Assembly: GCA_028279245.1 (NCBI GenBank)
Contig: JANQOE010000092.1
Span: forward strand, 1-64,000
Reading direction: 5' to 3'
Length of the DNA: 64,000 bases
From: Alphaproteobacteria bacterium
GTDB taxonomy: Bacteria; Pseudomonadota; Alphaproteobacteria; UBA6615
Positions 1 to 64,000 of the stretch are shown one piece after another (positions within the stretch are counted from its first letter, which is position 1; every line of letters begins with the position of its first letter). A program made the position numbers and the translations under genes. Under the pieces are notes generated by a model. The model made no database searches. It saw only the letters and a program-made list of their open reading frames with translations, and had not been told where the DNA came from.

Positions 1-3000
1 CCTGATGCACCTCGCTGAGGCCGAGTTCCCACGGAAGTCCGGCGTAGCGGATCGACGATTGGGGCGACGCGCCGGTGCCACCGGAATGGCCGGAAATGAG
101 GATGACATCCGCATGGGCCTTGGCGACACCGGCAGCGATGGTGCCTATGCCGCTGCGGGCCACCAGCTTAACGCAGACCTTGGCATCGGGGTTGATCTGC
201 TTGAGGTCATAGATCAGCTGGGCCAGATCTTCGATCGAATAGATGTCGTGGTGCGGTGGCGGGCTGATGAGGGTCACGCCTTCGGTCGAGTGCCGTAGCC
301 GGGCAATGAGCCCCGACACCTTGAAACCCGGGAGCTGACCACCCTCCCCCGGCTTGGCGCCTTGGGCGATCTTGATCTCGATTTCGCGGCAGTTGTTCAG
401 GTATTCGGCGGTCACACCGAAACGCCCGGAGGCGATCTGTTTGATCGCGCTGGACGGGTTGTCGCCATTTGGCTTTGGCTTGTACCGCTCCCGCGCCTCG
501 CCGCCTTCGCCGGAATCGGATTTGGCACCGATGCGATTCATCGCAATGGAAAGAGTCTCGTGCGCTTCCGGGCTCAATGCGCCGAGGGAAATCCCTGGCG
601 ATACCAGCCGCTTGCGGATTTCCGTGATCGACTCGACCTCGTCGACACTGACCGAGTGTTGTACCGGCCGGAAATCAAGCAGATCGCGGATTGAGATCGG
701 CGGCTGATTGGCGACCTCGTCCAGATAGCGCTTGTAGGTCGCGTAGCTGTCGCTCTCGCAGGCCGATTGCAGGAGATGGATGGCGGGGCCTTGGAAGGCG
801 TGCGCTTCGCCGCCACGGCGATAGCGGTAGAGACCGCCAACCGGCAGCGCGACGACATCGGTCTCGAACGCCTGACGGTGCTTCTGCGCAACCTTCAATT
901 GGATGCCGCCGAGACCAATGCCGGAGATGCGGCTGGTCATGCCCGGGAAGAACTCGTTCACCAGCGTCCGGCTTAACCCAATGGACTCGAAATGGTAGCC
1001 GCCGCGATAGGAGCTGACGACCGAGATGCCCATTTTGGACATGGTCTTCAGCAACCCGGCGCTCGCCGCCGCCTTGAAACGCTGCATGCAGGTTTCGAAT
1101 GCCAAATCACCGAACAGACCGCGGGCATGGCGGTCGGCCACTGCTTCTTGGGCCAGATACGCGTTCACTGTGGTCGCACCGACACCAATCAGCACCGCGA
1201 AATAGTGCACATCCAAGCATTCGCCGGACTGGACGTTCAGCGAGGTAAAGGTGCGCAGGGACTGGCGAACCAGGTGGGTGTGCACGCCACCCGTGGCCAG
1301 GATCATCGGCACCGGCGCGGCTTTGGCGCTCACGGCCTTGTCGGTGAGGATCAAATGCACCGCGCCGCCGCGTACCGCATCCTCGGCCTCGTTGCGGATG
1401 CGTTGCAACGCGTCGCTCAACCCGTTGTCGGCTTCGGGATCGAAGGTGCAGTCGATCTCTTTGACCGTATCGCCCATATGCCGCCGCATGGCCGCGAATT
1501 CCGCATTCGTCAGCACCGGCGTCTCGAGCTGCAGCAGGTCGCACTGGGACGCATCCTGGTCGAGTACGTTGCCGAGGTTGCCGAGGCGGGTGGTGAGAGT
1601 CATCACCGCCGTTTCGCGCAGACTGTCGATCGGCGGGTTGGTCACCTGCGCAAAGTTCTGCCGGAAGAAGTGATGCAAGCCGCGATATTTGTCGGATAGG
1701 ACCGCCAACGGCACGTCGTCGCCCATCGACCCGGTCGCTTCCTTGGCGTCGGTGACCATCGGGTGGAGGATGAGTTCTAGATCCTCCATGGACCAACCGT
1801 TCAGCACCTGGCGTTGGCGCAGTTCCGCGCGGTCCAACTCGCGTGGCTCCGTACCACCGGCGGAGATGAGCTGATCGAGCTTGGTGATGCCGCCGACCCA
1901 CTCCTCGAACGGGTGGGCCGCCGACAACATGTCGCGGATTTCCTGGTCGTGCAGGAAGCGGCCTTTCTGCAAGTCGACCGCAATCATCTCGCCAGGGCCG
2001 ACCCGGCCCTTTTCCTTCACCCGCGACTGATCGAGGCGAACCATGCCGGTTTCCGACCCGACCACGAGGAGCCCGTCATGGGTGATGGTGTAACGCAGCG
2101 GGCGCAGACCGTTGCGGTCCATGCCGGCGACCACCCAGCGGCCGCCAAACCCGCAGACGGCGGCCGGGCCATCCCATGGCTCCATCACCGAACTGCAATA
2201 GCTGAACAACGCCCGATGCTCGGGCGGCATGGCCTCGCGCCGTTCCCAGGCATCGGGGATCAGCAGCGCTTTGGCCATCGGCAGGTCGCGGTCGCTGGCC
2301 CGGACGGTGAGCTCGAACGCGGCGTCGAGTGCCGCGCTGTCGGAACTGCCGGGGGGTATCACCGGCAGCACATCGTCAAGCTGGTCACCGAGGGCTTCCG
2401 ACGCCATGCGCGGTTCATGGGCGCGCATCCAGTTGGCGTTGCCGCGCAACGTATTGATCTCGCCGTTATGGGCGATGATGCGAAACGGCTGGGCGAGCCA
2501 CCAGGTCGGGAAGGTGTTGGTCGAGTAGCGCTGATGATAGATCGCGAAATTCGAGATGAAGCGCTCGTCCAGCAGGTCCGGGTAGAACGCGGTGAGCTGC
2601 TCCGCCAGGAACAACCCCTTGTAGATGACCGAACGGCAGCTCAACGAGCAGAAATAGAAGTCCTTGATGCCCTCCGCGGCGATCTGCTTTTCGATGCGGC
2701 GGCGGATCACGAACAAATCGAGTTCGAACCGCCGGTTCACCACGCCGCGCCCGTTGGCAATCATCACCTGTTCGATTTCTGGCCGGGTGGCGTTGGCTTT
2801 CTCGCCGATGACGGCGGTGTTCACCGGAACCTGGCGCCAGCCATAAAGAATGTGCCCGAAGTTCAGGATCTCGGACTCAACGATGGTACGGCAGCGTTCC
2901 TGCGCCTCGTAATCGGTGCGCGGCAGGAACACCATGCCGATGGCGAGGCGGCCGTCCATCGGTTCGTGGCCGGTCGCTCTGATATGTTCCTTAAAGAACT

Positions 3001-3259
3001 CCTGCGGGATCTGCAGGTGAATGCCGGCGCCGTCGCCGGTCTTGCCATCCGCGTCGACCGCACCGCGATGCCATAACGCCTTCAGCGCGGCGATGCCGGC
3101 GCGGACAACTTCGCGGCGTGGCTTGCCGTCGATGGTGGCGACCAGTCCGACACCGCAACTGCTGTGTTCGTCGGCGGGATCGTAGGCATGGTTGGCTTGC
3201 AGGTACGCCGCCTCGGCTTGCCACTGGCGGACGAAGTCTTGGCCTGAGTCTTTTGCCAT
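1..3259 (-). CDS. gltB: Glutamate synthase large subunit, partial (C-terminus beyond window)
   Basis: NADPH-dependent glutamate synthase alpha subunit: releases ammonia from glutamine and, with GltD electrons, converts 2-oxoglutarate to glutamate in the cytoplasm. The ATG at 3259 follows a GGGGAA ribosome site and opens a protein whose SSCGVG motif puts the presumed class-II amidotransferase nucleophile at Cys35, so a propeptide of about 34 residues would be removed. HRGAVDADGKTGDGAG follows, typical of the family. The frame is still open at base 2, where it reads PWELGLSEVHQ, a conserved motif of the FMN synthase domain. About 1086 of an expected 1500 or so residues are present; the 3Fe-4S cysteines and beta-helix domain lie outside. 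It follows gltD by 11 bases, so the operon order is gltD-gltB. Confidence 0.96.
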   Translation of the reverse strand, partial: MAKDSGQDFVRQWQAEAAYLQANHAYDPADEHSSCGVGLVATIDGKPRREVVRAGIAALKALWHRGAVDADGKTGDGAGIHLQIPQEFFKEHIRATGHEPMDGRLAIGMVFLPRTDYEAQERCRTIVESEILNFGHILYGWRQVPVNTAVIGEKANATRPEIEQVMIANGRGVVNRRFELDLFVIRRRIEKQIAAEGIKDFYFCSLSCRSVIYKGLFLAEQLTAFYPDLLDERFISNFAIYHQRYSTNTFPTWWLAQPFRIIAHNGEINTLRGNANWMRAHEPRMASEALGDQLDDVLPVIPPGSSDSAALDAAFELTVRASDRDLPMAKALLIPDAWERREAMPPEHRALFSYCSSVMEPWDGPAAVCGFGGRWVVAGMDRNGLRPLRYTITHDGLLVVGSETGMVRLDQSRVKEKGRVGPGEMIAVDLQKGRFLHDQEIRDMLSAAHPFEEWVGGITKLDQLISAGGTEPRELDRAELRQRQVLNGWSMEDLELILHPMVTDAKEATGSMGDDVPLAVLSDKYRGLHHFFRQNFAQVTNPPIDSLRETAVMTLTTRLGNLGNVLDQDASQCDLLQLETPVLTNAEFAAMRRHMGDTVKEIDCTFDPEADNGLSDALQRIRNEAEDAVRGGAVHLILTDKAVSAKAAPVPMILATGGVHTHLVRQSLRTFTSLNVQSGECLDVHYFAVLIGVGATTVNAYLAQEAVADRHARGLFGDLAFETCMQRFKAAASAGLLKTMSKMGISVVSSYRGGYHFESIGLSRTLVNEFFPGMTSRISGIGLGGIQLKVAQKHRQAFETDVVALPVGGLYRYRRGGEAHAFQGPAIHLLQSACESDSYATYKRYLDEVANQPPISIRDLLDFRPVQHSVSVDEVESITEIRKRLVSPGISLGALSPEAHETLSIAMNRIGAKSDSGEGGEARERYKPKPNGDNPSSAIKQIASGRFGVTAEYLNNCREIEIKIAQGAKPGEGGQLPGFKVSGLIARLRHSTEGVTLISPPPHHDIYSIEDLAQLIYDLKQINPDAKVCVKLVARSGIGTIAAGVAKAHADVILISGHSGGTGASPQSSIRYAGLPWELGLSEVHQ

Positions 3260-3270
3260 CTTGGTTCCCC

Positions 3271-4710
3271 TCACGACGCCTTGGCCAGGTGTGCGGTCGC
3301 CTGTTCTTGGATGTAATCGTGAATCGCCGATGCGGCCTCCCGGCCGTCGCGGATCGCCCACACCACCAGGCTGGCGCCGCGGACGATATCGCCCGCGGCA
3401 AACACGCCATCCAGCGAAGTCTGCTTGCTGGTGAAATCCGCACGGACAGTACCCCATCGGGTGACTTCAAGCTCCGGCGCGCCGAACAGCGTCGGCAAAT
3501 CCTCCGGATCGAAGCCGAGTGCGGTGATGACGAGGTCCGCCGGCATCGCCGTGGCTGAGCCGTCTATGGGTTCCGGGGTGCGGCGGCCCGAGGCGTCCGG
3601 CGCGCCCAAACGCATCTTGACCGCGCGAATGGCCTCGACGGCATCGTCGCCCAGGAAGGCCTCAGGCGCCGACTGCCAGACGAACTCGACGCCTTCCTCT
3701 TCGGCGTTGGCGACCTCGCGCATCGATCCGGGCATGTTCACACGGTCGCGCCGATAGAGGCAGCGGACCGACTTGGCGCCCTGGCGTACCGCCGTGCGGA
3801 CGCAGTCCATCGCTGTGTCGCCGCCGCCAATCACCACCACGTCGCGGCCCGAAGCGTTCAACTTACCGCTATCGAATTCCGGAACCGTATCGCCCAGACC
3901 GACACGGTTCGACGCGGTCAAGTAGCGCATCGCCGGATGGATTGCCTCGAGCCCGATGCCGGGCACTTTGATGTCTCGGGCCTTGTAGACCCCGGTGGCG
4001 ATCAACACCGCGGCGTGGCGCTCCCGCAGTTCATCGAGGGTGACGTCACGGCCCACTTCGCAGCCCAGGTGAAAGACGACGCCGCTTTCTTCTTGGAGCT
4101 TCCAACGGCGCAGCACCGCATCCTTCTCCAGCTTGAAGTTCGGAATGCCATAGATCATCAAGCCGCCGGCGCGGTCGTATCGGTCGTAGATGTGGACCTG
4201 GTAGCCGCGCCGCCGCAGGGCGTCGGCCGCGGCCATGCCGCCGGGGCCGGCACCGATGATGCCGACACTTTCCGGCCGCTCCAGCGATGGCTTGATCGGC
4301 TTGATCCAGCCCCGTTCAAAAGCCGTCATCGTGATGTAGTTTTCGATCGCGCCGATGGTCACAGTGCCGTGGCCGGACTGCTCGATGACGCAGTTGCCTT
4401 CGCACAGCCTGTCTTGCGGGCAAATGCGGCCGCAGACTTCCGGGAAGGTATTGGTCGCGGAGACGACCTCGTAGGCTTCTTCGAGCCGGCCCTCGGCTGT
4501 CAGCAGCAGCCAGTCGGGGATATTGTTGTGCAGCGGACAGTGGACCTGGCAGAAGGGGATTCCACACTGGGAGCAACGCTCCGCCTGGATGGCAGCGTGC
4601 TCGCGCGCAAACTGGGCGTAGATTTCGTCCCAGTTTTGCCGGCGCTGTTCAGGCGCGGTCTTGTCCGGCATCTGCCGATCGACATCGACAAATCGCAGCA
4701 TCTTGGTCAT
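3271..4710 (-). CDS. gltD: Glutamate synthase small subunit
   Basis: Beta subunit of glutamate synthase (479 residues): oxidises NADPH on FAD and passes electrons through iron-sulfur clusters to GltB. The N-terminal cysteine clusters CSQCGIPFCQVHC and CGRICPQDRLCEGNC are visible, followed by the FAD site GAGPGGMAAADALRRRG, the NADPH site VIGGGDTAMDC and the C-terminal FAD contact GVFAAGDIV. The ATG at 4710 (MTKMLRF) is preferred over an in-frame TTG at 4722 because GGGAG sits just upstream. First gene of the gltD-gltB operon. Confidence 0.95.
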   Translation of the reverse strand: MTKMLRFVDVDRQMPDKTAPEQRRQNWDEIYAQFAREHAAIQAERCSQCGIPFCQVHCPLHNNIPDWLLLTAEGRLEEAYEVVSATNTFPEVCGRICPQDRLCEGNCVIEQSGHGTVTIGAIENYITMTAFERGWIKPIKPSLERPESVGIIGAGPGGMAAADALRRRGYQVHIYDRYDRAGGLMIYGIPNFKLEKDAVLRRWKLQEESGVVFHLGCEVGRDVTLDELRERHAAVLIATGVYKARDIKVPGIGLEAIHPAMRYLTASNRVGLGDTVPEFDSGKLNASGRDVVVIGGGDTAMDCVRTAVRQGAKSVRCLYRRDRVNMPGSMREVANAEEEGVEFVWQSAPEAFLGDDAVEAIRAVKMRLGAPDASGRRTPEPIDGSATAMPADLVITALGFDPEDLPTLFGAPELEVTRWGTVRADFTSKQTSLDGVFAAGDIVRGASLVVWAIRDGREAASAIHDYIQEQATAHLAKAS

Positions 4711-4802
4711 CAGAGCTCCCAACGCTTGCCCGCTGGCCGCAGTTGCCCTGCGGTCGTTCGCCAGCGATCGGCCAGCCCAGCATATAGGTCTTGGCGCGGC
4801 GG

Positions 4803-4841
4803 AAGCTAGCGTTTCTTCGGAAATAGGTCAATCTTATTGAC
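4803..4841 (-). promoter_or_regulatory. Putative gltDB promoter with palindrome over the -35
   Basis: On the minus strand TTGACC (4826-4831) and TAGCTT (4803-4808) are separated by 17 bases, giving a plausible sigma-70 promoter about 90 bases upstream of gltD. The perfect inverted repeat GTCAAT-CTT-ATTGAC (4827-4841) overlaps the -35 hexamer, where a regulator could sit. The -10 match is weak (3 of 6). Confidence 0.4.
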
Positions 4842-4911
4842 TAATTTGCACGATCAACCAAGCCGCCATACGTCGTAAACACCGAAGCCACAAATCTGAG
4901 ATACGCAATTC

Positions 4912-4926
4912 GTCTCGATTCGAGAC
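4912..4926. promoter_or_regulatory. Perfect palindrome upstream of uppP
   Basis: GTCTCGA-T-TCGAGAC is a 7-base perfect inverted repeat around one central base, 71 bases before the uppP start in the divergent gltD/uppP intergenic region. It looks like an operator half-site pair; no regulator can be named. Confidence 0.35.
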
Positions 4927-4997
4927 TACCCGAACTTGGTAATTCGGCACCCATAATTCTGTGCAATAAGGCCTCGCCAAACGCCCGCGAGGTCTTC

Positions 4998-5822
4998 GTG
5001 CCGCTGTTTTTGCTTGTGATCCTGGCCGCCGTTCAGGGCATCACAGAGTTTTTGCCGATCAGTTCGTCGGGCCACCTCGTCCTGGTGCGCGAGTTCGCGA
5101 ACGGTGTCGGCGAAGGCGGGCCGGGCCGGCCGCCGGCCGAGGAACTGATCCTCGACGTCGCGGTGCACGTCGGGACGCTGGGCGCGGTCCTGCTGTATTT
5201 CTGGCGCGAGGTCGCGCAGATGGTTGGTGGCGGACTGCAGCTGTTGGCCGGGCGGGTCACGCCAGGTGGACGGCTCGCGCTGCAAGTGGTGCTGGCCACG
5301 GTGCCGATTGTCATCGTTGGCTTTTTCGCGAAAGACCTGATCCTCGGCTGGTTCCGGTCGGTTGCGGTGATTGCCTGGGCGACGATCGGGTTCGGCGTGT
5401 TGCTCTGGATTGCGGATCGCTACGGCCGACGGAGCCGGACATTGGATCGCCTGCAAAACCATGAGGCGATTGTCATCGGACTGGCGCAGGTGATTGCCCT
5501 GATCCCTGGGACCAGCCGGTCCGGGATCACCATGACCGCGGCTTGTTTCCTCGGTTACGAGCGCACGGATGGCGCCCGCTTCTCGATGCTGCTGTCGATC
5601 CCGACGATTCTCGGCGCGGGCATGCTCTCCGGTCTCGATCTATATCAGTCGGGGAATGCCGCTATCGGCCGTGAAGCGATTGTCGGCGCTGTGCTGGCGT
5701 TTGCCGCCGCGTTGGCGGCGATTTCCTTCCTGATGGCCTGGCTGCGCCATGCCGGCTACACGCCGTTCGTGCTCTACCGGCTGGTGCTGGGCGCCGGTTT
5801 GCTGGCCTGGGTCTACCTCTAA
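4998..5822 (+). CDS. uppP: Undecaprenyl-diphosphatase (UppP/BacA)
   Basis: Integral membrane phosphatase (274 residues) that dephosphorylates undecaprenyl diphosphate so the lipid carrier can be reused for peptidoglycan and O-antigen synthesis; it also confers bacitracin tolerance. The N-terminal motif GITEFLPISSSGHL and the internal PGTSRSGITMT are the two family signatures that form the active site, and the rest is a series of hydrophobic helices. The GTG start at 4998 is supported by GAGG five bases upstream; no other in-frame start was found before it. It ends 10 bases from the convergent epimerase-like gene. Confidence 0.95.
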   Translation: MPLFLLVILAAVQGITEFLPISSSGHLVLVREFANGVGEGGPGRPPAEELILDVAVHVGTLGAVLLYFWREVAQMVGGGLQLLAGRVTPGGRLALQVVLATVPIVIVGFFAKDLILGWFRSVAVIAWATIGFGVLLWIADRYGRRSRTLDRLQNHEAIVIGLAQVIALIPGTSRSGITMTAACFLGYERTDGARFSMLLSIPTILGAGMLSGLDLYQSGNAAIGREAIVGAVLAFAAALAAISFLMAWLRHAGYTPFVLYRLVLGAGLLAWVYL

Positions 5823-5832
5823 GCCAATCGAC

Positions 5833-6783
5833 CTACGCCGCGATCGGCATGCGGCCGATCCGCCCACCCGGCCGGTATCGGGCCAGGTAGGTCGAGATAA
5901 TAGTTTCGAGGCTAGTAGGCGTTATGCCGAGGTCCGCCAGGCCCAACGCGCCTGGTGCCACCATATTGTCGTGGCGGAGCTGGCGCAGTTGATCCCGGGT
6001 GAGCGGCGGATTCGGCAACAACTCGAAAAGGGCCGCCTGAAGCGCACCCACCGCGAACGGAACCGGCAACAGTAGGCGCCGACGCCGCACTTCGCTGAGC
6101 GTGATGCGCATGAGCTCGGCGAACGAGTAAGTCCGCGGGCCGCCGATTTCATAGGTCTGGCCCGCTGCCGATGGCTGGTCGATGGCCGCAAGGATAGCGT
6201 CCGCGAGATCGCAAACGTAGACGGGCTGAAAGCGGGTGCGGCCGCCGCCATATAGAGGAAGCGCCGGGAGAAACCGAGCGAGCGCGGCGAACCGATTGAA
6301 AAAGCCGTCCTCCGGACCGAACACGATGGAGGGGCGCAGGATGGTCGCCTCCGGAAAAGCCAGGCGAACTGCCTGTTCGCCGGCGGCCTTCGACCGTGCA
6401 TAGTCGGAGGACGCAGCGGGATCGGCGCCGATGGCCGAGACCTGCACAAAATGTTGGACTCCGGCGGTCTTCGATGCGCCCGCAAGCAGCGCCGGGCCTT
6501 CCACATGCGCCCCGCGGAAGCCCTGCCGGCCGGATTCGAAGAGGATCCCGACCAGGTTGATGACCGCGTCCGCCTCCGCGACGGCGGCCTGCACCGCCGC
6601 CTCGTCCCGCAGATCCGCGCGGATCGGCGACACCTGGCCGACATCGCCGAGGGGCCGGAGATACTTCGCCCGTTCCGGGTCGCGCACCGCGACGGTGACA
6701 ACCGCGCCCCGATCCGCCAAACGCTCGACAACATACCGGCCGACAAAGCCGGACCCACCAAAAACCGTGACACGTCCAGACAT
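5833..6783 (-). CDS. NDUFA9-like NAD(P)-binding SDR protein (complex I-associated)
   Basis: An atypical extended short-chain dehydrogenase of 316 residues. The N-terminus has the nucleotide-binding motif GGSGFVGRYV, a middle YARSK fits the YxxxK signature, and the region INLVGILFE is typical of the NDUFA9/39-kDa complex I accessory family found in alphaproteobacteria. The family is thought to bind NADPH and stabilise respiratory complex I at the membrane; a catalytic substrate is not established. It is transcribed away from rnd, sharing a 137-base intergenic region. It could also be annotated as a generic NAD-dependent epimerase. Confidence 0.85.
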   Translation of the reverse strand: MSGRVTVFGGSGFVGRYVVERLADRGAVVTVAVRDPERAKYLRPLGDVGQVSPIRADLRDEAAVQAAVAEADAVINLVGILFESGRQGFRGAHVEGPALLAGASKTAGVQHFVQVSAIGADPAASSDYARSKAAGEQAVRLAFPEATILRPSIVFGPEDGFFNRFAALARFLPALPLYGGGRTRFQPVYVCDLADAILAAIDQPSAAGQTYEIGGPRTYSFAELMRITLSEVRRRRLLLPVPFAVGALQAALFELLPNPPLTRDQLRQLRHDNMVAPGALGLADLGITPTSLETIISTYLARYRPGGRIGRMPIAA

Positions 6784-6920
6784 GGTCCCCCAACCCTAGG
6801 CCGCGAACTTGCGGTGTATAACGCCGCTGACTATCGAAAGGCTAGCTTGGCTGTCACGGCGTTGACATGACGCAGGCGAGGGCGTAGCCAAACCGGCACC
6901 CGACCGGTCCGACAGCACGC

Positions 6921-7553
6921 ATGGCCAAAGCCCCGACGCCCGATATCACCTTGCACCACGGCGACCTCCCGCCGGATGTTCAGCTCGGCGCCTCCGTCGC
7001 CATCGACACCGAGACACTGGGCCTGAACCTGCAGCGTGACCGGCTGTGCCTGGTGCAGCTCTCATCCGGGGATGGGTCGGCACATCTGGTGCAGATCGGC
7101 GATGGGCCGCAACAAGCGCCAAGGCTTGGCGCGCTATTGGCCGACACGGCCGTCGAGAAGATCTTCCACTATGCGCGGTTCGACCTGGCGGTGCTGCGGC
7201 GCCACGGTCTGCCGGTCGAAGGGCCGCTGTTCTGTACAAAGATCGCCTCCAAGCTGGTGCGCACCTACACCGACCGGCATGGGCTGCGCGACCTCTGCCG
7301 CGAGTTGCTGGGGGTCGAAATCTCAAAGCAGCAGCAGTCATCGGACTGGGGTGCCCCAGAACTGAGCCGCGAACAAATCGAATATGCGGCCAGCGATGTG
7401 CTATATCTGCATGAGCTAAAGGCGAAACTCGAAGAAATGCTTGGCCGCCGCGACCGCGCCGGCCTCGCCAAAGCGACGATTGGGTTTCTGCCGACACGCG
7501 TCACGTTGGACCTTGCGGGGTGGCCCGACGTCGACATATTCGCGCACGATTGA
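6921..7553 (+). CDS. rnd: Short ribonuclease D (DEDDy 3'-5' exonuclease)
   Basis: 210-residue 3'-5' exoribonuclease of the DEDD superfamily, presumed to trim tRNA and other stable RNA 3' ends. Exo I is IDTETLGL, Exo II is HYARFDLAVLRRHG and Exo III is YAASDVLYLHEL, so the DEDDy metal-binding and tyrosine residues are present. The HRDC domains of the longer enterobacterial RNase D are missing; the short form is common in alphaproteobacteria, where it often precedes the lptCAB-rpoN block as it does here. Confidence 0.9.
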   Translation: MAKAPTPDITLHHGDLPPDVQLGASVAIDTETLGLNLQRDRLCLVQLSSGDGSAHLVQIGDGPQQAPRLGALLADTAVEKIFHYARFDLAVLRRHGLPVEGPLFCTKIASKLVRTYTDRHGLRDLCRELLGVEISKQQQSSDWGAPELSREQIEYAASDVLYLHELKAKLEEMLGRRDRAGLAKATIGFLPTRVTLDLAGWPDVDIFAHD

Positions 7554-7643
7554 GTTGGGCTGCGTTGACCATTCGGAAAGACCGACACAATAATTCCGTA
7601 AGGCCATGCCGTTGAGCAGGCCGCCCTGGGATTCGAAGACATC

Positions 7644-8354
7644 GTGAAAGAGGTTAGTCAGCAGGCGAACCCGGACTGGAAGGGCCGGCAGCCGCGGGTC
7701 AATCCGCCGCGCCAAGCCCCGCGTCCGCCGAGGCGCCGCATCAGCCGGGCGCGCATCCGCCCGAGCCGGTTCATTTCGGCAATGAAGGTCATTCTGCCGG
7801 CGCTGGCTATTTGCCTGCTCGCGCTGGTCGCGGGCTGGCAGCATCTGACGACATTGGACTCCTTCCGGATTGAGCTGGCCGCGGTTGGACCGGCCGGGGA
7901 AGGCAAGCCGCAGGTCCTCAACGCACGCCTGTTGGGGGTCGACGAGGCATCGCGGCCGTTTCAGATCACCGCCGAGCTGGGATCGTCCGTGAAGGGCGCT
8001 GCCGGCGAACAAATGTACAAGCTCGACAAGCCGAAAGCGGACATCACGCTGGAAGATGGGAGCTGGATCGCCCTGACGGCGGACAACGGGCTGTATGAGA
8101 GTAACGAACAAACCCTGTTCCTGAGCGGCCGGGTCAACTTGTTCCACGACTCGGGCTACGAGTTCATAACGGAAACAGCCACCGTTGACGTAGAAGGGCA
8201 GTCGGCCGAGGGCTACGAGCATGTCGAAGGCCATGGGCCGCATGGGTCTATGGAGTCCGAGGGGTTCCGATTGCGCGACCGGGGCGAAACCATCGTCTTT
8301 ACGGGCCGATCGAGAATGACTCTGACCAACTCGAACCCGGATGAGCCGGAGTGA
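7644..8354 (+). CDS. lptC: LPS export protein LptC
   Basis: Bitopic inner-membrane protein (236 residues from GTG 7644) that takes lipopolysaccharide from the LptB2FG transporter and hands it to LptA. A long basic, proline/arginine-rich N-terminal tail of about 45 residues precedes one transmembrane helix (VILPALAICLLALVAGW), followed by a beta-jellyroll-type periplasmic domain. An internal ATG at 7782 right before the helix would give a shorter form lacking the tail, so the start is uncertain. Overlaps lptA at the stop codon. Confidence 0.88.
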   Translation: MKEVSQQANPDWKGRQPRVNPPRQAPRPPRRRISRARIRPSRFISAMKVILPALAICLLALVAGWQHLTTLDSFRIELAAVGPAGEGKPQVLNARLLGVDEASRPFQITAELGSSVKGAAGEQMYKLDKPKADITLEDGSWIALTADNGLYESNEQTLFLSGRVNLFHDSGYEFITETATVDVEGQSAEGYEHVEGHGPHGSMESEGFRLRDRGETIVFTGRSRMTLTNSNPDEPE

Positions 8355-9184
8355 TGGTTGGCTGGACCGCTTCCGCGTTCGCGGTGTTTCTTGCCCTCAT
8401 AGCGAGTGGGTCCGCGTACGGCCAATCGCTTGGCTTTGGCGACCTGAACGAAGACCCACTGCAGATCGAAGCGGATGACGGGATCGAGTGGCAGCGCGCC
8501 AATCAACTCTACCTCGCACGCGGCAACGCCCGGGCCGAGCAAGGCGGGGTCACGATCGAGGCGGACCGGTTGATTGCCTACTACCGTGACGGCGCAACCG
8601 GTTCGAATGAGATCTATCGGCTCGACGCGCGTGGCAACGTCACCATTCGTTCGGCCAGCGAGGTGGCGACGGGCAACGAAGCGGTCTACGACGTCATCAA
8701 CAGCATTCTGGTCCTGAGCGGCGATGAGGTGAAACTGGTCACGCCCGAGGACACGATCGTCGCGCGCGACAGCCTTGAGTATTTCGACAAAGAGAAGCTT
8801 GCGGTGGCGCGGGGTGATGCTCTCGCCATCCGCGCTGACCGGCGGGTGCAGGCCGATGTGCTGATGGCACATTTCACCGAGACCGACGCCACCGATGAAA
8901 ACTCGGATGTCGACCGGATCGAGGCGGTCGGCAATGTGCACATCTCGACGCCTGAAGACATCGTCAACGCCGACCGCGGCGATTATCAACTGGACGCCGG
9001 GATTGCGACGCTCACCGGCAATGTGCGCATCACGCGGGGCGAGAACCAGCTGAATGGTGAGTTCGCCGAGGTGGACTTCAACACCGGCGTCAGCCGCATC
9101 ATTGGCGGGGCCAGCGCGCAGCGGGACAGAGTGCGGGTGTTGCTGGTGCCAAAACCAAAACCGAAACCCGATCGGATGCCCTGA
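8354..9184 (+). CDS. lptA: LPS transport periplasmic protein LptA
   Basis: OstA-like periplasmic bridge protein for lipopolysaccharide transport. A signal peptide of about 24 residues (ending near SGSAYGQ) is followed by the OstA start [13 protein letters not shown] and repeated GNVxI/GDEVxL beta-strand units. At about 276 residues it is longer than the E. coli protein (185), with enough repeat units for an extended jellyroll. ATG 8354 overlaps the lptC stop; a GTG three bases earlier is an alternative. The C-terminus is lysine/proline rich (PKPKPKPD). Confidence 0.88.
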
Positions 9185-9186
9185 TC

Positions 9187-9957
9187 TTGCGCGAAGAACA
9201 AGTCACCCATGACGGGCCGCGGCTGGTCTCGGACAATCCGGGTCTGCAGGCCAAGAATCTCGGCAAGCGGTTCAAGAACCGCCCGGTGGTGCGGGATGTC
9301 AGTATCACCGTCCGCCGTGGCGAGGCCGTTGGCTTGCTGGGACCGAACGGCGCCGGCAAGACGACCTGCTTCTATCTGATCACCGGGTTGCTCACCCCGG
9401 ATACTGGCAGCATCTACCTCGACGATCATGAGATCACCAACTTGCCGATGTATCGGCGGGCGCGCCTCGGCGTCGGCTATCTGCCGCAGGAGCCGTCGGT
9501 GTTTCGCGGCTTGTCGGTCGAGCAGAACATCCGGGCGATACTCGAGGTGGTGGAACCCAAAGCGAACCGGCGCGAGCTGATGCTCGAGGAGTTGCTGGCC
9601 GAGTTCTCCATTACCCACCTACGGCGCTCGCCCTCGCTTGCACTATCGGGTGGCGAGCGGCGGCGCGTGGAAATTGCGCGGGCACTCGCCAGCCAACCGC
9701 ACTTCATTCTGCTCGACGAACCGCTGGCCGGCATCGATCCGATTTCGCTCTCGGATATCCGCGACCTGGTCAGCCATCTGAAGGATCGCGGCATCGGCGT
9801 GTTGATCACTGACCACAATGTCCGCGAGACGTTGGACATCGTCGACCGCGCCTACATCCTGCATGACGGGATGGTCCTGATGAACGGCGCCCCGGCTGAG
9901 ATCGTCGCACACGAGGATGTGCGGCGTGTTTACCTGGGCGAAAGGTTCAGCCTGTAG
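9187..9957 (+). CDS. lptB: LPS export ABC transporter ATP-binding protein LptB
   Basis: Cytoplasmic ATPase of the LptB2FG lipopolysaccharide extractor (256 residues). Walker [11 protein letters not shown]-loop [11 protein letters not shown], signature LSGGERRR, Walker B ILLDEP and the H-loop TDHNVRE are all intact. The start TTG 9187 lies two bases after the lptA stop and has only a weak ribosome site, suggesting translational coupling. The permease genes lptF/lptG are not in the window, as is normal. Confidence 0.95.
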
Positions 9958-9966
9958 TTCCTGACC

Positions 9967-11436
9967 ATGGCTATGCTGCAGCGCCTGGACCTACGGCTCT
10001 CGCAGTCGCTGGTAATGACGCCACAGTTGCAGCAGGCGATCAAACTGCTGCAACTCTCCAACACCGATCTTGCTGCGTATGTTGAAGGCGAGCTGGAGAG
10101 CAACCCGTTGCTCGAACGCGACGAAGGTGCGGATGACAACCCGTCCGACACCGATGACGCGGGCGATGCGCCGATTGACGCCGACACGGCGACGCTGACG
10201 CAAGCAGAGCTAATGCCCGACGAATCGAACTCGCCGCTCGATGCGAGTTACGATGAAGTCTGGGTCGACAATGCCGCGCCACGCGACAGTTTCGGTTCCG
10301 GCGACCGCATCAACGGCGAGGCCGGTGATTTCCTCGAGCAGACTGCGACGACGGCACAGACGCTGCGCGATCATCTGATCGAACAGATCGGCGTGGAGAT
10401 ACATGACGCGGCGGAACGCATGGTCGCGCTGTTTCTCGTCGAGCAATTGAATGACGCCGGTTACCTTGGCTGCACAGTCGAGCAAGCGGCTACCGATCTG
10501 GGCGCGGATGTGCCGGTTGTCGCTGGTGTGCTGGAGCGGCTGCAGACCTTCGATCCAGCAGGCGTATTTGCGCGCGACTTGGCGGAGTGTCTCGCCATTC
10601 AACTGCGCGAGAAGGACCGGCTCGATCCAGCGATGCAGGCCCTGCTCGACCATCTCGATCTGCTAGCCAAGCGTGATGTAAAATCACTGCAACGCCTATG
10701 CGGGGTCGACGACGAAGATTTGGCGGAGATGGCGGCGGAAATTCGCGCGCTAAACCCGAAACCGGCGGCGGTCTTCGACGAAGCCGTCGCGCAACCGGTG
10801 ACGCCTGATGTGCTGATGCGGCCAGACGGAAAGGGCGGTTGGATTGTCGAACTGAACGCGGCGACGTTGCCGCGGGTGCTGGTCAACCGCGACTACCATC
10901 GTCAGGTCAGCCAGCGTGGCGGCAAAGAGAAAGCCTATGTGACGGAGCAGTTGCAGTCGGCGAACTGGCTGGTCAAAGCGTTGGACCAGCGGGCAACGAC
11001 GATACTCAAGGTCGCTGCTGAAATCGTGCGTCAACAAGACGGATTCTTTCGGCGCGGCATTGCGTACTTGCGGCCGCTCGTCCTGCGTGACGTCGCTGAA
11101 GCCGTCGAGATGCACGAGAGTACCGTCAGCCGTGTGACGGCTAACAAGTACATTGCAACGCCGCGCGGGATCTACGAACTGAAGTACTTCTTCACGAGTG
11201 CGATTACGAGCACCCATGGCGATCCCCATTCCGCGGAAGCGGTGCGGTTCCGAATCAAATCGCTGATCGACGATGAAACGGCGGCGGAGGTCCTGTCGGA
11301 CGACCGCATTGTGGATATCCTGAAGAAGGACGGAATCGAGATTGCCCGCCGGACCGTCGCAAAATACCGGGAAGCCCTGCACATCCCCTCATCCGTGCAG
11401 CGCCGTCGCGACAAGCGGAACGCTTTATCCCTTTAA
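9967..11436 (+). CDS. rpoN: RNA polymerase sigma-54 factor
   Basis: Sigma-54 of 489 residues, which directs RNA polymerase to -24/-12 promoters and needs an AAA+ activator. The glutamine-rich N-terminal activator-interaction region (LSQSLVMTPQLQQAIKLLQ) is followed by an acidic linker (about residues 45-110), the core-binding domain, the DNA-binding helix-turn-helix and the C-terminal RpoN box ARRTVAKYRE. It follows lptB by 9 bases and precedes hpf and ptsN, the usual arrangement linking sigma-54 with hibernation and nitrogen-PTS genes. Confidence 0.96.
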   Translation: MAMLQRLDLRLSQSLVMTPQLQQAIKLLQLSNTDLAAYVEGELESNPLLERDEGADDNPSDTDDAGDAPIDADTATLTQAELMPDESNSPLDASYDEVWVDNAAPRDSFGSGDRINGEAGDFLEQTATTAQTLRDHLIEQIGVEIHDAAERMVALFLVEQLNDAGYLGCTVEQAATDLGADVPVVAGVLERLQTFDPAGVFARDLAECLAIQLREKDRLDPAMQALLDHLDLLAKRDVKSLQRLCGVDDEDLAEMAAEIRALNPKPAAVFDEAVAQPVTPDVLMRPDGKGGWIVELNAATLPRVLVNRDYHRQVSQRGGKEKAYVTEQLQSANWLVKALDQRATTILKVAAEIVRQQDGFFRRGIAYLRPLVLRDVAEAVEMHESTVSRVTANKYIATPRGIYELKYFFTSAITSTHGDPHSAEAVRFRIKSLIDDETAAEVLSDDRIVDILKKDGIEIARRTVAKYREALHIPSSVQRRRDKRNALSL

Positions 11437-11499
11437 ATACAAATGGATAAGGTCCGAACTGGACTAATTCTTGGTCGCTTGTGCAACACTTGTGGTGCC

Positions 11500-11528
11500 T
11501 TGACTTCAGGTTACCAGGTAACTAGGTT
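11500..11528 (+). promoter_or_regulatory. Putative hpf promoter with palindrome in the spacer
   Basis: TTGACT (11500-11505) and TAGGTT (11523-11528) are 17 bases apart, upstream of hpf. The whole spacer centre is the perfect inverted repeat GTTACC-A-GGTAAC (11510-11522), a place where a repressor would block RNA polymerase. No sigma-54 -24/-12 pair with correct spacing was found here. Confidence 0.4.
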
Positions 11529-11592
11529 CGCGCCGCTCAAGGAAACTCGCCCAGCCGATTAACAATTGCTGCCGTTCACAGGGCGGCGCAAA

Positions 11593-12183
11593 ATGGCGGG
11601 CAAACGGACAGGTATGCAGGTCTCCGTAACAGGCAAAGGAATGCAGGTCGGAGATGCGTTGCGGGAACATGTACGCAGCGCACTCACGAATGTGGTCGAA
11701 AAGTACTTCGGCAACGCGATGGACGCGGAAGTTGTGGTCTCGCGTGAAGGCGGTGACTTCAGAGTAGACGTATCTGTCCATGTCGGACGCGGTATTCAGT
11801 TGCGCGGTCACGAAACCGGTGGCGATGCACATGGCGCGTTCGATGCGGCGGCTTTGCACCTGGAGAAGCGGTTGCGGCGGCACAAGCGTCGTGTGCGCAA
11901 CCACCACAATACGAAAGAAATCGAGCTGACCGCGGCGCGAAGTTACGTCCTTGCCGAAGAAGACGACGGCAACGAGCCCGAAGGCGCGGACACCGAAAAT
12001 CCGACTGTCGTTGCTGAGAACACGGTCGACATCGAAAGGTTATCGGTGTCGCAAGCGGTAATGCGGTTGGATCTTGGGCAGCTTCCTGTGAAACTATTCC
12101 GCAACGCACGTCATGGGGGATTAAACGTTGTCTACCGTCGGCCAGATGGGCATATCGGTTGGATCGACCCCGGTTCCGACTAG
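11593..12183 (+). CDS. hpf: Ribosome hibernation promoting factor, long form
   Basis: Long-form HPF/YfiA-family protein (196 residues from ATG 11593) that binds the 30S decoding channel and joins ribosomes into 100S dimers in stationary phase. The N-terminal S30AE domain (MQVSVTGKGMQVGDALREHV) is joined by an acidic linker (EEDDGNEPEGADTENP) to the C-terminal dimerisation domain (DIERLSVSQAVMRLDLG ... RPDGHIGWIDP). An in-frame TTG at 11566 and ATG at 11614 are other possible starts. Its position between rpoN and ptsN is conserved in alphaproteobacteria. Confidence 0.92.
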   Translation: MAGKRTGMQVSVTGKGMQVGDALREHVRSALTNVVEKYFGNAMDAEVVVSREGGDFRVDVSVHVGRGIQLRGHETGGDAHGAFDAAALHLEKRLRRHKRRVRNHHNTKEIELTAARSYVLAEEDDGNEPEGADTENPTVVAENTVDIERLSVSQAVMRLDLGQLPVKLFRNARHGGLNVVYRRPDGHIGWIDPGSD

Positions 12184-12229
12184 AACCGAACAGCGGCCTG
12201 TTAGCCGCCCTGCCAACACAGGTGGACGA

Positions 12230-12691
12230 ATGGAGATCGAAGACCTGCTCAATGAAGAGGCTGTTCTTCCGAATCTCCGGTCGACGAGCAAGAAGCAAGC
12301 ACTCCAGGAACTGGCTCGCGCAGCGGCCAAAGTTACCGGGAAGGATGAGCGGGACATCTTCGACGTGCTGCAGCAGCGCGAGAAGTTGGGCACGACCGGC
12401 GTCGGCAACGGCATCGCCATTCCGCATGGCAAGCTGGACGGACTCGACCAGATGCGGGGGCTGTTCGCACGGTTGGAGCAGCCGATCGACTTCGACTCGA
12501 TTGACGAGCAACCCGTCGATTTGATTTTCCTGCTGCTGGCCCCGGACTCGGCCGGCGCCGATCACCTGAAAGCCCTGGCGCGGGTGTCACGCCAACTGCG
12601 CGACGCAACCTATTGCGACAAGTTGCGTGGCTCAGAAGACCGTGACGCGCTTTATGCGTTGCTGACGAAACCGCTGAACGGGGCGGCGTAA
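12230..12691 (+). CDS. ptsN: Nitrogen-regulatory PTS IIA protein
   Basis: EIIA-Ntr of 153 residues, the terminal phosphoacceptor of the PtsP-NPr-PtsN regulatory chain. The phosphorylated histidine is in GNGIAIPHGKLDG. ATG 12230 is chosen because AGGTGG lies just upstream and homologues begin with MEIEDLL; an upstream TTG frame adds an unlikely leader. Together with hprK at the right edge it suggests a regulatory PTS without sugar transport. Confidence 0.93.
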   Translation: MEIEDLLNEEAVLPNLRSTSKKQALQELARAAAKVTGKDERDIFDVLQQREKLGTTGVGNGIAIPHGKLDGLDQMRGLFARLEQPIDFDSIDEQPVDLIFLLLAPDSAGADHLKALARVSRQLRDATYCDKLRGSEDRDALYALLTKPLNGAA

Positions 12692-12708
12692 CCCCTCCCG
12701 ACGCGATC

Positions 12709-12930
12709 CTATTGGAGCCCGACGGGCTCCAAATCGTTCTGAATGATTGTGGCGATCGCGGCTTCCCGGGTCGGCAGTTGCGCAACTTCGTTGCCGTCGG
12801 CCGAATGAATGGCAAACACAATCGTCTCATCGACCGCTTTGGAACGAACGTAGGCGATATCGGTAATGCCGAGCATCGCGAAGTCTTGTGCAGAAATCTG
12901 CCGGAGATCGGTGTTCGGTGCTGTCGTCAT
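12709..12930 (-). CDS. DUF1150 family protein
   Basis: Small 73-residue cytoplasmic protein of the alphaproteobacterial DUF1150 family (LGITDIAYVRSKAVDE ... HSADGNEVAQL). The function is unknown. ATG 12930 is chosen over an upstream TTG. It starts 11 bases after the small heat-shock gene, so the two are almost certainly co-transcribed, which suggests a role in protein quality control. Confidence 0.85.
   Translation of the reverse strand: MTTAPNTDLRQISAQDFAMLGITDIAYVRSKAVDETIVFAIHSADGNEVAQLPTREAAIATIIQNDLEPVGLQ
12712..12732. terminator. Hairpin between convergent ptsN and DUF1150
   Basis: TTGGAGCCC-GAC-GGGCTCCAA forms a perfect 9-base-pair stem with a 3-base loop, 21 bases after the ptsN stop. 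It lies inside the last codons of the convergent DUF1150 gene, so the same bases encode that protein's C-terminus. There is no strong T-run on either side; it may be a weak bidirectional terminator or mRNA 3' stabiliser. Confidence 0.55.
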
Positions 12931-12941
12931 CTGGATGGTCC

Positions 12942-13403
12942 TCAACTCTGGTTTTGAGGTTCTAGGTCGATGGTCTTCAGGCGCTTCTCTTTAGAGCCTG
13001 GCTTTATCTCGACGGTACGGACGTTGCGCTCAGGCATTGGCCGGCGCAACTCGATGTTCAGCAGACCGTTGTCGAGCACCGCGTCTTCGACTTCGATACC
13101 TTCGGCGAGCACGAAGCTGCGCTGAAACTGCCGCGCGGCGATGCCGCGATGCAGATAGACCCGCTCCGGCTCGGTCTTTTGCTTGCCGCGGATGGTCAAC
13201 TGATTGTCCTCGATCGAAACATCCAGATCGTCCATCGCGAAACCGGCGACGGCCAAGGTGATCCGCAATCGGTCGTCGCCCAATGCTTCGATGTTGTACG
13301 GCGGATAGCCGTCAGCCGAGGCGTTGGCGACACGCTCCAGCGTCCGTTCGAACCGGTCGAACCCAAGCAGAAAGGGGCTGTTGAGGATTGATACTCGTGA
13401 CAT
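12942..13403 (-). CDS. Small heat-shock protein (Hsp20/IbpA family)
   Basis: Alpha-crystallin-domain holdase of 153 residues that binds unfolding proteins during stress. The domain begins near PPYNIEALGDDRLRITLAVAGF and includes DNQLTIRGKQ and the GLLNIEL motif; a charged C-terminal tail follows. ATG 13403 (MSRVSIL) has AGAGGAG upstream and is preferred over an in-frame start 30 bases earlier. An RpoH-type promoter lies upstream and DUF1150 follows. Confidence 0.93.
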   Translation of the reverse strand: MSRVSILNSPFLLGFDRFERTLERVANASADGYPPYNIEALGDDRLRITLAVAGFAMDDLDVSIEDNQLTIRGKQKTEPERVYLHRGIAARQFQRSFVLAEGIEVEDAVLDNGLLNIELRRPMPERNVRTVEIKPGSKEKRLKTIDLEPQNQS

Positions 13404-13514
13404 GCAAACTCCTCTCTCTAGAGCGAGCTGCAACGAAAAAGCACTGACTGCACTTTATCGGCAGGCCCTTAGCGGCACCCCGCGCGGCCCTCGATAGGCA
13501 CCGCGCTTAACTAG

Positions 13515-13543
13515 AGGTAGGGGTTCTTTAACCCGCGATCAAG
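13515..13543 (-). promoter_or_regulatory. RpoH-type heat-shock promoter for hsp20
   Basis: Read on the minus strand, CTTG (13540-13543), 18 bases, then CCTACCT (13515-13521) matches the alphaproteobacterial sigma-32 pattern CTTG-N17/18-CYTATnT with one mismatch. The gene starts about 110 bases downstream. The spacer contains a small hairpin GGGTT-CTTT-AACCC (13521-13534). Confidence 0.6.
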
Positions 13544-13579
13544 AGGGGAGACCGGGCCGCCGGAGGAGACGGGGCGGCC

Positions 13580-14506
13580 CTATAGTCCGGCGATTTGGGG
13601 ATCGCTGGCGAGAATGCCGGTTAGCTTAGCCGTCTCGAATTGGTGTAGCTGGTTGTCGCGCATGACGCGCCGGATCGCCCGGATGTAGTCGATGCCGCGC
13701 TCCGAATAGGCGAGCAGCGTTTCCGCCAATTCGGCCGGGTTGTGGCGCCCGGCTTGGCGCAGCTCCGAGCGGAGCGCCCGGAAGTCAGCATAGGCCGGGT
13801 GGGTGTTCAAGTTCAGCGCGTAGGCCTGGACGCTTTCGAGCAAGGTCTCGAACCGGCGCACCTCATAGCGGCGCCCTTCGGGCCGGTCGGCAGGGACGAT
13901 GCCGGCGCCCTTGGACCAGGTCCGCTCACCGAAGATGGCGTTGCCCTGCTTGACGAAGCGCGAGCGGCCCCAGCCGGTTTCTTCGATGGCCTGGGACAGG
14001 GTTACGGCCGGCGAAACTATGTCGACACGGCGCAACAGGGTCGGGAAATCGCCGGGTTCGACCTCATACTTGACCATCAGTTCGTTCAGCCAGCTCTCGG
14101 CGGCAGCCGGCAGTTCCTGACCGGCCTCCCGCAGCGCGAGGACCTCCAGCAGATGCTGCCGCTCGATCCGGATCTCTTCGTTCGCCAGCAGGACGAGGGG
14201 GAGCAGAATCCGCAGGAACTCCCGCTTCCGCTCCGGAATCGTGTCGATGTCAAAGTAGTTGTTCGGCATGTTCGCGAGGAACAGGCGGGGCACATCGGCC
14301 CGGCCGGCGCGGATATCGGCGATGTCGTAGTCGAGAATGGCCGCATCGCCGCCCGAGACATGGTCCGGAAGCTTGGCCAGGCTGATGACGGTGTGGCCAC
14401 GCTGGCTTTGCAGACCAGCCAATCCGTACATCGCCATGACAGAAACAAGAAGAGTGAGGAGAGAAAACGCCTCGAACCAAGTCAGGTGATGGGTCTTTCT
14501 TGTCAT
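13580..14506 (-). CDS. Membrane-anchored Bax-like N-acetylglucosaminidase
   Basis: 308-residue protein with one N-terminal transmembrane helix (AFSLLTLLVSVMAMYGLAGL) and a periplasmic glucosaminidase domain of the Bax/FlgJ lysozyme-like type. The motif SQAIEETGWGRSRF carries the presumed catalytic glutamate (about residue 176), and GNAIFGERTW and YALNLNTHPAYADFR are typical of Bax. Predicted to cleave the glycan strands of peptidoglycan. It is a paralogue of the divergently transcribed gene at 14737 (shared LPLVLxANEEI, RVDxxSPAVxL, LNxHxAYAxFR). ATG 14506 is preferred over GTG 14521. Confidence 0.82.
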   Translation of the reverse strand: MTRKTHHLTWFEAFSLLTLLVSVMAMYGLAGLQSQRGHTVISLAKLPDHVSGGDAAILDYDIADIRAGRADVPRLFLANMPNNYFDIDTIPERKREFLRILLPLVLLANEEIRIERQHLLEVLALREAGQELPAAAESWLNELMVKYEVEPGDFPTLLRRVDIVSPAVTLSQAIEETGWGRSRFVKQGNAIFGERTWSKGAGIVPADRPEGRRYEVRRFETLLESVQAYALNLNTHPAYADFRALRSELRQAGRHNPAELAETLLAYSERGIDYIRAIRRVMRDNQLHQFETAKLTGILASDPQIAGL

Positions 14507-14531
14507 CAAAAGTACTCTCACTACCCGTTTA

Positions 14532-14641
14532 CTTTGACGTGCCCCGTCGAGCGCGGAATTACTTATGATTAATTTTCGTGGTATTTCCGTCGTAACTAAA
14601 AATATTGCATGTGAAGCTTCTGACGTCCAGATACGTCAAAG
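14532..14641. promoter_or_regulatory. TGACGT repeats between divergent glucosaminidase genes
   Basis: The AT-rich intergenic region holds TGACGT-CCAGAT-ACGTCA (14621-14638), a 6-6-6 inverted repeat, plus a third copy in CTTTGACGT (14532-14540). The latter is also a perfect 9-base complement of ACGTCAAAG (14633-14641). This looks like a set of operator half-sites serving both genes. Confidence 0.4.
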
Positions 14642-14736
14642 CGATAGCCGCTCTTGTTAATCCCCTGGGTAGATCTACCACTTTCGGCATATACCCATGT
14701 TGGGAGCTACCCCGTTTGTTAGCCGTTCCTTGACCG

Positions 14737-15732
14737 ATGGCCGCAGATTGTGGCGCCAGCATGTCGGCGGAACCCTATACACGCTACGTCGCGCAGCTGC
14801 GGCGCGCCCTGGCAGACGCGCGGGCTGCCGTGGACCGGATCATCGCGACGATTCGGTCATGGCCAACCCAGCCCATTGCCATCGGCGTTCTGACGCTGGG
14901 CGTGCTGATCAGTACCATCGCCGGGCTGTTCAAGGGCATCGGCGACCACCATGGCAGGAGTTTCGTCGCAGGGACCTTCGCCGCCGACTCTGCAGCCGAG
15001 TTGGAGCAGTTGTTGGCGGTCGGGGCGTTGGACCTGGACGCCATCCGCCGGGGCGATCAGCCGGTGCCGCCGCTGTTGCTGGCCGCCCTGCCGCCGGATC
15101 TCGCGGGCGGCGCGGGTGATGAACGGCGCCACCTGTTCCTCAGCGCCGTTCTGCCCCTGGTGCTGCAGGCGAATGAAGAGATCCTGGCCGACCGCCGGCG
15201 TCTTTTACGCCTGGCGGAGAACCCGGTCCGGCCAGCCGCCACGGCCCCCGACGACTGGCTCACCGAACTCGCCGACCGGTATGGTGGCGATCCGGCCGAC
15301 CTCGAAGACTTGCTGGGCCGTGTCGACACGATCTCGCCCGCCGTGGCGTTGGCGCAGGCGGCACAGGAAAGCGGCTGGGGTGGATCGCGCTTTGCCCTGG
15401 AGGGCAACGCGCTGTTCGGCCAGCGTATCTGGCGCGCCGGCCCTGGCCTGAGCCCCTCGCGGTCCAACAGCGACCGATTCGCCGTCCGATCCTTCCCGAC
15501 GCTGTTGGATAGCGTGCGGGCCTACGCCCACAACCTGAACAGCCACCAAGCCTACGCGCCGTTTCGCCAGTACCGGGCCGAGATGCGGGCGCGCAATCGG
15601 CGCGTGGATGCCATTCGCGCTGCCGGAACTTTGGAAGCATATTCAGAAGAAGGACCGGCCTACGTCGACGCGCTTATTGCCGTCATCCGGGACAACCGGC
15701 TGACCGAACTCGACGCTGCCGAGTTGCGGTAA
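14737..15732 (+). CDS. Membrane-anchored Bax-like N-acetylglucosaminidase (paralogue)
   Basis: 331-residue homologue of the preceding divergent gene. A cytoplasmic N-terminus of about 45 residues leads to one transmembrane helix (IAIGVLTLGVLISTIAGLF) and a periplasmic glucosaminidase domain with AQAAQESGWGGSRF (catalytic Glu near residue 211), GNALFGQRIW and YAHNLNSHQAYAPFR. Expected to hydrolyse peptidoglycan glycan chains. An ATG at 14761 is an alternative start; neither has a clear ribosome site. It lies 65 bases before mreB in the same direction. Confidence 0.82.
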   Translation: MAADCGASMSAEPYTRYVAQLRRALADARAAVDRIIATIRSWPTQPIAIGVLTLGVLISTIAGLFKGIGDHHGRSFVAGTFAADSAAELEQLLAVGALDLDAIRRGDQPVPPLLLAALPPDLAGGAGDERRHLFLSAVLPLVLQANEEILADRRRLLRLAENPVRPAATAPDDWLTELADRYGGDPADLEDLLGRVDTISPAVALAQAAQESGWGGSRFALEGNALFGQRIWRAGPGLSPSRSNSDRFAVRSFPTLLDSVRAYAHNLNSHQAYAPFRQYRAEMRARNRRVDAIRAAGTLEAYSEEGPAYVDALIAVIRDNRLTELDAAELR

Positions 15733-15755
15733 ACTACACTCAATAGTCTATTAAT

Positions 15756-16820
<1,065 letters not shown>

Positions 16821-16833
16821 GACAGAGCGACGC

Positions 16834-16861
16834 AGCCTCTCCGATAAGGAGTAGGCTTTTT
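16834..16861 (+). terminator. Rho-independent terminator after mreB
   Basis: AGCCTCTCC (16834-16842), a GATAA loop, then GGAG-T-AGGCT (one bulged T) and a five-T run ending at 16861. It is 14 bases past the mreB stop, so mreB transcription is expected to end here. Confidence 0.7.
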
Positions 16862-16909
16862 GGGACATTCGGTGCCGACTCGATTGGAGCATATGCTGCG
16901 CTTCGATCG

Positions 16910-17161
16910 ATGGAGCCGCCGATGGTCAGAGCGCCAAACAAGCTACGTTCAATTGAAAGCATCGAAGCCCAGTTCGCCGAACTGGATCAGCGCATAACCG
17001 AGTCAGCGGACGTCGAATCGCCGGGGACCGATGCGCAAGGCCCGCGCGACACATCCCGTTTCGACGCGAAGAAACGGCTGACAACGCCGGCGGATGACCA
17101 GAAGACGCCGTTCTTGCGTCTCGCCGTCAACGACCAGGCTTCCGGGGACCGCACGGCTTAG
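16910..17161 (+). CDS. Hypothetical protein, 83 residues
   Basis: Not recognised. A small hydrophilic protein, charged and probably disordered (IEAQFAELDQRITESADVESPG), without signal peptide or membrane segment. Third codon positions are GC-biased like the neighbours, the main support for it being coding. There is no clear ribosome site; an internal ATG at 16922 is another possible start. It sits between the mreB terminator and the bactofilin gene. Confidence 0.4.
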   Translation: MEPPMVRAPNKLRSIESIEAQFAELDQRITESADVESPGTDAQGPRDTSRFDAKKRLTTPADDQKTPFLRLAVNDQASGDRTA

Positions 17162-17221
17162 CGCAGCCGCTAATGCCGCTAGGTTCTTCCTGGCGGCACC
17201 CAATTGTGCCATCCTTGGCCC

Positions 17222-17596
17222 ATGGGCCCATCGATATTCCCTGCCGCCACTTTCGTTTCCGGGGAGCTTTATTCACCTGGCGACGTCGAGATCCGCGGGC
17301 GGGCCGAAGCCGACATTGAGTGCAGGTTCCTCCGGGTGACGCGCCGTGCCCATGTGACGGGGCGCATTGTCGCCGACCGGGTGCGGGTGGAAGGTCAATT
17401 TGCCGGTGAGATCCAGGCCGTCAGCGTCGAACTCGCGGCGACCGCCCGGACCTCCGGTGAGATCTGGTACGGGAGCCTGCAGATCGAGCCGGGCGCGTCG
17501 ACGGAGGCGTTCTGCGGGGTGATGCGTGAAGGCTGGCAAACCCAAAAAGGCTCACGTCGCCCCCAGGAACGCGGGGAAATCAGCCAGATCGCCTGA
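17222..17596 (+). CDS. Bactofilin / polymer-forming cytoskeletal protein
   Basis: 124-residue bactofilin (DUF583): a right-handed beta-helix that polymerises into membrane-associated filaments and scaffolds wall enzymes. The repeat pattern is clear, for example VSGELYSPGDVEIRGRAEAD, VTGRIVADRVRVEG and FAGEIQAVSVEL, followed by a basic, probably disordered tail. ATG 17222 is used; an in-frame TTG at 17204 is possible. Its place near mreB and two glucosaminidases fits a role in local peptidoglycan remodelling. Confidence 0.85.
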   Translation: MGPSIFPAATFVSGELYSPGDVEIRGRAEADIECRFLRVTRRAHVTGRIVADRVRVEGQFAGEIQAVSVELAATARTSGEIWYGSLQIEPGASTEAFCGVMREGWQTQKGSRRPQERGEISQIA

Positions 17597-17611
17597 TCAC
17601 GTCAGGATGAG

Positions 17612-17648
17612 TTGCCTTGCCAATAATTTAGGTTACAAACTATTGGCA
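17612..17648 (+). promoter_or_regulatory. Putative boxC promoter and operator (leaderless start)
   Basis: TTGCCT (17612-17617) and TACAAA (17634-17639), 16 bases apart, would place the transcription start at or next to the boxC ATG (17648). A perfect 8-base inverted repeat, TGCCAATA (17618-17625) and TATTGGCA (17641-17648), spans the spacer and start site. No Shine-Dalgarno sequence precedes the ATG, so a leaderless mRNA under repressor control is plausible. Confidence 0.45.
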
Positions 17649-19294
17649 TGATCGACTTTCGGACGGACCCTAGCCGTTACCGGCATTGGACGATCAAGGT
17701 CGACGGATCGGTCGCGACGCTGGCCATGAATGTCGATGAAGATGGCGGACTGGATCCCGGGTACCGGCTGAAGCTGAATTCCTACGACCTGGGTGTCGAC
17801 ATCGAGCTGAACGACGCCGTGCAACGGCTGCGGTTCGAACATCCGGCGGTCAAGACGGTCGTCATCACATCACTCAAGGACCGGGTTTTCTGCGCCGGCG
17901 CCAACATCGGCATGCTTGGCCGGTCGTCGCATGCCGCGAAGGTGAACTTCTGCAAGTTCACGAACGAGACGCGGTTGGCGATCGAAGATACCACCGCCCA
18001 TTCGGGTCAGACCTACATGACGGTGATCAACGGTACCGCGGCCGGCGGCGGGTACGAACTGGCCCTCGCCACCGACCACATCATGCTGGTCGACGATGGA
18101 TCGACGGCGGTGTCCTTGCCCGAAGTGCCGTTGCTCGCAGTCCTGCCGGGCACCGGTGGGCTGACGCGTGTCGTCGACAAACGGCATGTGCGCCGTGACC
18201 GGGCCGACGTTTTTTGTTCGCTGACCGAAGGCATTCGCGGCCAGCGGGCGTTGAGTTGGAACTTGGTGGACGAGTTGGCGCCGCGATCAGCCCTGTCGGA
18301 TAGAGCGCGGGTGCGCGCGGCAGCGCTGGCCGAACGCTCGGACCGGCCGATGGATGCGGATGGGATCACGCTCGGGCCGTTGGACCGGTCAGTGATGGCT
18401 GACTCCATCACTTACGGCAATGTCGACGTGCAGCTCGACCGGGCGCAAGGCGTGGCGACGTTGACGATCCAGGGTCCGGATGAAGCGCCGCCGGCCGAGA
18501 CCTCGGCACTCGCCGAACTGGGGACCGGGTTTTGGCCGCTCGCGGTGAGTCGGGAGCTGGAAGACGCGATCCTGCATCTTCGCGTGAACGAACCGACCGT
18601 TGGCACGTGGGTGCTGAAAACAACCGGCGATCCCGATCTGTTGACCGCCCATGACGCTTGGTTACTGGCAAACCGATCGCACTGGCTGGTGCGGGAGATC
18701 CTGCTCTATCTGAAGCGGACGTTGAAGCGACTGGACGTTTCGTCGCGCAGCCTGATCGCAGTTATCGAACCGGGCTCGTGTTTTTGCGGCTCACTAGCGG
18801 AACTCGCCTTTGCCGCCGACCGAAGCTACATGCTCGATGGGACGCAGGAAGACGACGACCGCGTGGCGTCGTTACGACTGAGCGGTATGAACTTCGGCCC
18901 GTTGCCGATGGGCAATGGGCTGACACGGTTGGAGAGCCGCCTGATTGGCACGGCCGGGGCCGCCGCCGAATTGACCTCTGAGGTTGGCAAGGAGCTCGAT
19001 GCGGGGACAGCAGAGGGGCTTGGCCTCGTCACCTTCGCGCCGGACGATATCGACTGGGAGGATGAGGTGCGGGTCGCCATTGAAGAGCGTGCAAGTTTTT
19101 CGCCAGACGCCTTGAACGGTATGGAAGCCAACTTGCGGTTTGTTGGGCCGGAAACGTTAGAAACAAAAATCTTCGGGCGGTTGAGCGCCTGGCAGAACTG
19201 GATCTTTCAACGGCCGAATGCGGTCGGCGACAAAGGCGCCCTGAAGCTGTTCGGGTCAGGGCGTAAAAGCGAATTCGATAGGGAGCGCGTGTAG
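17648..19294 (+). CDS. boxC: 2,3-Epoxybenzoyl-CoA dihydrolase BoxC (benzoyl-CoA-dihydrodiol lyase)
   Basis: 548-residue crotonase-superfamily enzyme of the aerobic benzoyl-CoA (box) pathway. It opens 2,3-epoxybenzoyl-CoA hydrolytically to 3,4-dehydroadipyl-CoA semialdehyde and formate. The length matches BoxC (about 550) rather than ordinary crotonases (about 260). The oxyanion-hole segments FCAGANIGMLG and NGTAAGGGYELALATDHIML are present, as is the family-specific C-terminal half. It precedes boxB by 2 bases. The start has no ribosome site. Confidence 0.93.
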   Translation: MIDFRTDPSRYRHWTIKVDGSVATLAMNVDEDGGLDPGYRLKLNSYDLGVDIELNDAVQRLRFEHPAVKTVVITSLKDRVFCAGANIGMLGRSSHAAKVNFCKFTNETRLAIEDTTAHSGQTYMTVINGTAAGGGYELALATDHIMLVDDGSTAVSLPEVPLLAVLPGTGGLTRVVDKRHVRRDRADVFCSLTEGIRGQRALSWNLVDELAPRSALSDRARVRAAALAERSDRPMDADGITLGPLDRSVMADSITYGNVDVQLDRAQGVATLTIQGPDEAPPAETSALAELGTGFWPLAVSRELEDAILHLRVNEPTVGTWVLKTTGDPDLLTAHDAWLLANRSHWLVREILLYLKRTLKRLDVSSRSLIAVIEPGSCFCGSLAELAFAADRSYMLDGTQEDDDRVASLRLSGMNFGPLPMGNGLTRLESRLIGTAGAAAELTSEVGKELDAGTAEGLGLVTFAPDDIDWEDEVRVAIEERASFSPDALNGMEANLRFVGPETLETKIFGRLSAWQNWIFQRPNAVGDKGALKLFGSGRKSEFDRERV

Positions 19295-19296
19295 AC

Positions 19297-20712
19297 ATGC
19301 AGGTCAGCTACAACGACAAGATTCCCAACAACGTCAATCTGAGCGACGACAAGCGGCTGCAACGGGCGTTGGAGCGGTGGCTGCCGGCCTATCAAACCTG
19401 GTGGAACGATCTGGGACCGATCGATAGCCAGCAACACGAGGTCTATCTGCGCACGGCAATCAGCGTTGATACCGATGGCTGGGCGCATTTCGATCATGTG
19501 CGCATGCCGGATTATCGTTGGGGCATCTTTCTGGCCCAGCCGGAGGCGGACCGGCGCATTGGCTTCGGCACCCACAAAGGCGAACCGGTCTGGACTGAGT
19601 TGCCTGGCGAGTATCGGGCCGAACTACGGCGGCTGATTGTCACACAAGGCGACACCGAACCGGCCTCGGTCGAACAGCAGCGGCAGCTCGGGAAGACCTG
19701 CCCGTCGCTCTACGACTTGCGCAACCTGTACCAGGTCAACGTCGAAGAAGGGCGCCATCTTTGGGCGATGGTCTACCTCTTGCACGCCTATTTCGGCCGG
19801 GACGGGCGTGAAGAAGGCGAAGCGATGTTGGCGCGGCATGCCGGTGACCCCGACCGGCCGCGCATCCTCAAGGCGTTCAACGAACCGACCGACGACTGGC
19901 TGTCGTTCTTCATGTTCACCTTCTTCCAGGACCGGGACGGCAAGTTCCAGCTATCGGCCCTGGCAGAGTCTGGTTTCGACCCGTTGTCGCGCACCTGCCG
20001 TTTCATGCTGACGGAAGAAGCGCATCACATGTTCGTCGGCGAATACGGCTTGGCGCGAGTTTTGGAACGTAGCTGCGCCCTGATGCGCGAACACGATACC
20101 GCCGACATTCGGCGGTTCGGTGGCATCGACCTGCAGACCTTTCAGAAGTTCATCAACTTCCACTACAGCATCTGCCTCGATCTGTTCGGGCAGGAACAGT
20201 CGACGAATGCCGCGAACTACTACTCCATGGGGCTGAAAGGCCGTTATCACGAGAGCAAGATCGCGGACGATCATGTGCTCGCAGACCTGGGCGAAGCCGT
20301 GCCGTTTGTCGAGAATGGGGTCGTGCGGACTCAAGACGTCTCCGCCCTGACGGCCGTGAATGAGCGCCTGCGCCAGGACTACACCAAGGACAGCCAGCGC
20401 GGCATGAACCGGTTCAACAAGGTCATCCGCAGCTTCGGCATCGACACGGAGCTTTACCTGCCGCATCCCGCCTTTCACCGGGAGATTGGCGCGTTTGCCG
20501 ACTGCTATGCGAGTCCGGACGGGCAGATCCTGGATCAGGCCACCTGGAACAAACGGCAGGCGGAATGGCTACCCACCGAAGACGACAAGGCCTATGTGCG
20601 ATCGCTCATGCAACCGGTGACCGGGCCGGGACAGATGGCTGGATGGATCGCACCGCCGAAGCGCGGCATTCACGGGAAGCCGGTCGACTTCGAATACGTA
20701 CTGTTCCACTGA
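19297..20712 (+). CDS. boxB: Benzoyl-CoA 2,3-epoxidase, diiron subunit BoxB
   Basis: 471-residue diiron oxygenase that epoxidises benzoyl-CoA with O2, using electrons normally supplied by the reductase BoxA. Candidate iron ligands are Glu121, Glu151 and His154 (NVEEGRHLW), Asp212, Glu241 and His244 (TEEAHHMF), by the spacing of two ExxH-type motifs in the ferritin-like fold; exact assignment is by eye. No boxA or boxD lies in this window. It ends four bases from the convergent livF stop. Confidence 0.94.
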   Translation: MQVSYNDKIPNNVNLSDDKRLQRALERWLPAYQTWWNDLGPIDSQQHEVYLRTAISVDTDGWAHFDHVRMPDYRWGIFLAQPEADRRIGFGTHKGEPVWTELPGEYRAELRRLIVTQGDTEPASVEQQRQLGKTCPSLYDLRNLYQVNVEEGRHLWAMVYLLHAYFGRDGREEGEAMLARHAGDPDRPRILKAFNEPTDDWLSFFMFTFFQDRDGKFQLSALAESGFDPLSRTCRFMLTEEAHHMFVGEYGLARVLERSCALMREHDTADIRRFGGIDLQTFQKFINFHYSICLDLFGQEQSTNAANYYSMGLKGRYHESKIADDHVLADLGEAVPFVENGVVRTQDVSALTAVNERLRQDYTKDSQRGMNRFNKVIRSFGIDTELYLPHPAFHREIGAFADCYASPDGQILDQATWNKRQAEWLPTEDDKAYVRSLMQPVTGPGQMAGWIAPPKRGIHGKPVDFEYVLFH

Positions 20713-20716
20713 TCGG

Positions 20717-21418
20717 CTAGACGCCGAGATAGCGATGCTGAACGTCGGTCGCGTTGCGGAAGGCTTGGGTATCACCGGACCAGACGACCTGTCCCTTCTC
20801 GACGATGTAGTGGCGGTCGGCGAAAGCGAGCAGCCGCTGTACGTTCTTGTCGATCACCAGGATCGACAACGAGGCGTCCTTCAACTGCTGAAGCACGCGC
20901 CAGATCTGGGCGCGGATCAGCGGCGCGAGTCCTTCCGTCGCTTCGTCGAGAATCAGCAAGCGTGGGTTGGTCAATAGGGCGCGGCCGATGGCGAGCATTT
21001 GTTGTTCGCCGCCCGACAACTGGCTGCCCATGCTGTTGCGCCGTGCCTGCAACCCCGGGAACAGCGCGAAGACTTTTTCCAACGTCCAGGGATCGCTGAC
21101 GTTCCGGCGGTTGGCGAGGGTGGCGGTCAGGTTCTCCAACACGGTGAGATTGGGGAAAACCTGCCGGCCTTCCGGCACGAGCCCCAGGCCGGCCATGGCA
21201 ATACGGAAAGGCGGCTTGCCGGCCAGGGATGCGCCTTCGAATTGGATTGTGCCGGCGGTTGGGGGAACGATCCCCATCAGGGCATTGACGGTCGTCGTCT
21301 TGCCCATGCCGTTGCGGCCGAGGAGCGTCACGACTTCACCGGCCTCGATGCGGAAGGCCATGCCGAACAAGACCTGGCTGCTCCCGTAGGCCGCTTCGAG
21401 TCCGGATACCTCAAGCAT
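20717..21418 (-). CDS. livF: Branched-chain-type ABC transporter ATP-binding protein LivF
   Basis: 233-residue ATPase of a HAAT/Liv-type importer. Walker A is GRNGMGKTT, signature LSGGEQQ and Walker B LLILDEATEGLAP, the EATEGLAP ending being typical of LivF. Where LivF usually has a histidine in the H-loop this protein has LVIDKNVQRLL. Last gene of the livHMGF set. Next to box genes the substrate may be an aromatic acid rather than an amino acid; that is inference. Confidence 0.9.
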   Translation of the reverse strand: MLEVSGLEAAYGSSQVLFGMAFRIEAGEVVTLLGRNGMGKTTTVNALMGIVPPTAGTIQFEGASLAGKPPFRIAMAGLGLVPEGRQVFPNLTVLENLTATLANRRNVSDPWTLEKVFALFPGLQARRNSMGSQLSGGEQQMLAIGRALLTNPRLLILDEATEGLAPLIRAQIWRVLQQLKDASLSILVIDKNVQRLLAFADRHYIVEKGQVVWSGDTQAFRNATDVQHRYLGV

Positions 21419-21420
21419 GA

Positions 21421-22182
21421 TCAGGCGGCCGCCGTTTCTTCGTCGCCCAGGTAAGCCTGCCGCACCTTGGCATTGGCGCGGATCTCGGCAGGTGCGCCAG
21501 TGGCGATGGGACGACCGTAGACCAGCACCGTGATGCGGTCGGCCAGTGCAAACACCGCATCCATGTCGTGCTCCACCAGCATGATGGTGTAGCGGCGTTT
21601 GAGCCGCCCCAGGAAGGCGATCATGCGCTCGCTGTCGTCGGGGCCCATGCCGGCCATCGGTTCGTCGAGTAGCAGGATCTTCGGTTCCGTCGCCAGGGCG
21701 ATGGCGATCTCAAGGGCGCGCTGTTCACCATGGGACAGGGCGCCGGCGGGCACATCGGCACGGGACGCCAGCCCGACCTGATCTAGAACCCGTAGCGCCG
21801 GATCGCGTAGTGCCGGGTCGTTACGGGCGGCGCGCCAAAACCCGAAGCTGTGTCCCTGGCGGGATTGGCCGGCCAAAGCCACATTGTCGAGCACCGTGAA
21901 GTCACGGAAGATGCTGGTGATCTGGAACGAACGTACCAATCCATGACGCGCGCGTGCGGCCGCCGACCAATTGGTGATTGGCACACCATCGAACTTGATG
22001 CTGCCGGTATCCGCCTTCAGTTGGCCGGCCAGCAGGTTCACCAGGGTCGTCTTGCCGGCGCCGTTCGGTCCGATAAACGCGTGCAGCTCGCCCGGTTCCA
22101 ACTCAAACGACACCGCATCGGCGGCGACCAATCCGCCGAACGCCTTGGTCAGTGCCTCGACCTCAAGGCGGCTTTCAGGCAT
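21421..22182 (-). CDS. livG: Branched-chain-type ABC transporter ATP-binding protein LivG
   Basis: 253-residue ATPase partner of LivF. Walker [10 protein letters not shown], signature LSHGEQRALEIAIAL and Walker B ILLLDEPMAGMGPDD are present, with the H-loop in LVEHDMDAVFALAD. The signature's LSHGE form is common in LivG. ATG 22182 (MPESRLEVE) overlaps the end of livM by 8 bases; the longer reading from 22221 lies inside livM and is rejected. It precedes livF by 2 bases. Confidence 0.9.
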   Translation of the reverse strand: MPESRLEVEALTKAFGGLVAADAVSFELEPGELHAFIGPNGAGKTTLVNLLAGQLKADTGSIKFDGVPITNWSAAARARHGLVRSFQITSIFRDFTVLDNVALAGQSRQGHSFGFWRAARNDPALRDPALRVLDQVGLASRADVPAGALSHGEQRALEIAIALATEPKILLLDEPMAGMGPDDSERMIAFLGRLKRRYTIMLVEHDMDAVFALADRITVLVYGRPIATGAPAEIRANAKVRQAYLGDEETAAA

Positions 22183-23140
22183 GGCGTGGGTTGAGGCGTT
22201 CGACAAACCCAAGAACACCACCGCGGCCGAACAGCACTACGAGAATCAGCAGCGGGCCAAAGATCAGGTGCCAGTGTTCGGTGAAGCTCGACAGGATCTC
22301 GGCCAGCAACAGGAAGGCAAGCGCGCCCCAAACCGGTCCGAACAGGGTGCCCATACCGCCCAGCACGACCATGAAGATCAATTCGCCAGACCGTGGCCAG
22401 TTCATCATGTCGGGGCTGATGAACTTCTCAAGATTGGCCATGAGAATGCCGGCAAGGCCAACGATCACGCCGGAGATGACGAACGCGACGAGCCGGTAGC
22501 GATAGGCCGGGATGCCGATCGCATGGACGCGGGTTTCGTTGGACTTGGTGCCGCGCAGGACCATGCCGAAACGGGAGTTGACGATACGCCAGCAGATGAA
22601 GATGACCAGCAGTAGGAGCGCGAGCAGCAGATAGTAGAAGAAGACGCGGTCACCCAGGTTCGGCCCGACACCACCGACGTCGAACGTGCTTCTGTTATAG
22701 ATGATCAGGCCGTCGTTGCTGCCGTATTGATCCAAACTGGCGCCCAGAAAGAACACCATTTGGGCGAAGGCAAGGGTGATCATGATGAAGTAGACACCGC
22801 GCGTCCGCAGCGACACCGCACCGAAGACAAACGCGACAACTGCGGAGATGGCCAACGCAAGGGGCCACTGGATAAAGCCGTTGTCGATGCCGTGATAGGA
22901 CAAGATGCCGAAGGTGTAGCCGCCGATGCCGAGATAGGCGGCATGCCCAAAGCTGACCATGCCGCCGTAGCCCATGATCAAGTTCAACCCGACGGCGGCG
23001 ATAGACCAAATCATGATCCGGGCGAACACATTCACATAGAAGCCGTAGCCGATCAGCGGCGCGACGATGGGCACCAGGGCGATCACCACGAACAGGACGA
23101 ACGTCGCAATGGCGGCTGGGTTCCTGGCGATGTCCTTCAT
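22175..23140 (-). CDS. livM: Branched-chain-type ABC transporter permease LivM
   Basis: 321-residue inner-membrane permease with about eight to ten hydrophobic helices. Family motifs are GLNLIMGYGGMVSFGHAAYLG and, toward the C-terminus, GGMGTLFGPVWGA. It overlaps livH by 4 bases upstream and livG downstream, indicating translational coupling in the livHMGF operon. Confidence 0.9.
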   Translation of the reverse strand: MKDIARNPAAIATFVLFVVIALVPIVAPLIGYGFYVNVFARIMIWSIAAVGLNLIMGYGGMVSFGHAAYLGIGGYTFGILSYHGIDNGFIQWPLALAISAVVAFVFGAVSLRTRGVYFIMITLAFAQMVFFLGASLDQYGSNDGLIIYNRSTFDVGGVGPNLGDRVFFYYLLLALLLLVIFICWRIVNSRFGMVLRGTKSNETRVHAIGIPAYRYRLVAFVISGVIVGLAGILMANLEKFISPDMMNWPRSGELIFMVVLGGMGTLFGPVWGALAFLLLAEILSSFTEHWHLIFGPLLILVVLFGRGGVLGFVERLNPRHA

Positions 23141-24066
23141 GCCGAGCGGGCCCGCGGCGGAAAAAGGCCTTGCGGCCGGAAGAAGAGGATCGCCGCCATC
23201 AGAATGTAGATGAGCATCGATGACAAGGCCGGCCCCGCCGTTTCCGCCGCCTGCACCGGCATGAAGAGCAACAGGATCTCATCCAGAAAGGCCCGGCCCA
23301 TGGTGTCGATGACGCCAGTGAGCAGCGCCGCGATGAACGCGCCGCGGATCGACCCGATGCCGCCGATGACAATCACGACGAACGCCAGAATGAGGATCTG
23401 TTCACCCATGCCAATCGACGCCTGACTGATCGGGGCGATCAACATCCCGGCGAGACCTGCCAGGACAGCGCCAATTCCAAAAACGAGGGTGAACAGCAAC
23501 CCGACATTGACGCCGAGTGCACTGGCCATGGTGCGATTGGACGCGCCGGCCCGTATCAGCATGCCGATGCGCGTATGGCTGACCAGGACGTAGAGTCCAA
23601 AGGCGACGGCGATGCCAACAGCGATGATGAGCAGACGATATGTCGAGTAGGTGATGCCGAGGGGCAGTTGCACACTGCCATTGAGCACGGCCGGCAATGG
23701 CACGGACAGCCCCGCTGGGCCCCAGACGACCCGCACCAACTCGTTGAAGAACAGAATCAGACCGAAGGTCGCCAGCACCTGGTCCAGATGGTCGCGGGCG
23801 TAGAGCGTGCGCAGCGCGACGACTTCGACGACAAGACCAACGATCAAGGTCGCCGGGATCGCTAGCAGCACCCCGATAAAAAACGAGTCCAGCGCCAGCG
23901 TGAAGGTCGCCGCAAAAAAGGCGCCGACCATGTAAAGCGACCCATGGGCCAGATTCACTAGGTCCATGATGCCGAAGACAAGCGTCAATCCGGCGGCCAG
24001 CAAGAACAACAGGACACCCAATTGAAAGCCGTTCAGCGCTTGTTCCAGCACAAAGGCGGTCGTCAT
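23137..24066 (-). CDS. livH: Branched-chain-type ABC transporter permease LivH
   Basis: 309-residue inner-membrane permease, the partner of LivM. Motifs LTLVFGIMDLVNLAHGSLYM near the N-terminus and VIVIGGIGSIRGAFIAALL near the C-terminus are characteristic. It is separated from the binding-protein gene livK by a strong terminator-like hairpin, so it is probably expressed at a lower level. Confidence 0.9.
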   Translation of the reverse strand: MTTAFVLEQALNGFQLGVLLFLLAAGLTLVFGIMDLVNLAHGSLYMVGAFFAATFTLALDSFFIGVLLAIPATLIVGLVVEVVALRTLYARDHLDQVLATFGLILFFNELVRVVWGPAGLSVPLPAVLNGSVQLPLGITYSTYRLLIIAVGIAVAFGLYVLVSHTRIGMLIRAGASNRTMASALGVNVGLLFTLVFGIGAVLAGLAGMLIAPISQASIGMGEQILILAFVVIVIGGIGSIRGAFIAALLTGVIDTMGRAFLDEILLLFMPVQAAETAGPALSSMLIYILMAAILFFRPQGLFPPRARSA

Positions 24067-24090
24067 GCGGTCACGCTAGCCAGATCTATC

Positions 24091-24129
24091 GGAAAGAAAA
24101 AGCGGGGCCGGCTCAGCCGCCCCCGCTTT
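24091..24129 (-). terminator. Intrinsic terminator/attenuator between livK and livH
   Basis: On the minus strand AAAGCGGGG (24121-24129) pairs with CCCCGCTTT (24099-24107), with an inner CGGC-TGA-GCCG stem, followed by a T-rich run TTTTTCTTT. It lies 18 bases after livK stops and before livH starts. Partial read-through would give more binding protein than permease. Confidence 0.8.
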
Positions 24130-24146
24130 ATGAAATGTCTGCAGCG

Positions 24147-25322
24147 CTACATGCCGCATTCGGCTGCATAGACATCCTGATGGTCTTCCAAGGCGACGCC
24201 AATGGCTGACGTCGTCCAATTGCCGTCCGCGTCGACTACGACCTGGCGGGCATGGAAGTCTTGGATCGGGAAGTGGTTGTTGCCGAACGCGAAATCACCA
24301 CGTACGGACTCGAAATCGGCCTGCTCCAGCGCGGCCCGCAAGGCGTCGGGGTCGAGGTCGCCGTTGGTGGCCTCGACCGCCGACTTGATTAGCATGATCG
24401 CGTCGTAGGACTGGGCCGCATAGAAGGATGGATAAGCTCCGTGCTGCGCGCGGAAATCGGCGACAAAGCGCTGGTTCTGCTCATTGTCTAAGTCCGGCGC
24501 CCAGAACTGCGTCATGACCGTACCCAGCACCGTTTCCATCCCGGCTTCCTGGAAGCGCGGCAAACTCAGCGCATCGAGAGTGTAGACAGAGTAGAGCGGC
24601 GTGTCGGCCAAGCCCGCTTGCTCGTACTGCTTGACGAATGCAGGACCGTGGCCGCCGGGGTAGAATGTGAAGACCGCATCGGGCGAGGCCGCCTTGACCT
24701 TGGTGAATTCGGCCGCCCAGTCGATCTGGCTTGGCCAGGTGGTCATGTCCTTGCCGACCACGTTGCCTTGGAAGGTACGTTCAACGCCGGAGACCATGTC
24801 TTTGCCGGCCGCATAGTTCGGCGCGATGATGTAGAGGTCCTCAACACCGCGTTCGTTCAGGACTTGGCCCAGCGCCATCGGCGTCTGGTCATTCTGCCAA
24901 GCCACATTGAAGAAGTTCTGGTGGCATCCCGGACCGGCCAACTGCGACGGGCCGGCATTGGCGCTAATCAGAATCTTGCCCGCGTCCAGCACCGTGTTCG
25001 CGGATGCGAGCAACACATTCGACCAAATGTAGCCGGTGACGATATCTACATCGTCACGCTGCACCAGCTTCTCGGTCTTCTGCTTGCCGGTCTGCGGGTT
25101 GAACTCGTCATCCTCGTAGACGACCTCGACTTCGAGGGGACCCATCTTGCTGTCGATGTGGTCCAGTGCGAGTTCCACGGCCTTGCGCATGTCTTCGCCA
25201 ATGACCGCCGCGCCGGTGGTGAGCGTTGTTACAAAGCCGATCTTGATCTTGCCGTCGTCCGCCCAGGCGGGGCTTACCCCCAGTGCCAGGACAGAGGCAA
25301 GCAGTGCCGACCGTCTGAACAT
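24147..25322 (-). CDS. livK: Periplasmic substrate-binding protein, Liv/aromatic-acid type
   Basis: 391-residue type I periplasmic binding protein. A signal peptide (MFRRSALLASVLALGVSPAWA) is followed by KIKIGFVTTLTTGAAVIGEDM, the usual start of the Leu/Ile/Val-binding fold. ATG 25322 has GGGAGG seven bases upstream, preferred over the longer frame. Location beside boxCB and an aryl-CoA ligase suggests an aromatic carboxylate ligand, but the sequence alone does not prove it. Confidence 0.9.
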   Translation of the reverse strand: MFRRSALLASVLALGVSPAWADDGKIKIGFVTTLTTGAAVIGEDMRKAVELALDHIDSKMGPLEVEVVYEDDEFNPQTGKQKTEKLVQRDDVDIVTGYIWSNVLLASANTVLDAGKILISANAGPSQLAGPGCHQNFFNVAWQNDQTPMALGQVLNERGVEDLYIIAPNYAAGKDMVSGVERTFQGNVVGKDMTTWPSQIDWAAEFTKVKAASPDAVFTFYPGGHGPAFVKQYEQAGLADTPLYSVYTLDALSLPRFQEAGMETVLGTVMTQFWAPDLDNEQNQRFVADFRAQHGAYPSFYAAQSYDAIMLIKSAVEATNGDLDPDALRAALEQADFESVRGDFAFGNNHFPIQDFHARQVVVDADGNWTTSAIGVALEDHQDVYAAECGM

Positions 25323-25354
25323 TCGTACCTCCCAAAAGATGGTTTGTTGGACCA

Positions 25355-25382
25355 ATAATAGGTGACACCGAGGATCTGCAAA
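25355..25382 (-). promoter_or_regulatory. Putative livK promoter
   Basis: On the minus strand TTTGCA (25377-25382) and TATTAT (25355-25360) are 16 bases apart, about 33 bases upstream of livK. The plus-strand text here, CCAATAAT then AGGTGACA, resembles the boxC promoter (CCAATAAT then AGGTTACA), hinting at a shared regulator. Confidence 0.35.
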
Positions 25383-25438
25383 AGCACTTGAATGCGACTT
25401 CGATAAACTCTCTATGCGTGTATTTCTGGACCTTCTAT

Positions 25439-25846
25439 CTATGGAACAACGGCGGTTGCCTCGATTTCGAGCAACGCTTCCTTGTCGACCAATCCGCTCA
25501 CCGCGATGACCGACATCGCCGGATAGTGACGTCCCATCACGCCGCGATAAATGGCACCGAGATCCCCTATGCTCTTCAGATACAACTCGCGATCGACGAC
25601 AAACCAGGTCATTCGGACGACATGCTCAGGTCTGGCGGCCACTTCCGCCAGGATCGCCGTGATATTCTTCAGAGCCTGCTCAAACTGGCCGACGAAGTCG
25701 GTCCGGGTAAACTGCTGGGTTTCCGGGTCCCAGCCGACCTGGCCGGCAAGGAATACCGGCTTTCCCTCCGCCACCACGCCATTGGCATAGCCGCGGGCCG
25801 GGGCCCAGGTTGGCGGCTGCAGGAACTTCATGCTTGGAACGCCCAT
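25439..25846 (-). CDS. RidA family (YjgF/YER057c/UK114) protein
   Basis: 135-residue member of the RidA superfamily, trimeric enzymes that hydrolyse reactive enamine/imine intermediates or related compounds. The fold pattern YANGVVAEGKPVFLAGQVGWDPETQ and the C-terminal LLEIEATAVVP are recognisable. The conserved arginine of true RidA (near position 105) is not evident: the segment reads HYPAMSVIAVSGL, so this is a divergent subgroup. Genes like this accompany aromatic-CoA clusters; the exact substrate is unknown. ATG 25846 has GGAGAG upstream. Confidence 0.82.
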   Translation of the reverse strand: MGVPSMKFLQPPTWAPARGYANGVVAEGKPVFLAGQVGWDPETQQFTRTDFVGQFEQALKNITAILAEVAARPEHVVRMTWFVVDRELYLKSIGDLGAIYRGVMGRHYPAMSVIAVSGLVDKEALLEIEATAVVP

Positions 25847-26043
25847 CGGTTGTTTAATCTCTCCAACATTTTATATACGAAATAAGTTCCAGGTGTGTAG
25901 AGTATCGTCCCCCGGGTATCGAGACCTTCGCGGCCTTCTGAGTAGTTCGAAACGCGCGTGCACGTGAATCCCGGCCTAGATAAAACTACCCGACCGTGTA
26001 ACCGTAACGCCAGTGTGGTTTGGACCTAAAGGACCGATGTTGG

Positions 26044-26550
26044 ATGCAGGTTTCTTCAGACGATGGGACAAATGGAGCCGATTTCGAGACGGCCACAACC
26101 GGCGGCGACCAGATGGAGCTGCGGCTTTGGTTGAGAATGCTGACCTGCACCAATCTCATCGAAACGGAGGTTCGGCAACAGTTGCGTCGCCAATTCGGGA
26201 TCACTTTAGCTCGATTCGACCTGCTGGCGCAGTTGGCGCGTGCGCCGAAGGGGCTGACCATGGGCCAGCTGTCCAAGCGCCTTATGGTATCGAACGGTAA
26301 CGTCACCGGTCTGATCAGCCGATTGGAGGGCGAGGGACTTGTCGAGCGCCAGGTCGCACCGCACGACAAGCGAGCGCAAATCGTGCGGCTGACCGAACGG
26401 GGAGACCAGGCCTTTTCGAACATGCTGCCGGCGCATAGTGCCTGGATTCGACAATTGTTTGGAAACCTTGATCCGGACGACGTTCTGAGACTGATGAACC
26501 TGCTCGCGAAGCTGAAGAGTAACTTGCCGGGACGGGAGAGCGACGCTTGA
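26044..26550 (+). CDS. MarR family transcriptional regulator
   Basis: 168-residue winged-helix regulator. The recognition region [20 protein letters not shown] and the wing [21 protein letters not shown] are typical of MarR repressors that release DNA on binding aromatic ligands or their CoA thioesters. Its stop codon overlaps the next gene, so it heads the aromatic-CoA operon. The neighbouring box and liv promoters are its likely additional targets. ATG 26044 is chosen; a TTG at 26020 is possible. Confidence 0.85.
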
Positions 26551-27365
26551 CCAGGTGGGCCGCGACAACATTCAAGCCCAACTACTTCCTGTGGTCGGTC
26601 GAAGACAGGGTCGCCACAATCACGCTGAATCGGCCGGAAAAGAAGAATCCTCTTACCTTCGAGAGCTATGCCGAGTTGAGGGACACCTTCCGGCGGTTGA
26701 AGGGTACAGATGATGTCAGCGTTGTCGTAATAACCGGCGCCGGCGGCAATTTCAGCTCCGGTGGCGATGTGCACGAGATCATTGGGCCGCTGGTGGACAT
26801 GGATATGCCTGAGCTCCTCCGCTTCACGCGGATGACCGGCGACCTGGTGTTGGCAATGCGCGAATGTCCGCAAGCGATCGTCGCCGCGATTGATGGTATC
26901 TGCGCCGGCGCCGGCGCCTGTGTGGCGATGGCATCCGACCTGCGGTTCGGTACGGCGAGCAGCAAAGTCGCTTTTCTCTTCACCCGAGTCGGTTTGGCCG
27001 GCTGCGACATGGGCGCGTGTGCGATGTTGCCCCGGATTGTCGGCCAAGGGCGGGCGAGCGAGTTGCTGCTCACCGGACGCAGCATGGACGGCAGCGAAGC
27101 CGAGCGGTGGGGCTTCTACAATCGACTGGTTGCTCCGGACGACCTCCTGCAAGCGGCACATGATCAGGCGGCGCGGCTGGCGTCCGGGCCGACCTTTGCG
27201 CACGGCATGACCAAGACCATGCTGAACGCGGAATGGAACATGGGACTCCGCGAGTTCATTGAGGCGGAAGCGCAGGCGCAAGCCGCCTGCATGCAAACCC
27301 AGGACTTTCGCCGCGCCTACGAAGCTTTTGTGACCAAGGAAAAACCGGCCTTCAAAGGGGATTGA
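26547..27365 (+). CDS. Enoyl-CoA hydratase/isomerase family protein lacking both usual glutamates
   Basis: 272-residue crotonase-fold protein beginning at TTG 26547, overlapping marR by 4 bases. The oxyanion-hole motif [11 protein letters not shown] and [19 protein letters not shown] are present. However, the two catalytic glutamates of classical hydratases (GGGxEL and QPEVxxG) are replaced, the second region reading [16 protein letters not shown] with Asp154. Such sequences form a crotonase subfamily often found in aromatic-CoA clusters; the reaction is unknown here, and water addition to a simple enoyl-CoA should not be assumed. Confidence 0.82.
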
Positions 27366-28537
27366 TGGCGGACACGACCTTCCTCACCTGGCCGTTCTTC
27401 GACGACGAACATCGGCGTCTCGCGGCAGAGTCCGCCGATTGGATCGGCCGGGTGTTGGGAAATGCCACGCATGGCACAGCGGATCTGGACGCGGCCGCCC
27501 GGGACTTGGTTTCGCAGTTGGGCGAGGCTGGCTGGCTACGCTACTGCGTCCCGGCAAGCCATGGCGGCCGGCACGAGCAGCTTGATGTGCGCAGCATCTG
27601 CCTGTTGCGCGAGGGTTTGGCTCGGCAATCCGGCCTGGCGGACTTTGCGTTCGCGATGCAGGGTCTGGGCAGCGCGCCGATTTCCTTGTTCGGTTCGGCG
27701 GCGCTGAAAGACCGGTATCTGCCGGCGGTCGCCGCCGGTGAGCGGATCGCGGCGTTTGCGATCTCCGAACCCGAGTCGGGGTCGGATGTTGCTGCCATGA
27801 CGACGACGGCGCGGCTGGATGGCGACAGGTACGTGTTGAACGGCACCAAGACCTGGATCTCCAACGCCGGCCTCGCCGACCAGTACGTCCTGTTCGCGCG
27901 GACCGGTGAGGCGCCGGGTGCGAAGGGCCTGTCTGCCTTTGTCGTCGACAGCGACAAACCCGGCCTATCGGTTGCTGAACGCATCGACGTCATTGCCCCG
28001 CATCCCCTTGGTACATTGAAGCTCACGGATTGTACGGTCCCGCGGTCGCAGATGCTTGGCGGGCCGGGCGACGGCTTCAAAGTTGCAATGACGACATTGG
28101 ACGTGTTCCGGTCGTCGGTCGGCGCGGCGGCCCTGGGTTTCGCGCGGCGCGCGCTTGACGAAGCGATCGCCCGTAGCAACCAGCGGGAAGCGTTTGGACA
28201 AAAGCTGCGGGACATGCCGCTGATCCAGGCGAAGCTTGCGGACATGGCGGTGCAGATCGACGCCGCCGCGTTGCTGATCTACCGGGCGGCGTGGACCAAA
28301 GATACGCAGGGTGGCCGGATCACGCGGGAAGCGGCGATGGCGAAGCTGTATGCGACAGAGGCCGCGCAGCGGGTGGTCGACCAAGCCGTGCAGATCTTCG
28401 GGGCACTCGGCGTCGTCAGCGGATCCGTGGTCGAGCAGCTTTATCGCGAAGTGCGGGCGTTGCGGATCTACGAGGGCACCAGTGAGATCCAGCAGCTCGT
28501 CATTGCCGGGCAGACCTTGGCAGCCGCAGAAGGATGA
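27365..28537 (+). CDS. Acyl-CoA dehydrogenase
   Basis: 390-residue FAD enzyme that introduces an alpha,beta double bond into an acyl-CoA. FAD/substrate motifs [13 protein letters not shown] and [12 protein letters not shown], the arginine-rich QREAFGQKL helix and C-terminal [12 protein letters not shown] (with the presumed catalytic Glu) are intact. The ATG overlaps the previous stop (TGATG). In aromatic-CoA operons it probably acts on a ring-opened or partially reduced intermediate. Confidence 0.9.
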
Positions 28538-28541
28538 TGCG

Positions 28542-29990
28542 GTGAAGCTGTTTGAGCCGCTCGACATCAATGGGATGCGAATCCCCAACCGGGTTCTGGT
28601 GCCGGCCATGGTCACTCGTCTGTCGGGCGAGGACGGTCACGTCAATCAAGATATCATCGACCGCTACGTCCGATATGCGCAGGGCGAAGTCGGCTTGATC
28701 GTCGTCGAGGCGATGGCCATTCACAGCTCGAAGTCGGGGCCGTTGCTGCGTATCAGCGACAACGCGTTCGTCGCCGGTCATGCGGACCTGGCGCGCCGGG
28801 TGCACGAGACATCCGGGTCAAAGATCGTGCCGCAGATCATCCATTTCATGAAGGTGGCGCGGTCGGGCTGGCGGCAAACCATCGACATGCTGAGTGTCGA
28901 TGAGATCGACCTCATCGTGCAACAGTTCGCCGACGCCGCGGCGCGGGCCCAGGATGCGGGCTATGACGGCGTGGAGCTGCACTCGGCGCACGCCTACACG
29001 CTCGCGTCTTTTGTGTCCAAACGAAACCCGCGGCGCGATGCGTATTCGGGCCGGACCATGGAAGGCCGATTGCATATGTTCGGCCGTGTCATGGCTGCGG
29101 TGCGAAAACAGGTCGGCGACGACTTCCCCGTTGGGGCGCGTTTCCTGGCGGAGGAATGCATCAAGGACGGCTACACGGTCGAAGACGCAAAGCTGATCGC
29201 GTTACGCATGGCGCAACTTGGCGTCGACTACATCTCACTTTCCGTTGGCGGCAAGTTCGAGGACGCCGTCTACCGCGAGGGGCAACCGCTCTACCCCTAC
29301 ACCGGCTATTCGGGTGACCGCTGTATGCCGGGCGACTGGTACCCGCCGCTGCCGCATGCGCACCTGGCGGCGGCGATCAAGTCTTTCATCAACGAAAAAG
29401 GATACGCGGTGCCGGTCGTGTCGGCCGGCAAAATCTCCGACCCCGTTGATGCCGAGGGGCTGCTGCAGGCGGGTATGGCCGATATCATCGGCATGGCGCG
29501 GCAGTTACTCGCCGACCCGGATTGGCCAAAGAAGGTACGGCAGGGCCGTACGGACGAGATCGTTCGCTGTATCTATTGCAATGTCTGCAAGACGCTCGAC
29601 GAGAACTTCAAAGAAGTGCACTGCTTTCTATGGCCGAAACACCTCCGCCAGGCCCCGCCAGTTGAGACGGTCGGCGATGCCCCGGCATGGCCGAAGGATG
29701 GAGCGCGACTTCAGGCGCGATTCAAAAAGGGCGAGATCAAGTTGGACTGGTCACGTGCCGCCGGCGATGTCGCCGGCTACGATGTGTATCGTGCGGAAGA
29801 TGACGGCCAAGTACGATGCGTCGAAGCTGTCAAGGGCGCTCGTTACCGCGACATGAGCGTGTTGGGCGGCATAACCTACACCTACTATGTGCGCGCCTAT
29901 GATGCGGCGGGGCGGGGCAGCGTGCCGTCGAACACGGTTCGGCTGACGCTGCCGTTGCCCCAGTTGGCGGATCTGGAGGAGGTTTGCTGA
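28542..29990 (+). CDS. Old yellow enzyme-family oxidoreductase with 4Fe-4S motif and C-terminal FN3-like domain
   Basis: 482-residue protein from GTG 28542. Residues 1-340 form an OYE-type FMN barrel (FEPLDINGMRIPNRVLVPAM, HSAHAYTLASFVSKRNPRRD, GMARQLLADPDWPKK). Cys343, Cys346, Cys349 and Cys361 give C-x2-C-x2-C-x11-C, resembling the cluster of 2,4-dienoyl-CoA reductases. Those enzymes continue into FAD and NADPH domains; here they are absent. Residues about 387-475 instead resemble a fibronectin type III domain (KLDWSRAAGDVAGYDVYRAE, TYYVRAYDAAGRGSVPSNTV). The enzyme probably reduces an aromatic or dienoyl-CoA intermediate with an external electron donor. A longer reading starting at 28311 lies in the wrong frame of the upstream gene. 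Confidence 0.85.
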   Translation: MKLFEPLDINGMRIPNRVLVPAMVTRLSGEDGHVNQDIIDRYVRYAQGEVGLIVVEAMAIHSSKSGPLLRISDNAFVAGHADLARRVHETSGSKIVPQIIHFMKVARSGWRQTIDMLSVDEIDLIVQQFADAAARAQDAGYDGVELHSAHAYTLASFVSKRNPRRDAYSGRTMEGRLHMFGRVMAAVRKQVGDDFPVGARFLAEECIKDGYTVEDAKLIALRMAQLGVDYISLSVGGKFEDAVYREGQPLYPYTGYSGDRCMPGDWYPPLPHAHLAAAIKSFINEKGYAVPVVSAGKISDPVDAEGLLQAGMADIIGMARQLLADPDWPKKVRQGRTDEIVRCIYCNVCKTLDENFKEVHCFLWPKHLRQAPPVETVGDAPAWPKDGARLQARFKKGEIKLDWSRAAGDVAGYDVYRAEDDGQVRCVEAVKGARYRDMSVLGGITYTYYVRAYDAAGRGSVPSNTVRLTLPLPQLADLEEVC

Positions 29991-29992
29991 GA

Positions 29993-31645
29993 ATGCCGAA
30001 ACGCCCCGGTGGTCGATCGATCCACGTGGATACCTTCGCCGCCGACCACATGCCGCCACCGGATCAGCAACCCTGGATGGACTATAGCGCACTGCCGGAG
30101 CTTGCCGCGTATCCGGATCGGATGAACGCGGCTGTGGCGCTATTGGACCGGCAGATCGATGCGGAGCGTGGCGACCATCCGGCAATGTTGTTTGACGGCG
30201 GAGCATGGTCTTACGAGGCGTTTCGGTCCCAGGTGGATCGGATTGCCCAGGTCTTGGTTGATGATATGGGCCTCATCCCCGGCAACCGGGTGCTGCTGCG
30301 AGGTCCCAATAACCCGATGATGGCGGCGGTATGGTTGGCCACCGCCAAGGCCGGTGGTGTTTGTGTCGCGACAATGCCGCTGCTGCGGGCGCGGGAGCTG
30401 GGTTACATCATCGATCGGGCGCAAGTGCGCTTCGCGCTGTGCGATGCGTCGCTGGCGGAGGAGTTGGACAAAGCCACCAGGGGCCGGCTTATCGAGCGAA
30501 CAGAGCTGTTTTCGGCCCTGGGCGATGGCGACACGGGGTTCGACCGGCTGCTGCGTGAGAAAACGGGCCCATTCACAGCCGTCGACACCGCGGCGGATGA
30601 CGCCGTGCTGATTGCGTTCACGTCCGGTACGACCGGCCAGCCGAAGGGTACCCTGCACCTGCACCGCGACATCATTGCGATGTGCGACTGCTTTCCGACA
30701 CACGTGGCCGGTGCGAATGCCGATGAGGTCTATACGGGCACACCGCCTCTCGCCTTCACCTTCGGCCTTGGCGCGTTGCTGGCCTTCCCGCTCAGCGTCG
30801 GCGCGTCCGTCGCCTATTCCCGGCCCGGACCCGACTTTCTGCTGGAAACGGTGCAGAAACACCGCTGCACCACGCTCTATTCGGCGCCGACAATGTTTCG
30901 GGCACTGCTGGACCGCTTGTCCGACTACGACATATCATCACTAAAGACCTGCGTGTCCGCCGGGGAGACCCTGCCCAAACCGACGTTCGATGCTTGGGAG
31001 GAGGCGACGGGTGTTCGTATCATCGACGGCATCGGTTCGACCGAGATGACACACATCTTCGTTTCTTCGGCGGGTGCGGATATCCGGCCCGGCGCCACGG
31101 GGAAAGTCGTGCCCGGTTACGAAGCACGTATCGTCAGCGAGGATGGGCAGGAACTCGGACCGGGTGAAGTTGGACTGCTTGCGATACGCGGCCCAACCGG
31201 ATGCCGCTATCTCGACAACCCGGAGCGCCAACAAGCCTATGTGCGGAACGGCTGGAACCTGCCCGGGGATCTGTATCTTCGCGACGAGGATGGATACTAC
31301 TGGTACCAGTCGCGCGCCGACGACATGATTGTCTCCTCCGGTTACAACATATCGGGGCCGGAAGTCGAGGCGATCCTGATGGAGCATGACTGTGTTCGGG
31401 AGTGCGCGGTCGTCGCTTCGCCGCACCGGGAGCGCGGTCACATCGTCAAGGCATTTGTCATCTTGCGGGATGGCTTGGCCGGCGATGAGGCGCGGGCAAA
31501 AGAACTGCAGGATTTCGTCAAGGCGGAGATCGCGCCGTACAAATACCCGCGGGCTATCGCGTTCGTCGATGATCTGCCGCGCACCGAGACCGGTAAGATT
31601 CAACGGTTCAAGCTACGCCAACAAGAAGAACAGCAGGCTCAATGA
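29993..31645 (+). CDS. Aryl-CoA ligase, 2-aminobenzoate-CoA ligase type
   Basis: 550-residue AMP-forming acyl-CoA synthetase. The phosphate loop [14 protein letters not shown] starts near residue 209, the A5 motif is IDGIGSTEM and the C-terminal catalytic lysine is in TETGKIQRF. Motifs such as [13 protein letters not shown] and the gene context match the benzoate/2-aminobenzoate ligase group. Activates an aromatic acid to its CoA thioester with ATP, the entry step for this operon. ATG 29993 follows the OYE stop by 2 bases. Confidence 0.88.
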
Positions 31646-33882
31646 AGATAAACTGCCTCGGCGGCGGCCCGGGAGGACTCTACTTCGCCATTCTGATGAA
31701 GAAGGCGATCCCCGGCGCCGACATCACCGTCGTCGAACGGAATCGTCCGGACGATACGTTCGGCTTTGGCGTGGTCTTCTCCGACGCGACGTTGGAGGGC
31801 TTTGCCGATGCGGACCGGGAAAGCTATGAGCGCATCACCGCCAGCTTCGCCCATTGGGACGACATCGATATCCATTTCAAAGACAATGTACTGACTTCGA
31901 CCGGGCACGGGTTCGCCGGGATGTCGCGCAAGCTGATGCTCAACATCCTGCAGGAACGTTGCGCCGAGCTCGGGGTCAAGCTGTTGTTCGAGACGGATAT
32001 CGGCGATCCGGAGGATTGGCGCGATTGCGACCTGGTGTTTGCCGCCGACGGTGTCAACAGTCTGGTGCGGGACCGGTATGCCGAACACTTCGAACCGCAG
32101 ATCGATTTCCGCCCGAACAAGTTCGTCTGGCTTGGTACCACCCGCGAGTTCCCGGCTTTCACCTTCTACTTCAAGGAAAACGAACACGGGTTGTGGCGGG
32201 TGCATGCCTACCGCTATATGCCTGGGTATTCGACTTTCATCCTGGAATGCACCGACCAGACCTTTGCCAATAGCGGTCTGCGCATCGACGATGAGGATGG
32301 CACGATCCGCTACGCCGAAGCGCTGTTTAGGGACGAGCTGCAGGGCCACCCGCTGATTAAGAACCGGTCGCACTGGCGCAACTTCCCGACAATTTCGTGC
32401 TGCAACTGGTCACACGGCAATGTCGTCCTCAGCGGCGACGCCGTGCACACCGCCCACTTCTCGATCGGGTCCGGCACCAAGCTAGCGATGGAAGATTCCG
32501 TCGAATTGGCCAAGGCGTTGACGCAGTCGGACAATGTGGCGGACGCGCTGCGCGTTTACGAGGCGGAACGGCAGCCGGCGGTGGCCAGCATTCAGCGCGC
32601 TGCGCGGACGTCGCTTTGCTGGTTCGAAGAGACGGAGCGCTACCACGAACATCTCGAACCGATCCAGTTCGGTTTCAGCCTGCTAACCCGTTCCCTGCGC
32701 ATCAGTCACGAGAACCTCAAGCAACGAGACCCGGCCTACGTCGCGAAAATCGACGCGTGGTACGCGACGAAGGCGGCCAACCAGAGCGGCCGGAACGTGC
32801 CGACCGCGCCGCCGATGTTCACGCCCTTCAAGCTGCGCGATCTGGTGCTGAAGAACAGGGTCGTCGTGTCGCCGATGTGCCAATACTCGGCGGAGGACGG
32901 CACGATCAACGACTGGCATCTCGTGCATCTGGGCAGCCGGGCGCTGGGCGGTGCGGGCCTGGTCATCACCGAAATGACCGACGTCAACCGTGATGGCCGG
33001 ATCAGTCCGGGTTGCGCTGGCATGTACAAGCCCGAGCATGTCGGAGCGTGGCGGCGCGTTGTCGACTTCGTTCATACCCACAGCGATGCGCGGATTGGCA
33101 TGCAACTGGCGCATGCCGGCCGCAAGGCCGCGACCAAGCTGGGCTGGGAAGGCGACAACGAGCCACTGGCCACCGGCGCGTGGCCACTCATGGCACCGTC
33201 GCCCCTCCCCTACCGTGAGCAAAACCAGGTGCCGCGCGAGATGACGCTGGAAGACATGGCTGCGTTGCGGCGGGATTTTGTGCGCGCCGCCGAGATGGCG
33301 ATCGAGGCTGGCTTCGATCTGTTGGAGATCCATTTCGCCCATGGCTATCTGCTATCGACATTCATCTCGCCGCTGACGAACACGCGGACGGATGCCTATG
33401 GTGGTGACCTAGCCGGGCGCATGCGGTTCCCGCTTGAAGTGTTCGACGCGGTGCGCGCGGTCTGGCCGGATGAAAAACCGATCTCAGTGCGGATCTCGGC
33501 GACGGATTGGAAGGAAGGCGGCAATACCGGAGCCGACGCGGTGCGGATCGGCGAAATGCTGAAGGCCCATGGCTGCGATATTGTCGATGTGTCGGCGGGC
33601 CAGGTGGTTGCCGATCAAGAGCCGGAGTATGGGCGGCTGTTTCAGACACCGTTCTCCGACCGGGTGCGTCTCGAAGCGGACATACCGACGATGACGGTGG
33701 GCGCTATTTCTTCCTATGAAGACGTGAATTCCATTCTGGCGGCGGGACGGGCCGATCTGTGCGTGATGGCCCGGGCGCATCTCTACGACCCCTACTGGAC
33801 GCGGCATTCCGCCTTTGCGCAGGGGTACGAGATGGACTGGCCCAACCCCTACACCTCCCTGACCGGCTATACCCCGCGATGA
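31642..33882 (+). CDS. Bifunctional 2-aminobenzoyl-CoA monooxygenase/reductase-type flavoprotein
   Basis: 746-residue two-domain flavoprotein. Residues 1-385 are a FAD aromatic hydroxylase ([40 protein letters not shown]). From residue 392 it is an OYE-type FMN domain ([40 protein letters not shown]). This architecture is that of 2-aminobenzoyl-CoA monooxygenase/reductase, which hydroxylates and then reduces the ring of the CoA thioester, and of proteins annotated as salicylyl-CoA 5-hydroxylase/oxidoreductase. The substrate is not fixed by sequence. It overlaps the ligase by 4 bases and the next crotonase by 4. Confidence 0.9.
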
Positions 33883-34649
33883 GCGACCTATTTGTCGAAA
33901 CGCCGGCGCCCGCCGTGCGGCTGGTCACCTTGAACCGGCCGCAGTTGCGCAACGCGATCAGCACCGCAATGCTGACGGAGCTTGCGGATACGCTCGAAGG
34001 GTTTGCGGCGGACGAAGGCGTGCGCTGTGTGGTCGTAACTGGCGGGCCCGATGTCTTCGCCGCCGGCGCGGATCTGAACGAGGTCGCCGCGTTGGAACGT
34101 ACCGAGGCACTGGACAATCCACGCATGGCCCAATGGGACCGCATCGCCGCGTTTCCCAAGCCGCTTGTCGCGGCGGTGAACGGCTATGCGCTGGGCGGTG
34201 GTAACGAACTGGCCATGGTGTGCGACATCGTCATCGCCGGCGAGGCGGCGATCTTCGGCCAGCCCGAGGTGCGCGTCGGCTTGTTACCCGGCGCGGGTGG
34301 AACCCAACGGTTGCCCCGGTTTGTCGGCAAGTCGCTGGCCATGAAAATGGTGCTGGCGGGCGAGCCGATCGATGCGCCGGCCGCGCTGGCGGCCGGTTTG
34401 GTGGCTGAGGTGGTGCCGGCCGACGCGACCATCGCCCGGGCGCTTGAGCTTGCCGGCACGATTGCTCAGCGGGCGCCGGTTGCCGTGCGGCTGGCCAAAG
34501 AAGCCGTGCTGGCGGCCGAGCAGAACGCGCTGAATGCGGGACTCGCTTTCGAACGCCGGGCTTTCGCGTACCTGTTTTCGACCGAGGACATGCGCGAGGG
34601 CGTTGCGGCCTTCCGCGAGAAACGGCAACCGCAGTTCAAGGGGCGCTAG
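33879..34649 (+). CDS. Enoyl-CoA hydratase
   Basis: 256-residue crotonase with both classical glutamates in place: Glu110 in [12 protein letters not shown] and Glu130 in [16 protein letters not shown], plus the oxyanion-hole motif [10 protein letters not shown]. Predicted to hydrate a 2-enoyl-CoA in the lower part of the pathway. ATG 33879 overlaps the preceding stop as ATGA; the longer frame from 33759 lies within the flavoprotein gene. Last gene of the marR operon. Confidence 0.9.
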
Positions 34650-34711
34650 CGCTCGACCCGCCACCCCTGCCACTTCTACACTGGCGCCAACAAACAAGCT
34701 GGGAGGAGGCG

Positions 34712-35923
34712 GTGACCAAGGTTACCGGGGTCGAGACACTGCACTGCGATGCAGGCTGGCGGAACTACAACTTCGTCAAGCTCACCACCGATGACGGGGT
34801 CGTCGGCTGGAGCGAGTTCGACGAGGGTTTCGGGTCGCCGGGTGTTGCGACCGCTATCAAGCGGCTCGCGCCGCGGGTGGTCGGTCGCGATGTCCGGGCG
34901 CACGAGCGCATCCATGCTGAACTCTATTGCCTGACACGGCCGGCGGCGGGTGGTGTTGTCGGCGAAGCCCTAGGGGCCGTCGAGAATGCGCTGCTGGACG
35001 CCAAGGCGCGGACCCTCGGCGTCCCCTGCTACGAACTGCTGGGCGGCAAGGTGCGAGACCGCATCCCGATCTATTGGTCCCATTGCGCCACCTGGCGCAT
35101 CAACCAACCCGAGCTCTACCCGCCGGCGATCACCGATCTCGACGGCGTCAAGGCGATGGGCGCCGAGGTGCGTGAAAAGGGCTTCCGCGCACTCAAGACC
35201 AACGTCTTCCGGTACACGGACGGTCAAGTCAACGGCTGGCGGCCCGGCTTCGGTATGCCGTTCGAGCCGGCGCTCAACGTCGACCGGTTCGTGTTGCGGG
35301 ACATGCGGGCACACCTCGAGGCGTTTCGCGACGGGGCCGGGCCGGATGTGGACATCCTGCTCGACCTGAACTTCAACGCGAAACCCGAAGGCCTGCTGAA
35401 GATCCTGCGCGAGATCGCCGATCAAGACCTGTTCTGGGTGGAGATCGACAGTTACAACGCGCCGACCCTTGCCTATGTGCGGCAGCACAGCCCGCATCCT
35501 GTCAGCTCCTGCGAAACCTTGATCGGGTTACGAGAGTTCCTACCCTATTTCCGCGAGCAAGCGATGGATGTGGCGATCATCGATGCCGTGTGGAACGGAG
35601 TCTGGCAGTCGATGAAGATTGCCGCCGCCGCCGAGGCCTTCGAGGTCAACGTCGCGCCGCACAACTTCTATGGCCATCTCTGCACGATGATGAATGTGCA
35701 TCTGGCGGCGGCTGTGCCGAACCTGCGGATAATGGAAATCGATATCGACCGCCTGCCGTGGGACAAGGAGATCTTCACGACACTGCCAAAGATCGTCGAC
35801 GGCGTGCTTCACGTGCCGGACGGACCGGGGTGGGGCACGGAGCCAGATGAGGAGGCAATTGCCGCGCATCCGCCACGGGCGACCGGTGGGTTGCTCGACT
35901 ATGAGAAACCGAACGGGTCGTAA
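34712..35923 (+). CDS. Enolase-superfamily (mandelate racemase/muconate lactonizing-like) protein
   Basis: 403-residue enolase-superfamily member starting at GTG 34712 behind a strong GGGAGGAGG site. N-terminal capping domain, then a barrel with ALKTNVF (Lys162-x-Asn164), metal ligands near Asp218 (LLDLNFN), VEIDSYN and SCETL, and a late histidine in NVAPHNFYGHL. The KxN instead of the KxK pair separates it from mandelate racemase proper and suggests a sugar-acid dehydratase-like activity. It is 62 bases past the aromatic operon; whether it belongs to it is unclear. Confidence 0.8.
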   Translation: MTKVTGVETLHCDAGWRNYNFVKLTTDDGVVGWSEFDEGFGSPGVATAIKRLAPRVVGRDVRAHERIHAELYCLTRPAAGGVVGEALGAVENALLDAKARTLGVPCYELLGGKVRDRIPIYWSHCATWRINQPELYPPAITDLDGVKAMGAEVREKGFRALKTNVFRYTDGQVNGWRPGFGMPFEPALNVDRFVLRDMRAHLEAFRDGAGPDVDILLDLNFNAKPEGLLKILREIADQDLFWVEIDSYNAPTLAYVRQHSPHPVSSCETLIGLREFLPYFREQAMDVAIIDAVWNGVWQSMKIAAAAEAFEVNVAPHNFYGHLCTMMNVHLAAAVPNLRIMEIDIDRLPWDKEIFTTLPKIVDGVLHVPDGPGWGTEPDEEAIAAHPPRATGGLLDYEKPNGS

Positions 35924-35966
35924 CGGCGTGGCAGCGCCTGCCGAGACCTACGGCCTGCGCTAAGCC

Positions 35967-37472
35967 CTAGGTCTCCGGCGCTGGCGGCTTCTTCAGCAGG
36001 GGCCGCAGGAAGATCGGGAGGACGAAACCGAGCACAGCAGCGGTCCAGAGGCCGATGGCGATTGGACTCGAGAACAGGAACGTCCAGTCGCCGTCCGACA
36101 AAACCATGGCGCGGCGCAGCGCGTCCTCCATATTGCCGCCAAGCAGTATGCCGAGGATCACCGGTACGGTCGGGATATCCAGTTTGCGCAACACGTAACC
36201 CAGGGCGCCGAAAGCAACCATCAGCAGCAGATCGAAGTAGCTGCCCGACAGCGAGAAGATACCGACGAAGGAGATCATCGTGACGCCGGGCAACAGCACC
36301 CAGGCCGGAACCTGCAGAACACGAACGAAGACCTTCACCAACGGCACGTTCATCAATAGCAGCACGAAGTTCGCGATGAGCAACGAAGCGATCAAACCCC
36401 ACACGACTTCCGGCCGTTCGGTGAACAAGGTAGGGCCGGGTGTGATATTCAGCGTCACGAGCAGTGCCAGGAGGACGGCGGTGGTGCCGGAGCCGGGCAC
36501 GCCCAGGGTCAGCATCGGCACGAGCGCGCCGCCGGCGGCGGCGTTGTTGCCGGCTTCCGGCGCGGCGACGCCTTTCGCTGCACCGGTGCCGAACTTGCCC
36601 TTCGGTCCGGCGATCGACTTCTCGCTCATGTAGGCAACAAAGCTGCCGAGGGACGCTCCCGCCCCCGGCAGGATGCCGGCCACAAAGCCGACACCGGAGG
36701 AACGCAGCATCGTCCAACGTGTCGACCAGATGTCCCGGATCGGAATCGTCACCTTCTCAAGCCGGACGCCGATCGACGTGTTGCGGCCGTGGCTTTCGAT
36801 AAAGAAGAACACCTCGGCGACCGCGAACAGGCCGACGATGGCGACCAGGAAATCGATGCCGTCGAACAAATGCAGATTGCCGCCGGTGAGGCGCGGCAGA
36901 CCGCTGTTGTTGTCGACGCCAATCATCGCGATGCCCAGGCCGATGCAAGCGGCAAGCACGCCCTTCGCCTGATTTTTGCCGGCCATCCCGGCGAGCGCGC
37001 AAAACGCCAGCAGGAACAGCGCAAAGTTTTCCGCAGGACCGAATAGGAAGGCGACCCGCGCCAGCAGTGGGGCCAGCAGCATGAGGCCGATTGTCGCCAG
37101 GAACGCGCCGACGAAGGAGGCCACGCCCGATAGCACTAACGCATCCCCGGCCCGGCCGGCTTTGGCCATGGGGTAGCCGTCCAACGTCGTCATCAGCGCC
37201 GGTTCGTCCCCCGGAATGTTCAACAGGATCGAACTGATACGCCCGCCATACATCGCGCCGTAATAGACCGCCGACATCAGCACCAACGCGGACGTCGCAT
37301 CCAGCCCGAGGGTGAAGGTGAGCGGGATAAGAATCGCAACGCCATTCGACGGGCCAAGGCCCGGCAAGGCGCCGATGATGGTTCCCAGGAAACAGCCGAT
37401 GATCGCCAGCATCAGGGTGGTCGGCGAAAAGGCGATCGAGAAGCCTAACGCGAGATTGGCGAACAGTTCCAC
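35967..37472 (-). CDS. tctA: Tripartite tricarboxylate transporter large permease TctA
   Basis: 501-residue inner-membrane permease with about twelve hydrophobic segments. The family motif GALPGLGPSNGVAILIPLTF occurs early, and GAMYGGRISSILLNIPGDEP and GILPGAGASLGSFVAYMSEK later. GTG 37472 is used; the longer reading through 37559 overlaps tctB in another frame. Third of the tctC-tctB-tctA genes that follow prpD-prpB. Confidence 0.9.
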   Translation of the reverse strand: MELFANLALGFSIAFSPTTLMLAIIGCFLGTIIGALPGLGPSNGVAILIPLTFTLGLDATSALVLMSAVYYGAMYGGRISSILLNIPGDEPALMTTLDGYPMAKAGRAGDALVLSGVASFVGAFLATIGLMLLAPLLARVAFLFGPAENFALFLLAFCALAGMAGKNQAKGVLAACIGLGIAMIGVDNNSGLPRLTGGNLHLFDGIDFLVAIVGLFAVAEVFFFIESHGRNTSIGVRLEKVTIPIRDIWSTRWTMLRSSGVGFVAGILPGAGASLGSFVAYMSEKSIAGPKGKFGTGAAKGVAAPEAGNNAAAGGALVPMLTLGVPGSGTTAVLLALLVTLNITPGPTLFTERPEVVWGLIASLLIANFVLLLMNVPLVKVFVRVLQVPAWVLLPGVTMISFVGIFSLSGSYFDLLLMVAFGALGYVLRKLDIPTVPVILGILLGGNMEDALRRAMVLSDGDWTFLFSSPIAIGLWTAAVLGFVLPIFLRPLLKKPPAPET

Positions 37473-37494
37473 GCAGCCCCCGTTGGCGCGCCGC

Positions 37495-37935
37495 CTAGCC
37501 GAACAAGCCGCGCGGCAACGCGACCAACCCGAGCCCGAGCCCAAACTTGAAGACGACAAACAGCAGAATCGAAAGTCCGATACCGCTAGCTACCGCGGGT
37601 CCGAGTCTTGGCGAAATCTGATAGCTGAGGAGGCCCGCCGCGATGGCGGTCGGAATAAGGAAACCAAGGGGGACCAACGCCAGCGCGTAGGCCACCAGGA
37701 CAACGACCGCAATTCCCAGGCTGGCAAACGTTCGCAGGGCCGGCCAGGTGGTCTCCGGGTCCGGCCGGAAGACCATGTAGATGGAGCATATTGCGGCAAT
37801 GATGCCGACACCGATCGGAAACGCCTTCGGCCCGATCGGGTCGGTGAGGAAACTCGTTTGGATCTGGGTGGGGCTCGCAATGTAAGCGAGCGCCACCAGA
37901 CCAAAGACGAGACCGAATATCCGGTCACTCGCCAT
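37495..37935 (-). CDS. tctB: Tripartite tricarboxylate transporter small permease TctB
   Basis: 146-residue membrane protein with four hydrophobic helices, the expected size and position for TctB. DPIGPKAFPIGVG near the N-terminus is a family signature. It partners TctA in the membrane. It lies 8 bases after tctC and 22 before tctA. Confidence 0.85.
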   Translation of the reverse strand: MASDRIFGLVFGLVALAYIASPTQIQTSFLTDPIGPKAFPIGVGIIAAICSIYMVFRPDPETTWPALRTFASLGIAVVVLVAYALALVPLGFLIPTAIAAGLLSYQISPRLGPAVASGIGLSILLFVVFKFGLGLGLVALPRGLFG

Positions 37936-37943
37936 CGTTGCGC

Positions 37944-38909
37944 CTAGTTCAGGACGCCGATGTCCTGAGAGAGCTGACGCACTTCGGCGACGGCACCGTC
38001 AACGAAGCCCTGGAAGTCGTCGCCGACCTTGGTGAACGGCGCGAGGCCGTTGGCGGCCATGGTTTCTTTCCAGGCGTCGCTGTCGGCAACCTGTTGCAGA
38101 CGGTCGGCCCACTGGTTGAACACGTCATCCGAAACGTCCTTCGGCACGTAAAGGCCACGCCAGTTCACCGCGACGACGTCGAAACCCTGTTCCTGGGCGG
38201 TCGGAATATCCTCGAACCCAGGGACACGTTCCTCGGTCAGCACGGCGAGGGCCCGCACGTCACCGGACTTTAGGAAGCCGACGATTTCGGACATGTCACC
38301 GGACATCGCCTGGGTGAACCCGCCAACCGTCTGGGTGATGGCGTCCGCACCACCGTCGACACCGATGTACTTCACCTTCGTGATGTCGGTGAACCCGGCG
38401 CGCTGCAGGACCATCAGCGGTTTCAGATGGTCGAATCCGCCCACCGCGGAACCGCCGGCGAAGGCGACGGCGCTTGGGTCGGCCTTGATGGCGTCGACGA
38501 GGTCGCCCAGGGACTGGAACTCACTGTCGGCCGCGACGACGATCACGCCCGGGTCGGCACCGATTGCGCCCACGAACCGTACTTCGTCGGCCGTCCGCCC
38601 GGCGTAAGCATTCTGCGCCAAACGCGTGGCCGTTGCCGACGATGCCGCGACGATCAGTTCGGCATCGTCCGCGCGCTCCGCAACCACATGGTTGAAGGCC
38701 AAGCCGCCACCGGCGCCGGCCATGTTCGTCACCTGGACCGGCTTATCGACGGCACCGATGTCGAACATGATCTTGCCGATCTGCCGGCAGGTGAAATCCC
38801 AGCCGCCGCCTGGGTTGGCCGGGGCGATGCACTCCGCCGCAGTCACGGGTCCGGTCACGCTTAAGGTCAGCACCGCGCCGGCGCCGACCATCTGCAGAAA
38901 TCGCTTCAT
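37944..38909 (-). CDS. tctC: Tripartite tricarboxylate transporter substrate-binding protein TctC
   Basis: 321-residue periplasmic binding protein of the Bug/TctC family, with a signal peptide (MKRFLQMVGAGAVLTLSVTG, cleavage near TAA-EC). The opening CIAPANPGGGWDFTCRQI and the later VTNMAGAGGGLAFNHV are family hallmarks. It captures a di- or tricarboxylate for TctAB. Its placement directly after prpB suggests the ligand feeds the PrpD/PrpB pair. Confidence 0.9.
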   Translation of the reverse strand: MKRFLQMVGAGAVLTLSVTGPVTAAECIAPANPGGGWDFTCRQIGKIMFDIGAVDKPVQVTNMAGAGGGLAFNHVVAERADDAELIVAASSATATRLAQNAYAGRTADEVRFVGAIGADPGVIVVAADSEFQSLGDLVDAIKADPSAVAFAGGSAVGGFDHLKPLMVLQRAGFTDITKVKYIGVDGGADAITQTVGGFTQAMSGDMSEIVGFLKSGDVRALAVLTEERVPGFEDIPTAQEQGFDVVAVNWRGLYVPKDVSDDVFNQWADRLQQVADSDAWKETMAANGLAPFTKVGDDFQGFVDGAVAEVRQLSQDIGVLN

Positions 38910-38998
38910 TGTTTTCCTCCCGAGGTTGTTGAGTAAGTCTAACGTCTAGTTGGATGAGACCGCTACCCCACGGCCATGTGGTGGCCTTGCGACCTCCA

Positions 38999-39892
38999 TT
39001 ACAGTTTGAAATCGTACAACTGCTTGTCGAACACGTTGTACTCTTCGTACCGCAGCAGGTCGTAGAGCTCTTGCCGGGTTTGCATGCGATCGACGACCGC
39101 GCGCTGGGTGCCGGTGCGGCCGATCTCTTCCAGCGTGTCGGTGACCGCCTTCATCGCGACCCGCAGGCTCGTCACCGGATAGATAACGATGCGGGCGCCC
39201 AAGTCCTGCAATTCACCGGCCGACAGCAGTTCCGACTTCCCAAATTCGGTCATGTTCGCCAGCAACGGCGCGTCAATCGCCGCCATTGCGGCCCGCCAGT
39301 CCTCCGGGCCGGAGAGCGCCTCGGCAAAGATGATATCCGCACCGGCGGCGGCGTAGCGGTTGGCCCGGTCGATCATGCTCTCCCGGCCCTCGATCGCCAT
39401 GGCGTCGGTCCGGGCGATGATCAGCAAGTTTTCATCTCGCCGGGCGTCGACCGCGGCCTTGATCCGCCGCACCATCTCGTCAGCGCCGACCACGTCTTTG
39501 CCGTCGAGGTGGCCACAGCGTTTCGGGTTGACCTGGTCTTCCAGGTGCAGACCGGCCAGCCCCCGCTCCTCCATAAGGCGGATGGTGCGGGCGGCACTCA
39601 TGGGCTCCCCGAACCCGGTGTCGCAGTCAACAATCGTCGGCAGGTCGGTCACCCGGGCGATTTGCTCGGCGCGATTGGCGACCTCAGTCAGTGTGGTCAG
39701 GCCGATGTCCGGCAATCCGAGATCGGCGGCCACCACGGCGCCGGAGACATAGACCGCTTCGAAACCGGCGCGCTCGATCTCCATGGCGACGAGCGGTGAG
39801 AACGCGCCTGGCGCGCGGATGATTGCATCCTCAGCAAGCCGCTGCCGCAGCTTCTGTCGTTTCTCCGACCCGCTGAGTTGCGAGAACAACAT
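38999..39892 (-). CDS. prpB: Isocitrate lyase/PEP mutase-family lyase (methylisocitrate lyase-like)
   Basis: 297-residue barrel lyase. The metal site DCDTGFGEP, the catalytic-loop motif VNPKRCGHLDGK (active-site Cys) and NMTEFG are clear. Known relatives are 2-methylisocitrate lyase and 2,3-dimethylmalate lyase; the exact substrate cannot be told. Its start overlaps the prpD stop by one base, so they are co-translated. Confidence 0.85.
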   Translation of the reverse strand: MLFSQLSGSEKRQKLRQRLAEDAIIRAPGAFSPLVAMEIERAGFEAVYVSGAVVAADLGLPDIGLTTLTEVANRAEQIARVTDLPTIVDCDTGFGEPMSAARTIRLMEERGLAGLHLEDQVNPKRCGHLDGKDVVGADEMVRRIKAAVDARRDENLLIIARTDAMAIEGRESMIDRANRYAAAGADIIFAEALSGPEDWRAAMAAIDAPLLANMTEFGKSELLSAGELQDLGARIVIYPVTSLRVAMKAVTDTLEEIGRTGTQRAVVDRMQTRQELYDLLRYEEYNVFDKQLYDFKL

Positions 39893-41403
39893 CAGAAGAT
39901 TCCCGGCCGTTCGTTGGCGTTCAAGAATATGGCCTCGACGTTCAGCCGGTCCGTTTTCGCGGCTTCCAGGGTATCCAGCTCAAACACCGTCTCGAGGAAG
40001 CGCTGTTGTTCCGCCGGCGCCACGATATCGGTCGAGAGCGACAGGAATTTCTCGACATATTGATCGCGTCCGAAAGGCCGCGCCCCCAGGGGATGGGCGT
40101 TGGCCACTGCGATCGTGTCTGAGATCTGCGAGCCATCTGCGAATGCCACGATCAGCTCGCCGCCAAACGCTTTGTTTTCCGGATCGGCGGCGTGGTAGCG
40201 CGCCGTCCATTCCGGCGCTTCTTCGGTTGAGATCTTCTGCCACAGTCTCACGGTGTCTTCGCGCGCCGCCCGTTCTGGTGAATAAGACCTCATGTGATGC
40301 CACGATCCGTCCTGCAAGGCGACCGCCAGGATGTACATGATCGAGTGATCCAGCGTCTCCCGGCTGGCGGCGGGGTCGAACTTCTGGGGGTCGTTCGATC
40401 CCGTGCCGATCACGTTGTGGGTGTGGTGGCTGGTTCGCAGCAGAATACGCTCGATGCGGTCCCAATCGCTGCCGGTTCGTTGTTCGATCATCGGCCGCAG
40501 CTTGATCGCCAGATCGATCAGCGCCTGGCTTTGGTATTCGGCGGAATGCTCCTTGGTGAAGGTGTCGAGGATCGCCCGTTTCGGCTCGCCGCGTTCTGGC
40601 AGCGGTACCGGGTAGGACGCTTCTTTGCCGGACAGGAGGCGGGCAATCACGGCGTCTTCGCCTTCGTAGATCGGGGCCGGCGCCCCTTCGCCCCGCATAG
40701 CGCGATCCACTGCCTCGATAGCCAGCTTGCCCGCGTGGGCTGGCGCAAAAGCCTTCCAGCTGGAGATCTCACCCTTGCGGGACTGGCGGGTTGCTGTCGT
40801 CACATGGAGCGCCTGATTGACGGCCTGGTAGATGACTTCCTGTGACAGGCCAAGCAGGGTGCCGACGCCTGCCGCGACCGAAGGGCCGAGATGGGCGACG
40901 TGATCGATGCGATGTTCATGCAGGCAGATCCCGCGGACCAGATCGACTTGGACCTCATAGGCCGTGGCGAGCGCCTTGACGATCTGCCCACCATTGATGC
41001 CGGCTTGCTGGGCCACCGCCAGGATCGGCGGGATGTTGTCGGCGGGGTGGGAGTAATCAGCAGCGAGAAAGGTGTCGTGGAAATCGAGCTCCCGTACCGC
41101 CACGCCGTTCGCCCAGGCGGCCCATTCGGCACTGCAGCGGGTCGCCGTGGGGAGGCCGAGGACCGTCGCGCCGCCTTGCCGCCCGTGGGCCACCGCCTGC
41201 GCCCGCGCCGTCTGCACCGGCCCGCGGTTGATCGCCGCCAGCGCCACGGCCGCATTATCGATCATCCGATTGATGATCATGTCGCGGACGTCCGGCTCGA
41301 CCGGCACATCGTCTGATGCAACCGCAGCGATTTTCCAGGCAAGCTGGTCATGCTGCGGTAGCCGATCAGATTCCGGATGGACCCGAACGCTGTGTGTCTG
41401 CAT
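39892..41403 (-). CDS. prpD: MmgE/PrpD family dehydratase (2-methylcitrate dehydratase-like)
   Basis: 503-residue MmgE/PrpD protein. Motifs [20 protein letters not shown] and [20 protein letters not shown] are typical, as is the C-terminal domain with [20 protein letters not shown]. PrpD eliminates water from 2-methylcitrate to give 2-methyl-cis-aconitate; related proteins act on other tricarboxylates. No citrate synthase-like prpC lies nearby. First gene of a probable five-gene operon divergent from lysR. Confidence 0.87.
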
Positions 41404-41509
41404 GGGTGGCTTTGCCTAGCTGTTCCAACCACATGGCCCGGCGGTTTCTATCGCCGCCTGGGATCTACGGAAAACGATAGCGGCTTGCCCCTTGAGAGGC
41501 CTAGGACGG

Positions 41510-41546
41510 AGACATAATATCAGACATATCGAAACTGATATGTCTG
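41510..41546. promoter_or_regulatory. LysR-type operator in the prpD/lysR intergenic region
   Basis: CAGACATATC (41521-41530), a 6-base spacer and GATATGTCTG (41537-41546) form a perfect 10-base inverted repeat four bases before the lysR start. A further direct copy of the half-site, AGACATAAT, begins at 41510. The core ATATC-N6-GATAT contains the T-N11-A signature of LysR-type sites. It probably mediates autoregulation and control of the divergent prpD operon. Confidence 0.65.
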
Positions 41547-41550
41547 GCCC

Positions 41551-42462
41551 ATGAAGATTGAAGACCTTCAGCTATTCGCCAAGGTGGCCGAGGCTGGCGG
41601 GATGTCCCAGGCGGCCGCGGCCCTAGGCCTGTCGCAGCCGAATGTGAGCCGGACCGTGCGTGGCCTCGAGCGGCGGTTAAACGCCCGGCTGCTGACCCGC
41701 ACCGGCCGTGGCGTGGAGTTGACGGCAAGCGGGGAGCGCTTCCTGGCATTTGCCATGGATACGGTGAACTCCTTCGATCAAACAAAAGCGGAGATTGAGC
41801 GGCTCGACGGGTCGTTGCCGTCACAACTGAGGATCTGTGTGCCGCGGCACACCGGCCGGCTACTGGTGCCACCGATCTTCCGGACGTTCCACGAGCATCT
41901 GCCCGGCGTGACCCTGGACATCATGGAGCGGCAAGCCATCGACACCAGCAAGCTGCTGATGGCCCGGGACTGCGATGTCGCGGTCTTCTACGACAATGCG
42001 ACTAGTCCGTTCCCGGAACGCCGGAAGCTGTTCCGCGAACCGCTCTACATGACCGGTCATGCGCGCCACCTTGGGACGGACGGCGCGCCCATCACTCTGG
42101 CGGAATGCGCAGAACTGCCGCTGCTGATGTATTCAAACCCGCCCTACGCCAGAATGATCGAACGCGCGTTTGCGAATGAGGGACTGCGCCCGAACATCGT
42201 CCGCAGCGTCGAGAACAAGATCGCCATGGTCGCCTTTGCCATAGAAGGGGCTGGCGTCGCCGTCCAGGCATTCAGCAACTTCGTCCATGAATATGAAAAT
42301 GGGGAGATCCAGGCCCGGCTGATCGTCGAACCGGGTATCCATCGTCACATCCTCGCAGCGGTCGGACTGCACGTTGAGGCGGGGTTCGCCAATACTGTGT
42401 CTAGGCTGTTGAAGGCGTCGCTAGACGCCGTCGCGCCGACCGCCCGGTGGCGACAAGCCTGA
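41551..42462 (+). CDS. LysR family transcriptional regulator
   Basis: 303-residue regulator. The N-terminal helix-turn-helix (MSQAAAALGLSQPNVSRTVR) is followed by a periplasmic-binding-like effector domain. It is divergent from prpD-prpB-tctCBA and has a perfect inverted repeat just before its start, so it is the likely controller of that operon and of itself. The effector is presumably a tricarboxylate. Confidence 0.92.
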   Translation: MKIEDLQLFAKVAEAGGMSQAAAALGLSQPNVSRTVRGLERRLNARLLTRTGRGVELTASGERFLAFAMDTVNSFDQTKAEIERLDGSLPSQLRICVPRHTGRLLVPPIFRTFHEHLPGVTLDIMERQAIDTSKLLMARDCDVAVFYDNATSPFPERRKLFREPLYMTGHARHLGTDGAPITLAECAELPLLMYSNPPYARMIERAFANEGLRPNIVRSVENKIAMVAFAIEGAGVAVQAFSNFVHEYENGEIQARLIVEPGIHRHILAAVGLHVEAGFANTVSRLLKASLDAVAPTARWRQA

Positions 42463-42469
42463 ACGGCGT

Positions 42470-42712
42470 CTATCGGGCTTCGAAGGATTCGATCTCGCCG
42501 AGCTGCTGCAGCGCCAGGTCGATATCCTCGGAGTGGTCGGGAAAGCGCCGCTTGGCCTCATCGGCTGTCATCAACTGTTCTCGGCGCCGGGGGCCCTTGT
42601 GGATCAGCGGCAGACCATCGGCCTCGCGCGTGTAGGTCGCGCTGCCGTCCTGGTTGATGTCGAGCCACTCTTCCTGATCGTTTTCGTGATGATAGAAAAT
42701 GTTGATCGACAT
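42470..42712 (-). CDS. Hypothetical protein, 80 residues
   Basis: Not recognised. Small acidic cytoplasmic protein (MSINIFYHHENDQEEWLDIN ... LALQQLGEIESFEAR) with no membrane segment. The start has AGGGG very close upstream. It lies 66 bases downstream of the GMC oxidoreductase in the same direction and may be the last cistron of that operon or a separate gene. Confidence 0.65.
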   Translation of the reverse strand: MSINIFYHHENDQEEWLDINQDGSATYTREADGLPLIHKGPRRREQLMTADEAKRRFPDHSEDIDLALQQLGEIESFEAR

Positions 42713-42778
42713 CCCCTGCGAGGCCCCTGGTTGTGACGCATCTTACATTCTGCGCAACCAAGGTTAACGATTCGTACA

Positions 42779-44419
42779 CTAGCCTACCGCGCCTTGCCTT
42801 AGCGGCGGGCGTTCCATGATGAAGTCTGCGCACCGGTCGCCAAGCATCATTGCCGGCGCATTGGTGTTGCCGGCGTTGATGTTGGGTACCGCCGACATGT
42901 CGCAGACCCGCAGATTGTCGACGCCACGGACCCGCATGGTGGCGTCAAGCACGGCGAGCGGGTCTTGGGCCGCGCCCATGCGGCAGGTGCCTGCGGGGTG
43001 GTAGTTCGTCTTCACTGTCTTCCGGCAATGGGCGGCCAGCGCCGCGTCGCTCAAATCCTCTTGGTTCGGTACGACAATTCGGTCGATGCGCTTCGCCAGC
43101 GGGCCGGTCTGAAAAGCCCGGACAAAGAAGCGCTGCCCCGCGACCATCGCCTGCATATCGGCCTCGTCCTTCAGCAGGTTCGGTGAGACCAACGGCATGT
43201 CGCTCATCTTGGCCGATCGCAATCGGACCTCGCCGCGGGACTTTGGCTTAACGACAACGGTTGTAATCGTCGCCCCGTAGGTGTCGCTGACCAGTTTGAG
43301 GATATCGCGGTCGAGATACACGATCGGCACGCAGAATGCTTGGATGGCCGGTGGCGCGTCCGGCTCGGCCGGGTTGACGAACGCGCCCGCCTCCACGCCT
43401 GCCGAAGTAATGGGGCCACTGCCGAATAGCTTGAATTGCAGGCCGTTCCAGATCATCCGCCAGCCCACGCCCTGCTTGAAGTAGCCATAGGGCCCGTTGG
43501 CTGTGGCAATGATCGGCACCTCCGGGTGATCGATCAGGTTTTGGCCAACGCCCGGCAGGTCGATGTGACATTCGATGCCGTGCTCCCGCAAGTGATCCGC
43601 CGGACCGATACCGGAGACCATCAGCACCTGCGGGCTGACCAGTGCGCCGGCGGCGACCACAACTTCACCGTCGGCGAAAACCTCGTGATCCGTGCCGGCC
43701 GCATCCCGGTACGTCACGCTCGTAGCGCGACCATTCTGCAGATTGATCCCCTGCACAGGCGACCGTAGACGGACCGTCAGGTTGGGGTTGTTTTTCAGCG
43801 GTTCGACGTAGGCGTAGGCGGCGCTGCTGCGTTTCCCGGCACGATTCATGAACTGATAGAATCCGGCGCCGCGCTGTTGCGCCCCATTGAAGTCCGTGTT
43901 GAAAGGTTCGCCGAGCGACTGGATGCTCTGTACGAACCACCGTGATATCTCGTTGACGTGGCCCGGATCGGACACCAACAGTGGCCCGTCGGCACCGTGG
44001 CGTTCGTTGCACAGCCGGTTGTTACCTTCCATGCGCCGGAAGTGGGGCAGCACGTCGGCCCAACTCCAACCGGCGGTATTGGCGCCAATCGTCTCTTCCC
44101 ATTCGTCGTAGTCCGCCGGGCGGCCTCGCATATACACTTGCGCGTTCACCGACGAGCCGCCGCCGAGCACGTTGCCCTGTGGAATGTCATGCACCCGGCC
44201 GCCGAGATGCTCCTGCGGTACCGAACTGTGGTAGCGCATGAACTTGCTGCCGTTGATCATCTTGAAGATGCCCGGCGGCATGTCGAGCAGCGGGTGATGA
44301 TGGGAATGGCCGGCTTCAAGCAGGAGAACGCGGGCGCCGGACTCGCCGGCGAGCCTGGCCGCGGCGACGCAACCGGCTGAACCGCCTCCGACGACGATGT
44401 GGTCGAAGCGCTCTACCAT
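42779..44419 (-). CDS. GMC family FAD oxidoreductase (choline dehydrogenase-like)
   Basis: 546-residue glucose-methanol-choline oxidoreductase. The FAD-binding motif VVGGGSAGCVAAARLA, the GMC signatures GNVLGGGSSVNAQVYMRG and GALVSPQVLMVSGIGP, and the active-site NYHPAGTCRMG (catalytic His) are present. It oxidises an alcohol or sugar hydroxyl. ATG 44419 is chosen because the longer frame (to 44623) runs into the neighbouring dehydratase gene. Its location after a sugar importer and a dehydratase points to a polyol or sugar substrate. Confidence 0.9.
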   Translation of the reverse strand: MVERFDHIVVGGGSAGCVAAARLAGESGARVLLLEAGHSHHHPLLDMPPGIFKMINGSKFMRYHSSVPQEHLGGRVHDIPQGNVLGGGSSVNAQVYMRGRPADYDEWEETIGANTAGWSWADVLPHFRRMEGNNRLCNERHGADGPLLVSDPGHVNEISRWFVQSIQSLGEPFNTDFNGAQQRGAGFYQFMNRAGKRSSAAYAYVEPLKNNPNLTVRLRSPVQGINLQNGRATSVTYRDAAGTDHEVFADGEVVVAAGALVSPQVLMVSGIGPADHLREHGIECHIDLPGVGQNLIDHPEVPIIATANGPYGYFKQGVGWRMIWNGLQFKLFGSGPITSAGVEAGAFVNPAEPDAPPAIQAFCVPIVYLDRDILKLVSDTYGATITTVVVKPKSRGEVRLRSAKMSDMPLVSPNLLKDEADMQAMVAGQRFFVRAFQTGPLAKRIDRIVVPNQEDLSDAALAAHCRKTVKTNYHPAGTCRMGAAQDPLAVLDATMRVRGVDNLRVCDMSAVPNINAGNTNAPAMMLGDRCADFIMERPPLRQGAVG

Positions 44420-44429
44420 GTGGGCTAGG

Positions 44430-45524
44430 CTAGTCGGCGCGGATCGAATCGAGTGCGCGCCAGTCGAACTCGACGCCGTGACCCGGGCGGTCCGGTGCGA
44501 CGGCGAAACCATCTTCGATCTGTAGCGGCTCGGTGATGTACTGGTCCAGGCCGAAACCGTGCGCCTCGAGATAGCTGGCGTTCGGGCAAGCCGCCAACAG
44601 TTGCACCGTGATGTCGTGGGCACCGTGGCTGGTCACCGGCAGATTGAACGCCTCCGCCAGGCGGGCAATCTTCATGAAAGTGGAGACGCCGCCGCAGTTC
44701 GTCACATCCGGTTCTGGATAGCTGACGCCGCCGCTCGCAATGAGATCGCGGAAGTCCCATAGGGTCCGCAGGTTCTCGCCCGCGGCAACAGGAACGCCGC
44801 CATCGCGCATGACTCGCCGATGACCCGCGACGTCATCCGGGATGATCGGTTCCTCGAGCCAAACGACGTCGTAGTCGCGGAACCGGCGGGCGGCCCGAAT
44901 GGCTTCGTCGACCGTCCAGCACATGTTGGCATCGACCATCAGCGGCGTGTCCGGACCCAGCAGGTCCCGCATCGCTTTGACACGCTCCACATCCTCGGAC
45001 AGGCGCGGGCGGCCGACCTTCATTTTGATTGCGCGGAAGCCGCGCCCGATGTTGCCCTCGGTCTGCGCCAACAGTTCGTCGAGGGGGAGTTGCAGGTCGA
45101 TACCGCCGGCGTAACAGCGGACGCGCGGATCGTGTCCCCCCAACAGCGACCATAGCGCCGCGCCGGCGCGTTTCGCCTTGAGATCCCACAATGCCATGTC
45201 GACCGCCGACAGGGCCAGTATGGTCGGACCGCCGCGACCGCCGTAATGCAGCGCCCACCATAGCTGTTGCCAGGCCGCCTCGATGCGATCGGCATCCGCA
45301 CCCTGCAGAACATCGGCCATGTCGTGTTGTAGCGTGGCGGCGATCGCCGCGCCGTTGCGGCCGACGGTGTAGGTGTAGCCGACACCCTCTGCGCCATCAC
45401 CGTCGCGCACGCGCACCGTGTTGAGTTCGAAATCGCGCATGACGCCGTGCATGCTGTCGGTCAACGTCTCTGGCAGCGGCACCCGGTAGAAGCCGGACTC
45501 GATGCTGGCGATGGCGTTAGCCAT
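44430..45524 (-). CDS. Mandelate racemase/muconate lactonizing enzyme family protein
   Basis: 364-residue enolase-superfamily enzyme. The KxK pair is in RAIKMKVG, metal ligands in LMVDANMCW, WLEEPI and AGENL, and the His/Asp dyad region is VTSHGAHDI, i.e. a complete mandelate-racemase-type active site. Probably a sugar-acid dehydratase. ATG 45524 overlaps the upstream permease gene by 8 bases, tying it to the ABC importer operon. Confidence 0.88.
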   Translation of the reverse strand: MANAIASIESGFYRVPLPETLTDSMHGVMRDFELNTVRVRDGDGAEGVGYTYTVGRNGAAIAATLQHDMADVLQGADADRIEAAWQQLWWALHYGGRGGPTILALSAVDMALWDLKAKRAGAALWSLLGGHDPRVRCYAGGIDLQLPLDELLAQTEGNIGRGFRAIKMKVGRPRLSEDVERVKAMRDLLGPDTPLMVDANMCWTVDEAIRAARRFRDYDVVWLEEPIIPDDVAGHRRVMRDGGVPVAAGENLRTLWDFRDLIASGGVSYPEPDVTNCGGVSTFMKIARLAEAFNLPVTSHGAHDITVQLLAACPNASYLEAHGFGLDQYITEPLQIEDGFAVAPDRPGHGVEFDWRALDSIRAD

Positions 45525-46530
45525 CCTGCGACCTCGCTTTGCGTTGGGTGAGCAGTCCGGCTTGTAGCACGATGACAATTAGCAGGAAGTTGCCGCGGAT
45601 GACCGACTGCCAATAGGCGCTGAGGCTGATCGTGCCGCGGCCGTTTTCGAAGTTCAGGATGTTGAAGATCAATCCCAGCAACAGTGCCCCCGCCACCGTT
45701 GCCGGGATCGATCCGACGCCGCCTGTCAGGAGAGTGCCCCCGACCACGACGGAGGCAATCGCGGTCAACTCCCAACCGACACCCTCAAGCGGCTGTCCGG
45801 CACCGAATGCTGAAGCGAGAATAACGCCGGCGAGACCGGCGCAGAGCCCGCTGAAGACGTAGACGAAAACGATGGCGCGTTCGGTGCGCAGCCCCATCAG
45901 CTTGGAGGCTTCGTCACCGCCACCGATGGCCAAGACGATGCGGCCCAGCGACGTGCGCTCGAGAATGATCCACGCCACGATAACGACGGCTAGGGCGATC
46001 AGAATCGTCCAGGGGATCGTGCCGAAGGCGCTGCCCATGCCCAGCCGTGTGAAATTGGTTGTCCAGTCGACGCCGATCGTTTCGGCACCGCTCAACACCA
46101 GGGAGCCGCCTTTGGCGGCCAGCATCGTGGCCAGTGTGGTGATGAAGGGTGGCACGCGCATTCGCAAGATGACAAAGGCGTTCAAGGCGCCAATCGCCAT
46201 GCCGGCCAAGACACCGCCCGGCACCGCGACGATGAGACCGTGGGAGCTGAGCAAGGCAGCGACGACACTGGTGAATGCCGCCACCGAACCCACCGACAAA
46301 TCGATGCCGCCGGTCATGATGACGAAACACATGCCGATCGAAATCAGCACGAACATCGAGTTGAAGTTGAGGAAGGAGAGGACGTTGTATTGGCTGCCGA
46401 AATTGTCGTAGCGGAACAGGCCGAACGCGATCAGTAGGATCAGCGCAATCCAGACGCCGCGGGTCTGCGCGGTGCCGCCGCCGGAGCGCAGCAACTCGCG
46501 CAGGTCGAACGTTTTCGAGTCCGCCAGCAT
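45517..46530 (-). CDS. yjfF: Sugar ABC transporter permease, YjfF-like
   Basis: 337-residue RbsC-family permease with about eight to ten helices. It has the family core FVIMTGGIDLSVGSVAAFTS and the end segment AIASVVVGGTLLTGGVGSI. It is the second of two different permeases in the operon, as in the E. coli ytfQRT-yjfF galactofuranose importer, so a heterodimeric channel is likely. The symbol rests on resemblance and gene order. Confidence 0.8.
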   Translation of the reverse strand: MLADSKTFDLRELLRSGGGTAQTRGVWIALILLIAFGLFRYDNFGSQYNVLSFLNFNSMFVLISIGMCFVIMTGGIDLSVGSVAAFTSVVAALLSSHGLIVAVPGGVLAGMAIGALNAFVILRMRVPPFITTLATMLAAKGGSLVLSGAETIGVDWTTNFTRLGMGSAFGTIPWTILIALAVVIVAWIILERTSLGRIVLAIGGGDEASKLMGLRTERAIVFVYVFSGLCAGLAGVILASAFGAGQPLEGVGWELTAIASVVVGGTLLTGGVGSIPATVAGALLLGLIFNILNFENGRGTISLSAYWQSVIRGNFLLIVIVLQAGLLTQRKARSQDG

Positions 46531-46533
46531 CGC

Positions 46534-47529
46534 CTATTCCGACCGGGTCTGCTGGAGGTACACGGCGCCGATGATGATCGCGGCCTTGGCGATCAATGCC
46601 ACTTCGTCTTCCACACCGTTCGCTAGCAGCGTGAACTTCACGAGTTGGATGACGATGGCGCCGAGGACTGCGCCGACGATCGGCGCCCGTCCGCCCATTA
46701 GCAACGCGCCACCGACCACCGCCGCGGCGATGGCGTCGAGTTCCATCAGCAGCCCGTTTCGCGCGGCATCGGAGGCGGAGTTGATGGCGGTGACAATCAT
46801 GCCCGCCAAGCCGGCCATGGCGGAGCACATCACGTAGGTGGCGATCTTCACGAGGTGCACGGGTGCGCCGGCTAAGCGCGCGGCCTTCTCATTGCCGCCG
46901 ACCGCCAACAGGTGACGCCCATAGACGGTGCGCCGCACCATCCAGGACACCAGGATGGCAAGCGCCAAGGCGACCCAGCCCTGGAACGGCATGCCGAGGA
47001 TCCGGCCGGTGCCGAGGAAACTGAAGGCTGGGTTGGTGAAGGTCTGCAGGTTGCCGTTGGTCAGAACGAGCGCGATGCCGCGGCCGGAGATGAAGAGGAT
47101 CAGCGTCGCGACAATCGGCTGCACGCCGAGGAACGTCACCATCACGCCGTTGAACAAGCCGGCCGCCGCGGCGGCGAGGATCGGCAAGGTGAAGGCGGCG
47201 ACCAATCCCAATTCCGGATTGGCCACGCCAAAGGGCGACAGGAAGATCAATGGCGCCAACGCACCGGAGAGCGCCATGACCGCGCCGACCGACAGATCGA
47301 TCCCGCCGGTGGCGATGACCAACGTCATGCCGATCGCCACAATGGCAATCGTCGCGACCTGAGAGATGTTGACGAACAGGGTCTGCAATTCGAAGAAGTT
47401 CGGTGTCACCAGCAGGTTGAAGACGAGCAGGATGACGAGCGCCGCGAGCCCGCCGTGCTGCCGCAGCGTGGTCAGATCAAACTTCGGCAGGGACCAGCGG
47501 CGCGGCGCGGTGATGGGATCGATCGTCAT
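46534..47529 (-). CDS. ytfT: Sugar ABC transporter permease, YtfT-like
   Basis: 331-residue RbsC-family permease. The core GMTLVIATGGIDLSVGAVMA and the C-terminal LDAIAAAVVGGALLMGGRAP match YtfT closely from memory. It overlaps the ATPase gene by 4 bases upstream and is 3 bases from the second permease. Transports a furanose/pentose-like sugar or sugar derivative with the neighbouring subunits. Confidence 0.82.
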   Translation of the reverse strand: MTIDPITAPRRWSLPKFDLTTLRQHGGLAALVILLVFNLLVTPNFFELQTLFVNISQVATIAIVAIGMTLVIATGGIDLSVGAVMALSGALAPLIFLSPFGVANPELGLVAAFTLPILAAAAAGLFNGVMVTFLGVQPIVATLILFISGRGIALVLTNGNLQTFTNPAFSFLGTGRILGMPFQGWVALALAILVSWMVRRTVYGRHLLAVGGNEKAARLAGAPVHLVKIATYVMCSAMAGLAGMIVTAINSASDAARNGLLMELDAIAAAVVGGALLMGGRAPIVGAVLGAIVIQLVKFTLLANGVEDEVALIAKAAIIIGAVYLQQTRSE

Positions 47530-49052
47530 GCGGCATCCCTGTCGGCGTAGTGATGGGCGATCGCCTTCACTAGTGCATTTTCAGTCACGCCAGGGTTGCG
47601 CAGTTCGGACACGGAATGCCCATCCTGCAGCACGACAATGCGGTCGGCGCCCTCGACCAGTTCCTCGAACTCGGACGAGATCAGCACGACGCCGATGCCT
47701 TGTTCGACATAGCCGCGGATGATCTGCTGGATTTCGAGTTTCGCCCCGACGTCGACACCGCGTGTCGGTTCGTCGAGGATGAGGATCCGGGGTTCCGTCG
47801 CCAGCCAGCGTGCCAGCAACACCTTCTGCTGATTGCCGCCGGATAGTTCGCGGATCGGCTGATCGATGCTGGACGCTTTGATCCCGAGCGACTTGACGAA
47901 GCGCTCGACCAACTCGCGTTCTTTCTTCGTCTCGACCTGGCCGTGCTTGGTGATGCGCGGCAATAGGGCGAGGGTGACGTTCTCCCGGACGGACATGTGC
48001 GGGATGATGCCTTCGGCCTTGCGGTCCTCCGACAGATAGCTCAGGCCCTGACCGATCGCGGCACGCGGGTTGGCCGGCGCGCCTTGTTTGCCGTCGATCT
48101 TGACCGCGCCCGCCGTCACGTCGTCGACGCCGAACAGGGCACGAGCGGCCTCGGTTCGGCCCGACCCCAGCAGGCCGCCCAACCCGACGATCTCACCGCT
48201 ATGCACCCGCATGGTGAAGTCACGCAGACGGGTGCCGGTGGCGACATTCTTTGCTTCCAACAGAACATCGCCGGTCTTCGCCTGGGCCGCCGAAAAATCT
48301 GTCATGCCGGCGGCGCGAATTTCCTCCGGATCGCGCCCGAGCATGTCGGCGATTAGGTTGAGCTTGTTGGTGTCGCTGATCTCGCGTTGCGCCACGGTCT
48401 GTCCGTCGCGCATGACCGTTACCTGGTCGCAGATCTGAAAGAGCTCATCGAGGAAGTGGCTGACATAAAGAACTGATACGCCGCTCTTGTTGAGCTCGCG
48501 AATGACGCCGAACAGGATGGCGATCTCCCGATCGTCAAGCGATGACGTCGGTTCATCCATGATGACGAGCTTGGCATCCAAGGAAACGGCACGGGCGATC
48601 GCCACGAGCTGTTGGATGGCCGTGTTGTATTCACCGAGGGGACGGGTGACGTCGATATCGATATCAAAGCGGGCCAGCAGTTCACGGGCGTGCTTGTTGG
48701 CCAGGCGCCAATCTATCATGCCCCACTTGCGCGGCTCGTAACCCAGGCAAATGTTCTCCGTCACCGTGCGCAACGGAATGAGATTGAGTTCCTGATAGAT
48801 CGTGCTGATGCCGGCGGCCTGGGCTTCGCGCGGATAGTGGAAATGAACGGGCTTACCGTCGAAGGTGATCGTCCCGCCGTCGCGGGTGTAGACGCCGGTG
48901 AGAATCTTGATCAGCGTGGATTTGCCGGCGCCGTTCTGTCCGATAACGGCGTGCACCTCGCCGCGGCCGATCGTCAGTTCCGCAGACCGCAGCGCTGCCG
49001 TTCCGCCGAACGACTTGTCGATCCCGGACATCTGCAACAGAGGCGCATTCAT
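47526..49052 (-). CDS. ytfR: Sugar ABC transporter ATP-binding protein, YtfR-like
   Basis: 508-residue ATPase with two tandem nucleotide-binding domains. The first has Walker A GQNGAGKST, LGEYNTAIQQLVAIARAVS as signature region and LVIMDEPTSSL. The second has a degenerate P-loop (GLGGLLGSGRTEAA), LSGGNQQK and ILDEPTRGVD. This is the RbsA/MglA arrangement. ATG 49052 is chosen over a start 24 bases earlier. It follows ytfQ after a stable hairpin. Confidence 0.88.
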   Translation of the reverse strand: MNAPLLQMSGIDKSFGGTAALRSAELTIGRGEVHAVIGQNGAGKSTLIKILTGVYTRDGGTITFDGKPVHFHYPREAQAAGISTIYQELNLIPLRTVTENICLGYEPRKWGMIDWRLANKHARELLARFDIDIDVTRPLGEYNTAIQQLVAIARAVSLDAKLVIMDEPTSSLDDREIAILFGVIRELNKSGVSVLYVSHFLDELFQICDQVTVMRDGQTVAQREISDTNKLNLIADMLGRDPEEIRAAGMTDFSAAQAKTGDVLLEAKNVATGTRLRDFTMRVHSGEIVGLGGLLGSGRTEAARALFGVDDVTAGAVKIDGKQGAPANPRAAIGQGLSYLSEDRKAEGIIPHMSVRENVTLALLPRITKHGQVETKKERELVERFVKSLGIKASSIDQPIRELSGGNQQKVLLARWLATEPRILILDEPTRGVDVGAKLEIQQIIRGYVEQGIGVVLISSEFEELVEGADRIVVLQDGHSVSELRNPGVTENALVKAIAHHYADRDAA

Positions 49053-49084
49053 GGCCCGTTCCACCCAAGCGGCCAAGAAATAGT

Positions 49085-49106
49085 AGGGGTGGCCGAAGCC
49101 ACCCCT
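49085..49106 (-). terminator. UUCG-tetraloop hairpin between binding-protein and ATPase genes
   Basis: On the transcribed strand AGGGGTGGC-TTCG-GCCACCCCT: a perfect 9-base-pair stem closed by a C(UUCG)G tetraloop, one of the most stable RNA hairpins. It is 14 bases after the ytfQ stop. There is no U-run, so it is more likely an mRNA 3' end stabiliser or attenuator that favours binding-protein expression than a strong terminator. Confidence 0.65.
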
Positions 49107-49120
49107 GTCAAGTCGGCGGG

Positions 49121-50107
49121 TTAATACGCTTCGTCGATGTGATCGGCAGCATTGTCCAGCGTGAAGATGCGGTCTTCAACCTTCACCCAGGGCTCGATCT
49201 CTTCACCAGCGGCGTACCGACCCATGACTTCACACGCCAACGGTCCGAAGAACGGGCTGGATTCGACAGTGACGCCCATCTTGCCGTCGATGATCGCCTG
49301 CAGCGCATCGCGGGTGCCGTCGATGGAGACGATCAGTACGTCTTCGCCCGGCGTGCGGCCGGCCTGCTCAAGGGCCTGGATGGCGCCGATCGCCATTTCG
49401 TCGTTGTGGGCGTAAACGATGTTCACGTCCGGATGCGCCTGGAGCAGCGTCTCCATGACCTGACGGCCAAGATCGCGCGCGAAGTCGCCGGTCTGGGAGG
49501 CCAAGATGGTCATGCGGTCATGTTCGGCCATGACATCGTCGAAGCCCTTCTTCCGGTCGTTGGCCGGCGATGATCCCGTGGTGCCTTCGAGTTCGATGAT
49601 GCGGCCTTCGCCCTCGTGATTGGCGAGAGTCCACTCGGCAACGCGACGGCCCTGGTCGATGAAGTCCGAACCGAGGAACGAGACGTAGTCACGGCCGGCG
49701 ACGGCGACGTTCGGGTCGACGCTACGGTCGACCAGGAAGGTCGGGATGCCGGCCTGCTTGGCCCGCAAGACGGCCGGGATCAGCGGCTTCTCTTCGCGCG
49801 GCGGCAGGAAGAGCACGTCGATGCCCTGGGCGATCATCGAGTCGACGTCGGCGACCTGCTTGGCGGCGGAACCGGCGGCGTCGGTAGCTACGAGATCCCA
49901 GTTGCAGGACTCAGCGGTGTCGTGGAAGCTTTTGGTCTCGGCGATCCGCCATGGATTGTTGCTCTCCATCTGCGGGAAGCCGACCTTGTAGCGGTCCTTC
50001 TGCTCGAGCGGCGGCAGGCCTTGTGCCGAGGCGACGGTGGCCGCGCCGGCCAGTGCCAAACCAGCGGCGATCGATGCCATCGCCGAGAACGTTCCGGATA
50101 GTTTCAT
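49121..50107 (-). CDS. ytfQ: Sugar ABC transporter periplasmic binding protein, YtfQ-like
   Basis: 328-residue binding protein with a signal peptide (MKLSGTFSAMASIAAGLALA, cleavage near ASA-QG). Segments YKVGFPQMESNNPWRIAET, ELEGTTGSSPANDRKKGFD and IVYAHNDEMAIGAIQALEQA resemble E. coli YtfQ, which binds galactofuranose. ATG 50107 has AGGAGAGGAA upstream. First gene of a likely operon through the permeases, dehydratase and GMC oxidoreductase. The ligand could be another furanose. Confidence 0.87.
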   Translation of the reverse strand: MKLSGTFSAMASIAAGLALAGAATVASAQGLPPLEQKDRYKVGFPQMESNNPWRIAETKSFHDTAESCNWDLVATDAAGSAAKQVADVDSMIAQGIDVLFLPPREEKPLIPAVLRAKQAGIPTFLVDRSVDPNVAVAGRDYVSFLGSDFIDQGRRVAEWTLANHEGEGRIIELEGTTGSSPANDRKKGFDDVMAEHDRMTILASQTGDFARDLGRQVMETLLQAHPDVNIVYAHNDEMAIGAIQALEQAGRTPGEDVLIVSIDGTRDALQAIIDGKMGVTVESSPFFGPLACEVMGRYAAGEEIEPWVKVEDRIFTLDNAADHIDEAY

Positions 50108-50238
50108 GTTCCTCTCCTGTGATGCCGGCCTTTCCCGTACCGGCGCGGCAAGTTGCAGCTTGATGTTTGGTTCAGTTCGACTGCCGTTCGCCCTGCTCTG
50201 GCGGCGGCCTGACGGTGAAATCGATGACCCTCCACTCA

Positions 50239-50274
50239 TTTGGTCTGATGATACTCATGTTTAATCATACCAAA
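50239..50274. promoter_or_regulatory. Inverted repeat, candidate GntR-type operator 1
   Basis: TTTGGTCTGA (50239-50248) and TCATACCAAA (50265-50274) are inverted copies matching at 9 of 10 positions. They lie in the 309-base gene-free region between ytfQ and the divergent FadR-type regulator (50108-50416). Likely site for control of the transport operon. Confidence 0.5.
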
Positions 50275-50374
50275 CAGTCGTATACCGCCAGATGGAGGTG
50301 CCGTTGTCAACTCGGATTCGCCTACGACAGGGAAGATTCGTTGGCATTTGTTGCGCGGACAGGATGAACACGGT

Positions 50375-50393
50375 ATTTTGGCCTTACCAAAAT
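50375..50393. promoter_or_regulatory. Inverted repeat, candidate GntR-type operator 2
   Basis: ATTTTGG-CCTTA-CCAAAAT, a perfect 7-base inverted repeat, 24 bases before the regulator's start codon. It shares the TTTGG/CCAAA arms with the first site, consistent with one regulator binding both and repressing its own gene. Confidence 0.5.
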
Positions 50394-50416
50394 GGCTTTC
50401 CGGAGCGGCGAACTGA

Positions 50417-51163
50417 ATGACCGATGCGGTGCAGGATGGCCGGCTGGCGCCAGGCTCGCTGGTCGAACGTCTAGAGACCCTGATTCTCAGCGGTGAGTTC
50501 GCCAGTGGCGCCCGGCTGCCGCCGGAACGCGACCTGATGAATCGGTTCGGTGTGAGCCGTACCGCTGTGCGTGAGGCGATCGCCGGCCTGGCCGGCAAAG
50601 GGCTGCTGGAAACACGGCCCCGCTTCCGGCCGATCGTCCGCAAACCGGACTTTGATACCGCGCTCCACTCGCTCGGCGGCGTTGTGCAGCATTTACTAGT
50701 GGAGCGGGAGGGGGTGAAGAACCTCTACGACAGCCGCATTTTCTTCGAGGCCGCATTGGCCCGGCATGCGGCGGCCCACGCCAAGCGCGAAGATATCGAG
50801 GCGCTGCAAGAGGCACTGGCGCAAAACCAGGCGGCGATACAGGATTCGGACCTGTTCTACGCGACCGACGTCGCCTTTCACGGCGTGCTCTACCGGATCC
50901 CCGGCAACCCGGTCTATCTGGCGCTGCACCGCGCCTATGTCGACTGGCTCTCAAGCCACTGGAAGGAAATGCGCCGCGGGCCGGAGATCAACCAACTCAA
51001 CTTCGCCGGCCACAAAGCCGTTGCCGACGCCATCGTCGCCCGCGACCCGGACGCCGCCGAACACGCCCTGCAACGGCACCTGCAGGTGGCCTGGGAGTAT
51101 GTGCGGAGTACGTTTCCGGAGGCGGGGGATACCGAACCCTCGGGATCAAACCGCGAGCCGTAG
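50417..51163 (+). CDS. GntR/FadR (FCD domain) transcriptional regulator
   Basis: 248-residue regulator. The N-terminal winged helix (GARLPPERDLMNRFGVSRTAVREAI) is of the GntR type. The C-terminal all-helical FCD domain has the spaced Asp/His residues (YATDVAFHGVLY, NFAGHKAVADAI, ALQRHL) that bind a metal and sugar acids in this family. Divergent from the sugar importer operon, with two inverted repeats between, so it very probably represses it until the sugar or its acid is present. Confidence 0.9.
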   Translation: MTDAVQDGRLAPGSLVERLETLILSGEFASGARLPPERDLMNRFGVSRTAVREAIAGLAGKGLLETRPRFRPIVRKPDFDTALHSLGGVVQHLLVEREGVKNLYDSRIFFEAALARHAAAHAKREDIEALQEALAQNQAAIQDSDLFYATDVAFHGVLYRIPGNPVYLALHRAYVDWLSSHWKEMRRGPEINQLNFAGHKAVADAIVARDPDAAEHALQRHLQVAWEYVRSTFPEAGDTEPSGSNREP

Positions 51164-51174
51164 GCGCTTGGCCG

Positions 51175-51360
51175 TCAGTGGCAGTGAACCCGGCCGGTGC
51201 TAGTCTGCATGTGGCAGCACTGGCCCGGGGGTGAGCTTTTCCGGCAACCGCCACCATGGCCGAGTTCCTGACGGAATTCGGACGACCCGCTGTACGATCC
51301 GGCGACAACCGGAGGTCCGAGGGTGATTACAACGGCGAAGAGAAGTGCTGCTCTGAACAT
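51175..51360 (-). CDS. Small secreted Cys/His-rich protein
   Basis: 61-residue protein not assigned to a family. Residues 1-20 look like a signal peptide ([20 protein letters not shown]). The mature part of about 41 residues ends in a dense metal-binding-like cluster: His35, Cys39, Cys48, Cys49, His50, His59, Cys60, His61 (PGQCCH ... RVHCH). The HCH ending resembles small YHYH-type periplasmic proteins. GGAG seven bases before ATG 51360 supports translation. It converges with the gntR gene. Confidence 0.6.
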
Positions 51361-51516
51361 CTGAGAACTCCATGTTGCTACCCTCGCGACAGCATTGCAC
51401 TGCACCGACCAATGCGGGTCAACGCAGACCTTCCTTCTATCGGGAAATAGTCACCAGAAACTGTATGAGCGGCCAATCGCTGAGATGGCACTGGTGCGGT
51501 GGAGCTTCTGAAGAAG

Positions 51517-51593
<77 letters not shown>

Positions 51594-51714
51594 GCGTTGG
51601 CGCGAACATACGTCAAAGCCCGTGAGCACGACAAGCGAATCGCCGGGTCGCTGATCGTCGCCCGGATGGAAGCCACACCCATCCCGTACTAGATTAGGGG
51701 GATTGGAGGTGTCC

Positions 51715-52149
51715 ATGGCAGAGGCGGCGAAGCAGCAACGGGCCGACAAAGTCCTGAAATCCGACGCGGAATGGCGGGCGATGCTGACGCCTGAGCAATA
51801 TCAGGTGACCCGGCGGGCCGGGACGGAGCGGGCCTTCACCGGCGCCTATCACGACTGCAAGACGCCGGGTGTCTATGCCTGCGTCTGCTGCGGGACGCCG
51901 TTGTTCGATTCGAGCCACAAGTTCGATTCGGGCACGGGCTGGCCGAGCTATTGGCAGCCGGTTGCGGCGGAGGCTGTGGCCGAGAAGGAGGATCGGTCCT
52001 TGTTTATGCGGCGTGTCGAGGTCCTATGCTCGACTTGCGACGCGCATCTGGGGCATGTGTTTCCGGACGGGCCGCGGCCGACGGGGCAACGCTATTGCAT
52101 CAATTCCGCATCGCTGAAACTACAGCCGCGGGGAGAGGACGAATCATGA
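51715..52149 (+). CDS. msrB: Peptide-methionine (R)-S-oxide reductase MsrB
   Basis: 144-residue repair enzyme that reduces methionine-R-sulfoxide in oxidised proteins. Zinc is held by Cys56/Cys59 (CVCC) and Cys105/Cys108 (CSTC), and the catalytic cysteine is Cys128 in [19 protein letters not shown] and [10 protein letters not shown] are signature segments. ATG 51715 follows GGAGGT. The stop overlaps the next gene by 4 bases. Confidence 0.95.
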
Positions 52150-52439
52150 GCGGGTTTCTGGGGCGGTTGTTCGGCAAAAAGGACGGCGGCGAGGCGGCAC
52201 CGGCCGCGGCGGCTGAAGTCTACAAGGATTTTCAGATACATCCGAAACCGACCCGCGAGGGCGGCGGGTGGCGGACCGGCGGCGCTATCAGCAAGGAGAC
52301 CCCGGACGGCACCAAGACCCACGTCTTCATTCGGGCCGACACCCATACCAGCCAGGAAGACGCCGTCAGCTTCTCCATCACCAAAGCCAAGCAGATCATC
52401 GACGAGCAGGGCGAAGGGATTTTTCAGTCCGGCAGCTAG
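52146..52439 (+). CDS. HlyU family protein
   Basis: 97-residue small protein with the HlyU-like pattern [20 protein letters not shown] ... [19 protein letters not shown], preceded by a short N-terminus ([12 protein letters not shown]). In alphaproteobacteria such proteins are annotated HlyU after the unrelated-looking Vibrio regulator name; their function is unclear. Co-translated with msrB (ATGA overlap). It overlaps the convergent hydrolase gene by 4 bases. Confidence 0.82.
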
Positions 52440-53443
52440 TCTTCCGCTAGGGCCAGATCCGGGTCCACCCGGTCTGCGCCGGAGGGCAGTACCGCCAGCG
52501 GATCGTCGATCCAGGCGGCGACGTCGCGCCAGACCAACTCACCCTGCAGATCGCGTAGCAGCATGTGGTAGCCGTCTTCATAGATGGCGACCTTGCGGCC
52601 GTTCTGCGGTTCATCCGGCAGACGCCGGAGCAACTCTAGAGTCGCGGGCGGGGGGATGATTTCGTCGTTGCTGCCGTAGAGCAAGAGGAGCGGCACATCC
52701 AACGCATCGGCGGCGCCGAGGGCGTCGTCCATCAGGTCGACGATGCCCCAGATTGCATCGACACGGGTCGCCTTGATAACCAGCGGGTCGCGGCCTAGGT
52801 CCCGCAGCATCTCGATATTGTCGGACGGTGTGACCTTCACGCCTTCGCCGGTCAGCGCAAGCCACGGCACGGTGTGGGCGGCAAACCACAACACGGCCTG
52901 CTGATAGGCGGGGATCACCGGGCGGCCGCGCACGGCGGGCCCGACCAGGATCATCCCGTCGACATCCAAGGGCTGGTCCGCGGCGGCGGTCATGGCGACG
53001 GCGCCGCCCATGCTTTCTCCCAGCACATAGAGGGGCAGGCCGGGATGGGCCGCGCGGACCGCCGACACCATGTCGCGAAGGTCGTCGATCAGACGGTCGC
53101 CGCCCGCCCACAGGCCGGGATAGGGCCCGGCGCCGAACCCCCGCTGGTCATAGGCGTAGACCAGTATGCCCTGCCCGGCCAACCACTCGCCCGGCCCATC
53201 AAAGGCGTTGGAGTAGTCATTGAAGCCGTGCAGGGCGATGACGACCGCCTCAGGCGTATGGGGATTGGGCCGCCAAGTCCGCACGGGCAACTCGAACCCG
53301 TCGGCCGTGTGGAACGCGGTTTCGCTTAGGTCCGGTGCGCGCGGCGATTCGGCCAGCGGGCCCTCGGGCAGCAATTGGGGCGCGCAGGCAGTGATCAAGA
53401 GCATGAGGCCGATAGCGAGGGGAGCAAGATGCCGCCGGATCAC
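52436..53443 (-). CDS. Alpha/beta hydrolase lipoprotein (monoacylglycerol lipase-like)
   Basis: 335-residue serine hydrolase. A lipoprotein signal peptide ends in the lipobox LITAC with Cys20 lipidated. The nucleophile Ser144 is in LGESMGG, with an acid in LYGSNDEI and a histidine in EDGYHMLLRD. VVIALHGFNDYSNAFDG resembles monoacylglycerol lipases and lysophospholipases. It would act at the periplasmic membrane face on lipids. Its ATG overlaps the stop of the upstream ABC ATPase. Confidence 0.88.
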   Translation of the reverse strand: MIRRHLAPLAIGLMLLITACAPQLLPEGPLAESPRAPDLSETAFHTADGFELPVRTWRPNPHTPEAVVIALHGFNDYSNAFDGPGEWLAGQGILVYAYDQRGFGAGPYPGLWAGGDRLIDDLRDMVSAVRAAHPGLPLYVLGESMGGAVAMTAAADQPLDVDGMILVGPAVRGRPVIPAYQQAVLWFAAHTVPWLALTGEGVKVTPSDNIEMLRDLGRDPLVIKATRVDAIWGIVDLMDDALGAADALDVPLLLLYGSNDEIIPPPATLELLRRLPDEPQNGRKVAIYEDGYHMLLRDLQGELVWRDVAAWIDDPLAVLPSGADRVDPDLALAED

Positions 53444-54408
53444 TCTGCGGCGGCTCGTTGCTCGGCGGAGTCGCCGCGGGTCAACGCGAGGAAGACATCT
53501 TCCAGATCCGGTTCCTCTGTGCTGAGGTCGGCGATGGAGAGGCCGGCGGCGTTGAGCCGGCCGAGAATCTCGCCTACCTGCGCTTCACGCTGCTGGTAAC
53601 GGATCACCAACTGGCGCGGGCCCGCTTGTTCGACTGTCAGGCCAGGGAACTCGTTGGCCGCGACGGTGCGGTCGCTGCTGAGTGTCACGCGCAGCACTTT
53701 GTCGTCCAGGCGGCCGATCAGGGATTGGGTGGAATCACAGGCGATGACCCGGCCCTCATCGATAATGGCGATGGTGTCGCACAGCTCTTCCGCTTCTTCG
53801 AGATAGTGGGTGGTCAGCACGATGGTGGTGCCGGCGGCATGCAGCTCCCGCACATATTCCCAGAGCTGCTGGCGCAGTTCGATATCGACGCCCGCCGTCG
53901 GTTCGTCGAGCACCAGAACCGGCGGGTTGTGCACTAGCGCCTTGCCCACCAACAGCCGCCGGCGCATGCCGCCGGACAGCGTGCGGGCATAGGCATCGGC
54001 CTTGTCACCGAGGCGTAGCGCTTCAAGGATCTCCAGGGTTCGCCGTTCGGCTGGTGGCACGCCGTAGAGCCCGGCCTGTACCTCCAGCAGTTCGCGCGGC
54101 GTGAAGAAGGCATCCAGATTGAGTTCTTGCGGGACCACGCCGATCGCCGCCCGCGCGTCGCGGGGCCGGTGGTCGATGTCGATGCCCCAGACCCGCGCCG
54201 TCCCCGCCGTTTTCAGGACCAGCCCGGCCAGGATGTTGATAAAAGTCGACTTGCCGGCCCCGTTTGGGCCCAGCAGGCCGAATAGGCTGCCACGCGGCAC
54301 CGCAAGGTCGACCGACCGCAGGGCGTGTTTGCCGCCACGATACGTCTTATCCAGTCCGTTCGCTTCGATCGCGAGGTCGGGGAGGGCTTGGGCAGCATTG
54401 CCCGCCAT
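53440..54408 (-). CDS. ABC-2 type transporter ATP-binding protein
   Basis: 322-residue ATPase of the ABC-2/daunorubicin-type export group. Walker A GPNGAGKST, Q-loop VPQELNLDAFFT, signature LSGGMRRRLLVGKAL, Walker B VLVLDEPTAGVD and H-loop TTHYLEEAE are intact; a C-terminal extra domain of about 90 residues is typical of the group. No permease gene lies next to it, only the lipoprotein hydrolase, so its membrane partner must be elsewhere. Confidence 0.9.
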   Translation of the reverse strand: MAGNAAQALPDLAIEANGLDKTYRGGKHALRSVDLAVPRGSLFGLLGPNGAGKSTFINILAGLVLKTAGTARVWGIDIDHRPRDARAAIGVVPQELNLDAFFTPRELLEVQAGLYGVPPAERRTLEILEALRLGDKADAYARTLSGGMRRRLLVGKALVHNPPVLVLDEPTAGVDIELRQQLWEYVRELHAAGTTIVLTTHYLEEAEELCDTIAIIDEGRVIACDSTQSLIGRLDDKVLRVTLSSDRTVAANEFPGLTVEQAGPRQLVIRYQQREAQVGEILGRLNAAGLSIADLSTEEPDLEDVFLALTRGDSAEQRAAAE

Positions 54409-54483
54409 TCTGACACCACTTTGAGGAATGACTCTGTCGGCGTATATAGGCCAAATCCTTGAGACTCAACGGTGGAGAGATCG

Positions 54484-54669
54484 GTGGATCCGATTGAGAC
54501 CATCCAGGTTCGGGAAACCCGGGTCCATTGCGATGGCGGCGGGGGGGCGTTGGGCCACCCGCGGGTGTTTCTCAACCTCGGCGACGAAGGCTATGTGACC
54601 TGTCCCTACTGCAGCCGTCGATTCGTTCTTGTACAGGCAGGCGAACCAGCATCCCTTGCGGCCGATTAG
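54484..54669 (+). CDS. Zinc-finger domain protein (NDUFS6-like)
   Basis: 61-residue protein of the family related to the complex I subunit NDUFS6. Conserved VHCDGGGGALGHPRVFLNL and CPYCSRRFV supply the Cys/His/Cys/Cys zinc ligands. GTG 54484 (VDPIETIQV) has GGAGAG just upstream and matches homologue N-termini; GTG 54472 is an alternative. Probably helps assemble complex I. It overlaps the next gene slightly. Confidence 0.85.
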   Translation: MDPIETIQVRETRVHCDGGGGALGHPRVFLNLGDEGYVTCPYCSRRFVLVQAGEPASLAAD

Positions 54670-55225
54670 CTTCCACAAAGATGCGATTGAGACCGACCGG
54701 CTGATCCTGCGGCCCGTGGATGCGCTGCTGGCGCGGGCGATGCTGGAGAACAAGCGGGCCGCGGCCGACCTGGCGGGGGCAGCGCTGCATCGCGATTTTC
54801 CCGACCCGGTGCTGGCCGAGATGTTGCCGCACCATGCCGACGACCTGGAGCAAGGCCGGGCGATCGTCGGTTGGGGCCTCTGGGTCGCGATCTTCAAACA
54901 GGTACGATTGGTGATCGGCGGCATCAGCTTCAAAGGCCCGCCGAACTCCCTCGGCGAAGTCGAAGTGGGCTACGGCGTGGTGCGGGCGCATCGGCGGCGC
55001 GGCTTGGCCGTCGAAGGAACTGGGGCGTTGGTCGCGTGGGCGCTGCGCGACTCGCAGGTCGGCCGCATTCTGGCACACTGTGAGGATGCTAATGTGGGGT
55101 CGATCCGCGTTTTGGAGAAGCTGGGCTTCCTGCAGCTTCCCGGCACCAGCAAACCGGAGCAGATCAATCTGCTGCGGTGGGAATTGACGCGCACAGTTTG
55201 GTGGCGGCAGGCGACACGCGCCTAG
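54656..55225 (+). CDS. GNAT family N-acetyltransferase (RimJ/RimL-like)
   Basis: Acetyl-CoA-dependent acyltransferase of about 189 residues. IETDRLILRPV near the start, VEVGYGVVRAHRRRGLAVEG (acetyl-CoA binding Q/RxxGxG/A) and the end NVGSIRVLEKLGF are family motifs. The start is uncertain: TTG 54656 or TTG 54629, with no ATG available. The substrate is unknown, possibly a small molecule or an N-terminal amine. It lies 44 bases before polA. Confidence 0.8.
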   Translation: MRPISFHKDAIETDRLILRPVDALLARAMLENKRAAADLAGAALHRDFPDPVLAEMLPHHADDLEQGRAIVGWGLWVAIFKQVRLVIGGISFKGPPNSLGEVEVGYGVVRAHRRRGLAVEGTGALVAWALRDSQVGRILAHCEDANVGSIRVLEKLGFLQLPGTSKPEQINLLRWELTRTVWWRQATRA

Positions 55226-55269
55226 CCACGTGGTGTTCGCGGGCGGGAAATTGCGCTACATCTGCCGTC

Positions 55270-58110
55270 ATGGCGCTCGCTTCCGTAGAAACAAACACTG
55301 ACCAGCCGCCCGTCGGCAACAAGCTCTATCTAGTCGATGGCTCCGGCTACATCTTTCGCGCGTTTCACGCGCTGCCGCCACTGACGCGTAAGGACGGCAC
55401 ACCGGTCAATGCCGTCTATGGCTTCTGCACGATGTTGCAGAAACTGTTGGACACATCGGAGGATGACGCTGTTGCGGTGATCTTTGACGCGTCCGGTGGG
55501 AGTTTTCGCAACGAGATCTACGACGACTACAAAGCGAACCGGGGCGAACCGCCGGACGAACTGGTGCCGCAGTTTCCGCTGGTGCGGGAAGCGGCGCGCG
55601 CGTTCAACCTGCCGGTTGTCGAACAGCGGGGCTTCGAAGCGGATGACCTGATCGCCACCTATGCGCGTCAGGCGGCGGAGTCCGGCATCGAGGTGGTGAT
55701 TGTCTCGTCGGACAAAGACCTGATGCAGCTGGTGCGCGACGGGATCACGATGATGGACCCGATGCGCAACAACGCGGTGATCGCCGCGCCGGAAGTCGAA
55801 GCGAAGTTCGGCGTGTCACCGGACAAGGTGGTCGACGTGCAAGCACTGGCCGGTGACTCGGTGGACAACGTGCCTGGCGTACCGGGCATCGGGGTCAAGA
55901 CAGCCGCGCTGCTGGTCAATCAATTTGGCGATCTTGAATCCATCCTCGACCAGGCGGAGACGATCAAGCAGCCGAAACGGCGTCAGTCGCTGATCGAGTT
56001 CGCGGACCAGGCGCGCGTCAGCCGCGATCTGGTGGTGCTGAAAGACGATGTTCCAGTTGACGTGCCGTTGACGGATTTGGGGCGTACGAGGTCGGACCCG
56101 GCAGTCCTGGGTGCGTTCCTCGAAGAGCAGGGTTTCCGCGTTATCCACGAGCGCATGAAACTGCGCTGGTTTACCGAGGGGCTGATCGACGAGCATCCGG
56201 CAGAAACCGCCGCCGCCGAGAAGACGGATGTGAGTGCCGATTACAGTGCCGTCAGCGACATGGCGGCGCTCGAGGCTGTGCTTGCCGAGGCAACGGAGTC
56301 GGGGTTGCTCGGCATGGCGTTCTTTGCCGCCGACAACGATGCGCGGCCGGCGGCCGCACGCCTTGCCGGCATTGCGCTATCACCGGCGCCCGGCCGTGCG
56401 TACTACGTCGGGATCGAGCATGGGGTGGAAGACCAGGGTGACCTGGCGCTGTCTGCACCGACCGCGACGGGTCTCCCGCCGGATCGAGTGTTCGCGGCGT
56501 TGCGGCAAGCACTGGAGGATCCGGCCCTCATCAAGGTCGGCCACAACATCAAGCCGGGGCTGTTGACGTTCTGGCACGAGTACACGCGTCACGGCGATGC
56601 GGACGCGCGCCAGGCGCCGCGTGCGGTGCACGACCTGATGGTCATGTCCTTCGTGCTGGATGGCGGCCGCCAATCCCACAAGCTGGAAGACTTGGCGGAC
56701 CGCGCGTTCGACCATCGGACCGCTGAGTTGAAGCCGTTGCTGGGTTCGGGCCGCAACCGGCTTCGCACAAACAACCTGACCGTCGAACAGATGTTGCCGG
56801 TAGCAGCTGAGGCGGCGGACTATTGCCGGCGGCTTCTGTCCGAGTTGCAGCCGCGTCTTATTCGTGAAGGACTGACGACCGTTTACGAAACGATCGAACG
56901 TCCCTTGGTCACCGTGCTCGCCAACATGGAGCGGGCCGGCGTGCGGGTCGATGGTGGCAGGCTGCAACGGCTGAGCAAGGACTTCGCCGGGCGGATCGAG
57001 TCACTGGAGAGCAAGGCACATGAGCTTGCCGGCGAGTCATTTAATGTCGGGTCGCCGAAGCAGTTGGGCGAAATCCTGTTCGGCAAGCTGGGTATGCCAG
57101 GCGGGCGCAAGAGCAAGACGGGTGCGTACTCGACCGGGGCCGACATCTTGGAGGATCTGGCGGCGGCCGGGCATGACTTGCCGCGCACGGTTCTCGATTG
57201 GCGGCAGCTGGCAAAACTGAAATCGACCTACACGGACGCGCTGATCGGCGAGGTCAACAGCCAGACTGGCCGGATCCACACGAGCTACTCGATGACCGGC
57301 GCTCAGACAGGCCGGTTGAGCTCAAACGATCCGAACCTGCAGAACATCCCGGTGCGGACTGAGGAAGGCCGCAAGATTCGCGAGGCCTTCGTGGCGGCGC
57401 CCGGCTGCAAGCTTGTCTCCTGCGACTACTCGCAGATCGAGTTGCGTATCGTCGCGCACGTGGCGCGCATCGAGCCGCTGATCGAGGCGTTCCGGAACGG
57501 GGCGGACATCCACGCGATGACTGCGTCGCAGGTGTTCGGTGTGCCGGTGGAGGGCATGGACCCGATGATGCGCCGGCGCGCCAAGGCGATCAATTTCGGG
57601 ATCATCTACGGGATCAGCGCGTTCGGGTTGGCGCGTAACCTCGGTATACCGCGCAACGAAGCGCAGGATTACATCCAGGCATACCTCGAACGTTATCCCG
57701 GCATTCGCGATTACATGAGCCAGACGAAACTGTTCGCGCGGGAGAAGGGGTATGTCGAAACCCTGTTCGGCCGGCGCATTCACCTCGCCGCCATCAAGGA
57801 CCGCAATCCAACGCACCGCGCGTTCGCCGAACGCCAAGCCATCAACGCGCCCATCCAAGGATCGGCCGCCGATATCATCAAACGGGCAATGCTGCGTGTG
57901 CCGCCGGTGCTGCAGGAACTGTCGGCGGACTCAAAGATGCTGCTGCAGGTGCATGATGAGCTGTTGTTTGAAGTCCCCGAGGCCGATGTGGACGGGGTTG
58001 TGGCCGGCGTTCGCACCATCATGGAACGCGCCGCGCTCCCGGTGTTGCAACTATCAGTGCCGCTGGTCGTCGATGCAGGTGTCGGCGATAACTGGGACCA
58101 AGCGCACTAA
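55270..58110 (+). CDS. polA: DNA polymerase I, with degenerate proofreading domain
   Basis: 946-residue PolA for Okazaki-fragment maturation and repair. The 5' nuclease domain is intact (VDGSGYIFRAFHALPP, EADDLIATYA, SSDKDLMQ, GDSVDNVPGVPGIG). Polymerase motifs are intact: A CDYSQIELR, B RRRAKAINFGIIYG, C VHDELLFE. In the middle exonuclease domain the expected Exo I DxE reads MAFFAAD (residues 349-355), the Exo II NxKYD reads NIKPG (426-430), and the Exo III YxxxD reads VAAEA (511-515). Proofreading activity is therefore probably lost. ATG 55270 is chosen from homology; a longer frame exists. Confidence 0.95.
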   Translation: MALASVETNTDQPPVGNKLYLVDGSGYIFRAFHALPPLTRKDGTPVNAVYGFCTMLQKLLDTSEDDAVAVIFDASGGSFRNEIYDDYKANRGEPPDELVPQFPLVREAARAFNLPVVEQRGFEADDLIATYARQAAESGIEVVIVSSDKDLMQLVRDGITMMDPMRNNAVIAAPEVEAKFGVSPDKVVDVQALAGDSVDNVPGVPGIGVKTAALLVNQFGDLESILDQAETIKQPKRRQSLIEFADQARVSRDLVVLKDDVPVDVPLTDLGRTRSDPAVLGAFLEEQGFRVIHERMKLRWFTEGLIDEHPAETAAAEKTDVSADYSAVSDMAALEAVLAEATESGLLGMAFFAADNDARPAAARLAGIALSPAPGRAYYVGIEHGVEDQGDLALSAPTATGLPPDRVFAALRQALEDPALIKVGHNIKPGLLTFWHEYTRHGDADARQAPRAVHDLMVMSFVLDGGRQSHKLEDLADRAFDHRTAELKPLLGSGRNRLRTNNLTVEQMLPVAAEAADYCRRLLSELQPRLIREGLTTVYETIERPLVTVLANMERAGVRVDGGRLQRLSKDFAGRIESLESKAHELAGESFNVGSPKQLGEILFGKLGMPGGRKSKTGAYSTGADILEDLAAAGHDLPRTVLDWRQLAKLKSTYTDALIGEVNSQTGRIHTSYSMTGAQTGRLSSNDPNLQNIPVRTEEGRKIREAFVAAPGCKLVSCDYSQIELRIVAHVARIEPLIEAFRNGADIHAMTASQVFGVPVEGMDPMMRRRAKAINFGIIYGISAFGLARNLGIPRNEAQDYIQAYLERYPGIRDYMSQTKLFAREKGYVETLFGRRIHLAAIKDRNPTHRAFAERQAINAPIQGSAADIIKRAMLRVPPVLQELSADSKMLLQVHDELLFEVPEADVDGVVAGVRTIMERAALPVLQLSVPLVVDAGVGDNWDQAH

Positions 58111-58487
58111 CTGTTATTTGTCTTCGCGACTGAATCGATTCGAGCAAACTACTGCCGGATGATGATTCATGTCTCAGTTATGCCACGGAAACGGGTGTTT
58201 TCTTGGTTATCCCCAACCTAGTCCGCGTCTTTGTCTTGTAATGATTAATCTCTGAGGCCAATCTTTTTCTGGAAGGAAACGCGGACAGCCTGGCACTTAT
58301 CCCTTTGTTTCAACCATTATGATAGAAGATCGATACCAATCGGGGTAGATGGCAATAGTCACTCTGGAGAATTGTTTCTAACTCCAAGTTGAATATATTT
58401 TGGTGCTGTTGGATACAAACGGTTAATACCACGCGGGCTCTATAGCTATATTGCAGCAGGGACGATCTCAAAAGGCGGGGACTTGGA
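58111..58487. other. AT-rich intergenic region downstream of polA
   Basis: 377 bases without a recognisable gene, clearly more AT-rich than the surroundings. An 8-base inverted repeat GTCCGCGT (58221-58228)/ACGCGGAC (58279-58286) encloses 50 bases. GGCGGGGA just before 58488 is the ribosome site of the next gene. It may contain the promoter and a structured leader of that gene; no terminator with a T-run was seen after polA. Confidence 0.5.
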
Positions 58488-59078
58488 ATGCAAGCTTTCA
58501 TCACTGCTCTCGTTTCGCCCGAGCGACTATTCCGTGCGGGTCTTCGGAGTGTTTTGGCGCAGGCTGGCCACAATGTCGTAGGGCAGTGGGATAGCATTCA
58601 AGCTATCGATAGTTTCTCCACCGACCAGACGGTCTTGGTGTTGTTGGACGCGGGGAATCCCGGCCAGGACCTGGCAGAGCATGTGCAGCGTGCCCACCAA
58701 CGCTTTGAGCGCGCACTGATCGTCATCCTGGGTAACGAGCCCGAGGCCGATCAGATTCGCGCCGCCCGCGCCGCGGGCGCCGCCGCATTTATTGCGAAAG
58801 ACTGTTCCAGCCAGGAATTACTGAGCCTGTTGGATGCCGTCGGTCGTGGCGAGGCGGTGTTTCCGGTCATCCAAGAAGTTGTTGAGCTGCCTATCACGAC
58901 GCCGGCCGACGACCCCAAGAACCAACTGGTCGAGAAACCCGACCCGCGCGCCTTGTGCCGGGAAATCGGTTTGTTGGCGGCCATCAATACCTGCCGCAAG
59001 CATCGTTGGACCGATCTGCTACGGGTGATTCAGGCGGAACGTGAGGCTGCATTGGCCGTGCCGCAGAACTGGCAATAG
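58488..59078 (+). CDS. Atypical receiver-domain protein without output domain
   Basis: 196-residue protein. Residues 1-125 follow a NarL-type receiver fold (RLFRAGLRSVLAQAGHNVVG, LLDAGNPGQD, AAGAAAFIAKD). Asp54 and Lys104 match the phosphorylated Asp and conserved Lys, but the acidic pair after beta-1 is missing (TALVSPERL) and the switch Thr/Ser is Gly82. No DNA-binding helix-turn-helix follows; the last 70 residues are unrecognised. It could be a phosphorylation-independent regulator or protein-interaction module. Confidence 0.75.
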   Translation: MQAFITALVSPERLFRAGLRSVLAQAGHNVVGQWDSIQAIDSFSTDQTVLVLLDAGNPGQDLAEHVQRAHQRFERALIVILGNEPEADQIRAARAAGAAAFIAKDCSSQELLSLLDAVGRGEAVFPVIQEVVELPITTPADDPKNQLVEKPDPRALCREIGLLAAINTCRKHRWTDLLRVIQAEREAALAVPQNWQ

Positions 59079-59211
59079 GCGCCGCAGCTACGCTCGATCA
59101 TTCGAGGTATTTCTCCTACCTTATTCCTGTTAGTCAAAGTCTCTTCAAAAAACGGACACCCGTGTATTAGCCTGGAAGTCAGGCCAAGAATCATTTTGTG
59201 AGCCTCCTGCC

Positions 59212-59397
59212 ATGTCGCAGTACTACGTGAGCCACGCCGGTATGCTGCAGTACCTTTCGCGTGAATTCCGATCGGCCGCGAAGACCGAACCAGATGGCGG
59301 TCGATTTTCGACCTACGCCTCGGTGCTCGAGCGCATCGCCGACGACCTCATGTATGGCGACGATGTCGCGTCCAGCCAAGAGTGGGTGGCGGAGTAG
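59212..59397 (+). CDS. Hypothetical protein, 61 residues
   Basis: Not recognised. MSQYYVSHAGMLQYLSREF ... RIADDLMYGDDVASSQEW; soluble, mixed charge, without membrane segment. Codon use looks coding, but there is no good ribosome site before the ATG, so the call is tentative. It sits alone between the receiver-like gene and the convergent SCO gene. Confidence 0.5.
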   Translation: MSQYYVSHAGMLQYLSREFRSAAKTEPDGGRFSTYASVLERIADDLMYGDDVASSQEWVAE

Positions 59398-59496
59398 TCA
59401 CGGTATCCTGACATGGACGAGCGTCCTGTCGATGCGGCACCGGCAAGGTCCGACCTTTACATCGGATATTGAGTTCTTGGTCTAGAATGCGCCGGG

Positions 59497-60120
59497 TTAG
59501 ACGCCGGGCTGCTCGCCCCGCACGCTGGCGCCGATGGTTTCGGCAAGACTTTCGGGCTCGGTGCCGTAAGCGAACATCGACACCAGCTCGCCGCTTTCGT
59601 CCATCAAGTAGACGAAGGAGGAATGGTCCATCAGGTAGTAGGTGTAGTCGGGGTCTTCGACTCTGCGGAAGAAGATCCGGTACTGCTGCGCGACCTGATC
59701 GATCTGCTCACGGGTACCGGTCAGCCCGACCAAGTTCTCGTGAAACAGCGGCACGTATTCCGCCAGGATGTCCGGCGTGTCACGCTCCGGATCGATGGTG
59801 ATGAACATTGGCGTGACCTGTTCCGCCACCTCCGGCTCCAACATGTTGAGCGCGACCGAGATGTTTCCCAGTTCGGTTGGGCACACGTCCGGACAGAATG
59901 TGTAGCCGAAGTAGATCAGCATGTGGCGGCCGCGGAAATCGGCCTCAGTGACGGTCTCGCCGGCAGTGTCTTGCAGGGTGAAAGGCCCACCCACCGACAC
60001 GCTGGAAACCAGGCCTTGGCGCAGGCCGTCCCCGGCCTGGGCCGACCAGTACAGCCAGCCGCCGACCCCCAGAACGGCCAGAAGCACTAGTCCCGCTGCA
60101 ATGTCGAACCGGCGGCGCAT
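59497..60120 (-). CDS. SCO1/SenC family copper protein
   Basis: 207-residue membrane-anchored thioredoxin-fold protein that delivers copper to the CuA centre of cytochrome c oxidase. An N-terminal anchor (AAGLVLLAVLGVGGWLYW) precedes Cys76 and Cys80 (FCPDVC) and His166 (MDHSSFVYLMD), the copper ligands. The YFGYTFCPDVCPTEL segment is the family signature. No oxidase genes are in the window. Confidence 0.93.
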   Translation of the reverse strand: MRRRFDIAAGLVLLAVLGVGGWLYWSAQAGDGLRQGLVSSVSVGGPFTLQDTAGETVTEADFRGRHMLIYFGYTFCPDVCPTELGNISVALNMLEPEVAEQVTPMFITIDPERDTPDILAEYVPLFHENLVGLTGTREQIDQVAQQYRIFFRRVEDPDYTYYLMDHSSFVYLMDESGELVSMFAYGTEPESLAETIGASVRGEQPGV

Positions 60121-60316
60121 GGGGTGCTATAAGCCCTTCGTTGGTAAGGTTAACAATGTGACTGACCGTCGCATTTGGCGACTTTTGGGCAGCCGGCCCG
60201 CGGAAATGCTATAGTCGTCAGTCGGTTGCGGCAGCTGTCCATGGGATAGTCGCAAAGGCGCCACAATGGTCGGTCAGGGTCCGGCCAAATGTGGATCAGG
60301 ACCGAGAGATAACACC

Positions 60317-61030
60317 ATGCGCCAAACGATCGCGCTTGTCGACGATGACCGGAACATCCTCACCTCAGTGTCGATGGCGCTGGAGGCTGAGGGTTTCAGC
60401 GTGCGGAGCTTCGCTGACGGGGACGAAGCCCTGCGCGGCCTTAGTTCGCGGCCCGTCGATCTGGCCGTCCTGGATATCAAGATGCCGCGGATGGATGGCA
60501 TGGAGTTGCTAGGGCGGCTGCGGCAAACCTCGAGCATCCCGATCATCTTTCTCACCTCGAAGGACGATGAGATCGACGAGGTGTTAGGCCTGCGGATGGG
60601 CGCCGACGACTACATCACGAAGCCCTTCTCCCAGCGCCTGTTGATCGAACGGATTCGCGCGCTATTGCGCCGCAGTGAGCTGGACCAGCCCGTCAGCAAA
60701 CCAAGCGGCGACAAGGTCGTGGTCCGCGGTAACCTGACCCTGGATCCGCAACGGCATCTGTGCACGTGGCGGGGCGAGGAAGTCAGTCTCACCGTCACCG
60801 AGTTCTTGATTCTGCAGGCGCTGGCGACGCGGCCGGGGCACGTGAAGAGCCGCGACCAGCTGATGGACGCCGCTTATGGCGAGAACATCTATGTCGATGA
60901 CCGGACCATCGACAGCCACATCAAGCGGCTGCGCAAGAAGTTCAAGGAATCCGACCCCGAGTTCGCCCAGATCGAAACGCTGTACGGGATCGGCTACCGC
61001 TACAAAGAAGGGGCCAACGCCGGAGATTGA
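60317..61030 (+). CDS. chvI: Response regulator ChvI (OmpR family)
   Basis: 237-residue regulator. The receiver domain has VDDDRN, phospho-acceptor Asp53 ([11 protein letters not shown]), Thr80 and Lys102; the C-terminal winged helix ([20 protein letters not shown]) is of the OmpR/PhoB type. With ChvG it controls envelope, acid and host-adaptation genes in alphaproteobacteria. ATG 60317 is chosen from homology. The stop overlaps chvG. Confidence 0.92.
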
Positions 61031-62739
61031 TGGCGGTCGACGTCGAACATGGTGGATTTCGCAACGCGACGCATGCAGCGCCGAGAGCGGCTGCGGCGCG
61101 TGCCGGCGAACCCCGGGCGTCGCGTCTATCCCGTCGACTGCGGTTCTTCACAAGTTCGTTAACTCGCCGGATTCTGGCCATCAACTTGCTGGTGCTGGCC
61201 GTGCCGATCGGCGGGTTTTTCTTCCTCGAGCAATACCAACAGAGTCTCATCAATCAGAAGATCGAAGCCTTGCGGGTGCAGGGCGAGATCTTTGCCGGGG
61301 CGATCGGCGCCAGCGCCGTCGTTAACACGCCAGGGGTCGGTCAGCGGCTGGAGCCGGCGCGGTCCGGCGAACTGCTGCGGCGGCTGACCGCGCCGACCGC
61401 CACCCGGGCGCGGTTGTTTTCGTCGGAAGGCGGCTTGCTGTCCGATACGCGGGACCTGGCGGCGCCGCGCGGCCATGTCCGGGTTGAGGCTCTGCCGCCG
61501 CCACAACAGGAACGGCCGTTCGCCAGCTTGCTCAACGATATGTTCGACGCGGCAGTCAATTGGCTGCCCGGACGCACCGAGCTCCCGGCCTACCGCGAAT
61601 TGCCGCAGCAAACGGCGGTCGATTACCAAGAAGTCGAAGGCGCGCTGTTCGGGCAAGGCATGGCGGCGGTCCGCGATGATACCGCCGGCGGCATGGTGAT
61701 CTCCGTCGCAGTGCCGGTGCAGCGCTACAAACAGGTGCTCGGCGCCCTGATGCTCTCGACGGATAGTTCGGAGATCGAAGCCGGGCTGCGCGCGGTCCGC
61801 ATGAGTATATTGCGGGTGTTTGCCGTCGCGCTCGGGGTGACGATTCTGCTGTCCATGTACCTGGCCGGGACGATCGGCCGGCCATTGCGCCGCCTAGCGG
61901 CGGCGGCGGAGCGGGTGCAACGGGCACATGGACGGCAGGCGGAGATCCCCGACCTCAACCGCGGCGACGAGATTGGCGACCTGAGCCGCGACCTGCGTGG
62001 CATGACGACGGCGCTGTGGGACCGGATGGATGCCATCGAACGCTTCGCCGCCGACGTCGCCCATGAGATCAAGAACCCGCTGACCTCGCTGCGCAGCGCC
62101 GTGGAGACGGTGGCGCGGGTGACCGACCCGGACCAGCAGCGGCGGCTGATGAGCATCATTCTGGAAGACGTGCAGCGGTTGGACCGGCTGATCAGCGACA
62201 TCTCCGAAGCTTCGCGAATCGATGCCGAGCTAAGTCGGCTCTCGCCCGAACCGGTGGATCTGCGCCAGTTGCTGTCGGCCCTGGTGGAGATCGAGCGCGC
62301 GACATCGGACGAGAAGGCCGCGCGGCTGGAAATGGAGGTGCCGCCGGGTGTCGGGTTGACGGTCCGCGGCCTGGAAGGCCGGTTGGGCCAGGTGTTCCGC
62401 AACATCATCAGCAACGCCCTGTCTTTCAGTCCGCCCAACACCACCATCACCTGCCACGCGTGGCGGCAGGATGACGTCGTCCGCGTGGTGATCGAGGATG
62501 AAGGACCCGGGATCCCACCCAACAAGCTCGACGGGATTTTCGACCGCTTTTACTCGGATCGCCCGGATGGGCAGCCCGGCGGGTTCGGCAAGCACTCCGG
62601 CTTGGGCCTCAGCATCTCGCGGCAGATCGTCGAGGCGATCGGCGGCCAGATCTGGGCGGAGAACCGGCTGGATATGGCCGGCCGGGTGCTCGGTGCCCGC
62701 TTTGTCGTCGAGCTGCCGGCGGCGGAACCGGCGCGCTAA
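61030..62739 (+). CDS. chvG: Sensor histidine kinase ChvG
   Basis: 569-residue membrane kinase. TM1 is about residues 48-66 and TM2 about 260-282, enclosing a periplasmic sensor of roughly 190 residues. HAMP follows, then the H-box FAADVAHEIKNPLTSLRS (His345), N-box NIISNALSFSP, and G-boxes EDEGPGIP and GLGLSIS. ATG 61030 overlaps the chvI stop. Its stop overlaps the convergent AEC gene by 4 bases. Confidence 0.92.
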   Translation: MAVDVEHGGFRNATHAAPRAAAARAGEPRASRLSRRLRFFTSSLTRRILAINLLVLAVPIGGFFFLEQYQQSLINQKIEALRVQGEIFAGAIGASAVVNTPGVGQRLEPARSGELLRRLTAPTATRARLFSSEGGLLSDTRDLAAPRGHVRVEALPPPQQERPFASLLNDMFDAAVNWLPGRTELPAYRELPQQTAVDYQEVEGALFGQGMAAVRDDTAGGMVISVAVPVQRYKQVLGALMLSTDSSEIEAGLRAVRMSILRVFAVALGVTILLSMYLAGTIGRPLRRLAAAAERVQRAHGRQAEIPDLNRGDEIGDLSRDLRGMTTALWDRMDAIERFAADVAHEIKNPLTSLRSAVETVARVTDPDQQRRLMSIILEDVQRLDRLISDISEASRIDAELSRLSPEPVDLRQLLSALVEIERATSDEKAARLEMEVPPGVGLTVRGLEGRLGQVFRNIISNALSFSPPNTTITCHAWRQDDVVRVVIEDEGPGIPPNKLDGIFDRFYSDRPDGQPGGFGKHSGLGLSISRQIVEAIGGQIWAENRLDMAGRVLGARFVVELPAAEPAR

Positions 62740-63611
62740 AGCACCCAGATCAAAAGCAGCGGCAGCAACAGGAAATACATGACCGTCGAGACGAAGACGG
62801 TGCCACCAACCTCAGCTGGGCGGTTGTCGTACAGCTGGGCGAAGAGGTAGTTGAAAATCGCCGCCGGTGCGGTCGTCTGGATAATCAGCACGCCGCTGGC
62901 GACCCGGTCCAAACCCATGAGCTGGGTGACGGTGACGGCCACAACGAAGCCAATGGCCAACCGCAACGCGCCAACGGTCGCACTTACCCGGAGTTGGGGC
63001 AGCCGGAACCGCGCCAAACCGCTACCGAGACCAAGCAGGAGCAGCGGAATGGCAATGCCGCCCAACAGCGTGACGGTATTGTCCAACCAGCGCGGGACCG
63101 GCATGCCCGTTCCCACGACTACGGCGGCCAGCGCGAGCACATAGATGATCGGCGTCCGCAGGATGCGGCCGGGCGACATGGCACCGGCGGCAATGCCCTG
63201 GCCGACGGTGAATTGCAGGATGGCGATGATCGAAAAGAAGACGATGGCCAGCGCCAACCCTTCTTCGCCGAAGGCGAAAAGGCTGAGCGGCAGACCGAGA
63301 TTGCCGGCGTTCGGCAGCAATATGGTCGGCAGGAAGGCGCGTTGGGACAGCCCCAGCAGGTGCAACGCCAGCGCGCCGAGCAGACCCAAGCCAAGCACAA
63401 TCAGTAATCCGGCCAGCAAGATCTGGCCGTAGGCGGCGGGCGAAACCTCGAGGCGCGTCAGTGTCGCGAAAATGAGACATGGGGTCCCTATCATCGTGAC
63501 GAGACGCGTGACAAACTCGGCTTCAAATTGCCCGCCGCCGTGTTGCCAGGCATAGCCCAGCAGGACAATTGCGACGACAGGCAGGATAATTGCGACCAGC
63601 TCGGCGAACAT
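62736..63611 (-). CDS. AEC family transporter (auxin efflux carrier-like permease)
   Basis: 291-residue inner-membrane protein with about ten helices. ILLPNAGNLGLPLSLFAFGEEG and the C-terminal TTAPAAIFNYLFAQLYD are typical of AEC permeases, which export or import organic acids. It is inserted on the opposite strand between chvG and hprK, which are usually adjacent in alphaproteobacteria. Its start codon is only 14 bases from that of the divergent hprK. Confidence 0.88.
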   Translation of the reverse strand: MFAELVAIILPVVAIVLLGYAWQHGGGQFEAEFVTRLVTMIGTPCLIFATLTRLEVSPAAYGQILLAGLLIVLGLGLLGALALHLLGLSQRAFLPTILLPNAGNLGLPLSLFAFGEEGLALAIVFFSIIAILQFTVGQGIAAGAMSPGRILRTPIIYVLALAAVVVGTGMPVPRWLDNTVTLLGGIAIPLLLLGLGSGLARFRLPQLRVSATVGALRLAIGFVVAVTVTQLMGLDRVASGVLIIQTTAPAAIFNYLFAQLYDNRPAEVGGTVFVSTVMYFLLLPLLLIWVL

Positions 63612-63625
63612 GGGCGCCTCCTAAC

Positions 63626-64000
63626 ATGGCACGAGCGGCTTTGACAAAATCGGGGCCTGGCCGGCCGGACGAGCAGACTTTGGTCCACGCGACCGCCGTC
63701 GCGGTCGGCGAGGCCGGTGTGCTGCTCCGCGGGCCCTCGGGGTCGGGCAAATCCGATCTGGCGTTGCGGCTGATCGATCAAGGTGCGCGGCTGATCGCCG
63801 ACGACCAATCGCTGCTGCAGCGGCGCGGGCCGGAGGTCGTGGTGTCCGCGCCGGGCGCCATCGCCGGGCAAATGGAAGTGCGGGGCATTGGTATCGTGGC
63901 GGTGCGGCCGTCCGGGCCGACGCGGGTGGATCTGGTGGTCGACCTGGTCACCACCGATGAGATCGAGCGGATGCCGGACGAAACGGATGTCGCGTTGCTC
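63626..64000 (+). CDS. hprK: HPr kinase/phosphorylase, partial (C-terminus beyond window)
   Basis: First 125 residues of a short alphaproteobacterial HprK, which phosphorylates the PTS protein HPr on serine. The P-loop GPSGSGKSDLALRL (residues 36-49), the acid-rich LIADDQ and the HprK segment GQMEVRGIGIVAV are clear; the N-terminal domain of Gram-positive enzymes is absent, as usual here. The window ends in VALL. Together with ptsN it indicates a regulatory phosphotransferase system. Confidence 0.93.
   Translation, partial: MARAALTKSGPGRPDEQTLVHATAVAVGEAGVLLRGPSGSGKSDLALRLIDQGARLIADDQSLLQRRGPEVVVSAPGAIAGQMEVRGIGIVAVRPSGPTRVDLVVDLVTTDEIERMPDETDVALL

Follow-up and report, generated by a model that had tools for sequence, protein, structure and literature searches.

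Background

In the classical, single-domain old yellow enzymes (OYEs), such as YqjM and XenA, FMN is reduced by NAD(P)H without the help of a nucleotide domain. The three-domain, iron-sulfur (Fe-S) OYEs, among them FadH (1PS9) and 2-naphthoyl-CoA reductase (6QKG), are longer: the barrel is followed by a cysteine cluster and then by an FAD/NAD(P) half, and in the described members the cluster carries electrons to FMN. Both FadH and 2-naphthoyl-CoA reductase act on CoA esters. In 2-naphthoyl-CoA reductase FMN receives electrons one at a time from the cluster, and NAD(P)H is not the donor (PMC6502838). Trimethylamine and histamine dehydrogenases are likewise Fe-S OYEs and keep an ADP-binding half, and in them ETF receives electrons from the cluster (PMC6502838). 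BilR, the short form of bilirubin reductase, lacks the C-terminal half of the long form, is encoded together with the flavodoxin-like BilS and presumably draws its electrons from a separate protein (PMC10769871).

Beyond 2-aminobenzoyl-CoA monooxygenase/reductase (ACMR), little is firmly established about how 2-aminobenzoyl-CoA reaches central metabolism. Gene clusters for 2-aminobenzoyl-CoA (anthranilate) catabolism were reportedly first described in Azoarcus evansii, and the cluster of that organism is said to hold genes for ACMR, an SDR, a hydratase, a dehydrogenase, a ligase, MarR, RidA and an ABC importer. A review of the ACMR pathway assigns further degradation to beta-oxidation enzymes, and, because too little was known about it, tryptophan degradation by way of anthraniloyl-CoA monooxygenase/reductase was left out of a curated pathway survey (PMC9007349). 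Anthranilate-CoA ligase activity has been shown for the pAL1 ligase of Arthrobacter Rue61a (PMC3534580).

Here we analyse a stretch of 64,000 nucleotides (the window; contig JANQOE010000092.1, positions 1 to 64,000) from an alphaproteobacterial genome (GCA_028279245.1), which encodes an Fe-S OYE ending in a fibronectin type III (FN3) domain. For this OYE/FN3 protein we have computed the fold, the FN3 assignment, the conservation of cysteines and catalytic residues, the operon context and the co-occurrence with ACMR.

Results and discussion

Barrel and cysteine site

The OYE/FN3 gene (28542..29990, + strand) encodes 482 amino acids, starts with GTG and has a stop codon ending at 29990; in most homologues the start, M/V-K-L/I/F, falls at the same aligned position. 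Residues 1-342 (28542..29567, +) are recognized as an OYE-type TIM barrel by Pfam (PF00724, Oxidored_FMN, 2.1e-45), by the barrel model and by Foldseek, which matched it to OYE structures (best E 2.9e-27), with single-domain OYEs as the nearest folds. Residues Q98, H147, H150, Y152, R200 and R320 are invariant in all 46 members of the family alignment, so that the active-site His pair and Tyr (H147, H150 and Y152) are kept in every member together with the flavin-site residues. The best NCBIfam matches are BaiCD and mycofactocin OYE 2, and its scores for the long NCBIfam families fall well short of their cut-offs. Structural alignment with the three-domain Fe-S OYEs gives 22-28% identity, and trimethylamine and histamine dehydrogenases show a modest sequence match over the barrel.

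The barrel is followed by C343-x2-C346-x2-C349-x11-C361 (29568..29624, +), a probable [4Fe-4S] site that lines up with the Fe-S motif found in long dienoyl-CoA-reductase-like proteins. C343, C349 and C361 are invariant (46/46), C346 is present in 45 of the 46 members, all four cysteines occur together in 45, and the Fe-S segment as a whole is at least as well conserved as the barrel. Its C-x2-C-x2-C spacing is that of halophile Fe-S OYEs (CIGCN[IV]C) and not the C-x2-C-x3-C of annotated dienoyl-CoA reductases. These features support placing the protein among Fe-S type OYEs of the dienoyl-CoA reductase, BaiCD and trimethylamine dehydrogenase kind, and from the predicted anatomy FMN would be expected in the barrel with a [4Fe-4S] cluster beside it. 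Across the wider group the set of four ligands is not constant, because the second cysteine is missing in a planctomycete member (L111) and in a sister family. The planctomycete protein (L111:10001-11416) has the FN3 region and Ala at the second cysteine, and its gene lies downstream of genes for RidA, MarR, an enoyl-CoA hydratase (ECH) and an acyl-CoA dehydrogenase (ACAD).

The C-terminal FAD and NAD(P) alpha/beta domains are absent. Only 121 residues follow the last cysteine, compared with 306-328 in five of six long Fe-S OYE-like (dienoyl-CoA-reductase-like) proteins (the sixth, which is without the four-cysteine motif, was left out of this length comparison), a beta domain stands in their place, and a motif search of the whole protein found no GxGxx[GAS] nucleotide-binding motif. 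There is no obvious signal sequence. Loss of the FAD/NAD(P) half by a frameshift was ruled out, because the architecture recurs in the copies from 80 loci, apart from those cut by contig ends or masked. The original prediction, made from the window alone, had named the barrel, the position and spacing of the four cysteines and the missing FAD/NAD(P) half, and all of these were borne out.

The C-terminal FN3 domain

An FN3-like fold had also been proposed for the C-terminus, to be checked by structure prediction and a fold search, and both returned an Ig-like sandwich. The domain spans residues ~388-470 (29703..29951, +). Pfam recognizes it weakly in the single sequence (fn3, residues 398-466, E 0.012, 16.2 bits, below the cut-off of 25) and at E <= 0.01 in nine of the 46 family members (best 2.3e-5). 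A profile built from 41 C-terminal segments matched solved FN3 structures in the PDB, with the Fn3-like protein 3mpc (2.5e-9) as the best single-domain chain, outscored by titin solely through summed repeats, and with the chitinase A1 FN3 domain 1k85 at 1.6e-7. AlphaFold modelled the segment alone as an all-beta fold (pLDDT 94.6), and in the full-length model the strands run from 391 to 469 with block pLDDT values of 87-96 across most of the stretch. The best PDB neighbours of the segment model are mostly FN3 domains or FN3-containing proteins, including FN3con (4u3h, 1.9e-5) and a Contactin-5 FN3 domain (4n68, TM 0.75, 1.7 A). Profile match and predicted fold together identify the segment as a true FN3 domain, and a chance FN3-like residue spacing was ruled out on the same two grounds. 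A literature search for OYEs with fibronectin type III domains gave no relevant report among the matches listed.

The original prediction went further and had the sandwich dock an electron donor or a neighbouring enzyme of the operon. What we found lends this no specific support: the FN3 domain has diverged more quickly than the barrel (mean column identity 57% versus 77%), its invariant residues in the family alignment (L401, W403, R417, D437, G443, Y448 and G457) for the most part resemble the usual core positions of an FN3 fold, and the OYE/FN3 gene has no conserved redox-partner gene next to it. We regard a docking role as unlikely. Sitting where the chain of its relatives has the FAD/NAD(P) half, which the three-domain Fe-S OYEs retain and the OYE/FN3 protein replaces with a domain of ~83 residues, the FN3 domain would most likely be a structural or assembly module. 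The observation made at the outset is thus confirmed, and its interpretation is partly supported.

Distribution and relatives

A survey of OYE proteins with the same architecture, as the original prediction had proposed, was made in three samples. In an even set of 385 Alphaproteobacteria genomes, with a carrier defined by a match at E <= 1e-70, there are 19 carriers in 11 families, including the window's own genome; the other 18 have copies of 60-75% identity. A scan of GTDB genomes gave 103 relatives, from which 80 loci were kept, mostly from Alphaproteobacteria, with some from Betaproteobacteria and one from a planctomycete (L111). In a phylum sample of 398 genomes the only carrier is the window's own genome, so that the family is uncommon there. 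Except where a copy is masked (the tail of L079) or truncated by a contig end (for L087, inside the domain), family copies reach through the FN3 domain. One apparent FN3-less member, L030, was rejected as such; its DNA stops at a contig end. OYE/FN3 proteins are a conserved, uncharacterised family of flavin enzymes.

In a single FastTree run on the barrel plus Fe-S segment, rooted at the midpoint, the FN3 family adjoins a sister family and is separated from the long dienoyl-CoA-reductase-like proteins, two further OYEs of the window's genome and ACMR's OYE half. Members of the sister family (L005-L012) are without FN3, have an insertion of ~75 residues, and have the second cysteine replaced by Thr or Ser (C-x-Y-[TS]-N-Y-C). 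They come from relatives in the window's order and from the Limnohabitans plasmid pTEGF4. In two genomes the sister OYE is encoded near the same ABC importer genes as those of the window (61-74% identical).

Operon and aryl-CoA context

Six genes on the + strand of the window follow one another in the order MarR, enoyl-CoA hydratase, acyl-CoA dehydrogenase, OYE/FN3, ligase and ACMR. A gene counted as a neighbour in the 80 loci if its product was at least 45% identical to the corresponding window protein. On this count the MarR-family regulator (26020..26550, by Pfam) recurs in 41 loci, the enoyl-CoA hydratase (26547..27365; NCBIfam PRK08258 family, 472.6 bits, cut-off 330) in 28, the acyl-CoA dehydrogenase (27362..28537, by family matches) in 35 and the aryl-CoA ligase (29984..31645; 50.5% identical to the Arthrobacter Rue61a pAL1 ligase) in 48. 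The ACMR-type gene (31642..33882) matches NF006101 with 1144.8 bits (cut-off 1078), a family that NCBIfam names bifunctional salicylyl-CoA 5-hydroxylase/oxidoreductase, and is found near the OYE/FN3 gene in only three of the 80 loci. The usual operon, seen in many of the loci, is SDR-MarR-enoyl-CoA hydratase-acyl-CoA dehydrogenase-OYE/FN3-aryl-CoA ligase. The family SDR cluster is represented in 47 of the 80 loci; the window's operon holds no orthologue of it, and the best match elsewhere in the genome is 43% identical. At some loci the flanks examined hold MarR alone or lack all the tested pathway genes.

On the opposite strand lie a RidA family gene (25439..25846, -, by Pfam) and genes that we take, naming them from sequence, to encode a branched-chain-type ABC importer, LivFGMH plus a binding protein (20717..25355, -). 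The same set occurs in family loci and in a Comamonas ACMR cluster, and its probable function would be aromatic-acid uptake. Adjoining the importer genes are BoxC and BoxB, genes of the benzoyl-CoA epoxide pathway (17648-20712). Beyond the operon, a listed ORF for a PaaF-like hydratase (33759-34649) overlaps the ACMR gene; its family match begins at residue 45, so that the real start is probably near 33879.

In the kinds of genes it holds, including an anthranilate-type CoA ligase and an ACMR-type gene, the operon matches the 2-aminobenzoyl-CoA clusters. Co-occurrence points the same way. Counting ACMR where a match includes or reaches into the monooxygenase half (short matches in G126, G135, G218, G231, G320 and G397 cover the OYE half only and were left out), we found it in 18 of 19 OYE/FN3 carriers versus 53 of 366 non-carriers in the 385-genome sample (Fisher one-sided P 1.4e-13, a value that ignores phylogenetic relatedness), and the two genes lie within ~5 kb of each other in the window and in three further genomes of the class (G144, G224 and G247). 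The OYE/FN3 protein is not essential to the pathway as such, because most genomes with ACMR (53/71) do not encode it. Comamonas and Limnohabitans plasmids have clusters of ACMR, SDR, hydratase, dehydrogenase and ligase genes that, unlike the window, contain no OYE/FN3 gene. On the Limnohabitans plasmid NZ_AP027057.1 (L012, L013 and L120), kynA, kynB and kynU accompany an ACMR-SDR-ECH-ACAD-ligase-RidA cluster and a sister OYE, which by gene content is a complete-looking tryptophan-to-CoA-ester set. The window's own genome encodes kynureninase, and anthranilate could therefore arise from tryptophan.

The OYE/FN3 enzyme might instead serve another branch, with salicylyl-CoA as a possible substrate, and be linked to ACMR through nothing more specific than aryl-CoA catabolism shared by large-genome bacteria. 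The ligase at some family loci resembles 2,3-dihydroxybenzoate-AMP ligase, BoxC and BoxB lie upstream in the window, and one genome, G209 (96% complete; L134, G209:C57), has an SDR-MarR-OYE/FN3-ligase operon with no full-length ACMR, only stand-alone OYE matches. Set against these are the proximity of the OYE/FN3 and ACMR genes in three class genomes besides the window and the relationship of the window's ligase to anthranilate-CoA ligase, and we consider the other branch a doubtful reading.

Proposed reaction and electron source

We infer the cofactor content, substrate, direction and donor of the enzyme from this anatomy and context. Our preferred reading, to which we give a probability of roughly 50%, is that it is an FMN/[4Fe-4S] OYE reductase of an FN3-bearing subfamily, fed by a carrier and acting on a ring-derived CoA thioester in the aerobic catabolism of ortho-substituted benzoates, that is, 2-aminobenzoate and perhaps salicylate. 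The ligase would make the aryl-CoA, ACMR would then dearomatise it, and the OYE/FN3 enzyme would reduce an enoyl- or dienoyl-CoA (alicyclic CoA-ester) intermediate after ACMR, before or during the beta-oxidation-like steps of hydratase, dehydrogenase and SDR. The [4Fe-4S] cluster would most likely take up electrons singly from a ferredoxin, flavodoxin or ETF acting as a separate carrier, and the electrons would leave FMN as hydride. It counts against this reading that ACMR already carries an OYE half of its own.

An external carrier seems the likeliest donor, at about even odds, because the four-cysteine site is near-invariant and by analogy with 2-naphthoyl-CoA reductase, trimethylamine dehydrogenase and BilR/BilS. 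The parallel with BilR is one of a barrel without the long form's C-terminal half; the part of the BilR description considered here mentions no FN3 domain and concerns mainly Firmicutes and another substrate (PMC10769871). Nor, unlike BilS beside BilR, was a conserved flavodoxin gene found beside the OYE/FN3 gene in the 80 loci. An operon-encoded redox partner was ruled out as a conserved feature, with ferredoxin-like ORFs in only three of these loci. The three ORFs are at L106:9610-9894, L104:6737-7045 and L095:19992-20258, the first divergent and ~100 bases from the OYE/FN3 gene.

Absence of the nucleotide domain does not force an external donor, since YqjM and XenA need none. NAD(P)H might reduce the FMN directly, as in those enzymes, with no partner and with the cysteine site structural or a relic. 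Single-domain OYEs are the nearest folds of the barrel, a partner gene is not conserved, and L111 and the sister family do without the second cysteine, all of which would suit direct reduction. We nevertheless consider it fairly unlikely, given that three cysteines are invariant and the fourth nearly so in a segment no less conserved than the barrel, and that electron transfer is the role of the cluster in the Fe-S OYEs described (PMC6502838).

Alternatively, the enzyme may run as a dehydrogenase, its substrate reducing FMN and electrons leaving through the [4Fe-4S] cluster to ETF, a transfer described for trimethylamine and histamine dehydrogenases (PMC6502838). The halophile-type spacing of the first three cysteines, rather than that of annotated dienoyl-CoA reductases, would agree with this direction. 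Acyl-CoA dehydrogenases pass electrons to ETF, and the one in the operon would be expected to feed ETF too. However, the ADP-binding half of trimethylamine and histamine dehydrogenases is missing here, and both reductions and oxidations are required once the ring has been hydroxylated, so that the context favours neither direction; the dehydrogenase reading is in our judgement unlikely. Quite improbable, taken as a whole, is the most far-reaching reading, an OYE class in which FN3 replaces the flavin/NAD(P) half, docks a one-electron carrier or neighbour enzyme, and serves an undescribed reductive step after ACMR in anthranilate or tryptophan breakdown.

Conclusion

In bacteria FN3 domains are better known from secreted enzymes; in the OYE/FN3 family such a domain is part of a redox enzyme that appears to be cytoplasmic. 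As a conserved operon gene of redox type, OYE/FN3 is a concrete candidate for a missing step between 2-aminobenzoyl-CoA and central metabolism, and may supply one.
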